Translations under genes and position numbers: made by a program
From: Ignavibacteria bacterium
Lineage (GTDB): Bacteria > Bacteroidota > Ignavibacteria > Kapaibacteriales > Kapaibacteriaceae
Direction: 5' to 3'
DNA length: 64,000 nucleotides
Assembly (NCBI GenBank): GCA_015709655.1
Contig: CP054181.1
Coordinates: 2,166,207-2,230,206 of the forward strand
Notes under the pieces: model-generated
What the model saw: the letters and a program-made list of their open reading frames with translations, nothing else
What the model was told of the DNA's origin: nothing
Databases searched by the model: none
In this document: positions 1-64,000 of the stretch, one piece after another
Layout of the letters: each line of letters begins with the position of its first letter
Numbering within the stretch: the first letter of the stretch is position 1

Positions 1-177
1 ACTCGTACAGGGCGACCACTCGGGGTCGCCCCTACGGTATCATATCGAAAATTACGATGTATCGTGTCGGTGGATGCTAACCGCCCCATACAACGGTTTA
101 TCGATTGATATGTGGACTCGTACAGGGCGACCACGCGGGGTCGCCCCTACGGTATCATATCGAAAATAACGATGTAT
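1..177. repeat. 115-bp hairpin repeat array, left segment
   Basis: About one and a half units of a 115-bp tandem repeat; the word ACTCGTACAGGGCGACCAC recurs at 1 and 116. Each unit has two GC-rich inverted repeats: arms GGGCGACC and GGTCGCCC around a 6-nt loop, and arms GGCGG (or GGTGG) and CCGCC around ATGCTAA. AT-rich stretches with ATCGATTGATATG and ACGATGTATCGT join them. The array continues on the far side of two IS insertions, at 1448-1762 and 3063-3300. No coding function is apparent, because a 115-bp period shifts frame at every unit. Confidence 0.9.
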
Positions 178-245
178 TGGAGTGGTCCTGAAAAAGTGGA
201 CACTACGGAAAAGGTGTAATTTTCCCAAAACCTTAGGAAAGAGCA

Positions 246-536
246 ATGAAACACGCACCACATTTTTATGATGAAACATTTAAACGTCGCGCCCTGGAGA
301 TGGTAGCTGCGGGACGTACGCTGGCCTCGGTGGCCCGTGAGCTTGGCATCGACGTCAAGCGACTATCGTACTGGAAGCGTACGCTTGGAGCTGCAGCAGC
401 TGCCGGACAGAAGACACCTGACGAGCTAGCCGCCGAAGTACGGGCCTTGCGCAGGCGCGCCGAGCGTGCAGAAATGGAGCTGGCTATTTTAAAAAAAGCG
501 ATGTCGATCTTTGCCGCTTCGCCGGGAAGGGACTGA
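246..536 (+). CDS. IS3-family transposase OrfA
   Basis: 96-residue DNA-binding subunit of an IS3-type transposase. The N-terminal half is a helix-turn-helix of the 'TFKRRALEMVAAGRTLASVARELGI' type, followed by a conserved W in the recognition region and a C-terminal leucine-zipper-like coiled coil that ends ELAILKKA. A run of seven A (491-497) near the 3' end is a typical slippery site: a -1 shift there enters the orfB frame, which stays open from 491, and would give the full OrfAB transposase. The ATG lies 64 bp inside the left end with GAAAGAGCA upstream. Confidence 0.92.
   Translation: MKHAPHFYDETFKRRALEMVAAGRTLASVARELGIDVKRLSYWKRTLGAAAAAGQKTPDELAAEVRALRRRAERAEMELAILKKAMSIFAASPGRD
491..497 (+). 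other. putative programmed -1 frameshift site (A7)
   Basis: Seven consecutive A precede GCG in the orfA-orfB overlap. The orfB frame is -1 relative to orfA and has no stop between this site and the orfB ATG at 542, as expected for IS3-family OrfAB fusion by slippage. Copy 2 of the IS has five A here, which joins the two frames in the DNA itself. Confidence 0.7.
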
Positions 537-541
537 AATAC

Positions 542-1420
542 ATGTTTATCAAAAACCATCAGCACTGTTGGCCGGTGCGCCTGCAGTGTCATGTGCTGCA
601 GGTGAGTGCCAGCGGCTACTATGCCTGGTTGAAGCGCCCCGAACCTCGGCACAGTGCCGATGAGCGTGAGCTAGTGCTTGCCATACGCACGATTGATGAG
701 AACTCCAGGCATACAATCGGCAGCCGCCGGATGATCGAGGAACTCCACCGACGCAATCTCGTGGCTGGCCGCCACAAAGTACGCCGGCTGATGCGGGAAG
801 ACGGCATCCGTGTCAAGCGCACGCCCAGGCGCGCATCCGTGCAGACCACCGATTCGCAGCATCAGCACCCGGTGGCCGAAAACCGGCTCAAGCGCAACTT
901 TACCGTCACGGCACCGAACACCGTCTGGGCAGCCGACATCACCTATGTGCCGACCAACGGTGGCTATGTGTACTTGGCGGTGGTGATGGATTTGTTCTCG
1001 CGTCGCATCATTGGCTGGCATCTGTCAGAGACGATCACGCAACAGCTCACCATCACGGCACTCTGGAAGGCCTGGAAGAACCGTTCTTATGCCACCGGCA
1101 TGCTCATTCATAGTGATCGCGGTTCGCAGTATGCTGCCGCTGGCTACCGCCAGTTTCTGACTGACTACTGCAAAGCAACGCAGAGCATGAGCCGCAAGGG
1201 AAACTGCTGGGACAACGCACCAGTAGAATCCTTTTTTGCCACGCTCAAGACCGAAGAATTCAACGACATCAACTTCGTTGATCTCGAGCACCTAAAGCGT
1301 CAGGCAGCACACTACATCGAGAACATCTATAATCGCAGACGACTGCATTCAACACTTGGATATACAACCCCCGTTGACTTTGAAAACAACTACTTTCGTA
1401 ATCAAAAACACCTACACTAA
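542..1420 (+). CDS. IS3-family transposase OrfB (DDE integrase domain)
   Basis: 292-residue catalytic subunit. An N-terminal HTH_21-like segment (VLAIRTIDENSRHTIGSRR..) precedes an rve integrase core. Catalytic acidic residues are visible in context: D in 'WAADITYVPT', D in 'HSDRGSQY' and E in 'NAPVESFFATLK'. The C-terminal NRRRLHSTLGYTTPVDFE block is typical of the family. It starts 5 nt after the orfA stop but is probably made mainly as OrfAB by -1 frameshifting. It is intact, so this copy could be active. Confidence 0.95.
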   Translation: MFIKNHQHCWPVRLQCHVLQVSASGYYAWLKRPEPRHSADERELVLAIRTIDENSRHTIGSRRMIEELHRRNLVAGRHKVRRLMREDGIRVKRTPRRASVQTTDSQHQHPVAENRLKRNFTVTAPNTVWAADITYVPTNGGYVYLAVVMDLFSRRIIGWHLSETITQQLTITALWKAWKNRSYATGMLIHSDRGSQYAAAGYRQFLTDYCKATQSMSRKGNCWDNAPVESFFATLKTEEFNDINFVDLEHLKRQAAHYIENIYNRRRLHSTLGYTTPVDFENNYFRNQKHLH

Positions 1421-1447
1421 TGTGTCCATTTTTGTAGGACCACACCA

Positions 1448-1762
1448 GTATCGTATTGGCGGATGCTAACCGCCCCCTACAACGGTTTATCGATTGATAT
1501 GTGGACTCGTACAGGGCGACCACGCGGGGTCGCCCCTACGGTATCATATCGAAAATAACGATGTATCGTATTGGCGGATGCTAACCGCCCCCTACAACGA
1601 ATTATCGATTGATATGTGGATTCGTACCGGGCGACCACACGGTGTCGCCCCTACAGCATCATATCGAACATCATGATGTTTCGTGGAGGGCGGATGTCAT
1701 CCGCCCCCTACAACGGTTTATCGATTGGTATGCCGATTCGTACCGGGCGACCACACGGTGTC
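1448..1762. repeat. 115-bp hairpin repeat array, middle segment
   Basis: Continuation of the array from 1-177 after the first IS, about 2.7 units. It contains both unit subtypes: GGCGGATGCTAACCGCC (5-bp stem) and GGGCGGATGTCATCCGCCC (9-bp stem). The segment ends at the GTC target duplication of the second IS. No gene is apparent. Confidence 0.88.
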
Positions 1763-1830
1763 TGAACCCGGCCTGAATTGAGGTACAGAAAGATAAACTG
1801 TATTTTTCAATTCAAGAAAGGAGAACCGCA

Positions 1831-2142
1831 ATGGCAGGTAAACGTACACGGCAGCCAATAGAGGCTCAGTTTAGAGCTGAAGCGCTGCGTCTAGTAAGGG
1901 ACCATCCCGAGCGTCAGAAGTCCAGTATCGCCCGTGACCTTGGCATCGATGCTAAAACGCTGTATGCTTGGATACAGGCAGATAAGAAGAGCAAATCATC
2001 ACAGCCAGATGCTTTGGAAGCGAGCGCCGAGGAAAACGCCCGACTGCGTCGTGAATTGAAGGTGGTGACTCAGGAGCGCGACATCCTAAAAATGCCATCG
2101 GTATCTTCTCTCAACGGCCGAGATGAGATACGACTTCATTGA
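1831..2142 (+). CDS. IS3-family transposase OrfA (altered C-terminus)
   Basis: 103-residue helix-turn-helix protein with 'AQFRAEALRLVRDHPER..SSIARDLGIDAKTLYAWI', then a coiled coil 'ENARLRRELKVVTQERDILK'. The family normally continues ILKKA-I-FSQ; here the A run after ILK is only five long, so the reading switches to an unrelated tail (MPSVSSLNGRDEIRLH). The A run has therefore probably lost bases, or has been under-called, at the frameshift window. A good ribosome site (AAGGAGA) lies 7 nt upstream of the ATG. Confidence 0.85.
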   Translation: MAGKRTRQPIEAQFRAEALRLVRDHPERQKSSIARDLGIDAKTLYAWIQADKKSKSSQPDALEASAEENARLRRELKVVTQERDILKMPSVSSLNGRDEIRLH

Positions 2143-3032
2143 GCGTCATCGCTCGAAACGTGGCCGTTAGACGTGATGTGTCGAGTCTTGCAAGCTTCCG
2201 TGATGGCTACTATCAGTGGCGCAAGGGTGTTGAGGGAAGCGCAAGCAAGAAGATCGCGAACTGCTTGCTCAGATCAATGAGATCTATCAGGCAACGGAGA
2301 GGAGCTATGGTGCTGAGTGGATCGCTCATGATATCAGGAAAGGCGGGAGACGTGTCGGAAGAGACTCGGGTTCGTCGGCTCATGAAGCAAAACGGTATGC
2401 CTGTTCAATGCAAGAACACATGGAAATGCATGGCAACGACGAATCTATCGGAGACGTATCACCCCTCATCGGATCTCGTGCAGCGCGCGTTCCACAGGAC
2501 TGAACTGGACGAACTGTGGCTGAGCGACTATTCTGAGCTTCCGGCGATCGGTCCAAAGATCTACGCCGTGGCGATCAAGGATCAAGCATCGCACCGCATT
2601 CTTGGTATCCACGTTTCGCATGATTTGCATGTTGGAGCGTTGTTCAAAGCATTCCATCAAGCCGTGATCGCGCGTCGGCTGAAGCACAGGACATTAGAGC
2701 TGCGCCATCATCTTCCACTCCGACCAAGGAGGGCAGGTACAACTCATATGCATTCAAAGATGAGCTCAAGAAGTACGGCCTCGTTAGTAGCATGGGCTCA
2801 TCAGGCGACTGCTATGACAATGCTCCGATGGAATCGTTTTGGGCCACGATGAAGACCGAGTTGATGCATCACTTTCCATTTCGTAACGTCGAACATGCCG
2901 CAGGTCGCCATCTATCGATGGACACATCTGTTCTACAACCAACGCCGCAGACACACGTCAATCGGTGGACTCTCGCCCGTGCAATTCGAAGTTGATTGGT
3001 ATCAACGCAATCGATCAGTATGTTGTACTTAA
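2123..3032 (+). pseudogene. IS3-family transposase OrfB, frameshifted
   Basis: Pieces of one orfB in several frames. They start MRYDFIERHRSK (ATG 2123), then GYYQWRKG, then the core 'DELWLSDYSELPA..YAVAIKDQASHRILGIH' (about 2460-2660), then 'SSGDCYDNAPMESFWATMKTEL' (about 2790-2860, containing the catalytic E) and 'QFEVDWYQRNRSVCCT' ending at 3032. At least four frame changes are needed to read the whole domain. The transposase is not functional as written, although homopolymer miscalls could account for some breaks. Confidence 0.85.
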
Positions 3033-3062
3033 ACTTTCGTACCTCGAATTAGGCCGGGATCA

Positions 3063-3300
3063 GTCGCCCCTACAGCATCATATCGAACATCATGATGTTT
3101 CGTGGAGGGCGGATGTCATCCGCCCCCTACAACGATTTATCGTTTGGTATGCGGACTCGTACCGGGCGACCACACGGGGTCGCCCCTACGGCATCATATC
3201 GAACATCATGATGTTTCGTGGAGGGCGGATGTCATCCGCCCCCTACAACGATTTATCGATTGATATGTGGATTCGTACCGGGCGACCATGCGGGTCAGGC
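3063..3300. repeat. 115-bp hairpin repeat array, right segment
   Basis: About two units continuing the array after the second IS, mainly of the GGGCGGATGTCATCCGCCC subtype with 'ATGATGTTTCGTGGAGGGCGG'. The last unit degenerates at 'GCGACCATGCGGGTCAGGC', where the R2 element begins. Confidence 0.85.
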
Positions 3301-3545
3301 GCCACGGTTTCACATCCACATTGCGGTCAAACACAACCCTCTTGCACGACCGAACTGCGCCATAAATCCCGAGCGGACGGACTACGGCCCTTCGGGCCCC
3401 ACCCCCACCTCCGCCACCATCGTGCCTCACCACCTACCTACACAGCTCAACCGGTCGGCTGCGTTGCGCAGCCTACATTAAAACCTGAGAAATTCCGGAG
3501 CAATTGCTTTTGTAGTAAAGTAGGAGTATCAAAGAAAATGTGACG
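3301..3545. repeat. dispersed element R2, copy 1
   Basis: About 240 bp, from GCCACGGTTTCACATCCAC to GAAAATGTGACG. Internal perfect hairpins are GGCTGCG-TTG-CGCAGCC and GGCCC-TTC-GGGCC. Near-identical copies lie at 11321-11540 and 13343-13585, with diverged inverted copies at 44595-44758 and 47507-47700. No long ORF is conserved between copies. It resembles a non-autonomous mobile element or a structured RNA, but the class is unknown to me. Confidence 0.85.
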
Positions 3546-3618
3546 TATCACCATTTTAGCCCCCTAAATAGCTGGAGCAGGCTCCTAATTGTAATTTCAC
3601 ACAAGCAAGGAGTAACAA

Positions 3619-3915
3619 ATGGGAACCTACCGCCGCAGAATTAAGGAAATGAAACTGACGATCCTGGAAGAAGCAGGGCAATACGGGATAGCACAGACAA
3701 GCCGTAAACACGGTATTGCTGCAAATCAGATGTATCACTGAAAGAAGAAATACCTGTGATTGGGAGAAGCAGGGGTGTCGGGCACAGTACGCAAAGACGA
3801 TCCTGAGACCCACCGACTTCGGTTAGAGAATCAGGCCCTAAAAGAGATGATCGCCGATCAGGCACTAGCCTTGCGGATTAAAGATAGTCTGCTAAAAAAA
3901 CAGAACAACGGCTCA
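3619..3915 (+). pseudogene. IS3-type OrfA remnant with two in-frame TGA
   Basis: Starts ATG after AAGGAG. It reads MGTYRRRIKEMKLTILEEAGQY, then QTSRKHGIAANQMYH, then TGA (3739-3741) where a related fragment at 41881-42098 has W, then KKKYL and a second TGA (3757-3759), then LGEAGVSGTVRKDDPETHRLRLENQ. The same two TGA codons occur in the copy at 11614, so they predate that duplication. TGA is used as a normal stop elsewhere in the window, so recoding is unlikely. Confidence 0.75.
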
Positions 3916-3924
3916 GGAGCGGCT

Positions 3925-4535
3925 CATGATTGCCCGCGAGTATGTAGCCGCGGGAGCCTGTACACGCAGTGTCTTAGCGATAGCGGGTGTCTCAGAGAGC
4001 GCATTCTACTGCCGAAGGGCGGCATCCGTGGTCGGAGAGCTACATCAACGACGCTGGATGTCACCGGCAGAGTTTGGACAGAAGAACAGCTTCCTGCCGT
4101 GATCATTGCGGAACTGGAACGGGAGTTTGTTGATGTTGGCTACATCACGATCACCAAGTGGCTTCGGCGTAAGCACAAGCACAAGCTTCTGATCAACAAG
4201 AAGAAGGTGTACCGATTGATGTCGAAGCACGGACTGCTCAACAGCAAGCCCGTGCGGAGCACGATCAGCAAGCAATGGATCAAGGAGCTGGCGCAGAATC
4301 CAACGCAGCCACTGACGCATCTTGAATTCGATATTAAGTCCATACATATCCATGATGCTGGCGGTGCTCGATGTGAAGAGTTGATACAACGACTGCATCG
4401 TCGAGAGTGTCATTTGCAGCCAATACACCTTTATCGATCTGAGACATGCTAATAATGTTCTTTCCAGATGGGTGCTATCCTACAACCACGAACGCATACA
4501 GAGCGGCATCGGCAATACGTCGACAGCCGAGTAGT
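3925..4535 (+). pseudogene. IS3-type OrfB remnant
   Basis: Fragments recognisable as an IS3-family OrfB: 'MIAREYVAAGACTRSVLAIAGVSESAFY', then 'YITITKWLRRKHKHKLLINKKKVYRLMSKHGLL' (HTH_21-like) and the start of the rve core 'HLEFDIKSIHIHDAGG'. The distal part, 'LRHANNVLSRWVLSYNHERIQSGIGN', is in another frame, and the middle of the catalytic core is missing. It is a dead transposase gene. Confidence 0.75.
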
Positions 4536-4600
4536 TAGCTAACTACAACGTATCATTGCCACAATCATCAACATTGAAGAAACAACTAACGAGATATTCA

Positions 4601-4968
4601 ATTAACTGACAATTAGGAATCCGCCTGCGAAAAAGCGGAGGTTAGCCCGGTACGCAGAGATATCACTCCGCACCGAGATATGTCACGCCACTAAATGTTC
4701 TCCGGAGCCACTACGATCTGACCAAACATCAGCAGAGCAATAATGCATGATGCTTCTTGAGAATATCCAAATTTGTAAAATCACATACAATCATCTGAAA
4801 AACGTCACAAATTTGCCTCAACCTTCTTTAATCGCCAGTTTCCTCTGAAGCAGTACCGTCCAAGTTATTTAGTAGTTGTTGTAGAAATTAATGTAACCAG
4901 TTCTCAATTGGGGTGTTATTTTGGTGAGGTCACCGTGTATTTCTAGCCACAATTCTCGGGGGTATAGT
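4601..4968. other. intergenic, no gene seen
   Basis: AT-rich spacer between the IS remnant and the secreted-protein cluster. I see no ORF, RNA gene or repeat from this window here; it presumably contains the promoter of the cluster at 4969, but no convincing -33/-7 pair stands out. Confidence 0.5.
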
Positions 4969-6261
4969 ATGTATCTAACAGAATTCGTTTCGGCAGAGTC
5001 AAAAATAATCGCTCTACTGTTGCCATGGGCTGCATGTGTCTTTTTTGTCACGGCATCACCAATCCCCGCTGCTAGTCAGGGTTGTGCTGTTGGTGCGATA
5101 GCTGGAGACCGTATGGGTTACCGCCTTCGTATATCCGAGCCAAATAACATGTGCACATGTGCCAATGTATATACCCTCCCATACACACTGCATCTGCTGG
5201 AGAGCGGGAGCCCTTCCCTGCGGTTTACGTCAAACGGACCAGCTCAGGCCCCAGCGTGTATTGGCGATGTCCACGCAACACTCAGCTTGAACGCTGGTGG
5301 CCCTGGCTTCTCGTCGCTCGAGGCAGTAAATGATTTTTCAATTGTAGTAGATCAGAGCGCTGCAAACCTGATTCTTTCTACGCGCGATCCGGGGTCGTCT
5401 ATAAAATTTGCTACAACGCATCCAAATGGCGGACCCGATGTGGAGCGTATGCGCATCACTGACCTTGGAAGAATTGCGATAGGCACTACCAACGCCCACG
5501 AGCTGGTGCAGATTGGGGAGTTTATAGCGTTTCATGACGGAGGCGGAAAGTTCCTTGGCTTTAATGCATACTACGATGGTGCAAATTTCCGTAACGTAGT
5601 TGGTGAAAGAATATCGGCTACCGTCGGTGTTTCTGAAGACATTGTTCCGCCATCGCAGACGTTTGAAGCGTTGGTTCTTGCTGTAGATCAAGATGCAGTT
5701 AGTAGCGGCACGGTGTTCGAGTCTGACTTTAAGGGCATTGCCATTCAGTCTAACGGCACAGTAGGCGTTGGCGAGCGTTTCCCTGATGCATTGTTGCAAA
5801 TTCATGCCCCAGCAAGCAATACCTATCCAATGCTGCACATTACCCACGTTGTGAGTTCGGTAGAGCGCTCGGCATTGCGCATTACCTCAATGGGAGAGGT
5901 TGTAATTGGCGACAATCTATGCAGCACATCTATTCCCACAGAAAACATTAAGCTGCATGTTGATGGTGCAGCCGTAGCAAAGGAGTTTTTTGTGACGCTT
6001 GACGATTGGCCGGACTATGTGTTCGAGAAGGGGTATGAGCTAATGTCCCTTGCTGAAGTAAAACGGTTTATTAGTAACAACGGTCACCTTCCGGGAATCC
6101 CCACATCACAGAATGTACAACACAGCGGTGTTGGCATTGGGACAATGAATGCAAAGCTCTTGGAGAAGATCGAAGAGCTTACTCTGTACCTTGTTCAATT
6201 ATCTGAACAGAATACAGCGCTGGAGGAACGTCTTGCTAAATTGGAAGGGATACCAAGGTGA
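4969..6261 (+). CDS. secreted tail-fibre-like protein with C-terminal coiled coil
   Basis: 430 residues. The ATG at 4969 is preferred over a TTG at 4921 because it follows CGGGGG and directly precedes a hydrophobic signal-like segment (IIALLLPWAACVFFVTASPIPAASQ). The middle region has beta-repeat features ('RMRITDLGRIAIGTTN', 'SALRITSMGEVVIGDN') typical of tail-fibre-like surface proteins. The C-terminus carries the Bacteroidota block 'DYVFEKGYELMSLAEVKRFISNNGHLPGIP..GVGIGTMNAKLLEKIEELTLY' and a coiled coil. No T9SS domain is seen. The stop overlaps the GTG of the next gene, which suggests translational coupling in an operon. The exact role is unknown; surface or adhesin-like is an inference. 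Confidence 0.8.
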   Translation: MYLTEFVSAESKIIALLLPWAACVFFVTASPIPAASQGCAVGAIAGDRMGYRLRISEPNNMCTCANVYTLPYTLHLLESGSPSLRFTSNGPAQAPACIGDVHATLSLNAGGPGFSSLEAVNDFSIVVDQSAANLILSTRDPGSSIKFATTHPNGGPDVERMRITDLGRIAIGTTNAHELVQIGEFIAFHDGGGKFLGFNAYYDGANFRNVVGERISATVGVSEDIVPPSQTFEALVLAVDQDAVSSGTVFESDFKGIAIQSNGTVGVGERFPDALLQIHAPASNTYPMLHITHVVSSVERSALRITSMGEVVIGDNLCSTSIPTENIKLHVDGAAVAKEFFVTLDDWPDYVFEKGYELMSLAEVKRFISNNGHLPGIPTSQNVQHSGVGIGTMNAKLLEKIEELTLYLVQLSEQNTALEERLAKLEGIPR

Positions 6262-8519
6262 TTATACGCCAACCGGCAGCCGCGCATTACGGATGCAGTG
6301 CCCTGCACCGCGTGACATGGTTTGTTATCGCGATACCGGTACTATCAGTACCACTGTACTCTCAGCTTGCTTCTACGGCCGATGCACTAACCACCAGACC
6401 GGATCTGCGCAAGCATGGCTGGCTTATCGTTGCTGATTCTGCCCAAACATCGGTACAGAAATTCATTACCAAGAACAGTTCTCGGTTCGGTTTTGCCGAT
6501 AACGACGCGTTAGAGATAATCGCAAGCCATATAGACAAGAATGGTTGGACGCATACCAAGTATCTCCAACACTACAAAGGCATACCAATAGAGGGGGCTG
6601 ACGTAGTGTTTCATGCCGACAAGTCGGGGAATGTGCAAAGCGTTAATGGGAAATTTGTAATAGGTCTTACCGCCACCGGTGCAACATCGGTATCGGTAGC
6701 GCGGGCACGCGAGCTAGCACTTGCTTACCTTACTTCCGACGAATACGCTTGGGAGAACGAAAGCCAAGAGGCCATGATAAAACTAAGTACCGGCAATGCC
6801 TATGCCACCTACTATCCAACGCCAACACTGGTGTTTACCAGGAATGCCGATACACTTGCCGTAGAAGCAAAGAATCTTGTCCTTGCCTACAGGGTAGATA
6901 TCCACTCCGTAACGCCGAGCTATGCATACCGCATCTACCTGGATCCCACCACTGGCAACGAACTTCGGCGCACGTCCCTGCGCAGTGGCAATTGTAATCC
7001 CACAACGGCAACGGTCTATACTGTGTACAACGGCCAACAGACCATACACACTGAAGAAATTCCACAGTCAAATCCAACACGCTATCGCCTCTACGATCCA
7101 TGCAGAAGAATCCAAACCAAGTATGAAAGCAATGATGTTACTAACCAGGGCACCACGTGGTACGCTGCCCTGGATGGCTTTACCCAAGCACATTGGGGGG
7201 CTATGAGAACATACGACTATTTTCAGCATGGGCTGGGAAGACCTGGGGGACCATTGGATACGACAAAGGTGATGGTACAGAAATTGACTTCAGATATTGT
7301 CGGGGCAATGTATTCGAATGGCGCTATTTTCTCAGATGATAATTCTACATCTCATTGCCACGACTACATGACCAACCTCGACGTTGTCGCACACGAGTGG
7401 ACCCATGGTTTTATCGAGAATACACTTGCAGACCTCCAAAATCAAGGTGCCTCTGAAGCTAAGGTCTTAAACGAGGGCTTTGCAGACATCTTTGGTGAGA
7501 TGGTAGAGTGTTATGTGGGTAGCCAGTCGGACCAGTGCGGCACATGGAAAGCCGGTGGTGAGTGTACATCGCTCGAAAGCAATTATCCGCGAAACCTAAA
7601 AGAGCCCACGGCCAGCCAGGGTGCTCGTACATACTGCGGACTCAACTGGAGTGGCGATGTGTATGCCAAGTCGGGTGTGTTGGCGCGGTGGTTCTATTTA
7701 CTTACCGAGGGCGATACAGCCTCGAATGACCACTGCTGTTATCCGATAACACAACAGAACTTTATTGTGGTAGATGGTGTTGGAACAACCATCGCCTCGG
7801 ATATCTGTTACGCTGTTTTAACCAATGGATATCTAACATCGGCATCGGACTTTGTTGATGCCGGCATTGCTACGGCATACTACACAGACCTTGAGTACGG
7901 CACACCCGCATTGTACAGCGTAATTAATGCATGGCATGCCGTTGGAGTGTACGAAGGCCTGGGCGAAAATGCTTGCGGAACATTCGATGTCTATAACAGT
8001 CCTGCGGTAGCCGTAAGCACCAGAGCATATCGAACATGTATCCCACCATTAGGCAACGGACTTTGGGTAAAGGATAACGGACACCTTACCACTACTTCGG
8101 GCAGGTACATACACATGCGCACGGGGACAAGAGTTGATGCCGGAGGATACTTTCATGCACGGATTCAGCAGCCATGTTCGACGTGGGTTGCCAAGGTGGG
8201 TGGAACATCTGTACTAGAAAGCCAGCTTGATTCGAGTTTACCTCTATCACATAGAACATACCCACTTTCCATCTCCATTCGCCCCAACCCGGCCCATGCC
8301 ACAGCCATGTTAGATATCGTAACAAACCGTAATGTAGTGGTGGATATCGAAGTCAATAACCTAGTAGGTTCACGTGCAATTCTGCAGCTCGGCGGCGTGC
8401 AAGTGGCAAGCGGAGCATCGGCAATTCCGTTAGATGTTACCACATTAGCAGCAGGACTGTACCTGTGCCTTGTACGAACCCCCGAAAGCATATCCACATG
8501 CTACTTCTTGGTGGAGTGA
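6258..8519 (+). CDS. M4-family (thermolysin-like) metallopeptidase, T9SS-sorted
   Basis: 753 residues from a GTG that overlaps the upstream stop (GTGA). A signal-like segment and an FTP-type propeptide (about 50-230; 'KYLQHYKGIPIEGADVVFHADKSG') precede the catalytic domain. Zinc motif HEWTH is at residues 379-383 and the third ligand lies in NEGFADIFGE (E406), as in M4 peptidases. The last ~80 residues are a T9SS sorting domain (SIRPNPAHATAMLDIV...GLYLCLVRTP). It is probably an extracellular or surface protease made as a zymogen. Its sorting domain is nearly identical in DNA to that of the next gene, although the rest of the two proteins is unrelated. Confidence 0.93.
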   Translation: MIIRQPAAAHYGCSALHRVTWFVIAIPVLSVPLYSQLASTADALTTRPDLRKHGWLIVADSAQTSVQKFITKNSSRFGFADNDALEIIASHIDKNGWTHTKYLQHYKGIPIEGADVVFHADKSGNVQSVNGKFVIGLTATGATSVSVARARELALAYLTSDEYAWENESQEAMIKLSTGNAYATYYPTPTLVFTRNADTLAVEAKNLVLAYRVDIHSVTPSYAYRIYLDPTTGNELRRTSLRSGNCNPTTATVYTVYNGQQTIHTEEIPQSNPTRYRLYDPCRRIQTKYESNDVTNQGTTWYAALDGFTQAHWGAMRTYDYFQHGLGRPGGPLDTTKVMVQKLTSDIVGAMYSNGAIFSDDNSTSHCHDYMTNLDVVAHEWTHGFIENTLADLQNQGASEAKVLNEGFADIFGEMVECYVGSQSDQCGTWKAGGECTSLESNYPRNLKEPTASQGARTYCGLNWSGDVYAKSGVLARWFYLLTEGDTASNDHCCYPITQQNFIVVDGVGTTIASDICYAVLTNGYLTSASDFVDAGIATAYYTDLEYGTPALYSVINAWHAVGVYEGLGENACGTFDVYNSPAVAVSTRAYRTCIPPLGNGLWVKDNGHLTTTSGRYIHMRTGTRVDAGGYFHARIQQPCSTWVAKVGGTSVLESQLDSSLPLSHRTYPLSISIRPNPAHATAMLDIVTNRNVVVDIEVNNLVGSRAILQLGGVQVASGASAIPLDVTTLAAGLYLCLVRTPESISTCYFLVE

Positions 8520-8522
8520 GCA

Positions 8523-9830
8523 ATGAAAAAAGAACTCTTCGTGGCAGCGTTTTGTTTGATGTGTTGGGCAACACCACTGTTGGCCCAATACACAGTACTA
8601 GTTGGATACGACGAGCATCAGAACAGGCAAGCTGTAAAGCAATGCATATTTACCTCTGCTGATACGGTCTTTCTTGTACAGAATGGTGTATATCGCTCAC
8701 TTGATAGTGGAAGGACGTGGTCGCAGGTGGCTAATGGATCGAATACCCCGACTGAGTGGCTGGTGATGTTCGATGGACACCAAGGTATTTACATGTCAAG
8801 CCAGTCACTAAAAAAGACAACAAACGGTGGTAACAACTGGGAGATAATTCTAAAGCCAAGTTATCCCGATGATTCAGGTTTTGTTGCTCTTGGATACGAA
8901 CAGGATGCAAAACTACTCGTGTTGGAAACCTTTGTACATCATCAATCAAGTAATGAAGGAAGAACCTGGAATTCGGACACCGTCCAACCGGGTGGCCCTA
9001 TTGTTTCACAGGTGAACGGCTGCAACATGCAGGGGTCTTGGTTTGGCCTTTTGTTTATACAGGGTGTCTTTGCTGTGTATGAAACGGTGCGCGTTGCAGG
9101 TAATGGTAATGATGTAAAGAATCTTCGTTTCGGTGATTGGAATTTATCCAAAGGCAAGGCCTTCTACGCCAACCTCATTCATGCTATAGACACATCCACC
9201 GTTTGGGTTGCCGGCTCGTATGTGCGCTCACGCACAGATTCGGCATTATGGAACAAGCGGTTGGTTTATACCACCAATGCCGGTACTACGTGGCAGCATG
9301 CTAACTATGATTTTCCCTCGGCTATCACGTGCATCGAGTTCATCACACCGCAACTTGGATTTGTTGGTGACACTACGGGTAATGTATTCGTAACGACCGA
9401 TGGCGGTCAGACCTGGAACAACGACAATGCCCCCTCCGGCGGGAAGCCAATTCTCTCTATAAGCAATGTACTTGGCAAGTACCTGCACATTGTTGGTAGG
9501 GGAGTTGTTTTGCGTAGGGGGCTTTCGGTAACGGACATACAAGAAACAGTGCCACCGGCCGCACGGGCTCCGCTTACCTCGGTCTCTATCCGTCCCAACC
9601 CGGCTCATGCCACAGCCCTGTTAGATATCATAACAAACGGTGAAGTAGTGGTGGATATCGAAGTCTATAACGTAGTAGGCTCACGTGCAATTCTGCAGCT
9701 CGGCGGTGTGCAAGTAGCAAGTGGAGCATCGGCAATACCGTTAGATGTTACCATATTAACAACGGGAATGTACCTGTGCCTTGTACGAACCCCCAAAAGC
9801 GTATCCACATGCTACTTCATGGTGGAATGA
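8523..9830 (+). CDS. Asp-box beta-propeller protein, T9SS-sorted
   Basis: 435 residues starting 3 nt after the peptidase gene. It has an N-terminal signal peptide (MKKELFVAAFCLMCWATPLLAQ) and at least four Asp-box/YCF48-like motifs (YRSLDSGRTWSQV, KKTTNGGNNWEI, YTTNAGTTWQHA, FVTTDGGQTWNN), which predict a beta-propeller. It ends in a T9SS sorting domain, 'SIRPNPAHATALLDI..GMYLCLVRTP..CYFMVE'. No catalytic function can be assigned. Most of this gene (from 8653) plus 158 bp downstream is duplicated in tandem at 9989-11320. Confidence 0.88.
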   Translation: MKKELFVAAFCLMCWATPLLAQYTVLVGYDEHQNRQAVKQCIFTSADTVFLVQNGVYRSLDSGRTWSQVANGSNTPTEWLVMFDGHQGIYMSSQSLKKTTNGGNNWEIILKPSYPDDSGFVALGYEQDAKLLVLETFVHHQSSNEGRTWNSDTVQPGGPIVSQVNGCNMQGSWFGLLFIQGVFAVYETVRVAGNGNDVKNLRFGDWNLSKGKAFYANLIHAIDTSTVWVAGSYVRSRTDSALWNKRLVYTTNAGTTWQHANYDFPSAITCIEFITPQLGFVGDTTGNVFVTTDGGQTWNNDNAPSGGKPILSISNVLGKYLHIVGRGVVLRRGLSVTDIQETVPPAARAPLTSVSIRPNPAHATALLDIITNGEVVVDIEVYNVVGSRAILQLGGVQVASGASAIPLDVTILTTGMYLCLVRTPKSVSTCYFMVE

Positions 9831-9891
9831 GCAATGTATCCTCTCCTCAAGCCTTGCGCAAATTCTGACCGATTCCTGCAGTGTTCGTGAC

Positions 9892-9976
9892 AGGGAGTTG
9901 GAGTGCACGGCCTCGTGTCAAATGTTCATGACGTACCCATATGGGCGACCATGAAGGGTAGCCATAACGAATTCAT
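9892..9976. repeat. R3 element, copy 1
   Basis: About 85 bp with GGAGT..GCACGGCC..TGTC.AATGTTC.TGA.GTACCC..TGGG, ending near AGCCAT. It is repeated identically at 11224-11308 as part of the tandem duplication, and in diverged form at 13613-13698 immediately before the long hairpin array. Confidence 0.6.
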
Positions 9977-9988
9977 ATGCATTCTTAA

Positions 9989-11160
9989 CCTCTGCTGATA
10001 CGGTCTTTCTTGTACAGAATGGTGTATATCGCTCACTTGATAGTGGAAGGACGTGGTCGCAGGTGGCTAATGGATCGAATACCCCGACTGAGTGGCTGGT
10101 GATGTTCGATGGACACCAAGGTATTTACATGTCAAGCCAGTCACTAAAAAGACAACAAACGGTGGTAACAACTGGGAGATAATTCTAAAGCCAAGTTATC
10201 CCGATGATTCAGGTTTTGTTGCTCTTGGATACGAACAGGATGCAAAACTACTCGTGTTGGAAACCTTTGTACATCATCAATCAAGTAATGAAGGAAGAAC
10301 CTGGAATTCGGACACCGTCCAACCGGGTGGCCCTATTGTTTCACAGGTGAACGGCTGCAACATGCAGGGGTCTTGGTTTGGCCTTTTGTTTATACAGGGT
10401 GTCTTTGCTGTGTATGAAACGGTGCGCGTTGCAGGTAATGGTAATGATGTAAAGAATCTTCGTTTCGGTGATTGAATTTATCCAAAGGCAAGGCCTTCTA
10501 CGCCAACCTCATTCATGCTATAGACACATCCACCGTTTGGGTTGCCGGCTCGTATGTGCGCTCACGCACAGATTCGGCATTATGGAACAAGCGGTTGGTT
10601 TATACCACCAATGCCGGTACTACGTGGCAGCATGCTAACTATGATTTTCCCTCGGCTATCACGTGCATCGAGTTCATCACACCGCAACTTGGATTTGTTG
10701 GTGACACTACGGGTAATGTATTCGTAACGACCGATGGCGGTCAGACCTGGAACAACGACAATGCCCCTCCGGCGGGAAGCCAATTCTCTCTATAAGCAAT
10801 GTACTTGGCAAGTACCTGCACATTGTTGGTAGGGGAGTTGTTTTGCGTAGGGGCTTTCGGTAACGGACATACAAGAAAACAGTGCCACCGGCCGCACGGG
10901 CTCCGCTTACCTCGGTCTCTATCCGTCCCAACCCGGCTCATGCCACAGCCCTGTTAGATATCATAACAAACGGTGAAGTAGTGGTGGATATCGAAGTCTA
11001 TAACGTAGTAGGCTCACGTGCAATTCTGCAGCTCGGCGGTGTGCAAGTAGCAAGTGGAGCATCGGCAATACCGTTAGATGTTACCATATTAACAACGGAA
11101 TGTACCTGTGCCTTGTACGAACCCCCAAAAGCGTATCCACATGCTACTTCATGGTGGAAT
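9989..11160 (+). pseudogene. duplicated, frame-broken copy of the Asp-box T9SS gene
   Basis: Lacks the first 43 codons (start and signal peptide) of the parent gene and has six single-base indels that split it into frames around 10092-10475, 10472-10795 and 10882-11160. All other bases match the parent at 8653-9830. The sorting domain is still recognisable (SIRPNPAHATALLDI). It cannot be secreted as written. The indel pattern fits either very recent decay or homopolymer sequencing errors. Confidence 0.9.
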
Positions 11161-11223
11161 GAGCAATGTATCCTCTCCTCAAGCCTTGCGCAAATTCTGA
11201 CCGATTCCTGCAGTGTTCGTGAC

Positions 11224-11308
11224 AGGGAGTTGGAGTGCACGGCCTCGTGTCAAATGTTCATGACGTACCCATATGGGCGACCATGAAGGGTAGCCATAAC
11301 GAATTCAT
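11224..11308. repeat. R3 element, copy 2
   Basis: Copy of the 9892-9976 segment carried by the tandem duplication. It ends in GAATTCATATGCATTCTTAA, where R2 copy 2 begins abruptly. Confidence 0.6.
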
Positions 11309-11320
11309 ATGCATTCTTAA

Positions 11321-11540
11321 GGTCAAACACAACCCTCTTGCACGACCGAACTGCGCCATAAATCCCGAGCGGACGGACTACGGCCCTTCGGGCCCCACCC
11401 CCACCTCCGCCACCATCGTGCATCACCACCTACCTACACAGCTCAACCGGTCGGCTGCGTTGCGCAGCCTACATTAAAGTCTGAGAAATTCCGGAGCAAT
11501 TGCTGTAGTAGTAAAGTAGGAGTATCATAGAAAATGTGAC
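11321..11540. repeat. dispersed element R2, copy 2
   Basis: Begins at GGTCAAACACAACCC, so it lacks the first ~20 bp of copy 1, and runs to GAAAATGTGACG. It has the same two hairpins (GGCTGCG-TTG-CGCAGCC and GGCCC-TTC-GGGCC) and, like copy 1, is followed by the IS3-type remnant. Confidence 0.85.
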
Positions 11541-11820
11541 GTATCACCTTTTTAGCCCCCTAAATAGCTGGAGTAGGCTCCTAATTGTAATTTCACACAA
11601 GCAAGGAGTAACAAATGGGACAGAAGTAAGGAATTGAAACTGACGATCCTGGAAGAAGCAGGGCAATACGGGATAGCACAGACAAGCTGTAAACGCGGTA
11701 TTGCAGCAAATCAGATGTATAACTGAAAGAAGAAATACCTGTGATTGGGAGAAGCAGGGGTGTCGGGCACAGTGCGCAAAGGAAGATCCGGAGAAACACC
11801 TCTTGCGGACAGACAGTAGT
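11541..11820 (+). pseudogene. IS3-type OrfA remnant, second copy
   Basis: Matches 3546-3830: the same leader, ATG after AAGGAG (11614), 'KLTILEEAGQYGIAQTS', the same two in-frame TGA codons and 'LGEAGVSGT'. It carries an additional early deletion and stop (GGGACAGAAGTAAGG) and loses similarity after the 'GTVRK' region, so it is truncated. It co-occurs with R2 as at 3301-4600, so the two segments were copied together. Confidence 0.75.
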
Positions 11821-12407
11821 AAAACAGCAGGCGAGCAAAGAAGAAAACAAAATATTTACTTCTTCCCGGAGGCGTGTTCCACCTATACGCTGAGCCTGAT
11901 TCGTTTGGGCCAGCGGTAGCTGTACATCAGTTAAGAACGATTCTTCCGTGCTGCTCTCCTGCTCCTGGCATGCACATGATTCTGACTCCAAAAAAAAGTG
12001 CAATCTCGGCCGCAGATTGCGGGAAGCATGGTTCCAGACAACTGGACAAACCCACGATATGCATTTGCCAATTATGAGTGTTCCACGGGAGTTTTTCAAT
12101 AACTGTACGCTCCTATCAAGGAAGTGATGCCGTACTGTTAACCGATAAATCGTTGTGTTCCGATAGGTTGTATCTGACATTGTCGCGTTGTGTACGGCCA
12201 GTTTGCCAGCAGAATCTATGAGCTGCAAATCTCCTGAGATTAAAAGCCCAGATCTACTTCAGTAGTCAAACTGCTCCCCTTGGTAGCAACAGGGAAGGAA
12301 GGCAGGCCCTGTTTTTGTGTATAGGACAATGAATCAGAAAAAATATATCGAATAATCATGAAAAAATATTGATAAACGATAAATTATGATTAATTTTGTT
12401 GTGAACG
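11821..12407. other. intergenic region without a supported gene
   Basis: Nearly 590 bp between the IS remnant and the DUF2975 gene. A minus-strand open frame spans part of it but runs through the antisense of the IS remnant and shows no family features. Apart from a candidate terminator at 12288-12316 I see nothing I can name. The last 60 bp are very AT-rich (AATATTGATAAACGATAAATTATG) and probably contain the promoter of the next operon. Confidence 0.5.
12288..12316 (+). terminator. possible rho-independent terminator
   Basis: AACAGGG and CCCTGTT form a 7-bp stem around a 12-nt spacer, followed by TTT. It lies between the IS remnant and the DUF2975 operon. The stem is moderate, so this is tentative. 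Confidence 0.4.
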
Positions 12408-12962
12408 ATGTATATGGAATTTACGATGTCAATAACTCCAAACTTCATTTATTGGGGCCTCTATATTGTTGCATGGCTCATTTTTATTGGACTGTCTGTA
12501 GAAGCAGGAGGCTTGGTAGTCAACTTCTTTTTCAGTCTGTACGAACCCAGTGCTATCCAGAATCTGTATCAAAAGCTGGACTTATCCGAAATGTTTGCAC
12601 AGAGCAAGCTGACGTTTTTTGGTGTGTACGGCTTTATTCTGATTATATCGGTCCTCAAAGCCGTTTTATTCTACATTGTGATTAGGATGATGCACAAAAT
12701 GGAATTATCAAAGCCGTTCAACAGCTTTGTTTCAAGACAGATTTTGCAGATTAGCTACTGTACCATATCAATTGGACTTCTAAGTTATATCGCCAGACGG
12801 CTAACCAATTCTTTGCTTCATTATGGTTTTGTGCCCGACAACTTACACCAGTTTTGGGTGGATAGTCAGGCGTTTATTCTGATGGGTGCAGTTGTATATA
12901 TCATCGCAACGATATTCAAAAAAGGTGTCGATCTCCAAAACGAAAACGATTTAACTGTGTAA
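12408..12962 (+). CDS. DUF2975-family membrane protein
   Basis: 184 residues with four predicted membrane helices (about 12-35, 65-95, 118-140 and 150-170), ending in a short polar tail. The layout and the partner gene match DUF2975 proteins, which are usually encoded directly upstream of a small YozG-like HTH regulator; that partner follows 3 nt downstream here. Molecular function is unknown for the family. The pair sits alone between repeat-rich zones, with R2 and the hairpin array downstream, suggesting accessory cargo. Confidence 0.8.
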   Translation: MYMEFTMSITPNFIYWGLYIVAWLIFIGLSVEAGGLVVNFFFSLYEPSAIQNLYQKLDLSEMFAQSKLTFFGVYGFILIISVLKAVLFYIVIRMMHKMELSKPFNSFVSRQILQISYCTISIGLLSYIARRLTNSLLHYGFVPDNLHQFWVDSQAFILMGAVVYIIATIFKKGVDLQNENDLTV

Positions 12963-12965
12963 GCA

Positions 12966-13232
12966 ATGCCAATTATCGTAAACCTAGATGTAATGATGGC
13001 CAAACGCAAAATCTCTCTTAATGAACTATCAGACAGAGTTGGTTTAACGTTATCGAACCTTTCCATCTTAAAAACAGGTAAGGCAAAGGCAATTCGATTT
13101 AGCACTCTGGAAGCAGTTTGCAATGCACTGGACTGTCAGCCCGGTGACATTTTAGAATACAGAAGAAATGAGAATAAAACCAGTACCTCTGAAATTGCTG
13201 CAGTGACAACACGGGGCAAGAGCCAGATTTGA
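12966..13232 (+). CDS. Cro/CI-type HTH regulator (YozG-like)
   Basis: 88 residues with a compact XRE/Cro helix-turn-helix over residues 5-67: 'DVMMAKRKISLNELSDRVGLTLSNLSILKTGKAKAIRFSTLEAVCNALDCQPGDILEY'-type pattern, including the typical C-terminal 'ALDCQPGDIL' block. It starts 3 nt after the DUF2975 stop, so the two are one operon. The tail after residue 70 (NKTSTSEIAAVTTRGKSQI) looks non-family and may be read-through into repeat-derived sequence. Likely autoregulatory, by analogy with such pairs. Confidence 0.85.
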   Translation: MPIIVNLDVMMAKRKISLNELSDRVGLTLSNLSILKTGKAKAIRFSTLEAVCNALDCQPGDILEYRRNENKTSTSEIAAVTTRGKSQI

Positions 13233-13342
13233 ACCTTGAAGCAGACCAGTCTTGCGCTCCATCTTGGGTACGACCGTGGTAATGGTGTACACACCCGATT
13301 GTCGTGACCTACCCATGTGGACGACCACACGGGGCCGCCGCC

Positions 13343-13585
13343 ACGGTTTCACATCCACATTGCGGTAAAACACAACCCTCTTGCACAACCGAACTGCGCC
13401 ATAAATCCCGAGCGGACGGACTACGGCCCTTCGGGCCCCACCCCCACCTCCGCCACCATCGTGCCTCACCACCTACCTACACAGCTCAACCGGTCGGCTG
13501 CGTTGCGCAGCCTACATTAAAGTCTGAGAAATTCCGGAGCAATTGCTTTTGTAGTAAAGTAGGAGTATCATAGAAAATGTGACGC
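13343..13585. repeat. dispersed element R2, copy 3
   Basis: Full-length copy from GCCACGGTTTCACATCCAC to AAAATGTGACG, nearly identical to copy 1. It is preceded by a diverged hairpin-repeat fragment (ACGACCACACGGGGCCGCC) and followed by R3 and the long hairpin array rather than by an IS remnant. Confidence 0.85.
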
Positions 13586-13612
13586 GCCCACTTTGTCTAA
13601 ATCACGATTTCC

Positions 13613-13698
13613 AGGAGGTAGGAGCGCACGGCCATGTGTCTAATGTTCGTGATGTACCCGTGTGGATTAACATGCAGGGCAGCCATATGGTTTCATAT
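13613..13698. repeat. R3 element, diverged copy
   Basis: GGTAGGAGCGCACGGCCATG, then TGTCTAATGTTCGTGATG and TACCCGTGTGG, aligning with 9892-9976 at roughly four bases in five. It leads straight into the first unit of the 13700-14955 array. Confidence 0.55.
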
Positions 13699-13699
13699 C

Positions 13700-14955
13700 G
13701 AAAATCATGATGTATCGTGTCGGTGGATGCTAACCGCCCCATACAACGGTTTATCGATTGATATGCGGATTCGTACCGGGCGACCACGCGGGGTCGCCCC
13801 TACAGAATTATCGTTTACCCTGTTGTTTCGCGAGGGCGGATGCTAACCGCCCCCTACAACGAATTATCGATTGATATGTGGATTCGTACAGGGCGACCAC
13901 GCGGGGTCGCTCCTACGGTATCATATCGATAATTACGATGTATCGTATTGGTGGATGCTAACCGCCCCATACAACGGTTTATCGATTGATATGCGGATTC
14001 GTACCGGGCGACCACGCGGGGTCGCCCCTACGATATCATATCGAAAATTACGATGTATCGTGTCGGCGGATGCTAACCGCCCCCTACAACGGTTTACCGA
14101 TTGATATGTGGATTCGTACCGGGCGACCACGCGGGGTCGCTCCTACAGCATCATATCGAAAATCATGATGTATCGTGTCGGTGGATGCTAACCGCCCCAT
14201 ACAACGGTTTATCGATTGATATGTGGACTCGTACAGGGCGACCACGCGGGGTCGCCCCTACGGTATCATATCGAAAATAACGATGTATCGTATTGGCGGA
14301 TGCTAACCGCCCCCTACAACGGTTTATCGATTGATATGTGGACTCGTACCGGGCGACCACGCGGGGTCGCCCCTACGATATCATATCGAAAATTACGATA
14401 TATCGTGTCGGTGGATGCTAACTGCCCCCTACAATGGTTTGTCGTTTGGTATGCGGACTCGTACCGGGCGACCACACGGGTCGCCCCTACAGCATCATAT
14501 CGAAAATCATGATGTTTCGTGGAGGGCGGATGTCATCCGCCCCTACAATGATTTATCGATTGGTATGCGTAATTGTACAGGACGACCACACGGGGTCGCC
14601 CCTCCGGTATCATATCGAAAATTACGATGTATCGTGTCGGCGGATGCTAACCGCCCCCTACAATGGTTTACCGATTGATATGTGGATTCGTACCGGGCGA
14701 CCACACGGGGTCGCCCCTCCGGTATCATATCGAAAATTACGCTGTATCGTATTGGCGGATGCTAACCGCCCCTACAACGGTTTATCTATTGGTATTTGCA
14801 TTCGTACAAGGCGACCATGCGGGGTCGCGCCTACGGAACTATCGTTTACTCTGTTGTTTCGTGGAGGGCTGATGCTAACCGCCTCTACAACGGTTTATCT
14901 ATTGGTATTCGCATTCGTACAGGGCGACCATGCGGGATCGCCCCTACGGGTTCTC
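13700..14955. repeat. 115-bp hairpin repeat array, about 11 units
   Basis: The GGGCGACC hairpin recurs near 13778, 13891, 14006, 14121, 14236, 14351, 14466, 14580, 14695, 14808 and 14922, a spacing of 113-115 bp. Each unit also has the second hairpin, GGCGGATGCTAACCGCC or, once (about 14526), GGGCGGATGTCATCC. Sequence changes cluster at the ends of the array, where units are more diverged. There are no unique spacers and no shared reading frame, so it is neither a CRISPR array nor a repeat protein. Confidence 0.92.
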
Positions 14956-15298
14956 GCGGTGATAACATTAGGCTCACCCCAACAGAAAAATAATGATGTT
15001 TATGATGTTATGTGCATGTGAGCCCCCTGCCTCCACGGTTGTTCGAATCGGGGTTTACGGGATTACACAATGGTCGGGAAAGTAACTGCCCCGTGGTAGG
15101 GCGCATATATGCAGTGCGAATAGCAAGATGACTCTGCAGGGCCCTCTCGTACCATGCACCTCAACCCCTCTTCCAACATTCAGAGGTTGGGGAGTGTTTG
15201 GGGATAGGGCGATTCCAAATAACTCAAAAAAACCAAGGATTGAAGCAGTACTGACGGCTATCATATTCTCAAAAAATACCATAGGGTATTTTTGTGCC
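14956..15298. other. leader region of the radical SAM gene
   Basis: An open frame extends upstream of the radical SAM gene to 15128, but its first 57 codons look unlike the family (proline-rich, then repeat-like), so I treat this as untranslated leader. It contains CCAAC...GTTGG inverted sequences near 15173-15193. No RNA family is recognised. Confidence 0.4.
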
Positions 15299-16912
15299 GT
15301 GAATTCATGTATTGCCCTGGTTCAGCCACATATACCGGCAGGCCCGTCACTGGGTATCGAAAAGTCCCCGGTGTCAATCCAGATTATTGCGGCGCAGCTG
15401 CAGACAGCGGGGTATTCTGTGCAGATGTATCATGCAGGGGTTGACGAAGCCCTTGTCCGCGACATCGTGCAGTTTAATCCGTCAATGGTAGGGATTTCTG
15501 CGATGACAGCTAATTATACTCAGGCGAAGCTGCTGGCGCGGATGCTAAAACACTCATTACCTGAGGCAATCATGGTGCTGGGCGGATGGCATGCCACGGG
15601 ATGCGTTCAGGCGTATCTGAACAATCAGGAAACCGAATCAGCACATGAAATGTTCTTTTGCAACTCGCCGTTCGACTACATTGTTGCCGGAGAGGGTGAT
15701 CGTATATTAATTGACTTGTGTTCATGCCTTTCCGATGGACGACAGCCTCACGATCTCCCGGGCGTGTGCTATGCTGCCGGAGCCGAACTGAAGCTCAGCG
15801 TTGCAGAACAAGTTCTTGATCTTGATACCCTGAGTGATCCGATTTGGAAGGGGCTCCCGGTTGATACATACCGAGATCAGCGCACGGGAATGCTTGATCT
15901 GAGTTGTCACTTTAACCGGGCATGCCGCTTTAATTGCGGCTTCTGCGCAACGCCTACAATGTATGGACGGGGTGTGCGGCGCATGAGCGCGCATCGTGCT
16001 GTAGAACAAATCGAGCATGTCGTTTCGACATTTCGTCCACAGGTTATTACGTTTACGGATGAGGATTTCTTTGCCAGTGTAAAATGGGTTGAGCAACTGG
16101 TAGCACTCATTGAACAATCCAGCCTGCACGATAGATTCGGTGTATCGTTCGACTCGTTTGCAAGTGTTAATGATTTGTATCAACTGGAAAAAAACGGTTG
16201 CGGCGATTTGCTGGACCGCATGAAAGGTGTTGGCTTTAACAGCTTAACAATTGGTATAGAATCGTTTAATCCGCATATCCTGCGCACATACAACAAGGAG
16301 CTAATGATTCTGCCAACGATGAGCCGCGAACAACAGCAGCAATACCGTCAGGCAGATACCATCACCCAGGATCGGCTACTGGTAAACCACTACCTTGAGT
16401 GTGTTCAACGCGCAATCACATTTGCACAGCAGCACGGACTAATTATTGTTGGTGATTACATTATTGGAAACCTTGACGAGACGATTGAACAGGTACGAAA
16501 CGGATTCGGAAAATTTATGCAGTTACGTGATCTACACGTTGCCTATCTGCCGGTGTTTACTCCTTTTCCGGGAACAGCACTATGGAAATCAGTGTATCAT
16601 TCGGGAAAGCTGATACGTTCACAGGATGGAACGCTGGACTGGTCACGCTTTGATGCAAGTAAAAGCGCCCTTGACCTGGGCTATGATGTTGAATCACTCC
16701 GGAATGAACTTGAAGTTGCTTTCTACACGTCCGAACGGTATCAACAGGATATGAAGGCAGCACTTCGGCACGACGATTCGACCAAGTTGACGTTGTTTCG
16801 GTCAAGGTTTTCTCGATTACACTGCCTGTTCCCGGATAATGTGCTGATTGCCCAGCGGATGGAAGAGCTTGACGCAACCGTGGCATTGGGTTTAGGTGGG
16901 AATACCGTGTAA
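15299..16912 (+). CDS. radical SAM protein with N-terminal B12-binding-like domain
   Basis: 537 residues from GTG 15299, chosen because 'NSCIALVQPHIPAGPSLGIEKSPVSI' is the normal beginning of the B12-binding-like fold. Residues 1-150 form that domain (AAQLQTAGYSVQMYHAG..VGISAMTANYTQAKLLARML..VLGGWHAT). The cluster-binding motif CRFNCGFC (C209, C213, C216) starts the radical SAM domain, with 'ITFTDEDFF' and 'SLTIGIESFNPHIL' downstream. Cobalamin binding is uncertain because no clear DxHxxG motif is present. The substrate is unknown; relatives act on lipids, tetrapyrroles or bacteriochlorophyll-type and peptide substrates. The gene is monocistronic as far as can be seen. Confidence 0.85.
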   Translation: MNSCIALVQPHIPAGPSLGIEKSPVSIQIIAAQLQTAGYSVQMYHAGVDEALVRDIVQFNPSMVGISAMTANYTQAKLLARMLKHSLPEAIMVLGGWHATGCVQAYLNNQETESAHEMFFCNSPFDYIVAGEGDRILIDLCSCLSDGRQPHDLPGVCYAAGAELKLSVAEQVLDLDTLSDPIWKGLPVDTYRDQRTGMLDLSCHFNRACRFNCGFCATPTMYGRGVRRMSAHRAVEQIEHVVSTFRPQVITFTDEDFFASVKWVEQLVALIEQSSLHDRFGVSFDSFASVNDLYQLEKNGCGDLLDRMKGVGFNSLTIGIESFNPHILRTYNKELMILPTMSREQQQQYRQADTITQDRLLVNHYLECVQRAITFAQQHGLIIVGDYIIGNLDETIEQVRNGFGKFMQLRDLHVAYLPVFTPFPGTALWKSVYHSGKLIRSQDGTLDWSRFDASKSALDLGYDVESLRNELEVAFYTSERYQQDMKAALRHDDSTKLTLFRSRFSRLHCLFPDNVLIAQRMEELDATVALGLGGNTV

Positions 16913-16955
16913 GAGATACGCTACAGTACACGTTACCTAGGTGCGGATGTATCGT

Positions 16956-17020
16956 AAAGTCTCAAAGTCTCAAAGTCTCAAAGTCTCAAAGTCTCAAAAT
17001 CTCAAAGTCTCAAAATCTCA
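16956..17020. repeat. 8-bp tandem repeat (TCTCAAAG)n
   Basis: About eight copies of TCTCAAAG/TCTCAAAA in a row, 40 nt after the radical SAM stop. It looks like a simple-sequence slippage tract; no role is evident. Confidence 0.9.
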
Positions 17021-17243
17021 TATATTGCTATTGAGAACGTTGCGTGCTGCACTCGAAGAGGCATGACGTCAAGCCTGTGCATTTGTAAAATGAAATAAAT
17101 CCCGATGCCATTATTCTAAACAAATAAAAAAAGTTGTTATGCTATCGAAAAATCGTGATCTCGAGTGTTCTATTACTATTCAACCGGATAGCATACACGG
17201 GGTTGAGACCTTACCCGTTGTGCAGATTTCCTGTGTACACCGC

Positions 17244-17335
17244 ATGCGGTTGATGATGCTGTACGCTGGTTTGTTGCTCTGGTTGCCGGTATTCGTGTTC
17301 GGTCAGACGGTTTTGTACCAACAAATGGAGTGGTG
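17244..17335 (+). pseudogene. 5' fragment of an Asp-box secreted protein gene cut by an IS
   Basis: ATG 17244 starts a signal peptide (MRLMMLYAGLLLWLPVFVFGQTVLYQQ) that runs into the IS at 17336 after ten mature residues. The continuing gene is on the far side of the element (18507-20581). A related complete gene at 30958-33450 shows the same design, a signal peptide directly followed by the propeller region. The IS removed the start and export signal from the main body. Confidence 0.75.
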
Positions 17336-17387
17336 TGAAAAAATCGGACCAGTCTTAAGTTGAGACGGAATTCTCAAAGGAGGACTG

Positions 17388-17651
17388 ATGAGGAAGAGCC
17401 ATTATAGCGAGGAGCAGATCGTTAGCATCGTCCGCGAATCACACGCCCATGGCGTAGCAGCGACATCGAAGAAGTACAAGGTGTCGTCACACACGATCTA
17501 CATATGGCGCAAGAAGTACGGGAGCATGGAGCCGAGCCAGGTCTCCGAGCTCAAGCGGATCACGCAGGAGAACGCCCGGCTGAAGAAGCTGGTCGCCGAG
17601 CGTGATCTTGAGATCGAAGTGATGAAAGAGATTGCGGCAAAAAAATGGTAG
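17388..17651 (+). CDS. IS3-family transposase OrfA
   Basis: 87 residues. The helix-turn-helix 'HYSEEQIVSIVRESHAHGVAATSKKYKVSSHTIYIWRKKYG' is followed by a coiled coil 'ELKRITQENARLKKLVAERDLEIEVMKEIAAKKW', the usual OrfA layout in IS407/IS2-like members. GGAGGA lies just upstream of the ATG. The end overlaps orfB by 7 nt across an A7 run, where -1 slippage would give OrfAB. Confidence 0.93.
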   Translation: MRKSHYSEEQIVSIVRESHAHGVAATSKKYKVSSHTIYIWRKKYGSMEPSQVSELKRITQENARLKKLVAERDLEIEVMKEIAAKKW

Positions 17652-18469
17652 GCGTCCCACAGAAACTTCAGGCAGTGGAGTACGTCAGTCGACGAGGCCT
17701 GGATCAACGCCGCGCGTGTGTTCTAATGGGTGTTTCACGTTCAATGGTAACGTATAAGCCTCGCCAGCCAGCCAAGGATGCTCCAGTACAGAAGATCATC
17801 AATGACGTTGTGGCGAAACACCCGGCCTGGGGCAAGCGATTGGTGTTCGGCTGGATGCGGGAGCAGGGGCATGACTACTCAGAGTGCACTGTTCACCGCG
17901 TTTACCGGCAAAGTGGCCATGCGGCTCAGTGGCGTAAGCGTTCACGCAAGATCCGGCGCAGCGTACGGATCAATCCGACGGCGATACAGCCACACGAGGT
18001 ATGGTGCATGGACTTTGCTGAGGATCGTTTGATGACCGGTCGGAAGATGATGGCACTGCTGATCAAGGACGAAGCCACGTCGTATGGCCTCAGCATAACC
18101 GTGCGGCGGTCATTCAAAGGCGCTGATGTTGAGGCTGTTCTTGACGAGCAGGTAGCTCGGTATGGAATGCCGAAGTACATTCGTTCCGACAACGGAGGAC
18201 AATTCATTGCGTATGTGGTGCAGCAATGGGCTCAACGGCGCAAAGTTACGCTGGCATACATTCAGCCCGGGAAGCCATGGCAGAACGGCTTTGCAGAGAG
18301 CTTCGTCGGAACCTACCGACGTGAGGTGCTAAATGCAGAAATCTTCATGTCACTAGCCGAGGGGCAAACGATCTCAAACATGTGGCTGCACATGTACAAC
18401 AATGAGCGACCTCACAGCAGGCACAATTATCGACCCCCAATCACTGCATTCAACAACCATGCAGCCTAA
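17645..18469 (+). CDS. IS3-family transposase OrfB
   Basis: 274 residues with intact domains: N-terminal 'GLDQRRACVLMGVSRSMVTYKPR', an HTH_21-like region, then the rve core. Catalytic D in 'VWCMDFAEDRL', D in 'RSDNGGQF' and E in 'NGFAESFVGTYRREVLN' are all present, and the end 'NNERPHSRHNYRPP' is typical. The frame is -1 relative to orfA. This is probably a functional transposase gene. Confidence 0.95.
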   Translation: MVGVPQKLQAVEYVSRRGLDQRRACVLMGVSRSMVTYKPRQPAKDAPVQKIINDVVAKHPAWGKRLVFGWMREQGHDYSECTVHRVYRQSGHAAQWRKRSRKIRRSVRINPTAIQPHEVWCMDFAEDRLMTGRKMMALLIKDEATSYGLSITVRRSFKGADVEAVLDEQVARYGMPKYIRSDNGGQFIAYVVQQWAQRRKVTLAYIQPGKPWQNGFAESFVGTYRREVLNAEIFMSLAEGQTISNMWLHMYNNERPHSRHNYRPPITAFNNHAA

Positions 18470-18559
18470 CACATTTGTATAACCTGTGACTGGACCGATA
18501 AATCCACCCTACTCAGTCCCATTGCTCCAAGTAACTCTATTGACACTATTTGGATAAGC

Positions 18560-20581
18560 ATGGATGCAGGAGAGAGTTTCCTGCAGGTGCCGCGTCTTGA
18601 CTCGGCTCAGCACCAGCTTGTTGGTCTTGTTAAGGGATACATGTTTGCGGCCTCCACGAAAAGTAAATACTGGTCTGCTATGGACCGGAGTGGTACTCTG
18701 CAATGGATGAAAACCCCGCTTCGGGGGGAGGCATACGGCTCTCTTCCTATATCGGCCGCAATCTCTTCCGAAAGCGTATTGTATTGGGTCAAAGATGCCG
18801 GCAGAAAGCGGGAATTTAGATATGGGAAACTGGGAGATACAGTATCCGTAACTGTTGATTCGATTGTAAGCCCAAAGGGAAAACTCGAGGTTAATCCACT
18901 TGGTGTTTACAGCCTGGATAACGGTGAAATTGTTCTGTTTGACAGAAGCGGATATGTATGTAAACTTTCTGGTGATACAGCCGAGATTCTTCCGTTTTCG
19001 TACTCAGTTCCGGAGAACAGTATGGTAATATCGTACACCCCCCGAAAGGGTTATACCTATATTCGATGGAAGTCCGGGGACATAGTAACACTATTTAGAA
19101 TACAGCTAACAAATCCGATTCATGTTGATTTGATGACTCTGCCTGCGGGAGTTCGGAGTCAGAGTACGATTGGATTCTTCAGTTGCTACTTAGGCGGTTT
19201 GGGGCTTTCACTTGACGATAATGAAACGGGGCAATACATCATGCAGCCACAGTTTAATCGTGTTTGCATGGTTGGGTCACTTACTAAAGAAATTTCAATC
19301 CTCCCGTGGCGCCCCATGATATATTCATGGCTGAACGGTACTACCACAATGGTTCTGACCGATCTTGAACAGATCGTCCGCGTTGATAGCCTACAGCGTG
19401 GTTTTCTGTGCCGGGGACGGGTGCAGCATCCCGATAACATGCAGTTCGCGGATGATAGCAAGTTGTTTTTCCCGTCAACTGACTATCGGGAGTGGGGCAT
19501 GACTGTACCTGCCAGTGTGGAAGGGGGCTTGGTTTTCGCTGGCCCGGTTGTACGCCGTATCAGTTTGGATGGCATGAGTACCGATACGCTCCTCAATGCT
19601 CCCACCAGTTTTGCATCGGTACTTCCAAATGGTGCACTGGCAACCGGCTGGAAGAATTCGCTTCGCATTACAAGAGATGGCATTACCGATACTACTCGGA
19701 TTACCATACCCGCCGGCATGAGTGCTGACAGTATGGGCTACCCGTCGTCAATGATACGGTGTGCCGACAATTCATTGCTGGCGTCCTTCCAGGGGACGTG
19801 GCGACGTGACGGATCGGAAGGCGGAAAACGCTTGTTCCGGTGGGGAGGGATTTTGCGCAGCAGTGACAACGGCAAAACCTGGATGCCTCAGCCCCTTCCC
19901 GACTCAGAGTGCGTGTACGTACAACATATCATGCGTACACCAGGCAACACGCTCCTTGCTACCTGCGTGCAAATGATCGAGGATTCTACGCCGGCATATC
20001 CGGAGCCGGGGACTACGTCGGCGCAGGAGTCAAGCTACACGGTAAAAAATGTGACAATAATGCGATCAAATAATTACGGTCAATTCTGGAAAGCGGTCTT
20101 TACTCCAATCTATAATGGTGCATGGCGTAAGAATTCCGGTAACATCGTGATTGGTCAGGATGGGGTGCTCTATGCCTCACTATATCCGGGAGTGTATAGG
20201 AGTTCGGATGATGGCGCAACATGGGAAGCCGACGAACGCATAGGCGCACTGATCGAGCCGGTGAGCCTTACGGTAGTTGACGATGGTTCCCTGATACTTT
20301 CAGCGAATGATGGGGTTTACAAATTGGAGAAAACAGTAGGCGTACCCGACAAGGTTGCGTCTGATTGTTCGAAAACCGAGGTGATATCACCAAATGCGTT
20401 ACTTTCTCTTCTATCCAAGCCAACTGTGGAGACTGCGACAGCCGTTGACCTGCAGGGCAACGAAGTTGTTTTGGTAGCCGCCAGTCGGTTGATAACAGAT
20501 CCGCACATGCTTCCCCGGCGATGTCTGTACGGGCTGAAGATAAACGGTGAACTGCGACTTGTGTATCTGGCAGATCTATAA
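18560..20581 (+). CDS. Asp-box secreted protein, body of a gene split by the IS
   Basis: The frame is open from the IS boundary (18507) and the first ATG is at 18560, giving 673 residues without a signal peptide. At least three Asp-box motifs lie in the C-terminal half (LRSSDNGKTWMPQ, MRSNNYGQFWKAV, YRSSDDGATWEAD). The central part resembles the 830-residue protein at 30958-33450. The C-terminus (ATAVDLQGNEV...LPRRCLYGLKINGELRLVYL) looks like a weak T9SS-type sorting domain. Its original start is the 17244 fragment, so as written the product is probably not exported and the gene is effectively dead. Confidence 0.75.
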   Translation: MDAGESFLQVPRLDSAQHQLVGLVKGYMFAASTKSKYWSAMDRSGTLQWMKTPLRGEAYGSLPISAAISSESVLYWVKDAGRKREFRYGKLGDTVSVTVDSIVSPKGKLEVNPLGVYSLDNGEIVLFDRSGYVCKLSGDTAEILPFSYSVPENSMVISYTPRKGYTYIRWKSGDIVTLFRIQLTNPIHVDLMTLPAGVRSQSTIGFFSCYLGGLGLSLDDNETGQYIMQPQFNRVCMVGSLTKEISILPWRPMIYSWLNGTTTMVLTDLEQIVRVDSLQRGFLCRGRVQHPDNMQFADDSKLFFPSTDYREWGMTVPASVEGGLVFAGPVVRRISLDGMSTDTLLNAPTSFASVLPNGALATGWKNSLRITRDGITDTTRITIPAGMSADSMGYPSSMIRCADNSLLASFQGTWRRDGSEGGKRLFRWGGILRSSDNGKTWMPQPLPDSECVYVQHIMRTPGNTLLATCVQMIEDSTPAYPEPGTTSAQESSYTVKNVTIMRSNNYGQFWKAVFTPIYNGAWRKNSGNIVIGQDGVLYASLYPGVYRSSDDGATWEADERIGALIEPVSLTVVDDGSLILSANDGVYKLEKTVGVPDKVASDCSKTEVISPNALLSLLSKPTVETATAVDLQGNEVVLVAASRLITDPHMLPRRCLYGLKINGELRLVYLADL

Positions 20582-20673
20582 CCGGACAGAACATTCCTAA
20601 ACAAATTTTGAACATCAGGCAGAGAGACACATAATTCTGCCTTCATCTGCAGAAAGAAAATTGCCCAAGGAAA

Positions 20674-20708
20674 CCCCTCCCCAAACACCGAAGATAATTG
20701 GGGAGGGG
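20674..20708. terminator. bidirectional terminator-like hairpin
   Basis: CCCCTCCCCAA and TTGGGGAGGGG form a perfect 11-bp stem around 13 nt, placed between two convergent genes (ends at 20581 and 20722). There is no clear T tract on either side, so it may be a structural or G-rich element instead. The stem resembles the flank of the G-rich repeat at 49283. Confidence 0.6.
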
Positions 20709-20721
20709 ATAGTGTGCTGGG

Positions 20722-23700
20722 TTAGCGTAACACAGTAAGCGGTACGTGAACACTGTTTGTATTGTTGTTTACAACAATGTGGTATGTACCAACAGGCATC
20801 GAAACCGTATTCACGCGGAAACTTGTTTCACCTGCCCGAAGAGAATGCGTAGCAACTACTCTTCCTAAAGCATCGGTGATCACAATTTCAGTAGCCTGGG
20901 TTCCGAAATCGCTTGATACCGTTACCGTGGCAGTCCCACGGGTTGGATTCGGATACACAGCAACTGGATGATCACCGGTGACCGCATACTCACCAACGCC
21001 AACGGTAATCGTGGATGCCTGGCTTTCACAACCGGCGCGACCTCTTGAGTCGAATGCCTTTACAAGGACTTGCTCAGATCCAGTTAACGTATATGAGAAT
21101 TCGGCTACGGTATCAGAACCATATGCCGATGCAATAATGGTATCAGCAAGGGGCAGCCGGCGAAGAATAATGCCATAGCTGGCAACGTTCAGATCAGGTG
21201 AAGGTGTCCAGCGTACAACCGCATCTCCAAGCTGATTAGCTATCACAGTTACGTTGGTAGGAGGTAGTAAATATGTTTTTGAATTGCTAAAACGTCCATC
21301 AATATGAGCGTCTGCCAGTGACGTCGGATCGTTCCGCCGTGCCCAGAGCAGAAATTCGCACGGTGCTGTGCTGTCGGCCAGAGTAATAATGGCCTTACCA
21401 TCAGATTCCGGGACGTTGGCGATCTCGATACCTTTAAGGTAATCGGTATTGGGTTCATAGTAAAAAATGCTGACAGTAGATTTCTCAGGGGCTCCTGAAG
21501 CATCCCAGGTTGCTGTTATGGTTTTCCCTTCCTGTAACGCAGTAACCGCGAACGGACGGGCGGCAGAGCGAATATAAACGGCAATTGAATCAGAGTCGCC
21601 AACGTTATCTGCGCTAATCGTCCATGTCCCGGGCGCTGGGTTATTTACCACCCACACCGTGATGCCGTTTCCTTCAGGGGCGGGCGAGAACAGAACACTG
21701 TCTGCTTCGTCGGAACCATTGTACGTTTTACCTGATGGATTGGTAAGAGTGGTTTTTAAATCAGCGGACTTGCTGTCGATCATAACCATCAGCATCTCGG
21801 AGTTTGCCGGTACTACTGCCTCCTGTGATACTGTCTTCTGTACGTTGTCGCCCTTAGCAGTCTCTCCGGGCCTGCCCCAGAATGCCTTTACCAAGGCAGT
21901 AAAGCCACCGTCAAATGATACTGCCGATGCTGAAGGCAGTTTGGTGAAATCAACCGTTAACGTGCCCTTGCCAATCCGGCTCATCAGTTCCTTTGCCTCT
22001 GCAGAGAGTGCTCCGGTTGCATTGTTTAGGTCATAGGCCACTGAAAGCGTTTTCTCACCATTCTCAATTAAACGCAGGGCTGCGGTAACCGTCCCCAGGT
22101 GCAACGGTGTGTAGGTGTTAATAAACTTGCCTGCAATTCCAATTTTCTCAGCGTTTTCCTGTGATAGTTTTGGAATCTGCAGTGTGGCGGAGTTTGAGCC
22201 TGTAAGGTTAATACCATTGAAGAATGCCAGACTGCGGACCGTTTTCCCGGTTAGGAAGTAATCACCTCCAAGGTGCAGCATCTTTTCATTCCCTTCAAAG
22301 GTGATTGAGCGCTTGTCTAAGTCAATTTCACAGTCAACACCAGCCTCCATCTGCCACGGGTTCTTTTCAGAAAGAAATTTAGCATTGATAAATTTTACCG
22401 ATGCACCACCCTTAAACACAACCGGAGGAAACTGGACGCCACCGTGAATATCAAATTCACATAATTCAGGTTTGCCGATCACGCCAAACAGCCCCTGAAG
22501 CGTCATTTTAAATGGGTTAAGCGAATTGATGTTGTCAATAGCAGCACTGCCGCCTGCCCAGCAGAATGGCGTCTCTGGAAACGGGATACAGGAGTTGAAT
22601 TTAATGCTGACAGAGCCCCCTTCCAGTGTTTGTTTCTTCATATACGCCGTAAAGCCTGCTTCTTCGAACATCGGACACTTGGCGGTTGCGCCAAGCGACA
22701 GTGAGTCGGCCTTACTGTCGTATGCAATATTGGCTTCTTTTAGGCAGAAGGATGGTCCAAGACTCAGCTCGGTAACCCCAAGCTTGGCAGTATAAAAGTA
22801 GTTTGAACCTTCGCGGGTAAATGACAGTTCGATGGGAATACTGAGCTCCTTGTTTGCCTGCCAGATTGCCCCCTTAAGATCAGGGTTGCATCCGGATGAC
22901 AGATTCTTGGGTCCCTCGATGGTAAAGGAGAGTTTTGCGCCGGAGATTTCTCCGAGGCCTTCCGTTATTGAAATCTTAGTATCCTTGATCCTTCCACCGG
23001 TAAACTTTTGTACTAACGCATCCGCTGTCAGGTCAAGGAGCTCGCCGCAGGGGAAAATGCCAAAGCCGAAAGCGCCGCTGTACAGGGTGAACTGTGTGCC
23101 GTCAGATAAAGGGATGTACAGTTGTCCATTTCCGGTGACCGAATTTGCATCTTTATTAATCCGCATTGTACCGTTGCATTTGATAAAGCCTCCGATTGCG
23201 ATAGAAGGGCCATCTGCCTCAATAATCTGGTCATTAATGTCTTCCCAAACCGAATCTTCACCTGCGTCAAACATCAGCCAGCTGATTCCATTACATTTTG
23301 CATACCAGTACCGGCGTGACGCATCAATGGTGACAGTGACTTTTTCCTCGTTGCTGTCATCGTAATTCTCCTTAGTAGCCTTGGCAGTGATTTCATAGTC
23401 TCCGTCTGCCACTGACTTGGCCACCTTAAATTCAACAGTGGCAACGCCTGATGAATTTGTTTTGTAGGTTGTCTGCGTATTCTCAAAAGTGTTCTTCGGC
23501 CATTTGATTTCTACCGTTGCATTGCTGACGGGTGTATTGGTGATTTCCTTGGTGACGGTAATGGTAAATTTCCCGTCCTCCTTTGGTTTGAGTTTGGTTC
23601 CGGTTTTGGGATTTGCCGTCACTACCAGTTTTGGTTTAACCAGGATATCAAACTGTCCGTTAGAGATTCGTACATTAAGGGTAATACCACTGGGAGTGGT

Positions 23701-24099
23701 TGTTTCGCCGAACCAGTTAAACGTACCGTAAATCCGGTTCTTTACCGAATCAACGCGAGTAACATTAAACGTACCACTTAGACAGCGATACGTCTGGTCG
23801 GTACGCTGTCCGTACCTCCACCATGTACCGGTACCCAGCGTGTAGGTGCCAATGCCGACGTAATTACGGAGTGAAATCTGCATGAATAACGGTCTGTCAG
23901 GCGTAGATGTATCCGTGGTGATTGTCAGCACCAACGACGACCCGTCAAACGTGTACAACACTTCACGGGATTCTCGATCATTCACCGGACCATTACCGGT
24001 TTGCTGCTGCCACGATAGGTACGACTGCGCAGTAACAACTGCTGCACAGGCAGCAAAAAGCATAAGTACTGCGGAAAGAAAGAGTCTGGTTGCCCACAT
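20722..24099 (-). CDS. large multidomain secreted protein, T9SS-sorted
   Basis: 1125 residues. A signal peptide (MWATRLFLSAVLMLFAACAAVVTAQ) is followed by a beta-rich N-terminal region with 'LSGTFNVTRVDSVKNRIYGTFNW', similar to DUF6252-type modules. A bacterial Ig-like domain (about 155-255, 'GKFTITVTKEITNTPVSNATVEI..SSGVATVEFKV') comes next, then a long unassigned region (about 260-760), an Ig/FN3-like pair (about 770-1040, including 'PPTNVTVIANQLGDAVVRWTPSPD') and a C-terminal sorting domain from about 1045 (VAVYPNPTRGTATVTV...GTYHIVVNNN). The function is unknown; it is likely surface-anchored or released. It converges on the gene ending at 20581. Confidence 0.88.
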   Translation of the reverse strand: MWATRLFLSAVLMLFAACAAVVTAQSYLSWQQQTGNGPVNDRESREVLYTFDGSSLVLTITTDTSTPDRPLFMQISLRNYVGIGTYTLGTGTWWRYGQRTDQTYRCLSGTFNVTRVDSVKNRIYGTFNWFGETTTPSGITLNVRISNGQFDILVKPKLVVTANPKTGTKLKPKEDGKFTITVTKEITNTPVSNATVEIKWPKNTFENTQTTYKTNSSGVATVEFKVAKSVADGDYEITAKATKENYDDSNEEKVTVTIDASRRYWYAKCNGISWLMFDAGEDSVWEDINDQIIEADGPSIAIGGFIKCNGTMRINKDANSVTGNGQLYIPLSDGTQFTLYSGAFGFGIFPCGELLDLTADALVQKFTGGRIKDTKISITEGLGEISGAKLSFTIEGPKNLSSGCNPDLKGAIWQANKELSIPIELSFTREGSNYFYTAKLGVTELSLGPSFCLKEANIAYDSKADSLSLGATAKCPMFEEAGFTAYMKKQTLEGGSVSIKFNSCIPFPETPFCWAGGSAAIDNINSLNPFKMTLQGLFGVIGKPELCEFDIHGGVQFPPVVFKGGASVKFINAKFLSEKNPWQMEAGVDCEIDLDKRSITFEGNEKMLHLGGDYFLTGKTVRSLAFFNGINLTGSNSATLQIPKLSQENAEKIGIAGKFINTYTPLHLGTVTAALRLIENGEKTLSVAYDLNNATGALSAEAKELMSRIGKGTLTVDFTKLPSASAVSFDGGFTALVKAFWGRPGETAKGDNVQKTVSQEAVVPANSEMLMVMIDSKSADLKTTLTNPSGKTYNGSDEADSVLFSPAPEGNGITVWVVNNPAPGTWTISADNVGDSDSIAVYIRSAARPFAVTALQEGKTITATWDASGAPEKSTVSIFYYEPNTDYLKGIEIANVPESDGKAIITLADSTAPCEFLLWARRNDPTSLADAHIDGRFSNSKTYLLPPTNVTVIANQLGDAVVRWTPSPDLNVASYGIILRRLPLADTIIASAYGSDTVAEFSYTLTGSEQVLVKAFDSRGRAGCESQASTITVGVGEYAVTGDHPVAVYPNPTRGTATVTVSSDFGTQATEIVITDALGRVVATHSLRAGETSFRVNTVSMPVGTYHIVVNNNTNSVHVPLTVLR

Positions 24100-24291
24100 A
24101 ACATTTCCTTGTAAGTCAATAAATACTACGGAACTAAACTACTCACTTTTTATCAAATCCGTGAAGAGTTTTTCGTTTTCTGAACAATACTTCAGCCGAT
24201 CATAGTTCCGGTATCGTGCAAACATGCAAGGTACACGCAGTACTGGTTACGAATGTTTGCAATAAGGATAAGGGTAGGGGGCTATGGTATG

Positions 24292-24690
24292 CTATCCGTG
24301 CAGAGCTCCTTTGATGAGTGTTGTGCCTAATACAATCAGGATTATCGAGCCAACCATGAGGAACATGGTGTTGCGAGCCCCCTTGGTGTCCGCGAGTTTC
24401 ATGTACCGTGGTGCCAGGTGAACGCTGGTGAGGGCAAGGAGCATGATGGTGGCATGCTCTATCCGGTAGCGCAATCCATCACCAAAATCAGACCATCGTA
24501 GTATCAGCTGAATAAGTCCAATCAGGAACTGAAGCGTGAGAACGATTGAGTAGATTCTGACGGCCCAGATTGCCGGAGTAGATAACGATTTTTTACGGAT
24601 AACATCAATGAGAGGGAAGATAACGGCAAGTCCTGCCAGTAAGTAAATGAAATGTTCCATCCATCGGTGTGTGAGAATAATGGTTTCCAT
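24292..24690 (-). CDS. four-helix integral membrane protein
   Basis: 132 residues with four hydrophobic helices (about 12-28, 43-65, 80-97 and 110-128). Histidines near helix ends (HRWMEH at 8-13, IEHATIMLLALTSVH at 78-92) could be haem ligands as in cytochrome-b561-like folds, but I cannot confirm this. It lies 30 nt downstream of the lipoprotein gene on the same strand, possibly one operon. Confidence 0.7.
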   Translation of the reverse strand: METIILTHRWMEHFIYLLAGLAVIFPLIDVIRKKSLSTPAIWAVRIYSIVLTLQFLIGLIQLILRWSDFGDGLRYRIEHATIMLLALTSVHLAPRYMKLADTKGARNTMFLMVGSIILIVLGTTLIKGALHG

Positions 24691-24720
24691 AGCAATGATA
24701 AATAAGATTAGAAAAATATA

Positions 24721-25389
24721 CTATTTGATGACTTCTGCGCCTTTGGGAAGCTCAAGCGCCACCCTGAATTCTCCTCTGGTAACGGTAACAGTCTGGGTTT
24801 TGTCGAACGATTTAAAAGTGCCTTCGAACAGACCATCAATTTTACCAATGAACGAGGTCTGCGTCACGGTGCCCATACGGTAGGTGGTGAACTTCCCATC
24901 GAATTTTGTAATGGTAACCTTGCCGTGTGTATCCTTGATTCTGAACAGTTCCTGATCGCCATACGGGTTGGTTGAGAATGCATAGTACTGCACACCATCC
25001 AGCGTCACGGATGAGGTGAAGTAAAAATACCCTGTCGAGCTACCTTTCCCCTGCCCTAAACTGTCACCTGTAATATATGTGCCTGCTGCCTGTGGAAGCC
25101 ATGGAATTCCACCAATGGGATAGGTTCCGTCGAACAGAATAGGGACGAACTTGTCGTTGTTCTCAGTACTCATTGTAGTGACGTTCCCGGTGTATTCTTT
25201 TTCGTTGGATACAAATTTCCATGTGTTGTTACCCTCGGGTATCGTGAACTCGTAATCCAACGGTTTACGAGACTCGGTGTTCTTGTCTTTACCGTCATCG
25301 GGTTTTGTTGGTGAGTCAGATGAGCAGGAAGGAAAGATAAGTGCTGCAAAAAGCAATAGAAACGCTATTGAAAAAAATTTCCTGATCAT
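24721..25389 (-). CDS. lipoprotein, DUF6252-like
   Basis: 222 residues. It has a lipoprotein signal with a lipobox (MIRKFFSIAFLLLFAALIFPSC, C22), a low-complexity charged linker (SSDSPTKPDDGKDKNTESRK) and then a beta-rich domain. The pattern 'GKVTITKFDGKFTTYRMG...LFEGTFKSFDKTQTVTVTRGEF' resembles DUF6252-type lipoproteins of Bacteroidota and the N-terminal part of the 1125-residue neighbour. Probably anchored in the outer membrane; function unknown. Confidence 0.78.
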   Translation of the reverse strand: MIRKFFSIAFLLLFAALIFPSCSSDSPTKPDDGKDKNTESRKPLDYEFTIPEGNNTWKFVSNEKEYTGNVTTMSTENNDKFVPILFDGTYPIGGIPWLPQAAGTYITGDSLGQGKGSSTGYFYFTSSVTLDGVQYYAFSTNPYGDQELFRIKDTHGKVTITKFDGKFTTYRMGTVTQTSFIGKIDGLFEGTFKSFDKTQTVTVTRGEFRVALELPKGAEVIK

Positions 25390-25713
25390 GATTTTTCCTT
25401 GAGTAGGGTGGAGTACCGCATAGTAAACAGATGAGTGCGGAGGTAAACATTAGAAACATCTTCCGAAGCCGAACTGTTATCGAGTAGGTAACAAAGGCTC
25501 AGAGGCTGAGTCTTCGAAACCGGTAGATGAACTCGACAGACAAAATTAGCCAAGCTCCATCCTTTTGCGTATGGCCGAAACACAGATTCCTATACCCACG
25601 ACTGACGGAGCTTGCAGGAGATCACGGATTGTTGCTCCTTACTCCTTGCAAATTGTTCTAATTACGTTCACTCCATTATCGGCTATAATGTGAACAATGT
25701 ATAAACCTGATGA
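25390..25713. other. intergenic, no gene seen
   Basis: Spacer upstream of the lipoprotein gene. I see no gene. The gene-start context GATCATGATTTTTCCTTGAG (25384-25403) is nearly repeated at 26003-26022, which suggests a lost second copy of a similar gene start. Confidence 0.4.
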
Positions 25714-25931
25714 GAACGCCAACATGTCTGCTCAGCTCCAGATGATGTAACACGAGTGCCGCGACTTCGTCGCCTGCCAGCTCCACTAGTGTTTCGATTG
25801 CCGCACTAAGATCTGAGTGAGTATGTTTGGATCGCATGGGGCTCCTTTGTTTGGTGTTTGGTTGTTTAGTTTCTCCAAATTACCAGCCACAAGGCGAGCC
25901 TCTTTTATTCAACTAACTTCCGGACACTGTC
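25714..25931 (-). mobile_element. orphan left end of an IS256-family element
   Basis: 218 bp matching, in reverse, the first ~220 bp of the complete IS256 element at 28839-30222 (terminus GACAGTGTCCGGAAGTTAGT, then the transposase start). It differs at about ten positions, so it is an older insertion of which only the end survives. The match stops abruptly at GAACGCC (25714). Confidence 0.88.
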
Positions 25932-26096
25932 ATCTGACGGCTGTTAACGTACAACATAATTACTCCGTAAGTAACAGAAACGCCACAGATAAACATCAGA
26001 GATCATGATTATCCTTGAGGAGGGTCATCCTGTTTCGTGCTGTTAAACACGGGGATACTCTGAACTTCCAGGGGATAGGTCATCGCATGGTACAAT
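25932..26096. other. intergenic between IS256 end and YD-repeat gene
   Basis: About 165 bp containing the repeated start context GATCATGATTATCCTTGAG (26003-26021). No gene seen. Confidence 0.4.
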
Positions 26097-27791
26097 TTAC
26101 TGCTTCACTACCCTACAAAATATCGGTGCTCCGTTTTCTGTGTCTATCCGCTGGTAATAAACACCCGGGGGATAACCAGTGGTGCTGAACGTAATAAAGC
26201 CGGGAGTTACGGGGGATTGTTCCTGCATCAGGACGCCCATGCTATTGTATAGCCATGCATGGTTAATCACTGCAGTACCGGTGCGAACAGAAAAAGCATC
26301 TGTAGTCGGATTGGGATAAAGAACAGACTCAGATTTCTCAGCTTGTTTGATACCCACCGGTGGATTGATTGTCACGAAATGTGCTTCAAAACGTTGTGCG
26401 GGGTCGCCGGTTAGTGCATAGAGGTCAAGAATAATTTTCCCGTTTGCATAAACATTTAAAGCAGCTACACCACTGTTAATGCCTTGTTTAGCCCATGAAC
26501 CACTTACCATTGCAAATGACTCACCGTGAACTGTATTGCCATTTGCGTCGGTTTGATAGGTACCTTTTCTTACTTCCTGGAACTTGCCTTCAGTCCATGA
26601 CTCTTCGACCGTACCGATGTAGAAATCGTCATCGTTACGCAGATATGTTGTACGGGATTTTTTATCTGTGCTGGGATTTTCGTTGACTATAACAGTACTG
26701 TGAGGGTTGTATGTGTATGACGCAATACTCGTTGTCTGCCATTCGCCAAGCGAGTCCTTCTTTGATCCTCTTTCAACCCTGATTACCTGTTTAGCACTAT
26801 TATATGAGGTGATTTCACTTGAAAATCTGGTGGCGTAGCTGCTAGTGAGTGTCGGAGTCCAGTTTTGAGTGATCTTCGTTACTGTTCTGCCGTTCCCGTC
26901 GTTTTGATATTGGTAATTGATTTCCGATGCCAGATAAAGAATGTTAAAATTAGTTGACCAGGCTTCATGCGTACTCCTAATGATATTATCATTCGCATCG
27001 TAAACGTATCTGAAAGTTGATTGAACTTCCCTGATGTCTTTCGATATGTCGCCAACGTGTTCTTCGTACACCGTCGAAAGAACCAGGTCGCTTCCATTGT
27101 ATGTGATTGTTAACCTTTTCGTGTTTATCCATGCAGTATCTCCATTCTGCTGACGGAATGGCTCGGCAACGATCTCCGTCAGCACTTTGTTACCCGAGTT
27201 AAACGTACGCGTGGTTCTTGTGGATTCTGCTGTCTTGCCGGAATAGATTGTTTCAAATTCTCTTATCACGTTCCGGTTTTCGTCATATTCCCATTGCCTG
27301 ACACTCGATGGTGACCACTTTTCGTTGTTCGATGAAGACTGTTCAACTAGCTGGTAAATATTATTACCGGCAGCATCATATTTGTTTGTTGTTCGCCAGT
27401 TATTGTACGAACCGTTTGACAGGCGTGACTCTCTGAGGACTAATGTTGGATGGTTGTTCTCATCATACGTGGTTGTGGTTGATTCGTACTTAACCCATAT
27501 ATCATTTTGCCGGCGTAATTCCAAGTCAGTCAGTATGTTCCTACGCTCGTCGTATGTGCGGATATACTGTCGCAGAAGCTGATCGGTTTCCGAGTACGTA
27601 GTTACAGTATCATAGCTCCAGTACACACCCTGAGTGGAGGGGACTTTCCCGTTCAGTAGTTCAGTGGAAACGTGGCTGTCGTTCTCGTGTTGAGGTCGTA
27701 CACCATCGTGCTTTATCTCCTGACTCTGCATACTATTGAAGCAGAATAGCAGTATCAATGTAGAAGAAAAAAGTATTAATCTATAATACAT
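26097..27791 (-). CDS. YD-repeat-like secreted protein, T9SS-sorted
   Basis: 564 residues. A signal peptide (MYYRLILFSSTLILLFCFNSMQSQ) is followed by about a dozen degenerate YD-type repeats ('YDERRNILTDLE', 'YDENNHPTLVL', 'YDAAGNNIYQLV', 'YDENRNVIREFE', 'YDANDNIIRSTHE', 'YQNDGNGRTVTK'). These resemble Rhs-type beta repeats but lack an Rhs core and toxin. A T9SS sorting domain ends the protein (SVLYPNPTTDAFSVRTG...GVYYQRIDTENG). A broken paralogue lies directly upstream at 27831-30697. Probably a surface protein; function unknown. Confidence 0.85.
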   Translation of the reverse strand: MYYRLILFSSTLILLFCFNSMQSQEIKHDGVRPQHENDSHVSTELLNGKVPSTQGVYWSYDTVTTYSETDQLLRQYIRTYDERRNILTDLELRRQNDIWVKYESTTTTYDENNHPTLVLRESRLSNGSYNNWRTTNKYDAAGNNIYQLVEQSSSNNEKWSPSSVRQWEYDENRNVIREFETIYSGKTAESTRTTRTFNSGNKVLTEIVAEPFRQQNGDTAWINTKRLTITYNGSDLVLSTVYEEHVGDISKDIREVQSTFRYVYDANDNIIRSTHEAWSTNFNILYLASEINYQYQNDGNGRTVTKITQNWTPTLTSSYATRFSSEITSYNSAKQVIRVERGSKKDSLGEWQTTSIASYTYNPHSTVIVNENPSTDKKSRTTYLRNDDDFYIGTVEESWTEGKFQEVRKGTYQTDANGNTVHGESFAMVSGSWAKQGINSGVAALNVYANGKIILDLYALTGDPAQRFEAHFVTINPPVGIKQAEKSESVLYPNPTTDAFSVRTGTAVINHAWLYNSMGVLMQEQSPVTPGFITFSTTGYPPGVYYQRIDTENGAPIFCRVVKQ

Positions 27792-27830
27792 ATCGTCTCC
27801 CTTTTAATTACAAATTATAATAAAAGATCC

Positions 27831-28838
27831 TTACCGTTTGATGATTTGATAGCTTCTCTCCAGGCCTGAATCATTAGTGATACGTACTGTGTACATACCT
27901 CCAGGGAAGGCGGCCAAGTTCATGGTGACCAGGTCCCGGTTGCTCACGCTCTGACTGCTCAGGAGGATACCCTGGATGGTGTACAAGGAAACCTGTAGAT
28001 TCTGTGGTCTGTCCACCTGTATTCGGACAATATCGTAAGCAGGATTCGGGAAAACATGTATGCCTGTCTCGCTATCGGTGGTGACATCGCTTAGTTTATC
28101 CAATGGAATGAAGTGGGCTTCATAGCGACAGATTTCGCTAAAGTCATTGAGGACAGCCTTGCCAGAATAAACATTCAGCTCGCCGTCGTCACTGAGTACC
28201 AAGGTATCGCCCGACCCTTCCTGATACACTCCTGCTACTGAGTTTCCGTTCGCGTCGTAGGTATAGCTTTTCTTGTGTTTTTTGGTCCATCCATTTGATC
28301 CATCATCCCACTCTTCGGCGATTTCTGTTAACAAGCGACTCTGCTGGTCGTAACTGTACTGCAATCGTGTTGTGTTTTTATAGCTTGCTTTCTGACTAAG
28401 AAAAACCTGGTTGAGTTGTTCTATCATGTTGTTGGCGTTATCATACTTATATAATATCTGGTCTCCTGTGTCCCAGCCAAAATCATACCAACCGTTTGAC
28501 TGTTTGCTGGTCAGATTTCCATTGTCATCATACAAGAGTGTATCCTTTGAATATGGGTTCCAGGTGTTGTTATCCCAAAAGCTAAGAGTGTTGGAGGTTT
28601 CTCTATTCAGGGAATCGTATGTGTAATTGAACTTTGAAAAATACTCCTAATCAGTATTGTTCCAGTTTTTCCGAATTGTGGTATCAACGTTTCCTGAAGC
28701 GTCATAAGTATACAGCCACAATGATACCTTTTCAAGTATATCCTCCTTGCTGGCTTCTCGTAGATAGCTTTCCTGGTACCCTTCACCGTTATATGTGTAC
28801 GTGCTTCTCGTTTGAACGATCCATTTGTCATCTTTCCA
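27831..28838 (-). pseudogene. C-terminal part of a YD-repeat T9SS gene interrupted by IS256
   Basis: Paralogue of 26097-27791. The readable block 27831-28535 encodes YD-like repeats (LLYDDNGNLTSK, YKYDNANNMIEQLN, YSYDQQSRLLTEI, YTYDANGNSVAG) and a T9SS domain (HVFPNPAYDIVRIQ...GGMYTVRI). Upstream the frame continues to a TAG at 28647-28649, then resumes as 'DTTIRKNWNNTD' and further repeats up to the IS boundary at 28838. The N-terminal part is at 30223-30697. The gene is broken by the IS and at least one stop. Confidence 0.85.
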
Positions 28839-30222
28839 GACAGTGTCCGGAAGTTAGTTGAAAAAAAAGAGGCTCGCTTTGTGGTTGGTAATTTGGAGAA
28901 ACTAAACAACCAAACACCAAACAAAGGAGCCCCATGCGATCCAAACATACGCACCCAGATCTTAGTGCGGCAATCGAAACACTAGCGGAGCTGGCAGGCG
29001 ACGAAGTCGCGGCACTCGTGTTAAATCATCTGGAGCTGAGCAGACATGTTGGCGTTCAGCTGATGGAACGGGAGGTGACGCACCTAGCCGGGGAGCGCCA
29101 TAGCCATGACAAGCCTCACCAGGGCCGGTACAGCCGCTGGGGACGTAATCCTGGCAGTCTTGCTGTAGGAGGACAGAAGCTGCCGGTGGCAGTACCCAGG
29201 GTGTATGATGCCGAAACCGGGAAGACGTTTTCGCCACAGATCTACCATGAAATGCGCCAGGCCGCGGAGCCACCGACCTACGTGATCGAGTCGTTGTTTC
29301 GTGGACTCGGCAGCCGCAATCTGGAGCTGGTTACCGAAGCATTGATGGATTCATTTGGACTCTCAAAGAGTCGGGTTTCTGAGCTTTTCGTTGAGCACAG
29401 CGCCGCGATCCTGGAAGAGTTTCTTCAGCGTCGCCTTGACGAGTCAACCTATGTGGCTGTCTTCATCGACGGAAAGTGCATACAGGGTCAGAACATCGTC
29501 TCGGTTATTGGCGTAACTGAAGCCGGGGAGAAGTATACGCTGGGGCTAACCCAATGTACGACAGAGAACGCCGGTGTGATCACGACGATGTTTCGCGAGA
29601 TGATCAGCCGTGGTTTCTGCTTCGATGACGGCCTGTTGTTTGTGATCGACGGCGGGCTAGGCCTTCGAAAGGCGATCGAAGAGGTCTTTGGCGAATATGC
29701 CGTCATTCAGCGCTGCCAAGTGCACAAGTTGCGCAATGTGCTTGACCACTTGCCGGAGAACGCACGTCCAGAATGGCGCAAACTTCTGAAGCAATTGTTC
29801 TCCTGCGATGACTACAAACACGCACGCACTATGGCTGATGAACTCATAGCACGATTGCAGAAGATCAATCCCGCCGCTGCTGCATCACTCAAGGAGGGCA
29901 TCGAAGACGTACTGACCCTGACAAGACTCGGCTTACGATCTGTGTTCGGCCGTTCGTTCGGCACGACAAATGTGATCGAGTCGGCGAACTCTGCCATAGC
30001 ACGTCGTACGAGGCATGTTACGCGATGGTCCACAGGTGATCAGCGGCTACGGTGGTCAGCACTAGCTCTTCTTGATGCCGAACAATCATGGCGGCGAGTG
30101 CACAACTATAAACGATTGCCTATTTTGCAACGGGCGATCAAAGACGAGGTCAACAATAGAATCCAGTCCAATCAGCCCAAAGCCAAAGTCTCTAGATTTT
30201 CAACTAAGAAACGGACATAGTC
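28839..30222 (+). mobile_element. IS256-family insertion sequence
   Basis: 1384 bp. Inverted ends GACAGTGTCCG and GACTATGTCCG are flanked by an 8-bp duplication TCTTTCCA (28831-28838 and 30223-30230). Removing the element and one duplication rejoins the YD-repeat pseudogene in frame (..TNTYETWKDDKWIVQT..). A diverged orphan end of the same element lies at 25714-25931. Confidence 0.95.
28934..30220 (+). CDS. IS256-family (mutator-type) transposase
   Basis: 428 residues, full length. An N-terminal variable region is followed by 'GRYSRWGRNPGSLAVGGQKLPVAVPRV' and the catalytic core: D in 'AVFIDGKCI', D in 'LFVIDGGLG', the CxxH block 'QRCQVHKLRNVLDHLP' and E in 'TNVIESANSAIARRTRHVTRW'. All catalytic landmarks are present, so it could be active. 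AAAGGAGCCCC lies just upstream of the ATG. The stop is 2 nt from the element end. Confidence 0.95.
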   Translation: MRSKHTHPDLSAAIETLAELAGDEVAALVLNHLELSRHVGVQLMEREVTHLAGERHSHDKPHQGRYSRWGRNPGSLAVGGQKLPVAVPRVYDAETGKTFSPQIYHEMRQAAEPPTYVIESLFRGLGSRNLELVTEALMDSFGLSKSRVSELFVEHSAAILEEFLQRRLDESTYVAVFIDGKCIQGQNIVSVIGVTEAGEKYTLGLTQCTTENAGVITTMFREMISRGFCFDDGLLFVIDGGLGLRKAIEEVFGEYAVIQRCQVHKLRNVLDHLPENARPEWRKLLKQLFSCDDYKHARTMADELIARLQKINPAAAASLKEGIEDVLTLTRLGLRSVFGRSFGTTNVIESANSAIARRTRHVTRWSTGDQRLRWSALALLDAEQSWRRVHNYKRLPILQRAIKDEVNNRIQSNQPKAKVSRFSTKKRT

Positions 30223-30697
30223 TCTTTCCAGGTCTCGTACGTATTGGTTAGCATATCCATAGCTTCATTGTAAGTGTACGAAAATCGATTATAATTTTTC
30301 CAGCTGTCCAGATCCCACACCATTACAAAATACTCCGTAAGCAAACCCTTATCGTTACAACTGACTGTACTTCGCAGTGAAGGATTCTATTGTTCGCTAT
30401 CCCACGAGTCATAATGTGAAGATTCTAATCTTTTGAAGGTCGGTATGTGTACACCATTCTGCCAGTTAGACTGTTGGAGGCGGAATACATAATAATGGTG
30501 TCGATATCCCATGTTGGCTCCTCTATGACCATATTGCGAGGGAATGGAGTGTGATTGTGTGTATTCGTATTCAGGTTGGCAGTGGTCCCCATCACACTAT
30601 TTATAATCTTCGGGTTATATGTAGTTTGAGAAATTAGTCCTGAATAAGAAGCAATAATGACAATGCAAACGGTTAATGCCTTGATGAATCCTGACAT
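30223..30697 (-). pseudogene. N-terminal part of the YD-repeat gene interrupted by IS256
   Basis: ATG at 30697 starts a signal peptide (SGFIKALTVCIVIIASYSGLISQ) and continues to 'IIMYSASNSLTGRMVYTYRPSKD'; a frameshift near 30425 follows, after which 'VWDLDSWKNYNRFSYTYNEAMDM' reads on to the IS boundary. Together with 27831-28838 this was one gene of about 1.5 kb. Confidence 0.75.
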
Positions 30698-30835
30698 ACT
30701 ACCTCAATGATAATGACTAGTAACGCTATAATATTATTTGGGAAACTATGTGAATTTTACAGAAACTGTTCTCTATGCAGGTATTTTATCTCGACAGGAC
30801 GTAATCGAGCACGTGCGGTGGGTGCACCATCGAAG

Positions 30836-30910
30836 TGGTCGCTACTGGATTTGAACCGGTGACCTTTCGCGTGTGAAGCGAACGCTCTAAACCAGCTGAG
30901 CTAAGCGACC
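30836..30910 (-). tRNA. tRNA-Val (anticodon CAC)
   Basis: 75-nt cloverleaf on the minus strand. The acceptor stem is GGTCGCT/AGCGACC with discriminator A, the D arm is GCTCAGCTGG, the anticodon stem TTCGC/GCGAA holds loop TTCACAC (anticodon CAC), and the T arm is ACCGG/CCAGT-like with TTCAAAT. CCA is not encoded. It lies between a broken YD-repeat gene and an Asp-box gene. Confidence 0.95.
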
Positions 30911-30957
30911 GTGGTGGACAAACATAGCAAAACCAGTGCGAATATTCTTGACACGAG

Positions 30958-33450
30958 TTATCGAAGCACACAAAGCGGAATACGTACCAGTGTAGTGCCA
31001 ATCATTCCACGGGCAATATAGTATCCCGGGGCAAGCTGCTGACATGAAGCCATATATGCAGTACCATTCAGGGGAATTTGCAGGACTGAAGTTCCGTTTG
31101 CTGTATACACCGTCAGAACGTCCGGCAGAGTCTCAATAATAGCCGAGTTTAATACTCTGATTGTAATCACATCATGAGCCGGGTTTGGTTCGGCAACTAG
31201 TACCGGCTTTTGAGCAATTTCTTCTTTCACACTTGTGATTGGCAGAACCCGGCGGTGCAGGCCGCGCGTACCTGCAATCCATAGTACACCATCAGGGTCA
31301 ATTACACACCCTCCGATCCGGATGTCCACAGGAAGATCAGTAAATTTAGTGAAAGGGGCTTTGGCAGACTCCGCGACGAAAACATCTTTTGGTGTGCTGA
31401 TGGCGGTGTATCCAGATGGATGAAAGCTTATTGACCATTGGTGCACCACCGCACTGCGGAGTAAATCATCATCAGCATCATCAATAAACTGCTCGGTCCA
31501 TGTTATACCCATGTTCGTAGATCGGTATATGCGTGCCGATCCGTAGCGTGGCTGCGGGTTGTTTGGCGTGCCATAATCTTGGTCAAACACCATTGAGGTA
31601 GCCCAGCAGTACAGACTGCCATCCGGTGCCTGAGTTAAGCTTTCAACCCACTGCTCTGTTAACGGCAGCGGGAGCTCTGCCCAGGTTTCGCCGCTGTTCA
31701 TTGTGATTACAATACCACCACGGCGATGGCGCAGGGCATTGGAAACTTTTGACCCGATACTATAGCCCCTTGCCGCTGCAATAATGGTATCCTGACCACG
31801 TGCGATGATTGATGACATGACAACAGACGAATCGGTGAACCGTTCAGGGAATTGAAGTGAATCCCAACCAATACCGTTATGCCGCAGCAAAACATTACCA
31901 CCAATTAGCAGTCGGCCGGCAGCATCATACGCTGCACATGTGCCTGCACTGTTGTCTAACCCCGCCGTTGGAGTGATGGGCGGAAACTGCATCAGCGTAC
32001 CGTATAGCGTGTTTTGCGTCGGCATTTTCGATGGGCACACAAAGGAAGTATCAGTCAGGCCTAAGAGTGCCTGACGGTCAAGTACCTTTGTTGCATCGGT
32101 ACTGGTTGTGAATGTCCCGGTCAGCATAATCGGATGATGTAACGGTACAATGGTGCTGCTGTCCAACACAAATATCTGGTTGGCAGATGTAACCATGACG
32201 GGGGTCTGACCGGCAAGAACGATTTGAGTGAGGGGCCACTGCTCTTCGGTGCTGACGGCGTCCGGGGGAAGCCTTAGTGCCGGACGTTGAATACGTGAAA
32301 GCCAGTCAGCGAAGTACGGTCCTGTTAGTAGATAGCCCCTTTCGCTAATATCAATAGGTATGGCCGGAAGGTTATCAGCTATGCTCACGGTTCCTGCTGA
32401 AAGTGAATAATCCAACAAAACAGTGGACATCTTCTTATTTGCCAAGCCTTGATACACGAGGCAATAATGTTCTTCACCGTTGCGCCGGTATTGGAAATTT
32501 CTTGATATTCTCCCCGGTATTATCGTTGGTGATAGGCGACGGATGGTAACACTTGTTCCATCGAACTCAATTACACGGCCGGAGTCCAGAAAAAACGAAA
32601 CCTTATCCTGGCCAATATTTGTGAGGTACCGGGTTCTGCCGTAAACATTGTAGCGTGGCTTAATCGTATCTCCTTCCAACGTTAACAAATCAGGAACAGA
32701 CTGCCATGCATTCGAAGCGGAGTAACGAACCAGCAAGTCCGTTTCGTCACCATTAACACAACGAACTGCCATCCCGGAACCATCGGGCAGTAGAGCAATG
32801 GTAGAGATATCTGCACCAAGCGTTGTAGTAGGAACATACCTTCTGGCCGCTGTATCGACAACAAACCATGAATCTGTGACGTTGTCCTTAACATAAACCG
32901 AGTCACCAAAACGCTGTGTAAATGCAGGGCTGCCGGAAAGTACTTCACGGTTTGTCATGTTGTACCAAGTTTTCCCTGAGTTAAAAGAGAAGACGTTACC
33001 GAACCGAATGGTGGAGCTGTCGATAACCGTATAGTTATAGTTGTTGCCTATAAGCCCGATATCAGCACCGTCCATCCGTTCAGAGTCCAAACGTTCCGGT
33101 TGCGCGCTAAGAGACTTGTACCGGAAAATGTAGCTATACCCTCCGGAACTCTGAGATCCAAGAACAAAAATCGTCCCGTTAGGCATTTTGACTATGCTGG
33201 GCCTGAATTCGATGTACACGAAGTCACCCGGGTCGATGACCCTGTTTGCAACATTGCCGACGGCTCCGGCATATACACCGTGGTTGCCAACTGAAAGAAC
33301 AGAATCACCGGCAGCATTTAAGCAATAGTGCAATACACCTGCAATGTTGTTATTAAAGTAGAACCAATTCCAGTCATTAGGCTGCGCCATTATACTGATG
33401 CCGACAACCATCGTTGTAAAAAGCGTTATCCTTTTAATCACAGCATACAT
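30958..33450 (-). CDS. large Asp-box beta-propeller protein, T9SS-sorted
   Basis: 830 residues. A signal peptide (MYAVIKRITLFTTMVVGISIMAQ) precedes a long repeat-rich beta region with Asp-box-like motifs ('FSFNSGKTWYNM', 'ITMNSGETWAELPLP', 'YRSTNMGITWTEQF'). A T9SS sorting domain covers about 755-830 (VAEPNPAHDVITIRV...GYYIARGMIG..RIPLCVLR). It resembles the IS-split gene at 17244-20581. The start overlaps the end of the Cys-rich gene upstream by 17 nt, so they are probably co-transcribed. No enzymatic residues can be assigned. Confidence 0.87.
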   Translation of the reverse strand: MYAVIKRITLFTTMVVGISIMAQPNDWNWFYFNNNIAGVLHYCLNAAGDSVLSVGNHGVYAGAVGNVANRVIDPGDFVYIEFRPSIVKMPNGTIFVLGSQSSGGYSYIFRYKSLSAQPERLDSERMDGADIGLIGNNYNYTVIDSSTIRFGNVFSFNSGKTWYNMTNREVLSGSPAFTQRFGDSVYVKDNVTDSWFVVDTAARRYVPTTTLGADISTIALLPDGSGMAVRCVNGDETDLLVRYSASNAWQSVPDLLTLEGDTIKPRYNVYGRTRYLTNIGQDKVSFFLDSGRVIEFDGTSVTIRRLSPTIIPGRISRNFQYRRNGEEHYCLVYQGLANKKMSTVLLDYSLSAGTVSIADNLPAIPIDISERGYLLTGPYFADWLSRIQRPALRLPPDAVSTEEQWPLTQIVLAGQTPVMVTSANQIFVLDSSTIVPLHHPIMLTGTFTTSTDATKVLDRQALLGLTDTSFVCPSKMPTQNTLYGTLMQFPPITPTAGLDNSAGTCAAYDAAGRLLIGGNVLLRHNGIGWDSLQFPERFTDSSVVMSSIIARGQDTIIAAARGYSIGSKVSNALRHRRGGIVITMNSGETWAELPLPLTEQWVESLTQAPDGSLYCWATSMVFDQDYGTPNNPQPRYGSARIYRSTNMGITWTEQFIDDADDDLLRSAVVHQWSISFHPSGYTAISTPKDVFVAESAKAPFTKFTDLPVDIRIGGCVIDPDGVLWIAGTRGLHRRVLPITSVKEEIAQKPVLVAEPNPAHDVITIRVLNSAIIETLPDVLTVYTANGTSVLQIPLNGTAYMASCQQLAPGYYIARGMIGTTLVRIPLCVLR

Positions 33451-34117
33451 TACTGATCCCTTTAAAATAATCGGCAGTGCAATCCCAGATACGATTACAT
33501 GACTGAGTACAGGCTAGACTGTCTTCCTTGAAATCGCACGTAACGATCCACTGCTTGCAGCACGTTGTGGGGTTTAGCATACAATATCTGCGTTCTATCA
33601 TGCAAAAATCTTTACATTCAAGACATGATTCGTAGCAACCCGTGATATAGTTTTTGTTCATGCATCGCGGCAAGGCAAGAATATAACAGTACGCGTTCAG
33701 CGAGTTAATGCAATCGGTACCGGGGGTACACATCGGTATTACAGCTCCCAGGAAATTCCCGTCAGGGCAACATAAATTGGTTGCTTTAATGATTGCTTGC
33801 AGCAATGCAGATTCACCTAAATTCTTTAAATTTTGATCAACGCATATTCTCCGTACCCAAGTGATAGCGTCAAGTGCCCGCTTACAGTCAGGCGTACATG
33901 GGTTGTCAATTGGATTTGGCGGAAGTGCAAACTGCGTACATAGCTCAAGGGTTGCGTAATAGTTGATTCCCGCATGGCAGACGATTATCTCCTTGGTATG
34001 CCACTCCTTACAGTCATCGCAGTTAGGTGGAGTTTGAGCTGGATAGCACTGACCATAAATGGGAAGAGTAGTCAGTGTTAAACAACCAAGAAGCGTTAAA
34101 ACGAACATTCTAATCAT
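33434..34117 (-). CDS. cysteine-rich secreted protein
   Basis: 227 residues from ATG 34117, preferred over an ATG at 34231 because it directly precedes a signal peptide (MIRMFVLTLLGCLTLTTLPIYGQ). The mature part contains about 30 cysteines, often paired (NCDDCKEW, CMLNPTTCCKQW, CLECKDFC), consistent with a disulfide-rich exported protein. I recognise no family. A related Cys-rich gene in broken form lies at 40669-41369. It is followed on the same strand by the Asp-box T9SS gene, with a 17-nt overlap. Confidence 0.75.
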   Translation of the reverse strand: MIRMFVLTLLGCLTLTTLPIYGQCYPAQTPPNCDDCKEWHTKEIIVCHAGINYYATLELCTQFALPPNPIDNPCTPDCKRALDAITWVRRICVDQNLKNLGESALLQAIIKATNLCCPDGNFLGAVIPMCTPGTDCINSLNAYCYILALPRCMNKNYITGCYESCLECKDFCMIERRYCMLNPTTCCKQWIVTCDFKEDSLACTQSCNRIWDCTADYFKGISNVCCD

Positions 34118-34310
34118 ACGAATATTCTTTCTAGGAATCTGTCCATTACTAAGATAAGCAGAAATACAAGAAGCAACCAATGGTAGGAATAAATGTACGA
34201 CTAAAGAGTACTGTACAACAATCAAGGGCATTCCCGAGGAGTTTGATCATTGGGCTATCAGGAGTTTGACGGCGGTGCAGTTATGCATTTACTTCCGATA
34301 TTGCAACTAT

Positions 34311-34799
34311 ATGACGCATTTCTCAATCATTACAGCCGCCATCGTGCTCCTGTCAGGTTTCGGCAACGGTACTGCTCATGCCGATATTATGAATGCAGCT
34401 GAAGACGACCACATAGCTGAATATGGCCTGTCAGTGGCGCCGACGTACTTTGTTCATGACGAAGAGTGGGGAGTAAGCGTTCATGTTCATTCTACCTGGA
34501 TGCTGCCACACACTGCCTTTGGAATTGGCATCGGCTACGAGAGGATTTTTGATGACCATGGGCACAATACGCTTGGGGTATTGTTCAGTTATCGGCCTTT
34601 TAATGATTTCAGCCTGGTGGTTTCACCTGGTATCACGATCGAAGATACCGCACCGCAGTCTGTACACGGAGCCTTCCATATTGAGGCTCTCTATGAGTTT
34701 GATGTAGGAGGCTTCCACATTGGTCCTGCGTGTGAATATGCCATCGAGCATGACGATGTGCATGTAAGCATCGGCCTGCATGTTGGTTTTGGTCTGTAA
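34311..34799 (+). CDS. small outer-membrane beta-barrel-like protein
   Basis: 162 residues from ATG 34311; a longer frame starts at 34266, but the signal peptide 'MTHFSIITAAIVLLSGFGNGTAHA' begins here. The mature part is His/Asp-rich with alternating amphipathic strands (YGLSVAPTYFVHDEEWGVSVHVHST, FGIGIGYERIFDDHG, GLHVGFGL) and ends in an aromatic/leucine residue pattern near a barrel signature. Likely an outer-membrane protein; metal binding is possible from the many His residues but unproven. It converges, 10 nt apart, on the TldE-like gene. Confidence 0.65.
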   Translation: MTHFSIITAAIVLLSGFGNGTAHADIMNAAEDDHIAEYGLSVAPTYFVHDEEWGVSVHVHSTWMLPHTAFGIGIGYERIFDDHGHNTLGVLFSYRPFNDFSLVVSPGITIEDTAPQSVHGAFHIEALYEFDVGGFHIGPACEYAIEHDDVHVSIGLHVGFGL

Positions 34800-34808
34800 T
34801 TATTTGTA

Positions 34809-36608
34809 CTAGTTGATTTTTGGCGGTGCAACCCATGGAAGCTTGGGTAGATCTGCCTCGGTAGGACGAATCTCGACATCTTCGAACAGGAGGTCCGGTA
34901 CAATCACAGTGGCGATTGTATAGCCCGAGCCGCCAGTTAAAAACGCATTGCCGATGGCGGGTGCGAGATAATTGTGTGCGTTGAATACTGTGCCGGTTGC
35001 CAGAATATCCTTAAATGATGCTGCAGATATCCCTGCGATCTCTACGCCGCGGACCGGTGTGGTCCGGCCATCAGCATACAGTTTATAAACTTGAAGTGGG
35101 GTAACAATATTCTGTCCGCTTGCCATAGGCATATCACCAGCCATAAGGGGATATACACCCGTCGCACCAAGGTTTTTATCCTGAATGCTGCTGACTACCA
35201 GCACATAATCCAGCTCGCGATCCTTCCTAAGCTGCATTAGCTTTTTAACCATGGCGGCCGGTGTTAACTGCTTTGACTTGTCGGTATTTGTAAGTTCAAG
35301 CACGCTTATCATCGGTGAGCCATTACGGTAGTGTCCGTTGCTGCTCTTGATTCGCCGAGTTGGTATTCTGCCGGATAGTAACGAACGCAAGTATCCTTTT
35401 ACAATAAGATTCACGTTCTGAGCGGGCATTCCTTCATCGTCAATCGTATAGTATCCTGCCACCGGTGTTCCATGATAACGAGTGATCAGGGGGGTGGCAG
35501 TAACAGACAGGAACTCCGGCAGAACGCGAGCTCCGATTTTATTCTGGAATGCCATGGCAGGTCCGCCTGACATACTAACACCACCTTCGCTTGCCATTGC
35601 CCGCTGGGCAGTAAGGTTCGGTGCAAACTGCTGTGCAAAAATCTCGGCAGCAGCCTGACCGGTGAACAACACGGGTCCGTTATATGCTTCGATGGTTTCG
35701 CTTAGCTGAAGGTTTACTATGTTAGAAATCACTACTTTGGCTGTACTGCGCAGCGAATCAGCTGTTGGGAGGTCAGATGGTTTTAATCCGTATGCCGCAT
35801 ACGAGTCACTCAGTGGCATCCCATCGTGATCCTGAGCAACCGCGTACATTTCGAAGCCGGTAAACGCATGGAACCTGTGCGCACGCCTGCCTTCACTATT
35901 TGCGTACAGCCACTCTTCGGTGTTAAACTCCATTGCAACACGTGACGAGAGGAGATTGGTAGCTGAACGGAAAACATTGCTGACATTTTCAACTAAATCC
36001 TGGATATATTTCTGTGTGATGGTCAGCCCCTTCAGGGTTGTGTCAACCAGGTCATCAGCGCCGATCAGTGTGTAGTCCCAGGTGGTGTCGGTACGCGTAC
36101 GATTTTCGGCCGATGCCTGCTTCTTGGCATACACTTCCAGAGCTTGCTTGTAACACGCGTCAATAGCAAGCCACAACTCCCGGCGCAGGGTTGCGTAGTC
36201 CAGTTCCAGCGGCACCCTGCGATTGGTAAAAACTTCTTCCTGGTCCGTAGAGCCGAAAAACCCAAGACTAACATCAAAAAAGTTGGTATTGTCAAAACGC
36301 GGAGAGCCCACGCGAACCCGTACGCTTAACAGGTTGCCGTTGGTGGAATCGGTATCTTCTGCAGAACCGAGAACAGCATGTGCACCTACGTGACTGCGCA
36401 TGGCCAAACGAGCTTCAATGTGATACGGCCGTGCCAACTCACCAATATGCAGGTCAGTCATGGCACGGTTGATTTCATCATCTAACGCACGAAACAAATC
36501 GTCTCTGTTACCACCAAAGGCACTTGCCCATGAAGATGCCGTAAGAATTGTTATCAATAGAATGAGAGTTGTGCGGCCGATATGGTTAGGCAATTCGATA
36601 CAAGTCAT
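34809..36608 (-). CDS. exported TldE/PmbA-like protein
   Basis: 599 residues. A hydrophobic N-terminal segment (TTLILLITILTASSWASA) suggests export, unusual because classical TldD/TldE act in the cytoplasm. The TldD/PmbA fold is recognisable by 'GQAAAEIFAQQFAP', 'SVTATPLITRYHGTPVAGYYTIDDEGMPAQNVNLIVKGYLRSLLSGR' and the C-terminal 'YKLYADGRTTPVRGVEIAG'. The HExxxH zinc motif is missing (IFAQQF in its place), so this is the TldE-like partner. It overlaps the stop of the TldD-like gene by 4 nt (ATGA), and the two are likely translated together and form a heterodimer. Confidence 0.85.
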   Translation of the reverse strand: MTCIELPNHIGRTTLILLITILTASSWASAFGGNRDDLFRALDDEINRAMTDLHIGELARPYHIEARLAMRSHVGAHAVLGSAEDTDSTNGNLLSVRVRVGSPRFDNTNFFDVSLGFFGSTDQEEVFTNRRVPLELDYATLRRELWLAIDACYKQALEVYAKKQASAENRTRTDTTWDYTLIGADDLVDTTLKGLTITQKYIQDLVENVSNVFRSATNLLSSRVAMEFNTEEWLYANSEGRRAHRFHAFTGFEMYAVAQDHDGMPLSDSYAAYGLKPSDLPTADSLRSTAKVVISNIVNLQLSETIEAYNGPVLFTGQAAAEIFAQQFAPNLTAQRAMASEGGVSMSGGPAMAFQNKIGARVLPEFLSVTATPLITRYHGTPVAGYYTIDDEGMPAQNVNLIVKGYLRSLLSGRIPTRRIKSSNGHYRNGSPMISVLELTNTDKSKQLTPAAMVKKLMQLRKDRELDYVLVVSSIQDKNLGATGVYPLMAGDMPMASGQNIVTPLQVYKLYADGRTTPVRGVEIAGISAASFKDILATGTVFNAHNYLAPAIGNAFLTGGSGYTIATVIVPDLLFEDVEIRPTEADLPKLPWVAPPKIN

Positions 36609-38341
36609 GGCCGTGCTTCCGGTGATGTGGTGGTACGTGTTTCAGGATTGCTCAGGATGGGAAGTTTGGCTTGCGACTTTTGCTTCTTCTGAGCTTCGAT
36701 GCTGCGGACGAGCAGTGAGGGGGAGCTGGCACTTACGGGAACACCGCCTGACTCGGCACCGCAGACCCCATTAAAAATACCGGTATCATTGCCGGCTGCT
36801 ACGATATTATTAAACGTTACCAGTGGTGTACCGATCAGGTCAACGCCGCGAACCAGTTCATCGGGACGTCCGTCGGCAAACACCTTGTACACTACCAGGG
36901 GCAGTACATTAAAAGCATTGGGCACGGTACGCCCCGTAAAGGTAAAGCCCCCTTCAATGTCCTCGAAGTACAAGCCATATTCCTTGCCTTCTTGCCTGCA
37001 TATTGCGCGTAATGAATCGCGCAGCTGCGTAACCGGGATGGTTCGCGATGCAGAAACAATCAGGTTGCTCTGGCGCGATACAGCCTTTGCGCCTGCCTGA
37101 CGCCGGCCGTGTCCGTTACTGTGATCAAAATTCTCAATGGGCGATCTGCTCATCAGGAAGCTCTTAAAAACCCCTTTGTCAACTGCAGTTACCGTCTGCG
37201 CAGGTACACCCTCGTCATCTACGTCGTATGCACCAACCAGATCGGTTCCGTTCAGTGACCGCTTATGGGGGTCGAAAATCACGCTGATGAAATCGGGAAG
37301 GATTGGTTTGTTAAGAAAAGTTTTGAAGGTTTGACTGCTATTAACATCCTTTTGCCGATGACCCTCCACGCGGTGACCGAAAATCTCGTGAAAGAATACG
37401 CCAGCGGCACGTCCGGAGAGGATGGCAGGGCCGCTATAGGTTTCGGCGAGTGGAGCTGTGCGCAGCTGCAGTGCAAGGTCGCGGATGGTACGTGCTTCGT
37501 GCAACAGTACGCTCATTGTGGGGAGACCGTCTTCGGTAAATGCCGCAAACGATCGATATAACGGGATGCTCATCCCGTCGGCAGCCTTTGTTCCGCACTG
37601 TATCATCAGCTGAACAATAGGCTCGTAGGTGCGAACGACGGTACCTTCGCTGGTAACAAATCTTTTTACGATATACTTGGCAACAATACTTGCAGATCCG
37701 GAGAACATCAGTGGTGATTCAGCAAATACGGCCGAGATTGCCCGTACATTCTCTTCCCATTGCGTCTGATCAAACGGGAAGGGAGGGGGCTCTTGTTTAA
37801 GGGTAAACGGCTTTTCAACCGACATGTCGGCCGAGGTGTCTTCGTCGCGTACCTTCACCTGCAGGTTGGTGAGTACTTTTTGATAGCGTTCAGCGGCAGA
37901 TCGGTATGCGCGGTCAGTAGCTCGCCAGATTACGTGCTGAATTGCATATTGATCTGTGCCGAAGGGGAGTTGTACACCACGGGTTCCGCGACCCATTTCA
38001 AAGGCAACGCCTCGGATGCTGTGAGTGTTGTCGAACTGATACGACCCAACGCGGAGATCCACGTCGAGTATCCGCCGGCTGTCAGACTGGTTTGCTTCTA
38101 ACTTGCCCAGCGAGGCACGAATGGTATGCGATTGGACCTCGGTAACACCGTATGACAGGTAATATGTATTGGGCGAAGCTGTCTGCAGCTTACTAAACGA
38201 GCGTGCAAGTTCGGCGCTCATGGCGTCAAGCACAACATCCGGCTGGGCGCTTATCGGAAGCACTCCGGCAAGCATGCAAATACCCGTCAGAAACAGGTTA
38301 ATCAGTGCAAATGGTTTTGTTCTCAACGGTAAGATTCTCAT
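36605..38341 (-). CDS. exported TldD-like metalloprotease
   Basis: 578 residues from ATG 38341 (an ATG at 38374 is also possible), followed by a signal peptide 'RTKPFALINLFLTGICMLAGVLPISAQ'. The zinc-binding HExxxH motif is intact (HEIFGH, about 318-323), with 'VEGHRQKDV' after it and 'GAYDVDDEGVPAQTVTAVDKG', typical of TldD. Family proteins cleave or mature modified peptides as TldD-TldE pairs; an exported version would act in the periplasm. The start overlaps the end of gpmA, so it belongs to the same minus-strand operon. The substrate is unknown. Confidence 0.88.
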   Translation of the reverse strand: MRILPLRTKPFALINLFLTGICMLAGVLPISAQPDVVLDAMSAELARSFSKLQTASPNTYYLSYGVTEVQSHTIRASLGKLEANQSDSRRILDVDLRVGSYQFDNTHSIRGVAFEMGRGTRGVQLPFGTDQYAIQHVIWRATDRAYRSAAERYQKVLTNLQVKVRDEDTSADMSVEKPFTLKQEPPPFPFDQTQWEENVRAISAVFAESPLMFSGSASIVAKYIVKRFVTSEGTVVRTYEPIVQLMIQCGTKAADGMSIPLYRSFAAFTEDGLPTMSVLLHEARTIRDLALQLRTAPLAETYSGPAILSGRAAGVFFHEIFGHRVEGHRQKDVNSSQTFKTFLNKPILPDFISVIFDPHKRSLNGTDLVGAYDVDDEGVPAQTVTAVDKGVFKSFLMSRSPIENFDHSNGHGRRQAGAKAVSRQSNLIVSASRTIPVTQLRDSLRAICRQEGKEYGLYFEDIEGGFTFTGRTVPNAFNVLPLVVYKVFADGRPDELVRGVDLIGTPLVTFNNIVAAGNDTGIFNGVCGAESGGVPVSASSPSLLVRSIEAQKKQKSQAKLPILSNPETRTTTSPEARP

Positions 38342-38909
38342 CAAGGTTATAAATAATCGGTATGCCTGTTGCAATTTCGGTTTTTAAAATTTCATCGGGT
38401 GTAAGGTGCTCAATCATCATCACCAGCGATCGCAGAGAGTTGCCGTGAGCTACAACAAGTACGTTCTTGTTTTGTAGCAATAGCGGCTTAATATGGGCTT
38501 CGTAGTAGGGCGCTACGCGTTCGCGGGTCATCGCCAGCGATTCACCGTTGGGTGGGGCGATATCGTATGATCTGCGCCATTGGTGGACCTGCTCGGCACC
38601 ATATTTTTCGGCAGTTTCTGCCTTATTCAGACCCTGAAGGTCGCCGTAGTGACGCTCGTTTAGCGCCTGATCGCGGTGAACGGGTACGCCGGTGATTCCG
38701 GCAGCCTCCATGGCAATGGTAGCCGTATTGATGGCGCGCTGAAGAACCGATGTGAACACAACATCAACCGGGTGCGACCGTAGTAGCTCGCCCGCATGTT
38801 GTGCTTCGCTGCGGCCCTGTGGCGAGAGATCAACATCTACCCAGCCGGTAAAGCGGTTTTCAAGATTCCACTGCGACTGCCCGTGGCGCAGTAATATTAA
38901 TGTTGACAT
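38298..38909 (-). CDS. gpmA: 2,3-bisphosphoglycerate-dependent phosphoglycerate mutase
   Basis: 203 residues. Interconverts 3- and 2-phosphoglycerate in glycolysis. The phospho-histidine motif LLRHGQSQWN (H9) is at the start, followed by 'FTGWVDVDLSPQGRSEA', 'TSVLQRAINTA' and 'LNERHYGDLQGLNKAETAEKYG'; the second catalytic His is in 'VLVVAHGNSLRSL'. Shorter than the ~250-residue E. coli enzyme but normal for this group. It lies 17 nt after mce and overlaps the exported tldD-like gene. Confidence 0.93.
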   Translation of the reverse strand: MSTLILLRHGQSQWNLENRFTGWVDVDLSPQGRSEAQHAGELLRSHPVDVVFTSVLQRAINTATIAMEAAGITGVPVHRDQALNERHYGDLQGLNKAETAEKYGAEQVHQWRRSYDIAPPNGESLAMTRERVAPYYEAHIKPLLLQNKNVLVVAHGNSLRSLVMMIEHLTPDEILKTEIATGIPIIYNLDENLTVENKTICTD

Positions 38910-38926
38910 AAATTTAGTCCTACCAA

Positions 38927-39334
38927 TCAGGATTTTTTCTCCGAGCAGAGTTCCATTAGAACACCGCCCGTGGATTTTGGGTGAAGAAAGGCAATCATCA
39001 TATCATGCGCGCCCGGACGTGGTGTGGCATCAATCAGCTCTACCCCGTGCACTTGTTTGTCTCGCAGGTCTTCATCCAGGTTGGTAGAGTGAAAGGCAAT
39101 GTGATGTATCCCCTCACCTTTTTTATCAATGAATTTTGCAATGGGGGAATCGGGTCGGGTTGCTGCAGTAAGCTCAATTCGTACTGAGCCAACTGAAAAC
39201 GAGGCAACAGCAACACCCTGGTCCTCCACAGTCTCGGTATGAAAGTCGGTTACGTTGAATAGCTTGCCATACAACTCAATTGCCTGTTGCAGATCCCGCA
39301 CCGCAATGCCAATATGATTTACACCATCAATCAT
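38927..39334 (-). CDS. mce: methylmalonyl-CoA epimerase
   Basis: 135 residues, a vicinal-oxygen-chelate fold enzyme that interconverts (R)- and (S)-methylmalonyl-CoA in propionate metabolism. Metal ligands are visible in 'VNHIGIAVRDL' (H), 'GEGIHHIAFHSTNLDEDL' (H) and 'GGVLMELCS' (E). 'FNVTDFHTETVEDQGVAVASFSVG' matches the family N-terminal half. It overlaps the upstream GlmU-like gene by 8 nt. Confidence 0.93.
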   Translation of the reverse strand: MIDGVNHIGIAVRDLQQAIELYGKLFNVTDFHTETVEDQGVAVASFSVGSVRIELTAATRPDSPIAKFIDKKGEGIHHIAFHSTNLDEDLRDKQVHGVELIDATPRPGAHDMMIAFLHPKSTGGVLMELCSEKKS

Positions 39335-40076
39335 GTGTGCTACGTAGTATTGCCTCGGTTTGCTGAAGGTCTGCAGGAGTGTTAATACCGTGGACTTCCC
39401 ATGACTTTTCAGTACAAAACGACGCGATACCCAAGCCCCTTTCCTTTAAAATCGCAATGATATCTGTGAGGTAGTATTCGCTCTGAGCGTTGGTGTTTTG
39501 CACGCTGTGCAGACTATCGAAAAGCGCCGTGCTTTGAACAACGTACACACCTGAATTGATTTCGCGAATCTTTTGTTGTGTTTCGGTTGCGTCTTTTTGT
39601 TCGATTATGCCAATCATCGTGTTGCTTTCATCCCTGATGATGCGTCCGTATCCCGTTGGATCGTCCACAACCGTTGTAAGAACGGTTGCCGTTGCATTTG
39701 ATTGGGTATGTGTATCCAAAAGACGTCGGAGGGTTGAGGCCGACAACAGGGGAACATCGCCTGAGAGGATCAGGACAGTTCCGTTGAGAGCGCCCAGTAC
39801 CGGCTCAGTTTGCAGCACCGCATGGCCGGTACCGCGTTGCTCTTCCTGAATAACCACACGGCATTCAGGGACAATGCTCGTAGCATAGTTAGCTACCGCC
39901 TGACGCTGATGTCCGGCAATAACCACGATCTGTTTTGGACGTAATGACTGTGCGGTTTCCAGCACATAGCCAAGAAGGGGCTTGTCGCGGAGTGGAGTAA
40001 GAACCTTTGCCCGGTCGGGGTTGCCCATACGCTTCCCCATGCCGGCGGCCAGAATAACAACAAAAATCTCCGACAT
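39327..40076 (-). CDS. single-domain GlmU-type NTP transferase (UDP-GlcNAc pyrophosphorylase-like)
   Basis: 249 residues, only the nucleotidyltransferase half of GlmU. The pyrophosphorylase signature 'LAAGMGKRMGNPDRAKVLTPL' is at 10-30, with 'GTGHAVLQTEPVL', 'LILSGDVPLL' and 'EQKDATETQQKIREINSGVYV' following. The left-handed beta-helix acetyltransferase domain is absent, so a separate enzyme must make GlcNAc-1-P. The ATG overlaps the panD stop (TGATG). Confidence 0.85.
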   Translation of the reverse strand: MSEIFVVILAAGMGKRMGNPDRAKVLTPLRDKPLLGYVLETAQSLRPKQIVVIAGHQRQAVANYATSIVPECRVVIQEEQRGTGHAVLQTEPVLGALNGTVLILSGDVPLLSASTLRRLLDTHTQSNATATVLTTVVDDPTGYGRIIRDESNTMIGIIEQKDATETQQKIREINSGVYVVQSTALFDSLHSVQNTNAQSEYYLTDIIAILKERGLGIASFCTEKSWEVHGINTPADLQQTEAILRSTHD

Positions 40077-40471
40077 CAGGAATGCTGACCTGCGATAGTG
40101 TACGGCTCTACCGAGTGGCTAATGCTAACGATGGTATTGGTACCATCCAGCAGCACCACCGTGGGCTTCCAGTCATGAGCTTCTTCGCTACTAACAGGAG
40201 TATAGGTAAGGATAATCACCGCATCGTTAACATGTGCCTTACGCGCTGCGGCGCCATTCACGCAGATATCACGCGAACCGCGCGTACCTGGAATCACGTA
40301 GGTATCGAACCGCTCACCGTTGTTGATATTTAAAACGCTGACTTTCTCGTAGGCCAAGATATCGGCCGCTTCCATAAGGTCGGGGTCAATCGTAAGGCTC
40401 CCTTCATAATACAGGTTCGCCTGCGTAACCCGTGCCCGATGGAGCTTGCTTTTAAACATGATACGTTGCAT
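40076..40471 (-). CDS. panD: aspartate 1-decarboxylase
   Basis: 131 residues. Makes beta-alanine for pantothenate and CoA synthesis. The self-cleavage site is present as YEGS (G24-S25, giving the pyruvoyl group), preceded by 'FKSKLHRARVTQANLYY'. 'GERFDTYVIPGTRGSRDICVNGAAAR' contains the conserved T/Y and the NGAAA loop, and 'VNDAVIILTY' follows. First gene of a tight minus-strand block (panD, glmU-like, mce, gpmA, tldD, tldE). Confidence 0.95.
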   Translation of the reverse strand: MQRIMFKSKLHRARVTQANLYYEGSLTIDPDLMEAADILAYEKVSVLNINNGERFDTYVIPGTRGSRDICVNGAAARKAHVNDAVIILTYTPVSSEEAHDWKPTVVLLDGTNTIVSISHSVEPYTIAGQHS

Positions 40472-40668
40472 AAGCTAATCCTGACAGTATCGCACAAAGT
40501 TACGAAATGGGGCATCCAACATCGTGATTTCATTTGTCTCATGAACGACTTCTGCCACCAACACAAAAAACAGTGAGTATAGCTCACAACTCCAGCATTA
40601 GTTGTGTTAGGAATTACAATTGAGTATATTGTCGAGCCTACTCTTCTTTGTAACGAAAGGGCGCACCT

Positions 40669-41369
40669 ATGTATCGGATTGCCTCGAGTGTTATAGCCGT
40701 TCTTGTAATCGTGGGCTTCATGGTTTCATTATCTGCATACGTATGCGAATGTGTGCCACCACAACAGCAATGCAACTGGGATGATTGTTTGCCCGCAGTT
40801 GATGTACAGCCCGGTATGACACATGTTTCAATAGTCACGGAACAAGATACATGCACCGCAATGGTTTTTTTTGGTGCAGCAGAAATTTAACCGGTACTGA
40901 TTGCGGAAAAATTGATTAGGATGTTTCTTGTGAATATAAGATTCAAAAGGTATGCTTCCCTGAGGAGTGTTTGCCTTCATGCATTTCTGTGGAAATGAAC
41001 GGAGTACTTCAGAATCTAATTATAGAGATAGCTCGTGATAATCCTGCTGAACACTTTGTCCCAACTTCTTCTCAGTGGCTGATTCGCGGTTATAAAACAG
41101 CATACAGATTAGGCTTCCCAGCGTGCTTTTCATGCACTATGAATGGTATCGCCAACTGTACCGAAATTGAGGCATGTGGCAGTTCAACGTGTTTTGAATG
41201 GTATGAAGCTTACAAGTGTGAATCTCCGGTCTGCCCATCAATAAACCCTCCGTGTTTGCCGCCATGTCCAGGACCAGCAATAACATTGAACGCCACGAAT
41301 GATAGAAATATAACCGTTGGCGAATGTTTTCCACCACTTAAGGCCTGTATTCTCTGCGGTTATCAATGA
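40669..41369 (+). pseudogene. cysteine-rich secreted protein gene, frameshifted
   Basis: ATG 40669 encodes a signal peptide (IASSVIAVLVIVGFMVSLSAYVCE) and Cys-rich sequence (CECVPPQQQCNWDDCLPAV) that ends soon after a T8 run (40865-40872). A -1 shift at that run would continue 'WCSRNLTGTDCGKID', then TAG (40917-40919), then 'DVSCEYKIQKVCFPEECLPSC' into a second block (40971-41369) with more Cys pairs ('CTMNGIANC', 'CESPVCPSINPPCLPPC'). This looks like one ~230-codon gene with a frameshift and a stop. It belongs to the same Cys-rich class as 33434-34117. Confidence 0.65.
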
Positions 41370-41768
41370 ACGTCATAATAAATAAAATGGTGAGAATGTT
41401 GCTATTAGCTTTACTCGCCTTCCGGATGCCGGCATACAGTCAGGAGTTTGTCGAGAAACAGCGGTTTAAAGGAATTCCGTCACAAGATAAATATGGCGTA
41501 CTGCATAGTGCAGATTATCGGTTCACGAAGCCGAGATGAGATTTTGGTGTTTTCACAAACAACAAAGAATCACTACCCTCAAATATCCCATTTACGCTCA
41601 GGAACGCATGTTGTCTGCGTATCTCGTCATGACGTACCCAGTGGTAAGTGTACTGGCTTCTGGTTCCTGCCTGACGGTATAATACCCCAGGATAATGATG
41701 GAAACATACTGTATTGTACTGACTTTGAAGGGAAAGAGCAAAAGATTGTAACGATTAGTCTGGAGTAA
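41366..41768 (+). pseudogene. truncated secreted-protein gene carrying a duplicated 3' end
   Basis: Starts at the overlapping ATGA of the Cys-rich gene: 'MNVIINKMVRMLLLALLAFRMPAYSQ' is a signal peptide, and the frame ends at a TGA near 41540. From 41518 to 41768 and beyond the DNA is ~94% identical to 44175-44450, the 3' end of the thioredoxin-like gene (IGSRSRDEILVFSQTTKNHYPQISHLRSG...KIVTISLE). Most of the gene between the signal peptide and this end has been deleted. Confidence 0.7.
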
Positions 41769-42370
41769 GTAGTCAGCTCCAGGGCGATGTGGATATTGGG
41801 CTAACTCCAGATATTTCGTAGGCGGACTCGTGATTGTCAGTTGATTGAAAGGCTCATGAGCTGTAAAGCTGATTTGTAAGGCTTACGCTTGCTCAGCGAG
41901 CATCTGCCTGAAGGCCTGATTCTCTAACCGTAGCCGGTGGGTCTCAGGGTCGGCTTTGCGCATAGTGCCGGACAATCCTGCTTCTCCCAATACCTGGAGC
42001 TTGTTCTTCCAGTTGTGGACCTGACTTGCCGTTTTATCTGGTTTACGGGATGTGCCTTCGCGCTCTGCTTCTTCCGGGACCGCACGTTTGGTTTCCATGT
42101 TCCAGCTCTGGTATGTTCACATCAACGTCTCTTGTGAAGATTGTTTGTACAATCAGGGGTCCTTCTACAGTCATTTGGGGGATAGAAAGGGACAGGTTGT
42201 AAACTATTGTGTACGCATCGGAGGACTGAGGACGGAGATTCAGTCTATGGTGACAGTACATCAGGTCCTGATTCAGGCGACCATGAGATACAATGATTTG
42301 GAATAATGCTATTTTTTTTTTTACATTAGAAAATAAATACTGATTTGTACACATTAATTGGGAGGGGGCT
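41769..42370. other. intergenic zone with an IS3-type fragment
   Basis: Contains the orfA fragment described at 41881-42098. The remainder (42099-42370) has no supported gene; it ends with an AT-rich stretch and the strong ribosome site GGGAGGGGGCT before ATG 42371. Confidence 0.5.
41881..42098 (-). pseudogene. IS3-type OrfA fragment
   Basis: Minus-strand fragment reading 'SRKPDKTASQVHNWKNKLQVLGEAGLSGTMRKADPETHRLRLENQAFRQMLAEQA'-type sequence (shown in parts: VHNWKNKL, LGEAGLSGT, DPETHRLRLENQ). It is homologous to the remnants at 3619 and 11614 but carries W where those have TGA. No orfB accompanies it. Confidence 0.75.
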
Positions 42371-42838
42371 ATGAATGCCTTTACGAAACTCACATTCCTG
42401 TTTGTTGCAGGCTTTTGTTACAATCTTGGTTCGGTTATGGCGGCTACTGCTGAGTACACACTTGTCCGGATGAAACCCGGCCAAGGGAATAGACAGTATG
42501 TGACGGCTGGAGACAAGCAAACAGCTTATTGCCCTACGGGGGGAAATGAATGCTACGTTATCGTATCAGTTGATGGCCCGGATGGTCCGTGCGACGAGGT
42601 TCTGCCGGGCGGTTTGATTCTAACGGGTAAGGTGTCGGGTGTTACCGGGTATCACGTCAATGGTGTGGACTCTCAGGCGATTCCGAAATCAGGTTTCACG
42701 TTTGCTCCGGGTGAATACGCGGTACGGATTACGGCATGCTCGGCATATCCTTCGTATGTTAATATGCAGGTTAGCCTGGATGGCATCGTGGTTGAACCGG
42801 ATGGTACATTTAGAGTGCTATTTCCCTATATTCCGTAG
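42371..42838 (+). CDS. small secreted protein of unknown function
   Basis: 155 residues with a signal peptide (MNAFTKLTFLFVAGFCYNLGSVMAA) and a beta-rich mature part with six cysteines (YCPTGGNEC, DGPDGPCDEV, ITACSAYP). No family recognised. A strong ribosome site GGAGGGGG precedes the ATG. The thioredoxin-like gene follows 49 nt downstream on the same strand, suggesting an operon of exported proteins. Confidence 0.65.
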   Translation: MNAFTKLTFLFVAGFCYNLGSVMAATAEYTLVRMKPGQGNRQYVTAGDKQTAYCPTGGNECYVIVSVDGPDGPCDEVLPGGLILTGKVSGVTGYHVNGVDSQAIPKSGFTFAPGEYAVRITACSAYPSYVNMQVSLDGIVVEPDGTFRVLFPYIP

Positions 42839-42887
42839 AGTTTCGAGCCGCTATAATGCTATCATCGTTAACGAAGGGGGCTGCGTT

Positions 42888-44426
42888 TTGTTAATCCGGT
42901 TTTTGTGGATAGTTCTGGTATGTTGCTGTACAGCATACATGGTGACAGCGCAGGGAGCAGATTCTGCATCGGGTTTGCAGTATTATACCACAACAACAGT
43001 ATCAGACCGCATTGCCATACCACGTGTACTACGGCAGCGCGGCGGACTGGTTGTGCACGTGAATACAGAGTCATGCTCAGTGTGTATGCTAAACGTTCGG
43101 ACAGTTCTGAATCTGGCCGGCGATAACAGTCTTCCAACGGTAGTGTACGCACGAACAAGCTCGTATACGCAGTACGAGGAAATCAAGTCACAATTCCCGG
43201 ACGCAGAAGTTATTTATGATGAATTGGGAGCGTATGCACAGTTGCACCATGTCACCAACTATCCAGTGATTATGGTAGCAGATAAATACGGTAGTGTTCG
43301 CTACGTAGGCGTACCCGGCGGGACAAACACATTTGATATCCAGGCGTGCAGGACATCAATTGTGAGTCTTGCAACTGAAAAAGATCCATCAGAACCGTTT
43401 GTGCTTCCGGAGGTTACACCCATAGTGGATATATCACAGAGCGCCGGCAAGCGCCTATCCTCATATTCTGACATGAAGTATGCTTCTGATGCCGGTACTC
43501 TTGTAGTACTCAGCGATGAAGGCTATACTCTGTATGGGTATTCAGTTTTGACAGGAGCGAAACTGTTGTGGGAGAAACACCTTGATTCGGCAACCAACAT
43601 TCCAACGCTTCACCGGCCAATGTTGGTTGCCGTATCAAATAATGCTGATAGTATTCTCATCGCAGATCAGGATCTTATGACCAGCATCTGTTACGGATAT
43701 TGGTATACTCCGGCTACTGGGAATGCTACCGTCATTGGCCTGCCCGATGGTAGTATCACACGTACACTGCCAGGTATGGGATGGGATGATTCCACGAAAA
43801 CATTGTGGGTAGCAAGAAGACCGGCCTACTGGCCGTCCGATCCCGACACAGCGCAAACCAGCATCTTATGTGTCGCCAATGATGGTACGCCAAGTTATCA
43901 TGGTGGGTTTACAGATGGAGTATTGGCAAGCTACTGCCCCGGTTTTTATTGGGCCAGGGTTACCGAAACACCACACTACATGGTTGAACTGCAAAGTCTC
44001 TCGAAAACGATAAATGTTTATGACAGATCGTCGAAGAATTACACTACTGTGCACCTTGAGTACCCGCAGCGCCATTCGATTAATGCACTTGAAAGGATTA
44101 AGCACATAACACGAAACAGTTCAGTAGAAGCTGTCAAGGAAGCTGCAGATTCAATACAGCTTCTCTACCGTGTTATCGGTTCACGGAGCCGAGATGAGGT
44201 TTTGGTGTTTTCACGAACAACAAAGAATCACTACCCACAAATATCCCATTTACGCTCAGGAACGCATGTTGTCTGCGTATCCCGTCATGACGTACCCAGT
44301 GGTAAGTGTACTGGCTTCTGGTTCCTACCTGACGGAATTCGGCCCCAGGATTACGATGGAAACATACTGTATTGTACTGACTTTGAAGGGAAAGAACAAA
44401 AGATTGTAACGATTAGTCTGGAGTAA
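42888..44426 (+). CDS. secreted thioredoxin-like-fold protein
   Basis: 512 residues from TTG 42888, chosen because GAAGGGGG lies 8 nt upstream and a signal peptide follows (MLIRFLWIVLVCCCTAYMVTAQ). Residues about 40-150 look like a thioredoxin-type fold with a CxxC (TESCSVCML) and the cis-Pro-like segment 'NYPVIMVADKYGSVRYVG'. The larger C-terminal part looks like a beta-propeller or similar and is unassigned. The 3' 280 bp is duplicated upstream at 41518-41800. No T9SS domain seen. Function unknown; redox partnering with the nearby Cys-rich proteins is a guess. Confidence 0.65.
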   Translation: MLIRFLWIVLVCCCTAYMVTAQGADSASGLQYYTTTTVSDRIAIPRVLRQRGGLVVHVNTESCSVCMLNVRTVLNLAGDNSLPTVVYARTSSYTQYEEIKSQFPDAEVIYDELGAYAQLHHVTNYPVIMVADKYGSVRYVGVPGGTNTFDIQACRTSIVSLATEKDPSEPFVLPEVTPIVDISQSAGKRLSSYSDMKYASDAGTLVVLSDEGYTLYGYSVLTGAKLLWEKHLDSATNIPTLHRPMLVAVSNNADSILIADQDLMTSICYGYWYTPATGNATVIGLPDGSITRTLPGMGWDDSTKTLWVARRPAYWPSDPDTAQTSILCVANDGTPSYHGGFTDGVLASYCPGFYWARVTETPHYMVELQSLSKTINVYDRSSKNYTTVHLEYPQRHSINALERIKHITRNSSVEAVKEAADSIQLLYRVIGSRSRDEVLVFSRTTKNHYPQISHLRSGTHVVCVSRHDVPSGKCTGFWFLPDGIRPQDYDGNILYCTDFEGKEQKIVTISLE

Positions 44427-44594
44427 GTAGTCAGCTCCAGGGCGATGTGGATAATCTCACACACAGAGTCTGATGGTTTACTTCTTCTCTGTGGGGGGCT
44501 TTGGCCTCCAAGTTTGCTCATTATGGTTATCAACAGAATATTGAGACGTCTGATGCATTGGTGGCGGACCAGATTTGCACTATGGAGAGGGACC
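44427..44594. other. intergenic, no gene seen
   Basis: Spacer from the thioredoxin-like gene to R2 copy 4. Its first ~30 bp are shared with the duplicated end at 41769. Nothing else recognised. Confidence 0.4.
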
Positions 44595-44758
44595 GGGGTC
44601 ACACATCCCTCTTCGCCTCCCACTAAACATCAAAGCAAATGCTGTGGAATCCCTAATGACGTTTTATGTAGGCTGTGCAACGCAGCCGACCGGCCTGGTT
44701 GTATTGGTATGTGGTGAAGCACGGTGGGGAGCGGCGGTGGGGTTCAATTTGTGACCCC
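44595..44758 (-). repeat. dispersed element R2, short diverged inverted copy
   Basis: 164 bp bounded by a perfect 9-bp terminal inverted repeat (GGGGTCACA at 44595-44603, TGTGACCCC at 44750-44758). The interior aligns in reverse with R2 (GTAGGCTGTGCAACGCAGCC, then ACCGGCC, then GTGGTGAAGCACGGTGG) but lacks the GGGCCCGAAGGGCC hairpin. The terminal repeats give it a MITE-like appearance. Confidence 0.75.
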
Positions 44759-44830
44759 TTTATTTTCGTTGCACTCTCATCTGTGCCTGCATGCATTGAA
44801 CGTATTTATTCACCCTAAAATCTTAATACT

Positions 44831-47371
44831 ATGACGAAGCTCCAGTTTGTCGCATTGTCCGTGCTGATATCCATATCGGCCATGAGTCAGCCGGCTTCCT
44901 TTGAACCTCGCGGCATTGGAGGGGGTGGCTCCCTGTTTTTCCCTACAATCAATCCATACAACGACGACGAATTCTACGTAAGCTGCGACATGAGTGCAAT
45001 GTTCCACAGCAGCGATTTCGGTAAAAGCTATGATCAGGTCGATTTCAGAAAATTGCAGACGGCAGCACTGTCTACCTACGAATTCACCAATAATCCCAAC
45101 ATTGCCTATTGCAATTACAACGATGGCAATGGGTATTTCCCGACAAAAACTACGGATGGCGGAAAAAGCTGGAACGTACTCACGGCGTATGGTGTTAACG
45201 AATACGACGACGTTTACAGACTAAAAGCAAACCCGCACAATGCCAATCAACTGCTGGTTGGTTCTTACAATCACATATTTTTCTCAGGCGATGGCGGAGC
45301 AAGCTTCAAACTCATAAAACAGGCTGACGATAACGGTGCAGGGCTGATACTCGGAGGCGTTTTCTGGGACGGCAGCAATATTTACATAGGCACTAACGAC
45401 GGCATTATCGTATCCAACGATGGCGGAAACAGTTTTTCTGTCATGTCCGCAACCGGATTCCCGCCAGGCCACGTTTTATGGAGCTTTGCGGGAGCCAAAA
45501 AAGAAGATAGTTTACGTTTTGTCTGTATCACGGCGTCAAAAAACGATGTGTATAACGGTGTTATGCCATGGGATAATTACGAGTTCGCCAAAGCCGTCTG
45601 TGTGATGGATAATGCATCCGGCACCTGGTTGCCAAAATCTTCGGGAATCGACTTCAGTACCGACTTCATCATGTATGGGGCAATGGCACACAACGACATA
45701 AACACGATCTATCTGGGCGGAACCGACAATCTCACAGGCGGCCCCTTGGTAATGAAGTCTGAAGACGGAGGCACCAGTTGGAAGAAAATATTCAATACAC
45801 GGGGAAACCAGAACATCATCACCGGATGGGAAGGTGACGACGGAGACAAAAAGTGGTGGTGGAGTGAAAGTTGTTTCGGGCTTACGGTCGCACCGTTCAA
45901 CTCTTCGAAAGTGATGTTTGGGAATTTTAGCAACATTCAGTTGACATCAGACGGCGGAAACACCTGGCGTCAGGCCTACGTTGACCCGGCAGATGAGAAT
46001 CCGGCCGGCCAACCCACACCGAAACACAAAGCCTATCACAGCATCGGGCTCGAACCCACTACATGCTGGCAGATATTCTGGCAAACCGATTCTGTCATGA
46101 TGGGCTGCTACAGCGACATAGGCGGTATTAGAAGCACTGACGGCGGTGAAAGCTGGGGATTCCAGTATACCGGCTTCGCGGTTAATTCGGTGTACAGGAT
46201 GGTGAAGGATGAAGCAGGCACCATATTCGCTGCCTGTTCGGATGTACATGACATGTACCAGAGCACCCGGTTATCTGATGCACTGCTGGACGCCCATGAC
46301 AACGACGGTAAAATTGTCTATTCAACAGATAACGGGCAAAGCTGGGCAACGTTGCACCAGTTTAATCATCCGGTATTCTGGCTGGCTGTCGATCCGAACA
46401 ACACAAACACCATGTACGCATCGGTCATCCATACGGGCTCAGCAGCATTGCCATCCGAGGGTGGAATTTACAAGACGGAAAACCTGAATGCCATGGGTGA
46501 AACAAGCTGGACGAGATTGCCCGAACCTCCGCGAACTGAAGGACATCCGGCCTGCATCGAAGTACTGGAAGACGGGAGAGTGCTCTGTACCTATTCCGGC
46601 AGAAGGGACGACCAGGGGGCGTTCACGCCTTCGTCGGGTGTTTTCCTCTATGATCCGGCAAGCAATACCTGGTCTGACCGCAGCAGTACCGACATGTATT
46701 ACTGGACCAAGGACATCATCATTGACCCGAACGATGCCACGCAAAACACGTGGTACGTTTGCGTTTTCAGCGGATGGGGTGGGGCACCAAACGATCTGGG
46801 TGGACTCTACAAAACGACAGACAGAGGCTTGAACTGGACCAAGCTCACCGGAAGCAATTTCCACAGAGTAACTTCTCTGACATTCAATCCGATGAGGCCG
46901 AATGAAGCCTACCTTACTACTGAAACGCAAGGGCTTTGGATGTCTCAAACCATGGGCCAGGACATTCCGGACTGGAATCTTGTTGACAGTTATCCGTTCA
47001 GGCAACCGGAGAGGGTCTTCTTCAATCCATATAACGAGAAGGAATTGTGGGTAACCAGCTTTGGCAACGGCATCAAGGTCGGGTCTGTAGAAACGACATC
47101 TACAAGTGTGGCATGGATTCCCGACGTAAAGAATTTTAACATTATCCCTAATCCGGCAGAAAGCATGATTACCATTCGATATGAAAACAGTGATATCCGG
47201 GAAGGAATTACATTACGAATCGTCAATGCAGCAGGCATTCTCTGTAAAAACATTACCGTGACAACTGTTGAAACCAAAGCTGACGTTTCAGAATTAACGC
47301 CGGGCGTGTATTTCTGCGAATTGACCCAAGGGAACAAGGTGTTAGCCCGAGGGGAATTCATCAGGAAATAG
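44831..47371 (+). CDS. Asp-box beta-propeller (sortilin/GH74-like) protein, T9SS-sorted
   Basis: 846 residues with a signal peptide (MTKLQFVALSVLISISAMSQ). About nine Asp-box motifs are visible (FHSSDFGKSY, TKTTDGGKSW, FFSGDGGASF, IVSNDGGNSF, MKSEDGGTSW, QLTSDGGNTW, IRSTDGGESW, VYSTDNGQSW, YKTTDRGLNW), the layout of sortilin-type or GH74-like double propellers. A T9SS domain ends it (NIIPNPAESMITIRYENSD...GVYFCELTQG). Catalytic Asp residues of GH74 cannot be placed with confidence, so substrate and activity are open. Its motifs are far better preserved than in the other Asp-box genes here, which may mean a different origin. Confidence 0.87.
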   Translation: MTKLQFVALSVLISISAMSQPASFEPRGIGGGGSLFFPTINPYNDDEFYVSCDMSAMFHSSDFGKSYDQVDFRKLQTAALSTYEFTNNPNIAYCNYNDGNGYFPTKTTDGGKSWNVLTAYGVNEYDDVYRLKANPHNANQLLVGSYNHIFFSGDGGASFKLIKQADDNGAGLILGGVFWDGSNIYIGTNDGIIVSNDGGNSFSVMSATGFPPGHVLWSFAGAKKEDSLRFVCITASKNDVYNGVMPWDNYEFAKAVCVMDNASGTWLPKSSGIDFSTDFIMYGAMAHNDINTIYLGGTDNLTGGPLVMKSEDGGTSWKKIFNTRGNQNIITGWEGDDGDKKWWWSESCFGLTVAPFNSSKVMFGNFSNIQLTSDGGNTWRQAYVDPADENPAGQPTPKHKAYHSIGLEPTTCWQIFWQTDSVMMGCYSDIGGIRSTDGGESWGFQYTGFAVNSVYRMVKDEAGTIFAACSDVHDMYQSTRLSDALLDAHDNDGKIVYSTDNGQSWATLHQFNHPVFWLAVDPNNTNTMYASVIHTGSAALPSEGGIYKTENLNAMGETSWTRLPEPPRTEGHPACIEVLEDGRVLCTYSGRRDDQGAFTPSSGVFLYDPASNTWSDRSSTDMYYWTKDIIIDPNDATQNTWYVCVFSGWGGAPNDLGGLYKTTDRGLNWTKLTGSNFHRVTSLTFNPMRPNEAYLTTETQGLWMSQTMGQDIPDWNLVDSYPFRQPERVFFNPYNEKELWVTSFGNGIKVGSVETTSTSVAWIPDVKNFNIIPNPAESMITIRYENSDIREGITLRIVNAAGILCKNITVTTVETKADVSELTPGVYFCELTQGNKVLARGEFIRK

Positions 47372-47506
47372 TCAGAATTAAAGGAGTTTACTTTCCTTTA
47401 TCCCGGTAATGACGTTCCGGATCCTGACGGGCATCGAATATGACCGTCTCGAGATAACCTCCAGGAGCAGGAGCCACAGGGGTTTAATATGGGGAAAGGG
47501 GCTGGG

Positions 47507-47700
47507 GGCAACGTCACATTTCCCTATCACTCTCCCACTATACCTGAAAGCAATTGCTGTGGAATTCCTAATGGATTTATCGTAGGCTGCGCAACGCAGC
47601 CAACCGGCCGTGCTGTATGTGGTAGGTGGTGAAGCAAGATGGTGGCGGCGGTGGGGGAGGGGCCCGAAGGGCGTAAACTGTCCGCTTGGAAATTTGCCGA
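47507..47700 (-). repeat. dispersed element R2, diverged inverted copy
   Basis: Runs in reverse from ACGTCACATTTCCC through AGCAATTGCTGTGGAATT, the hairpin GGCTGCG-CAA-CGCAGCC and GTGGTGAAGCAAGATGGTGG to the hairpin GGCCC-GAA-GGGC. About 80% like copy 1. It lies just left of IS3 copy 2. Confidence 0.8.
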
Positions 47701-47783
47701 GGTTAGGCAGTGCAGAACGGGTGCGCGGGATGAGGTATGGTGGACGGAGTGCGGGGTGGTGTGGTCCTACAAAAATGGACACA

Positions 47784-48690
47784 TTAGTGTAGGTGTTTTT
47801 GATTACGAAAGTAGTTGTTTTCAAAGTCAACGGGGGTTGTATATCCAAGTGTTGAATGCAGTCGTCTGCGATTATAGATGTTCTCGATGTAGTGTGCTGC
47901 CTGACGCTTTAGGTGCTCGAGATCAACGAAGTTGATGTCGTTGAATTCTTCGGTCTTGAGCGTGGCAAAAAAGGATTCTACTGGTGCGTTGTCCCAGCAG
48001 TTTCCCTTGCGGCTCATGCTCTGCGTTGCTTTGCAGTAGTCAGTCAGAAACTGGCGGTAGCCAGCGGCAGCATACTGCGAACCGCGATCACTATGAATGA
48101 GCATGCCGGTGGCATAAGAACGGTTCTTCCAGGCCTTCCAGAGTGCCGTGATGGTGAGCTGTTGCGTGATCGTCTCTGACAGATGCCAGCCAATGATGCG
48201 ACGCGAGAACAAATCCATCACCACCGCCAAGTACACATAGCCACCGTTGGTCGGCACATAGGTGATGTCGGCTGCCCAGACGGTGTTCGGTGCCGTGACG
48301 GTAAAGTTGCGCTTGAGCCGGTTTTCGGCCACCGGGTGCTGATGCTGCGAATCGGTGGTCTGCACGGATGCGCGCCTGGGCGTGCGCTTGACACGGATGC
48401 CGTCTTCCCGCATCAGCCGGCGTACTTTGTGGCGGCCAGCCACGAGATTGCGTCGGTGGAGTTCCTCGATCATCCGGCGGCTGCCGATTGTATGCCTGGG
48501 TTCTCATCAATCGTGCGTATGGCAAGCACTAGCTCACGCTCATCGGCACTGTGCCGAGGTTCGGGGCGCTTCAACCAGGCATAGTAGCCGCTGGCACTCA
48601 CCTGCAGCACATGACACCGCAGGCGCACCGGCCAACAGTGCTGATGGTTTTGATAAACATGTATTTCAGTCCCTTCCCGGCGAAGCGGCA
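47784..48690 (-). pseudogene. transposase OrfB of IS3 copy 2, frameshifted
   Basis: The catalytic core (47784-48473) is intact from 'MIEELHRRNLVAGRHKVRRLMRED' to the C-terminus with D, D, E in place (ADITYVPT, HSDRG, APVESFFATLK). The first ~75 residues are in another frame because of one missing base at about 48500 and another near 48650. Function as written is doubtful, though both are short-run length differences. Confidence 0.85.
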
Positions 48691-48954
48691 AAGATCGACA
48701 TCGCTTTTTAAAATAGCCAGCTCCATTTCTGCACGCTCGGCGCGCCTGCGCAAGGCCCGTACTTCGGCGGCTAGCTCGTCAGGTGTCTTCTGTCCGGCAG
48801 CTGCTGCAGCTCCAAGCGTACGCTTCCAGTACGATAGTCGCTTGACGTCGATGCCAAGCTCACGGGCCACCGAGGCCAGCGTACGTCCCGCAGCTACCAT
48901 CTCCAGGGCGCGACGTTTAAATGTTTCATCATAAAAATGTGGTGCGTGTTTCAT
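48598..48954 (-). pseudogene. transposase OrfA of IS3 copy 2, fused to the orfB frame
   Basis: The same helix-turn-helix protein as 246-536 up to ELAILK. Two A are missing from the slippery run, so the frame continues directly into the normal OrfAB junction (SDVDLCRFAGKGLKYMFIK) before a further 1-base loss derails it (TISTVGRCACGVMCCR). Confidence 0.85.
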
Positions 48955-49022
48955 TGCTCTTTCCTAAGGTTTTGGGAAAATTACACCTTTTCCGTAGTGT
49001 CCACTTTTTCAGGACCACTCCA

Positions 49023-49282
49023 GGGAAATCAGTAGGGGAGGGTTTTAACCCAGCCCGAGAGTTTTTAACCCACCCACACGAATCAACGAAAAAAAAGATG
49101 AAAATTGAACGGTCAGTAGTATGTATGGGCGACCCCGTGTGGTCGCCCAGTCCCGCATGGTCGCCCACATGAAGTATCAAGTAAAATTACCATAATAATT
49201 TGCGGGCTGTCTCTTTCAGGCGCACGGCCGTGGCCCCACGTTCTGACCATTAAAAATCTAACAAATCTTATGATTCTGCCTC
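49023..49282. other. intergenic with isolated hairpin-repeat fragment
   Basis: No gene seen. Contains GTTTTAACCCA..AGTTTTTAACCCACCC duplicates near 49042-49075 and the hairpin-repeat fragment listed at 49127-49168. Confidence 0.45.
49127..49168 (-). repeat. isolated GGGCGACC hairpin-repeat fragment
   Basis: TGGGCGACCCCGTGTGG..GCCC is the reverse complement of the first hairpin of the 115-bp unit, followed by a second partial copy (GCATGGTCGCCCAC). The rest of the unit is missing. Confidence 0.7.
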
Positions 49283-49431
49283 CCCCTCCCCAAACGCGCT
49301 TGCGCGTTTGGGGAGGGGCCGGGGGGTGGGGGCGCTTGCGCGTTTGGGGAGGGGGCCGGGGGGTGGGGGCGCTTGCGCGTTTGGGGAGGGGGCCGGGGGG
49401 TGGGGGCGCTTGCGCGTTTGGGGGGGGCGGA
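49283..49431. repeat. G-rich 37-bp tandem repeat, four copies
   Basis: The unit is GCGCTTGCGCGTTTGGGG, then AGGGGGCCGGGGGGTGGGG, starting at 49296, 49332, 49369 and 49406 (period 36-37). Each has the palindrome AAACGCGC-TT-GCGCGTTT or its right half, plus runs of 4-6 G that could form quadruplexes. The array ends 50 bp before the AtuA-like gene start, so it may affect that gene's transcription. Confidence 0.9.
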
Positions 49432-49481
49432 CGGCCATCCCCATATTTCGTATTTTGCCATCCATTACTGTGAGTGTTACG

Positions 49482-49793
49482 ATGAAACTTCGTGAAATAG
49501 CACATGGCCGGTCAGGCGATAAGGGCGATGCAGCCAATTGTGGTGTGATAGCCTTTAAAGAGGAGTACTACCCCCACATTCGCGAACATGTTACCGCAGA
49601 ACGTGTTAAGCAGCACTTCGAAGGCATCTGCCTGGGCCCTGTAGAGCGGTACGAGCTGCCAAATTTGTGGGCATTGAATTTTGTGCTCCATAATACCCTG
49701 GGTGGAGGTGGTACGGTTAGCCTGAAGCTGGATGCGCAGGGGAAAACACTTGCCACCTACATGCTTGAAATGGAGATACCGGACTTCGGATGA
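49482..49793 (+). CDS. AtuA-like (ferredoxin-fold) domain protein
   Basis: 103 residues. ATG 49482 starts the family sequence 'KLREIAHGRSGDKGDAANCGVIA'; an open frame upstream is just the G-rich repeat. Other landmarks are 'ERYELPNLWALNFVLHNTLGGGG' and the end 'LEMEIPDFG'. This small domain also occurs fused at the C-terminus of AtuA, an acyclic-terpene utilisation protein; the stand-alone form has no established activity. The stop overlaps the next gene's ATG (ATGA). Confidence 0.85.
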   Translation: MKLREIAHGRSGDKGDAANCGVIAFKEEYYPHIREHVTAERVKQHFEGICLGPVERYELPNLWALNFVLHNTLGGGGTVSLKLDAQGKTLATYMLEMEIPDFG

Positions 49794-50443
49794 GACTGTG
49801 TTCCCGCCGGCTGCACTTTAGTTTGGTACTTTATTCCGTGCTGGTGGTGCTGTGTGCGGGGGGAATCGCATTGGCTCAGCCCCCTTCCCACACTTTACGA
49901 TTTAACCCGGAGGATACGGTGCTGGTTAATCTGAAAGATTATATTCCGGACTTGCTCACTGATGTTCGGTATGCAACGGTAAATAATTTTACTAAACAGA
50001 TCTTATACCCGAATGATACGCTACGCGCCCGACGTGTTGTGGCAGTCCGACTTGCACAGGTACAAAAGCAAGCCAGGAAGGATGGGTACCAAATCAAGGT
50101 GTTCGATGCCTACCGTCCGCTCAGCGTTCAAAAACTAATGTGGAGTATCGTGCCCGATGAACGCTATGTTGCCGATCCGGCAAAGGGGTCGCGCCATAAC
50201 CGGGGCTGCGCTGTGGATTTAACATTGTGCGACTCTTCCGGCGCCGAATTGGATATGGGGTCGGCCTACGATGAGTTTACCGAGCGCTCATCGATAACCT
50301 TTTTAGAGCTGCCTGACGAAACCCTGGCCAACCGCCGACGTTTGGCATCGTACATGCATGCCAACGGTTTTAGCGTTCTGCCTACTGAATGGTGGCATTT
50401 TGATGTCAATGGGTGGGAACAATTTGCAATTCTGGACGAGTAG
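49790..50443 (+). CDS. D-alanyl-D-alanine dipeptidase, VanX/DdpX type (M15D)
   Basis: 217 residues with a signal peptide (LHFSLVLYSVLVVLCAGGIALAQ). Zinc motifs of the M15 family are present: 'SRHNRGCAVDLTL' (SxHxxGxAxD, about 134-146) and 'PTEWWHFD' (about 200-207). 'FDAYRPLSVQKLMW' matches the family's YRP block. It hydrolyses D-Ala-D-Ala. With an exported form and no vanA/vanH nearby, recycling of wall peptides is more likely than glycopeptide resistance. Overlaps the AtuA-like gene by 4 nt. Confidence 0.92.
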   Translation: MRLCSRRLHFSLVLYSVLVVLCAGGIALAQPPSHTLRFNPEDTVLVNLKDYIPDLLTDVRYATVNNFTKQILYPNDTLRARRVVAVRLAQVQKQARKDGYQIKVFDAYRPLSVQKLMWSIVPDERYVADPAKGSRHNRGCAVDLTLCDSSGAELDMGSAYDEFTERSSITFLELPDETLANRRRLASYMHANGFSVLPTEWWHFDVNGWEQFAILDE

Positions 50444-50584
50444 TTGTGGTTCAGATAGGCCGGTAAGCAGTGATAGAAGCGTTTATTGTGTCTGATGATG
50501 TTTGCTGTTGTATGGTTGCCTGTTATCGTTTAGTTTGGTGTTTGGTAATTGGTTCGGTGACGTGCCACAGAAAATAATGAACAC

Positions 50585-51820
50585 ATGATTTTCCACATTG
50601 TTGGATGCGCACTGGTATCGGTTCTGCTTCCTGCACTGGTGGCGGTTGCACAGTCAGCCAATGAACTGTTGTACTTCAGCAACCAAACAGGACCGTTTCA
50701 GCTATACCAAGGTAAACCCGATGGAAGCAATCCTAAGCTTCTTATCAGGGAGCCAGGCTACAACTACTGGTGGGTGTATGCACATCCGAATTATACAAAA
50801 TTCATAACGTACAGATCTGATACTGCCACCGGTAAAAACCAAAATGACTATGAGAATGCAGAACTATGGCAGTACGATAGCAGCGGATCTGACCCGGTCC
50901 TCTTGATTGATAAAAAAACCCATCATTGGTCTGCCCACGGTGTTGCCAAGTATAGTCCGGATGGTCATAAACTTATCATGGCGGCCGTACCGGGAGGACA
51001 AGATTGGTGGTACGGGTTTGTAACGGATAGCGGCGGACATTACCCGAAACAGATCTCACGCTGGTGGATGATTGACCCTGCATGGTCACCCGATGGATCG
51101 AAAATTGTTTTCTGCGGTTTCCCCAATAACACGCCCACATTTGATTTAACAAAACTGGAACTCTTTGTAGCCGAATATGATCGGACTGCTGATACGATCC
51201 GAACACCAGTGCAAATCACCTCCGGGACCGGCAGAGTGCACGATCCGTGTTTTTCGCACAGGGGCGACAGGATAGCGTTTTCCGACGGGAACATGGCGTA
51301 CTCCGATGCAGATATCAAGGTAGTAGATATCACCGGAGATAATCTGACAACCCTGGTTGATGATAATGGCGCAAATGGCGGAAGTATCTTCTGGTCATGC
51401 GATGACGCCGAGATTTGGTATCACAACGTCACCCTCTTTGTGAACGACTTCCAGATCCGAAACGTTAATCTTGCAACAAGAGCAATCACGCATGTATTGA
51501 AAAACGTAAACAATGCATTTATTTCGGCACACATGCTGTGCGGATCCGTTGCTTCGGCTCAGGTTCCGGGAAGTAAACTGAACTCCGAGGTGCAACCCAA
51601 CCCATTTATGCAGCAAACTGAATTGCGGACAGATATTCCGCTATGGGATGCAACACTAACAGTTCATACGATGGTAGGGCAAACAGTACGGGAATTGCAT
51701 CATTTGAACGGTGAAGGTGTGGTCTTCCAGCGCGGTGAACTCCCCGCTGGGATGTATGTTGGCCAACTCAGTCAGAATAACCAGATTATTGCAATCGTTA
51801 AACTTTTCATTATTAACTGA
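50585..51820 (+). CDS. PD40/TolB-like beta-propeller protein, T9SS-sorted
   Basis: 411 residues. A signal peptide (MIFHIVGCALVSVLLPALVAVAQ) precedes WD40-like PD40 repeats ('LYQGKPDGSNPKLL', 'AKYSPDGHKLIMAAV', 'PAWSPDGSKIVFCGF', 'PCFSHRGDRIAFSDG'), which predict a TolB-type propeller. A T9SS domain covers the last ~75 residues (EVQPNPFMQQTELRTD...GMYVGQLSQNN). Probably a surface binding protein; ligand unknown. Confidence 0.88.
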   Translation: MIFHIVGCALVSVLLPALVAVAQSANELLYFSNQTGPFQLYQGKPDGSNPKLLIREPGYNYWWVYAHPNYTKFITYRSDTATGKNQNDYENAELWQYDSSGSDPVLLIDKKTHHWSAHGVAKYSPDGHKLIMAAVPGGQDWWYGFVTDSGGHYPKQISRWWMIDPAWSPDGSKIVFCGFPNNTPTFDLTKLELFVAEYDRTADTIRTPVQITSGTGRVHDPCFSHRGDRIAFSDGNMAYSDADIKVVDITGDNLTTLVDDNGANGGSIFWSCDDAEIWYHNVTLFVNDFQIRNVNLATRAITHVLKNVNNAFISAHMLCGSVASAQVPGSKLNSEVQPNPFMQQTELRTDIPLWDATLTVHTMVGQTVRELHHLNGEGVVFQRGELPAGMYVGQLSQNNQIIAIVKLFIIN

Positions 51821-51844
51821 GATAGTGGAGGGTAGCCAAGTCCC

Positions 51845-52291
51845 TTACGGTCGTGGAGCAAGTGGGGAGCCCAGACCGCAGGTGGATTCCAATGCAATCA
51901 TCACCGGACGCATCCAGTCTTTTACAATCTCATCGCCCCACTTTTTATCCCAGGTTTGTGTCACATCACTGCCATCCATCCGTGAGCTAACACTCCAAAC
52001 CTGAATCTCCACACTGTCAGTAAAATGTCTGATCCGCCACGTTCGGGTTAGGGCCGTGTACCGGTAGGCAACCTCGGTGATCGAGTCGCGAACCATCAGG
52101 ATCCCGCTTGCCGTGTCGGCTTCAATAATCTTGTAGCCGTTGTTTTCGAAAATGTTGATTGCTGAGCGCATGTACTCATTTTTCTCAACCGGACAACGCA
52201 TGTACATGGGCCGCGGACGCTCCAGGTAGTTGTAACAGCCTGCGGAGAGTAATCCAAGAACAAGAACTAAAAAAACACTTACAAACCTCAT
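51845..52291 (-). CDS. lipoprotein of unknown function
   Basis: 148 residues from ATG 52291; a longer frame to 52384 is less likely because the lipoprotein signal starts here (MRFVSVFLVLVLGLLSAGC, C19). The mature part is 'NYLERPRPMYMRCPVEKNEYMRS..NIFENNGYKIIEADTASGILMV', a fold common in small Bacteroidota lipoproteins. It diverges from rlmB with 51 nt between starts. Confidence 0.75.
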   Translation of the reverse strand: MRFVSVFLVLVLGLLSAGCYNYLERPRPMYMRCPVEKNEYMRSAINIFENNGYKIIEADTASGILMVRDSITEVAYRYTALTRTWRIRHFTDSVEIQVWSVSSRMDGSDVTQTWDKKWGDEIVKDWMRPVMIALESTCGLGSPLAPRP

Positions 52292-52342
52292 AGTCAAAGA
52301 TAGCGCATAGCTTTGTAGCTGCATAAAAAAACATACCGCATT

Positions 52343-53131
52343 ATGGCATACCAGCAACCCCCATCCTCCGTCCCAAGCATCCACCAGCGATACATCGTAG
52401 GCAAGCGCGCCATTGCCGAAGCATTAGCCGGTGGCATTACCCTGGAGAAAATTTTCTTCGCCTACGGTGCTGCTGACCCCGAGCTTCACAAGCTTCGGGC
52501 CGCAGCCGAGCGCTCCGGCGTGGCAGTGGCTACCATGGATAAGCGAAAGTTTGCAGCACTCGAAAAAGAGCTTTCGCTTGAGCAGCATGCCGCACAAAAC
52601 GTTGTTGCTCTCCGGGCACCGCGGACACTACTCGGGTTTGACGAGTTTGTGAAAGGGGCTTTGGCATTCGCTGCCAACACCCTGATTGTTGTTGCCGATG
52701 GGATTACAGACCCTCATAATCTGGGTGCTATTGCACGCAGTGCCGAATGTGCCGGTGCCTACGGTTTGATTATCCCAGACCAGTACAGTGCGCCGATTAC
52801 ACCCGCTGCGGTTAAATCATCGGCTGGTGCATTGGAGCTGCTGCCGGTATGCAAGGTGCCAAGGGTGAGCACAACGGTGCGTGCCCTGCGTACACAGGGG
52901 TGGACGGTTGTTGGCACAGCTACGCCTGCCCAAGCCCCCTACACACAGGCAGACTATCGCGGGCCTACGGCTCTGGTGATTGGCAACGAAGGCGAAGGGC
53001 TTCACCCGCGCGTGCTGGAAGAATGCTCGATTGTAGTGGAAATCCCAATGCACGGCAGAATCGCATCGCTGAACGCATCGGTGGCAGCAGCCGTGGTGCT
53101 GTTCGAGGCCGTTCGTCAGCGAACAGCGTAA
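52343..53131 (+). CDS. rlmB: 23S rRNA (guanosine-2'-O)-methyltransferase RlmB, SpoU/TrmH family
   Basis: 262 residues. N-terminal substrate-binding domain 'YIVGKRAIAEALAGG..LEKIFFAYG', then a SPOUT methyltransferase with motif 1 'ADGITDPHNLGAIARSAECAGAYGLI', motif 2 'ALVIGNEGEGL' and motif 3 'VEIPMHGRIASLNASVAAAVVLFEAVRQR'. It modifies a G in the peptidyl-transferase region of 23S rRNA in E. coli (G2251); the target here is inferred. lysS follows 40 nt downstream. Confidence 0.92.
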   Translation: MAYQQPPSSVPSIHQRYIVGKRAIAEALAGGITLEKIFFAYGAADPELHKLRAAAERSGVAVATMDKRKFAALEKELSLEQHAAQNVVALRAPRTLLGFDEFVKGALAFAANTLIVVADGITDPHNLGAIARSAECAGAYGLIIPDQYSAPITPAAVKSSAGALELLPVCKVPRVSTTVRALRTQGWTVVGTATPAQAPYTQADYRGPTALVIGNEGEGLHPRVLEECSIVVEIPMHGRIASLNASVAAAVVLFEAVRQRTA

Positions 53132-53171
53132 GGCCGGTGAATCTTCTATTTTTGCGGTTTCGAAAGCTTGA

Positions 53172-54701
53172 ATGAACATGACAGAACTCTCTCTTAACGA
53201 TCAGGAACAACAACGCAGGCATAAACTCACTGAGCTGCGTGAACTGGGTATCAATCCGTATCCGGTGAATTTTCCAAAAACACACCAGAGCGCCGAGATA
53301 TTAACAACATTTAGCGATGAGCATCCGGAACTCCTTGCCGACGTCTATGTTGCCGGCAGGATAGTTAGCTTTCGAAAAATGGGGAAGGCAAGCTTCTGCC
53401 ATATTCAAGATCAGGAAGGCAAGATTCAGTTGTATCTGCGAAAGGACGATCTGCCCGACTGGTACGACCATCTGCGACTCCTTGATATAGGCGATATTGT
53501 AGGGGCAAGGGGCTATGTTTTCCGTACTAAGATGGGTGAAATCAGCATCCATGTACGCGAGTTTACCCTGCTAACCAAGAGCATAACGCTGATACCACTC
53601 ACCAAGGAAGAAACTGACGATCAGGGGAATGTGCACCGGTATAGTGCCTTTGCCGACAAGGAGCAACGCTATCGGAAACGGTATCTTGATTTAATAGCCA
53701 ATCCGGAGATTAAGGAAACGTTTGTTGTTCGCTCAAAGATCATCTCAACGATGCGACGATATTTTGACGAACGCGGGTGGCTTGAAGTAGAAACACCGGT
53801 TCTTCAGCCGCTGTATGGCGGCGCAACGGCACGTCCGTTTACTACCCACCACAATGCTCTGGATGTGGACCTGTACCTGCGTATTGCCGATGAGCTGTAC
53901 CTAAAACGGCTTATCGTTGGCGGCTTTGAAGGCGTGTACGAGATCTCGAAAAACTTCCGTAACGAAGGGATGGATAAAACCCATAACCCCGAGTTTACCA
54001 GTATGGAAATCTATGTGGCGTATAAGGACTATTTGTGGATGATGGATCTCACCGAGGATCTCGTGCGTTCGATTGCTGCTACTGTTGGAGCAACAACGAT
54101 ACAGACTGCGGATGGATCAACCACTATCGACTTCTCCAAACCCTTTGTCCGTGCCTCAATGTTTAGCCTGTTAGAACAGTACACCGGTAAGCCATTGCGT
54201 GGGCTTTCGCGCGAGCAGCTTGTGCAGGCAGCGCGTGAGTTAAAGGTGGAGCATGACCCCCAGTGGAGTGCAATGAAGCTTCTTGATGAAATTTTCAGCG
54301 AGAAAGTAGAACCTCACCTTATCCAGCCAACCTTTGTTACCGATCATCCGGTTGAGATGAGTCCGCTTGCCAAGGCACACCGCTCCGAGGAGGGCCTGGT
54401 GGAACGCTTTGAACTCTACGTGAACGGTAAGGAACTTGCCAACAGCTTCTCGGAGCTTAACGATCCCATCGATCAGCGCGCACGGCTGGAAGAACAGGCA
54501 CGTATCCGTGCGGCGGGTGATGACGAAGCCATGGTTGTTGATGAAGACTTCCTGCACGCCATCGATGCAGGTATGCCGCCTACGGCAGGTTTGGGAATTG
54601 GTATTGACCGCTTGGTGATGCTGCTAACGGGTAACGACAGTATTCGGGATGTTATTTTCTTCCCGCAAATGAAACCGGAGCGTAGTAATGCCGAAGCCTG
54701 A
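53172..54701 (+). CDS. lysS: lysyl-tRNA synthetase, class II
   Basis: 509 residues, normal length. An N-terminal OB-fold anticodon-binding domain ('[32 protein letters not shown]', about 55-90) precedes the catalytic domain with motif 1 '[14 protein letters not shown]', motif 2 '[24 protein letters not shown]' and motif 3 '[26 protein letters not shown]'. It charges tRNA-Lys. The last 14 nt overlap the next gene, a site-2-type protease. Confidence 0.97.
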
Positions 54702-55713
54702 TAAACTCTGGCTTCATGCCCTGCTGTTTGCAATAACCTTTATTAGCACCATGATGGCCGGCACTGCATGGGCTATGGCGGACTATTCGGATATCACACT
54801 GTGGGGTCATGGAATAACCTATGCGCTGCTCATCATGAGCTTCCTGTCGGCCCACGAGTTTGGGCACTATATCGCGGCCCGTATTCATGATGTGGATGCC
54901 ACACTCCCTTATTTTATACCAATGCCATTCTTACAGATTATTCCGTTTGGGACGATGGGGGCAGTGATAAAAACCCGCTCAGTGATACCAAACAGGAAGG
55001 TAATGTTTGATATCGGCGTTGCCGGACCACTCGCCGGCTTTGCGGTGTGCCTGGTGATCCTGGGCATTGGCTACGGCACTGTTCCAGGATTCGAAAGTAT
55101 TTATACGTATCATCCCGAATACCGTCTGCTCGAGGAAATTCCACGTAGCGGCATGTACTTTGGTGAGATGCCGCTATACACCCTGTTCCGTTGGTTTGGT
55201 TTGCAGGTTAACGGCTGGATTCCTCCAATGAACGAAGTATATCACTATCCTTTTTTATGTGTTGGTTGGTTTGGCCTCTTCGTTACGGCGTTAAATATGG
55301 CGCCGTTTGGGAGCTTGGACGGCGGACACGTTTTGTATGCTCTGGTTGGTGGACGTATGCAGCGCAGGATTTCAAGCATTCTGTGGTGGGTTATGTTTGC
55401 TGCCGGAGCTCTTTCGGTGCTTGGTCAGGTGAATACGGTGCTGATGGAACCAACACCCGTTGAATGGATACGGATGTTGCAGGACAGCATAGGGAAGCCG
55501 CTTCACATGATGGTTACAACCGCACCCTGGTTGTTTCAGGCTGGTGAAGGATGGTTGGTGTGGGCACTGTTTGTGCGTTTCCTGGTCCGGATTCATCATC
55601 CCGAGCTTCCGGACTCATCGCCGATTGGCCCGGTTCGAACAATGATAGGGTGGCTGGCTTTAGTGATTTTGGTGCTCTGCCTTCCCATTCGCTTTGTTTA
55701 CTTTGTTACTTAA
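54688..55713 (+). CDS. site-2-protease-like membrane peptidase (M50)
   Basis: 341 residues with six or more membrane helices. Zinc motif HEFGHY (H56, E57, H60) lies in a helix, and the second motif is '[17 protein letters not shown]' (D near 211), as in intramembrane metalloproteases of the M50 family. No PDZ domain is visible, so it belongs to the short S2P-like type. The ATG lies inside the lysS 3' end (14-nt overlap). Substrate unknown. Confidence 0.9.
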
Positions 55714-55745
55714 GGTATAGTCGCAGTGTTTTATTCGTACCGGCA

Positions 55746-57437
55746 ATGCAGTTAACCTCGCAGCAGCATACCATTATCGCCACAGTGCTGCTTATTGCGG
55801 TGGCATACCTAACCCGTATCGGCGGAGTTGAGATCCAGCCGTGGGACGAAGGGTTGTATGCGGTACGGGCCAATGCAATCGCGCAGACAGGTCAGGTGGT
55901 AGATCAGTCAGAACATACGTTGGGCGGACTCTACTCTGCAATTCCTGCACCTCTTGTCTCGTGGCAGTCTGCTGCCGGGATTTCAATTTTCGGGAAGACG
56001 GCACTTGGCGTTCGATTCTTTACTGTGGCTGAATCCGCAGCAGCAATGCTGCTGGTGTACCTGATACTGATGATGGTTGCCGACACACGAATGGCGGTGT
56101 ACGGAACCGTCTTCCTGGGTACGGCATTGCATTGGGTTGTGTATTCACGACAGGCAATGCAGGAAGTGCCGCTGGCTGCATTCTCGCTGCTCACGCTGTG
56201 GGGGGTGATGAGGATTTATGTTTTGCGGCAGCGCGGATGCGAAGTATGGCACAGGCAGATGCTGCTTGCTACTGTTGCTGCAGGAACGGGGCTTGGGTTT
56301 GCAATGCTGTCTAAACTTACCGTTGGAGTACTTCCTGTACTCTTCACCATCCCATTATTCGCATTACCCGAAACCAGAAAAACTGCAGTAATTGTCGTGC
56401 TGACGGGTCTGGGTATTGCATTGCCATGGTATGTATCAATGGCGCTTCAGCATGGGGCTCCGTTTCTGCAGGCACTGTCACTACACCAGGTTACTACCGC
56501 GGTAGAGGGTAACTCCAGGAGTTTGGGATTGCTGTATTACGTGAATCAACTCCTGGTTGCCCAGCCGTTTGTTCTTGTGGCGTTGCTGTTGCCGGTAAAG
56601 GAACTCCCCGGCATGGTTCGGCTGCTGTTTACCACGGGTAACCCGCAGCAGTCACGTCAGCGATTCAAGGCTGTAATTTATCTGTGGCTGGTGTGTACGT
56701 TTATCCCACTAACAGTTGCTGCTACCAAGAATCCGCACTACACGGTGATGATACTCCCGCCGGCAATACTTGCAGCAGTAGTCAATTTTGAACGAATAAT
56801 CGGAAGGTGGCAACGCAGCATGACACTTGCAGTGTTTATGATACTGCTCATGATAGCCTGTTGGGCATATCTGCCGGGGATCCGACATATTGCCCGCTCT
56901 GCTCCGCTGGAGATGTTGCCCTGGCTGCTGTTTGCGGCAGCAGCGCTTATTGTTCCGCTGATACTTCCAGCCAGAATTACCACGCCACTTGCCGTCCGTA
57001 TGTTTAAGCCGGTCATTATAATCCTGATTGCTGCCGGCGCGATATCATCAGCACAGGTGATTTGGAATGGACGTCCGGAAGACGTTACAGGCGGACGTGA
57101 GGTAGCCTTGCGGTTAACTGACTCGGGAATGCCAGCGTATGGTTACGTGTATCACCGGCATAACGATGCCGACTCGCTAAACCCACAAATAGCGTGGTAT
57201 TTGCAGGTATATTCGGATGGCAAAGCCCCTTTACAGAATTACACACCGGTTGCGCTTCCAGAGACAGAAAGTTCGCTGGACGTTGTTGCTCAGCTGGCAG
57301 TAATGGGTAAACCTGTAATTGTTTACTATCACCCTTCGGTTTCGAAAGAGGTGCAAACCGAGGTTGTTGCCGGTCTGGCAGCATTGTACAATGTTGAGTG
57401 GACGAGCGAGGAGTACACCTATCTGGTGAAGAACTAA
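55746..57437 (+). CDS. ArnT/GT39-like glycosyltransferase
   Basis: 563 residues from ATG 55746; an open frame extends 65 codons upstream but reads through the M50 gene in another frame. About eleven membrane helices follow. The first loop has 'IQPWDEGLYAVRANAIAQTG' with the acidic DEGLYA motif typical of PMT/ArnT enzymes, which use polyprenyl-phosphate sugars. 'GLYSAIPAPLVSWQSAAGISIFG', 'SRQAMQEVPLAAFSLL' and 'MLSKLTVGVLPVLF' match the family. The C-terminal ~85 residues are soluble. Acceptor (lipid A, protein or other) unknown. Confidence 0.85.
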   Translation: MQLTSQQHTIIATVLLIAVAYLTRIGGVEIQPWDEGLYAVRANAIAQTGQVVDQSEHTLGGLYSAIPAPLVSWQSAAGISIFGKTALGVRFFTVAESAAAMLLVYLILMMVADTRMAVYGTVFLGTALHWVVYSRQAMQEVPLAAFSLLTLWGVMRIYVLRQRGCEVWHRQMLLATVAAGTGLGFAMLSKLTVGVLPVLFTIPLFALPETRKTAVIVVLTGLGIALPWYVSMALQHGAPFLQALSLHQVTTAVEGNSRSLGLLYYVNQLLVAQPFVLVALLLPVKELPGMVRLLFTTGNPQQSRQRFKAVIYLWLVCTFIPLTVAATKNPHYTVMILPPAILAAVVNFERIIGRWQRSMTLAVFMILLMIACWAYLPGIRHIARSAPLEMLPWLLFAAAALIVPLILPARITTPLAVRMFKPVIIILIAAGAISSAQVIWNGRPEDVTGGREVALRLTDSGMPAYGYVYHRHNDADSLNPQIAWYLQVYSDGKAPLQNYTPVALPETESSLDVVAQLAVMGKPVIVYYHPSVSKEVQTEVVAGLAALYNVEWTSEEYTYLVKN

Positions 57438-57446
57438 AGCTCAATA

Positions 57447-59258
57447 CTATCCGGCATACAGGCGGGTGTAAACACCATTCATGGCCAGCAACTCGTTGTG
57501 AGTACCGGTTTCAACAATTGTACCGTTGTCAAAAACAAAAATCTTGTCGGCATGCACTACTGTACTTAGCCGGTGTGCAACAACAATGGCAGTACGGTTT
57601 GACAGTACGTTACCGATGGCTGCCTGCACTATCCGCTCGCTCTCGGTGTCGAGAGCAGATGTTGCTTCGTCGAACAACAGAATCTGGGGGTTGCGCACAA
57701 CAGCTCTGGCAATAGCCAGGCGTTGCCTCTGTCCACCGGACAGACGCATCCCGCGATCTCCGATCACTGTGTTGTATCCATCCGGCAGCTGCGAGATAAA
57801 ATCGTGAGCATGAGCAATTCGAGCAGCCTGCTCTACCTGCTCACTGGTAACATTCTCCATTCCCAGGGTAATGTTGGCAAACACTGTGTCGTTAAATAAA
57901 ATTGTTTCCTGACTTACCATGCCAAACATCGAGCGGTACTCCGGCAGACTAAACGTGCGGATATCCTGACCATTAAAACTGATATTGCCTTGCTGCGGAT
58001 CGTAAAACCGCAAGACAAGATCCAGCAGAGTACTCTTGCCACTACCGCTGGCACCAACGAAGGCAACGGTCTCGCCCCGTGGAATATTCAGGGTGATGTT
58101 GCGGAGTACATTGCCGCTTCCGTATGAAAAGCTTACATCGTTAATGGCGAGTTCCGTGGAAAACGTACCGGGCTTGCTGCTGCCGTCCGTAATGGTTGGT
58201 TGTTCGTCCAGCAGGCCGGCAACATTCTGCGCGGCCGCAATTCCGCGCTGCATACTGGCGATGGTGCTAACAATGGATGTTATCGGCTGCATTAAACCAA
58301 ACAGCAGGAACAGGAAGGTGACAAGATTCGAAGCAACGATCTGTCCGCTTTCAAGAGCCATCCCGCCAGCAAAGAAAACACCGACAAGGGCAAGGATGCC
58401 AAAGGTATCGTTAACAACCGGGACAAGAGCGCTTACCCGTTCGTTGCGCAGAGCGGTGTGAACATAGTGAGCCGTTTGCGAGGAAAATCGCTTCAGCATG
58501 GTTGACTCAACGGCAAGTGCCTTGACCACCCGGATACCGTGAACGGTTTCCTGAAGTGTACTGGTATAGTTAGCCTGGGCATGCTGCATCCTTGCTCCAT
58601 ACCTGCGTAGGAGCTTCGTGCTTAGCCGTATTGCCAGGAAACTGCCAATGCTTATGAGTAAAGCAATTGCCGTTAGCATCGGGCTGATTGCAATTAACAG
58701 TGCTACGTAAATAACAACCGTTATACCCTCACGCCACAAGCCTGTAACCGAGTTTATGGCCGAATGGTTTAGCACGCCTACGTCATTGGTAAGTAGTGAA
58801 ATAATGTTGCCGGTTTTGTTTCGACCGAAAAAGTCCATGCTCAGACTGGTAAGCCGTAAAAACATGGTGTCACGGATCGACTTCATGATCCCTTCTTCCA
58901 TGCGTACACTGATAATCCGACTTAAATATTTAAGCAGTCCTCGAATGGCAAACAGAACAAAGATGAAGATGCTGAGGTTGCGGATCGAGATGTAGAATGT
59001 TTCGCCAATAATCAGCTTTTGTATAAATGCATCATACCACGATTTTAAGCTGCTGGTGTCGGTTCCTACCCGTGGCATCACCGATGCAGCATCTGCGTTA
59101 AACAGTGTCCGGAACACCGGCTCTACCGATGCCAGGATAGCAGCGTTGGCAGCCGCAAACAGCATGTTGGCAATAAAGCTGAACACGATGAGCGTAAAGA
59201 ATGGCTGTACGAAAGGCAGGATACGCTGAATGAGTTCTTTAATACTGTGATTGTTCAA
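57447..59258 (-). CDS. MsbA-like ABC exporter (fused TM and ATPase)
   Basis: 603 residues. Six membrane helices (about 20-320) are followed by the nucleotide-binding domain with Walker A 'GASGSGKST', Q-loop 'MVSQETILFNDT', signature 'LSGGQRQRLAIARA', Walker B 'ILLFDEATSALD' and H-loop 'VVAHRLSTV'. It resembles lipid-A or multidrug half-exporters that work as homodimers. It converges on the GT39-like gene (stops 9 nt apart), fitting an envelope-lipid context, but the substrate is inferred. Confidence 0.93.
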   Translation of the reverse strand: MNNHSIKELIQRILPFVQPFFTLIVFSFIANMLFAAANAAILASVEPVFRTLFNADAASVMPRVGTDTSSLKSWYDAFIQKLIIGETFYISIRNLSIFIFVLFAIRGLLKYLSRIISVRMEEGIMKSIRDTMFLRLTSLSMDFFGRNKTGNIISLLTNDVGVLNHSAINSVTGLWREGITVVIYVALLIAISPMLTAIALLISIGSFLAIRLSTKLLRRYGARMQHAQANYTSTLQETVHGIRVVKALAVESTMLKRFSSQTAHYVHTALRNERVSALVPVVNDTFGILALVGVFFAGGMALESGQIVASNLVTFLFLLFGLMQPITSIVSTIASMQRGIAAAQNVAGLLDEQPTITDGSSKPGTFSTELAINDVSFSYGSGNVLRNITLNIPRGETVAFVGASGSGKSTLLDLVLRFYDPQQGNISFNGQDIRTFSLPEYRSMFGMVSQETILFNDTVFANITLGMENVTSEQVEQAARIAHAHDFISQLPDGYNTVIGDRGMRLSGGQRQRLAIARAVVRNPQILLFDEATSALDTESERIVQAAIGNVLSNRTAIVVAHRLSTVVHADKIFVFDNGTIVETGTHNELLAMNGVYTRLYAG

Positions 59259-59303
59259 CAGAGGGTTCTACGGTTTTTTAAACATCGGTGCAGTGCAAAG
59301 CTA

Positions 59304-60413
59304 TCAATGTGTTTTGTCTATTGACTTACGATAGAAGTTGGCGTATGACGTAATGGCTGTTAGCATTGCCTGTGCCAGTTGCTGCTGACCCTTGGCGGAG
59401 CTAATATATTCGGCATCGGACGGGTTGCTCAGGAAGGCTGTTTCGAATAATACGTTGGGCATGGAAGCACCTACCAGTACGTAGAAACCGGCCTGGTTTA
59501 CACCTCGGTTGTGCAAACCGGTTTTTGCCGATACGTTGCGCTGAAGAAGCGAGGCGAATTCTTCTGAAAAACGAACGAAGCTGTGCTGTGCCATTGTTGC
59601 AACTATTAACCGGTCTGCATCTAACTGTGAGTATTTCCCCGTGTTTTGTTCCAGCTGAATTGATGCGTTCTCACGTTCGGCAACACCGGCTGCATCGGCA
59701 TTGCGGCCAGGACGCAGGATGTAGGTTTCGCATCCGTGTGCCGGGTTAGGTATCGTAGGCATACTGTTGCAGTGAATACTTACAAACAGCTTCCCCCTGG
59801 CTTCGTTGGCAATTTGTGTGCGTTTGTACAACTCAATAAATGTATCATCATCGCGCGTCATTACAACCTTGGTTTTTGGCAGCTCCTTTTGAATAAGGTC
59901 TCGGAGCTGTTTAGCAATGCTTAGGGTAACGTCTTTTTCATACACCCCGTTAACGCCCTTTGCTCCCACATCCTTGCCACCGTGGCCTGGATCAAGGACT
60001 ACAACATCAAGTTCCCAGGCTGCGGTTTGCCTGGGAGGTGCTGTGGTTGTGCCTGCCACCGCATGTGTCTGTACCGATGTACCGGTGAACTGCACGATTA
60101 CTCTGAAGGGGCCGCTTCGTTTTATGCTGACAGCCTCAAAACTTCCTACGTCGCACCGTGCCACCGCAAAGGTTCGTATCTGTGTTGTGGAAACTGTAAC
60201 ACCCTTACATCCGCTAAGCCGTGCTGTATCGGCAAACTGCATGTTTGGGAATCTGACGATAGCCTTGCCGGCAGTAACTTCGGGCCGGTGATACTCCCGG
60301 ATAGTGTCGGTAGCCACAAAAACAATCTGCACAGTGTCGGCAAAAGCAGTGCACTGAATGGCGGTAATGCGCCCTTGCGACAGGAGAATGGCTGGCATAC
60401 TCAGAACAAGCAT
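59304..60413 (-). CDS. N-acetylmuramoyl-L-alanine amidase (Amidase_3)
   Basis: 369 residues from ATG 60413, which begins a signal peptide (MLVLSMPAILLSQG) 31 nt after the corA stop. Residues about 15-125 may be an AMIN-like domain. The catalytic domain has zinc-ligand motifs 'VVLDPGHGGKDVGAKG', 'VYEKDVTL' (E) and 'GKLFVSIHCNSMP' (H), and the C-terminal Glu in 'NVLFETAFLSNPSDAEYI'. It cleaves peptide stems from peptidoglycan, acting in the periplasm. Probably in an operon with corA. Confidence 0.92.
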   Translation of the reverse strand: MLVLSMPAILLSQGRITAIQCTAFADTVQIVFVATDTIREYHRPEVTAGKAIVRFPNMQFADTARLSGCKGVTVSTTQIRTFAVARCDVGSFEAVSIKRSGPFRVIVQFTGTSVQTHAVAGTTTAPPRQTAAWELDVVVLDPGHGGKDVGAKGVNGVYEKDVTLSIAKQLRDLIQKELPKTKVVMTRDDDTFIELYKRTQIANEARGKLFVSIHCNSMPTIPNPAHGCETYILRPGRNADAAGVAERENASIQLEQNTGKYSQLDADRLIVATMAQHSFVRFSEEFASLLQRNVSAKTGLHNRGVNQAGFYVLVGASMPNVLFETAFLSNPSDAEYISSAKGQQQLAQAMLTAITSYANFYRKSIDKTH

Positions 60414-60444
60414 TGATTGAACAATGCGTGTGACAAAGGCAGTG

Positions 60445-61479
60445 TTAATCAAGCCAGCCCCGACGTTTGAAGAACACAAATAAAACAACAACCGTAAGCG
60501 TGACAAAAAGCGTGATTGCAGGATACGTCCACCAGAACTCAAGCTCCGGCATGTGTACAAAATTCATTCCGTACCAGCTGGCAATTGTCATTACCGGCAG
60601 AAAAATCGTGCCAAGAGCGGTAAGCCTGCGCATGATTTCATTCAGCCGTGACTGCGAAATTGAGAAGTGCAAATCGATAAGCCCCTTAATCTCTTCTCGT
60701 AACAGCTCGATCTGTTCTTCTGCCAGGATGGTGTTGTCGTACACATCTCTGAAGTAGGCGGCCTCCTGAATATCAACATATTTATAATCACCGCGTGACA
60801 GGCGCTGCATCATTTCATTCATGTGAACGATGGCCATGCGGTACTGAAGCAGGTGACGTTTCATGCGCTGAAGCCGAAGAACTATGCGCTCTGCAGTTGA
60901 TTTCAGCACAAGTCGTTCAAGCTCTGACAGCCGGCTGATAATGCTGTCATGAACGGCAATCAGGTGTTTTACGGCTGCATCGGCAACCATTGCAGCAAGG
61001 AAGTCAGGTCCGCGCTGCAGTAACTGCGGATTTTTGTCAATGGACTGGCGCACAGTATCAACCGAATTCAGCGATCCGATGTGTATGGTTACAAACACGC
61101 CCTTATTCAGCACGATATTTATCTGGGCCTGCAGAAGTCTATCGATGAGTGTATGATGGCTATCGGTACTGAGGTGTTTGGGAAGCTCAATTGTCCGGTA
61201 GATGAGGAACAGGTAATCATCAAACTGTTCCGCCTTCGGAGGATGCATCTTCCAGCCACCATGAGAGTCTGACAAGGCGGAGTGTGCAATATCTTCCACC
61301 ACCAGATCATGAACGCCCAGCCATCCGGTAAGGATCATTGCCGTTTCGTCGGCAGTTGGATCCTGCATGTCAATCCATACTGTCTCGTTGGCGGAGTACT
61401 CTCCCGGCGGTTTTGCCAGGACCGTATCTATGTTCGGTTCCTTACATTCGTTTAAATGTAGCTGACGTATGAAGATCAT
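60445..61479 (-). CDS. corA: CorA-family magnesium/divalent cation transporter
   Basis: 344 residues. A large soluble N-terminal domain (PTADETAMILTGWLGVHDLVVEDIAHS..HPPKAEQFDDYLFLIYRTIE) and long helices precede two C-terminal membrane helices. The pore signature YGMNF is present near residue 301 ('IASWYGMNFVHMPELEFWWTYP'), and the positively charged end FFKRRGWLD is typical. The start diverges from the RNA-methyltransferase gene. Confidence 0.95.
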   Translation of the reverse strand: MIFIRQLHLNECKEPNIDTVLAKPPGEYSANETVWIDMQDPTADETAMILTGWLGVHDLVVEDIAHSALSDSHGGWKMHPPKAEQFDDYLFLIYRTIELPKHLSTDSHHTLIDRLLQAQINIVLNKGVFVTIHIGSLNSVDTVRQSIDKNPQLLQRGPDFLAAMVADAAVKHLIAVHDSIISRLSELERLVLKSTAERIVLRLQRMKRHLLQYRMAIVHMNEMMQRLSRGDYKYVDIQEAAYFRDVYDNTILAEEQIELLREEIKGLIDLHFSISQSRLNEIMRRLTALGTIFLPVMTIASWYGMNFVHMPELEFWWTYPAITLFVTLTVVVLFVFFKRRGWLD

Positions 61480-61519
61480 GCGTTTGGTGTATTCACTCGT
61501 TTACGTACAAAACTACCGA

Positions 61520-62944
61520 ATGGCACGCAGGAAAATATCCGCAGACACAGAACACATCGAAATTGAAGTACACGGCATGAGCTCTGAGGGCGTAAGCGTG
61601 GGCCGAGCTGACGGCGTTGTGTACTTTGTGCAGGGGGCTTTGCCGGGCGAGAACGTTACGGCTCGTATTCGCAGGCGTCACCGGCGGTATGTAGAAGCCG
61701 AGGCTGTATTGCTCCACTCTACGTCACCGGTGCGCGTTCAGCCACCCTGTGAGCACTTCGGCGTCTGCGGCGGTTGTTCGTGGCAGCATTGTAACTATGA
61801 TGAACAGGTCCGGTGGAAACACCAGCAGGTGCAGGATGCATTGCAGCGAATAGGCGGATTTCATGAGGTGCAGTATCGGGTGCCGATTGGGTCAGAACAC
61901 CAATATGGCTATCGTAATAAAATGGAGTTTTCGTTTTCTTCCTCCGCATGGCTTACAACTGCCGAAATCGAGTCAGGCAGGGAATTCGACCGCAGTTTTG
62001 CACTTGGACTTCATGTGAAGGGACGGTTTGACAAAGTCCGCAACATCTCACAGTGCCTAATCCAGGGCAGTACAGCCAACACATTGCTTAGTGCGGTGCA
62101 TTCCATTCCGGGTCTCCGATCAGTCCCTGCGTATAATCAGCGCAGTCACGAGGGCTTCCTCCGGCATCTTACAATCAGAACCAGCCGGGCATCCGGAGCC
62201 GTTCTGGGTATCCTGACCACAACCACGCCGCAGGGTGACGATGAGCAGCGTATAGTGAACGAGTTTTTGGGTCTTCTACAGCTGTTGCCTCCGGATTCCG
62301 GTTTGCTTCACACCATAAACGATACCCGCAGTCCGGTTGCAACTGGTATTATTACGGCAACGGCAGGCCGACCCTTTCTTGAAGAAAATGTACTTGGTAT
62401 TACCTACCGCATTAGTCCGTTTTCATTTTTTCAGACCAACAGCAGGCAAACCGAAGTGCTGGTTCAAGCCGCTCTGGATGCAGCAGGTATCACCACGCAG
62501 GATGTAGTTTGGGATCTGTATTGCGGTACGGGTTCGATTAGCCTGCCGGCAGCACGGCAGGGAAGGGCTGTAATCGGTTTGGAACTGGTGCAGAGTGCGG
62601 TGACTGATGCCAGACAGAATGCGGTGCTAAATAAAATTACTAATGCTGAGTTTTATGCTCTCGATCTGCATTCGAAAGGGGCTTTGGCATCCCTGGCACA
62701 ATATCCCAAACCGGATACTCTTATCGTTGATCCGCCCCGGTCCGGTATGCACCCCCAGATTGTTGAACACATTTCTGCATTACGTCCTCCGCGTGTTAGT
62801 TACGTTAGCTGTAATCCCGCAACTCTTGCGCGTGACCTTGCCATGCTGCAGCCTTTGTACAGCCTTGAATGGGTGCAAACAATTGATATGTTCCCGCAGA
62901 CGTCGCACGTTGAGGCAGTTGCGTGCCTGCGGTTGGCGGATTAA
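61520..62944 (+). CDS. 23S rRNA (uracil-5-)-methyltransferase, RlmD/TrmA family
   Basis: 474 residues from ATG 61520, where 'MARRKISADTEHIEIEVHGMSSEGVSVGR' begins the TRAM domain; an ATG at 61469 is a longer alternative. The Fe-S ligand cysteines are in 'CEHFGVCGGCSWQHC' (about 76-90). The SAM-binding motif is 'VWDLYCGTGSISLPAA' (about 330), with 'VDPPRSGMHP' and the catalytic Cys in 'YVSCNPATLARDL' (about 430). It methylates uridine C5 in rRNA; the exact position (U1939-like or other) cannot be read from sequence. Confidence 0.93.
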   Translation: MARRKISADTEHIEIEVHGMSSEGVSVGRADGVVYFVQGALPGENVTARIRRRHRRYVEAEAVLLHSTSPVRVQPPCEHFGVCGGCSWQHCNYDEQVRWKHQQVQDALQRIGGFHEVQYRVPIGSEHQYGYRNKMEFSFSSSAWLTTAEIESGREFDRSFALGLHVKGRFDKVRNISQCLIQGSTANTLLSAVHSIPGLRSVPAYNQRSHEGFLRHLTIRTSRASGAVLGILTTTTPQGDDEQRIVNEFLGLLQLLPPDSGLLHTINDTRSPVATGIITATAGRPFLEENVLGITYRISPFSFFQTNSRQTEVLVQAALDAAGITTQDVVWDLYCGTGSISLPAARQGRAVIGLELVQSAVTDARQNAVLNKITNAEFYALDLHSKGALASLAQYPKPDTLIVDPPRSGMHPQIVEHISALRPPRVSYVSCNPATLARDLAMLQPLYSLEWVQTIDMFPQTSHVEAVACLRLAD

Positions 62945-64000
62945 TGCAACACCTGCACCGGACAAGCAGTGATGCCGCGTACGGTGCGCAGTACGATAAA
63001 GCAGGTACCCGATGCTGTATCCGGAATTGAAATCTGGGTGTGATGCGAACCTGCCGGCAGGATTTCTGTTTCCGGCGAAATCTTGAGCAGATTACCGAGA
63101 AGATCATAAACTTCGATGCGTGTGGATGACGGGGCCAGCAGGGAGAACGCCACGTTTACCGGGTTGGCGGCCGACACAAAGGGTCCGTTTATAACGTAAT
63201 CAATCCGGTCCGACTCATTTTCAGCTACATACCGTTTTGCGTTTAGGCCAAGCTCAGCTGCGTAATTCCTCCCGCTTTCGGTAGCTTCTGATGCCAGGCG
63301 CAGAGCACTCCCAACGCCGATAACGTACACAATCTGCTGTGATTCATTCGGCTGCAGCGTAAACGGTCCGCCGCCCAGCGTCATACTGATATCTGTAACC
63401 GAGCTGTTTGTCCGGAATTTGCCGCTCGACATAAACAGCCACTTCTCGGAACGCAGAAAGTTGTCGTAGATACCTGGTACGGCATTGGTGCCTGCATTGT
63501 CGATAGCAGTAAAATTAACCGGAAGATCCGAGGCCATGGCAACGCATACCGTGGGTAATTCCGGATCGGTTGTATTCTGAACGATAGCCATACCACGCTG
63601 CTGATCCCAGGCTACACCATCGTCCTCTCCGTTTGTGCCAAGATCCCAGTCCATAAACGATGCCGCATAAACGTTTCGTAGAACGGTGTCGGACGTATTG
63701 GTGATGGTGTAGGTGATAATTGCGCAGTCACGTAAACTGTCAGACGTATTCTGAATCACTGTATGGTTAATATTCAGACCAAGATTATATCGATCGTTAT
63801 CATCCGAGAACGTGGTTTCTGCCTTCAGGGTAGCCGAATCGCTGTTGGTTGTAACGGTGACAGGGCTGGTGCCGATAAACGAATAATCTCGGTACCGGGT
63901 GTCGGCACCGCGTGCGGCGTTAGGCAGGTAGGTGGGTGAAACGCCTATCATCAGTGCCATTTCGAACAGTAGGGTTGGCTGGTTATTCCAACAGAATCCT
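62941..64000 (-). CDS. secreted protein with T9SS domain, 5' end outside window
   Basis: The frame is open from 62941 to the window edge, so about 352 C-terminal residues are visible and the true start lies beyond 64000. The readable part has 'ADTRYRDYSFIGTSPVTVTTNSD' and 'DRYNLGLNINHTVIQNTSDSLRDCAIITYTITNTSDTVLRNVYAASFMDWDLG', a domain found in Bacteroidota secreted subtilisin-like proteases and similar proteins. A T9SS sorting domain ends it (VNVAFSLLAPSSTRIEVYDLLGNL...GTCFIVLRTVRGI). The catalytic part, if any, is not in the window. It overlaps the methyltransferase stop by 4 nt, convergently. Confidence 0.82.
   Translation of the reverse strand, partial: GFCWNNQPTLLFEMALMIGVSPTYLPNAARGADTRYRDYSFIGTSPVTVTTNSDSATLKAETTFSDDNDRYNLGLNINHTVIQNTSDSLRDCAIITYTITNTSDTVLRNVYAASFMDWDLGTNGEDDGVAWDQQRGMAIVQNTTDPELPTVCVAMASDLPVNFTAIDNAGTNAVPGIYDNFLRSEKWLFMSSGKFRTNSSVTDISMTLGGGPFTLQPNESQQIVYVIGVGSALRLASEATESGRNYAAELGLNAKRYVAENESDRIDYVINGPFVSAANPVNVAFSLLAPSSTRIEVYDLLGNLLKISPETEILPAGSHHTQISIPDTASGTCFIVLRTVRGITACPVQVLH

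Follow-up and report, generated by a model that had tools for sequence, protein, structure and literature searches.

A head-to-tail tandem array of two GTAG-type REP hairpins in an Ignavibacteria genome and its probable link to a REP/RAYT system

The main array and its two hairpins

The window, i.e., the whole stretch of 64,000 nucleotides analyzed, corresponds to positions 2166207-2230206 of the 2.84-Mb single-contig genome of an Ignavibacteria bacterium. The main tandem array was found on the minus strand at 13689-14949 and consists of 11 units of 113-116 bp. It is intergenic, between a DUF2975 gene (ending at 12962) and a radical-SAM ORF (starting at 15128) that run in the same direction; this intergenic position was checked for the array in the window. 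TRF reported 13689-14949 with a period of 115, 11.0 copies and 85% matches, and a one-unit HMM placed 11 units at 13690-14947, in agreement with the about eleven units of 115 bp described in an earlier note made from the sequence. Together with the window-start array and a set upstream of the window (see next section), the unit has been multiplied about 25 times. Mean unit identity was 0.860, 0.861, and 0.871 at lags 1, 2, and 3, respectively, and a higher-order unit of 345 bp, hinted at by TRF, was rejected because the excess at lag 3 was only marginal. The right end of the array is a GTAG, and the left edge grades into a degenerate unit-like stretch with no clean junction. None of the ORFs crossing the array showed a Pfam match, and a protein-coding reading of the array was dropped on this ground.

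On the minus strand, the order within each unit is REP-1, linker A, REP-2 and linker B; both linkers are AT-rich and about 33 bp long, and the two hairpins, spaced by about 60 bp, point the same way (head-to-tail). The features reported previously were all present, namely the fixed pair of hairpins, the linkers rich in AT and the second hairpin in its two forms. The REP-1 consensus is GTAGGGGCGACC..GGTCGCCC, found in the unit as GTAGGGGCGACCCCGCGTGGTCGCCC; the copy at 14121-14146 (minus strand; GTAGGAGCGACCCCGCGTGGTCGCCC) shows a stem of about 8 bp and a 6-nt loop behind the GTAG tag. REP-2 follows the minus-strand pattern GTAGGGGGCGG..CCGCC. Its short form, as at 14065-14087 (minus strand; GTAGGGGGCGGTTAGCATCCGCC), has a 5-bp stem and an unpaired core and is without the inner stem of the long form, as at 3107-3130 (minus strand; GTAGGGGGCGGATGACATCCGCCC), where the stem is 8 bp or longer. 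The long form folds well as DNA (z -4.81) because of its hairpins, and REP-2 is predicted to be weak in many units, often at -2 to -6 kcal/mol. The form of REP-2 was proposed to change together with its flank, and the link is indeed strong, with the exception of two units (13804-13916 and 14835-14947) in which the GTTTCG.GAG flank accompanies a short core, GCTAACC.

On the minus strand both hairpins start with GTAG, which was found in most units for REP-1, while REP-2 starts with GTAG or GTAT. GTAG marks one of the two large superfamilies of REPs, in which an unpaired GTAG lies 5′ of a GC-rich hairpin present in many intergenic copies (PMC3733652). Since an unpaired GTAG is located immediately 5′ of a short hairpin in each case, both hairpins are GTAG-type REPs.

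The earlier claim that pairing is conserved despite sequence change did not hold inside the array: none of 15 pairs had changed on both sides, all measures equaled those of the shuffles, and the short form of REP-2 has lost its inner stem. The variant GGTGG for GGCGG, said to retain pairing through G-U, does exist in several units, always as a one-sided change, and gives a wobble pair on the plus strand only. On the GTAG strand it leaves a C-A mismatch, and the predicted DNA hairpin, at about -5.6 kcal/mol with GGCGG, weakens to between -2 and -4 kcal/mol. A comparison between REP types of different genomes gave another picture. Among 64 distinct types, compiled by hand from pattern matches that did not require inner pairing, 83% of the three inner pairs were Watson-Crick compared to 35% after shuffling (2000 arm shuffles; shuffled maximum 47%). 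The inner stem thus covaries strongly, with compensatory changes, across REP types of different genomes. It is in this comparison of different types across genomes, and only there, that the sequences support selection on the hairpin; covariation should be judged between REP types and not among the copies of one tandem array.

Related arrays and RAYT genes

Related units had previously been noticed at 1-3300 of the window, and the one-unit HMM identified about eight units, whole or partial, within 1-3297 as well as about seven more upstream of the window, showing that this window-start array extends 2 kb further upstream, to about genome position 2164.16 kb. Including its upstream part, it is broken by three IS3-family insertions. 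The first block (1-177, minus strand) contains one full and two partial units and runs on upstream of the window. It is followed by an IS3-family element (178-1443, plus strand) inserted between GATGTAT and CGT of a unit, with rve and HTH_21 domains in ORF 542-1420. A second copy of this element was found upstream of the window (ends at about 4655 and 5925 of L009), in the opposite orientation and at the same GATGTAT site of a different unit. The next block (1447-1762, minus strand) contains two partial units and one full unit, and is followed by a different IS3-like element (1763-3062, plus strand; weak rve match) within one arm of a REP-1 hairpin, flanked by a 3-bp duplication of GTC (GGTGTC..IS..GTCGCC). 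The last block (3063-3297, minus strand) holds about two units, both with long-form REP-2, and its last REP-1 is truncated where a 245-bp dispersed repeat begins. These insertions show that the array serves as a target for IS elements, in line with the known preference of IS elements for REPs (PMC1525189).

Copies outside the array, which the earlier note had suggested looking for, were found elsewhere in the genome. The pattern GTAGGGGCG..CGCCC gave 66 strict matches in 2.84 Mb, compared to one for the reversed control, spread over more than 20 loci, so that the REPs are both multi-copy and dispersed. Many of the matches fall in tandem clusters of other periods, i.e., about 36, 55, and 58 bp at 2791.9-2792.8 kb, about 220-235 bp at 538 kb and at 2431-2433 kb, and about 515 bp at 2433-2435 kb. 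In classic BIMEs and REPINs, the orientation is inverted. Here, strict REPs within 300 bp of each other had the same orientation in 24 of 26 close pairs and the opposite orientation in two, and an inverted REP pair was not found to be the unit. Eight part-units of about 75-87 bp were found elsewhere in the genome. In a comparison with 39 relatives, the whole 115-bp unit was confined to the source genome, and the matches in the relatives were to REP-1 only. Beyond these relatives, GTAGGGGCGACC-N6-GGTCGCCC was present in Chloroflexi, Clostridia, Armatimonadota, Rhodothermales and many other lineages among the matches listed. Searching the literature for the GTAGGGGCG string itself brought up no paper on repeats.

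The hairpins had been described as REP-like, with the advice to look for an associated RAYT gene. Pfam Y1_Tnp gave no matches in the genome, and the resulting reading that it is devoid of RAYT genes was discarded as an artefact of sensitivity, as NCBIfam NF047646 does find them: REP_Tyr_transpos matches were obtained at three loci. The only intact RAYT ORF (178 aa; 2663.9-2664.5 kb; L178:1932-2468) carries DHFH as its HuH motif together with YITNNP and scores 65.6 bits against the NCBIfam curated cut-off of 80; its stop codon leads directly into GGGCGCACGGCCGTGCGCCCCTAC hairpins. A decayed RAYT (2261.7-2262.2 kb, in L177) contains an internal stop codon and ends in a GTAGGGGCGAAAAATTTTTTGCCCC hairpin that is followed by more copies, and at the third locus (1188.8 kb) the match is weak. 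Both the intact and the decayed RAYT therefore carry GTAGGGGCG hairpins of the same superfamily at their 3′ end. The stems at these two genes are GCACGGCCGTGC and GAAAAATTTTTC, and the REP-1/REP-2 type was not found alongside either of them. The decayed and the intact gene are thus each located beside their own REP type (L177 2180-2960 and L178 1932-2780). The decayed gene also holds an internal degenerate copy of its 3′-end hairpin, and a further copy of the IS3-family element at 178-1443 was detected at the REP cluster behind the intact gene.

In two organisms of other phyla (L070 and L151), the exact REP-1 type was found within or beside RAYT ORFs, and in a third organism with this exact type (L097) only a RAYT fragment adjoins. 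Of 197 genomes from the class, 106 contained RAYT homologues, and GTAGGGGC hairpins were located around or inside the gene in about a third of the 30 best RAYT loci. In a relative from the same family, the RAYT is preceded upstream by six tandem REPs spaced 35-50 bp apart. A RAYT was present in 18 of the 20 genomes that have at least 10 strict REPs compared to 88 of 177 among the others (Fisher p=0.0006), a value that can only be taken as a guide because the genomes are related, from a table tallied by hand. A strong inverted repeat between the HuH and Tyr motifs was detected in 22 of 33 homologues compared to 1 of 33 per control segment. The in-frame palindromes of these homologues (L191-L216) are near-perfect and mostly of the form GTAG..CTAC; in the intact RAYT of the source genome an internal REP was not clear. 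Such in-frame REPs were considered as a new feature and set aside, since they have already been described for TnpA-REP subclass 2.4 (PMC6006769).

Known REP systems and the origin of the array

TnpA-REP subclass 2.4, or RAYT group 4, is characterized by YIxNNP and occurs in Bacteroidetes, Cyanobacteria and other phyla; its REPs are canonical long ones with three G-C pairs at the foot of the stem, which flank the transposase gene and also sit in frame between HuH and Y (Quentin et al., 2018; PMC6006769). The RAYT genes described here share the YIxNNP motif, canonical long REPs with this stem foot and, among the homologues, both the flanking and the internal in-frame REPs. The intact RAYT differs in that its HuH motif is DHFH instead of NH[IFV]H and an internal REP is not clear; the assignment to the subclass is putative, by motif and internal-REP habit. 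GTAG REPs have been reported in clusters, where singletons or dimers are tandemly repeated along with flanking DNA, head-to-tail (same-orientation) dimers being called rare in the same survey (Di Nocera, De Gregorio and Rocco, 2013; PMC3733652). Compared to the REPs of that survey, the dimers found here are head-to-tail and built from two types, and the array is a clear case of this rare arrangement. Two alternating hairpins in long regular arrays had been thought less usual, but a precedent exists in the GI-GIII arrays of P. fluorescens SBW25, which alternate two REP types at fixed spacings of 112 and 72 bp (Bertels and Rainey, 2011; PMC3116915). The present array resembles them in being long and regular and in alternating two REP types at a fixed spacing, and differs in REP sequences, the 115-bp period, the distant host and the RAYT group. 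It also resembles BIME-2 of enterobacteria in having REP-containing modules in tandem, except that BIMEs alternate REP orientation while all REPs here are co-oriented. The array is therefore a further example of a known phenomenon and not a new kind of system, in a single contig that combines several array periods with an intact and a decayed RAYT.

Taken together, the array is very probably a head-to-tail cluster of GTAG-type REPs belonging to a REP/RAYT (TnpA-REP) system, in which a dimer has been multiplied in tandem. The GTAG hairpins, their many genomic copies, the RAYT genes with hairpins attached and the stem covariation between types were all observed. According to this explanation, the REPs would spread as non-autonomous substrates of a RAYT that recognizes GTAG and the hairpin in single-stranded DNA; mobilization of these particular REPs by RAYT is suggested by analogy with biochemical work on TnpA-REP proteins, those of E. 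coli among them, which act on single-stranded DNA (PMC8266576). The 115-bp REP-1/REP-2 dimer would then have been multiplied by recombination or replication slippage between REPs, as the near-identity of the direct repeats suggests, perhaps aided by RAYT cleavage. The hairpins may now be mainly passive repeats and landing sites for IS elements. Any cellular role of the array is conjectural, and an effect on mRNA 3′ ends or supercoiling would be putative and secondary. Some points speak against this explanation, i.e., the intact RAYT adjoins a different stem type and scores below the cut-off, REP-2 is weak in many units, and the same-orientation arrangement departs from the inverted one of classic BIMEs and REPINs and is called rare for dimers. 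As the RAYT genes of the genome are without the REP-1/REP-2 type, the array may be left over from a RAYT since lost, or the intact RAYT may act on it in trans.

A variant of this explanation, in which RAYT itself builds the arrays by cleavage at GTAG, e.g., through circular intermediates that reinsert REP-1/REP-2 dimers, is considered unlikely. It would account for the unrelated periods in this genome (about 36, 55-58, 115, 220-235, and 515 bp), all with GTAG hairpins in one orientation, as well as for a tandem REP array in a relative (period 35-46 bp) that is likewise made of GTAG hairpins in one orientation; the GTAG at the right end of the main array would also fit, and a model of REP arrays based on RAYT has already been put forward in the literature. 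However, the left edge shows no clean junction, the sole intact RAYT adjoins another REP type, and homologous recombination fits the data equally well. If RAYT did cut at GTAG and re-join modules, a domesticated transposase would be manufacturing tandem repeats in this clade.

The reading of the array as an RNA element (a 3′ UTR or a non-coding RNA), with hairpins selected to stop transcription or protect mRNA, appears improbable. REPs are often transcribed (PMC3733652), the array lies between genes of the same direction, and GGTGG/CCGCC would pair through G-U in a plus-strand RNA, but that pair is a mismatch on the GTAG strand and two-sided changes are absent within the array. Moreover, whole units folded as RNA no better than shuffled sequences (z -1.00 and -0.86 for the two strands), terminator-like or promoter-like sites were not above shuffled sequences, and no Rfam family was found at the array. 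Plain tandem expansion of arbitrary DNA, with incidental hairpins and no link to mobile elements, would fit the near-identical direct copies, the lack of covariation inside the array and the absence of the whole 115-bp unit from the 39 relatives. This reading is already largely refuted, and seems hardly credible, by the distribution of the hairpins, which occur elsewhere in the genome both singly and in arrays of other periods and in many phyla (among the matches listed), by their attachment to RAYT genes, and by the covariation of the stems between genomes.

Other repeats in the window

The 245-bp dispersed repeat occurs in 38 copies of at least 90 bp in the genome, of which 19 have a strict REP no more than 300 bp away (random mean 0.4), and carries a GTAG hairpin of its own (GTAGGCTGCGCAACGCAGCC). 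One copy (3301-3545) abuts the first array, and another (13340-13584), 98% identical, ends about 100 bp before the main array; other copies in the window are located at 11321-11541, about 44632-44742, and 47512-47714. The repeat is partly in tandem, at a spacing of about 311 or 515 bp. At 8642-11320, a 1.35-kb tandem duplication with 99.3% identity, covering the end of a BNR-repeat/Por-secretion-tail gene, suggests a recent duplication of a gene segment. The Por secretion tail domain in the window, a weak match, would point to a host of the Bacteroidota type. At 16956-17020, AAAGTCTC is repeated eight times in tandem, just downstream of the radical-SAM ORF. Besides, a G-rich unit of 37 bp (GCGCTTGCGCGTTTGGGGAGGGGGCCGGGGGGTGGGG) is repeated about 3.6 times at 49296-49427, and this unit resembles a segment of longer REP-array units elsewhere in the genome.
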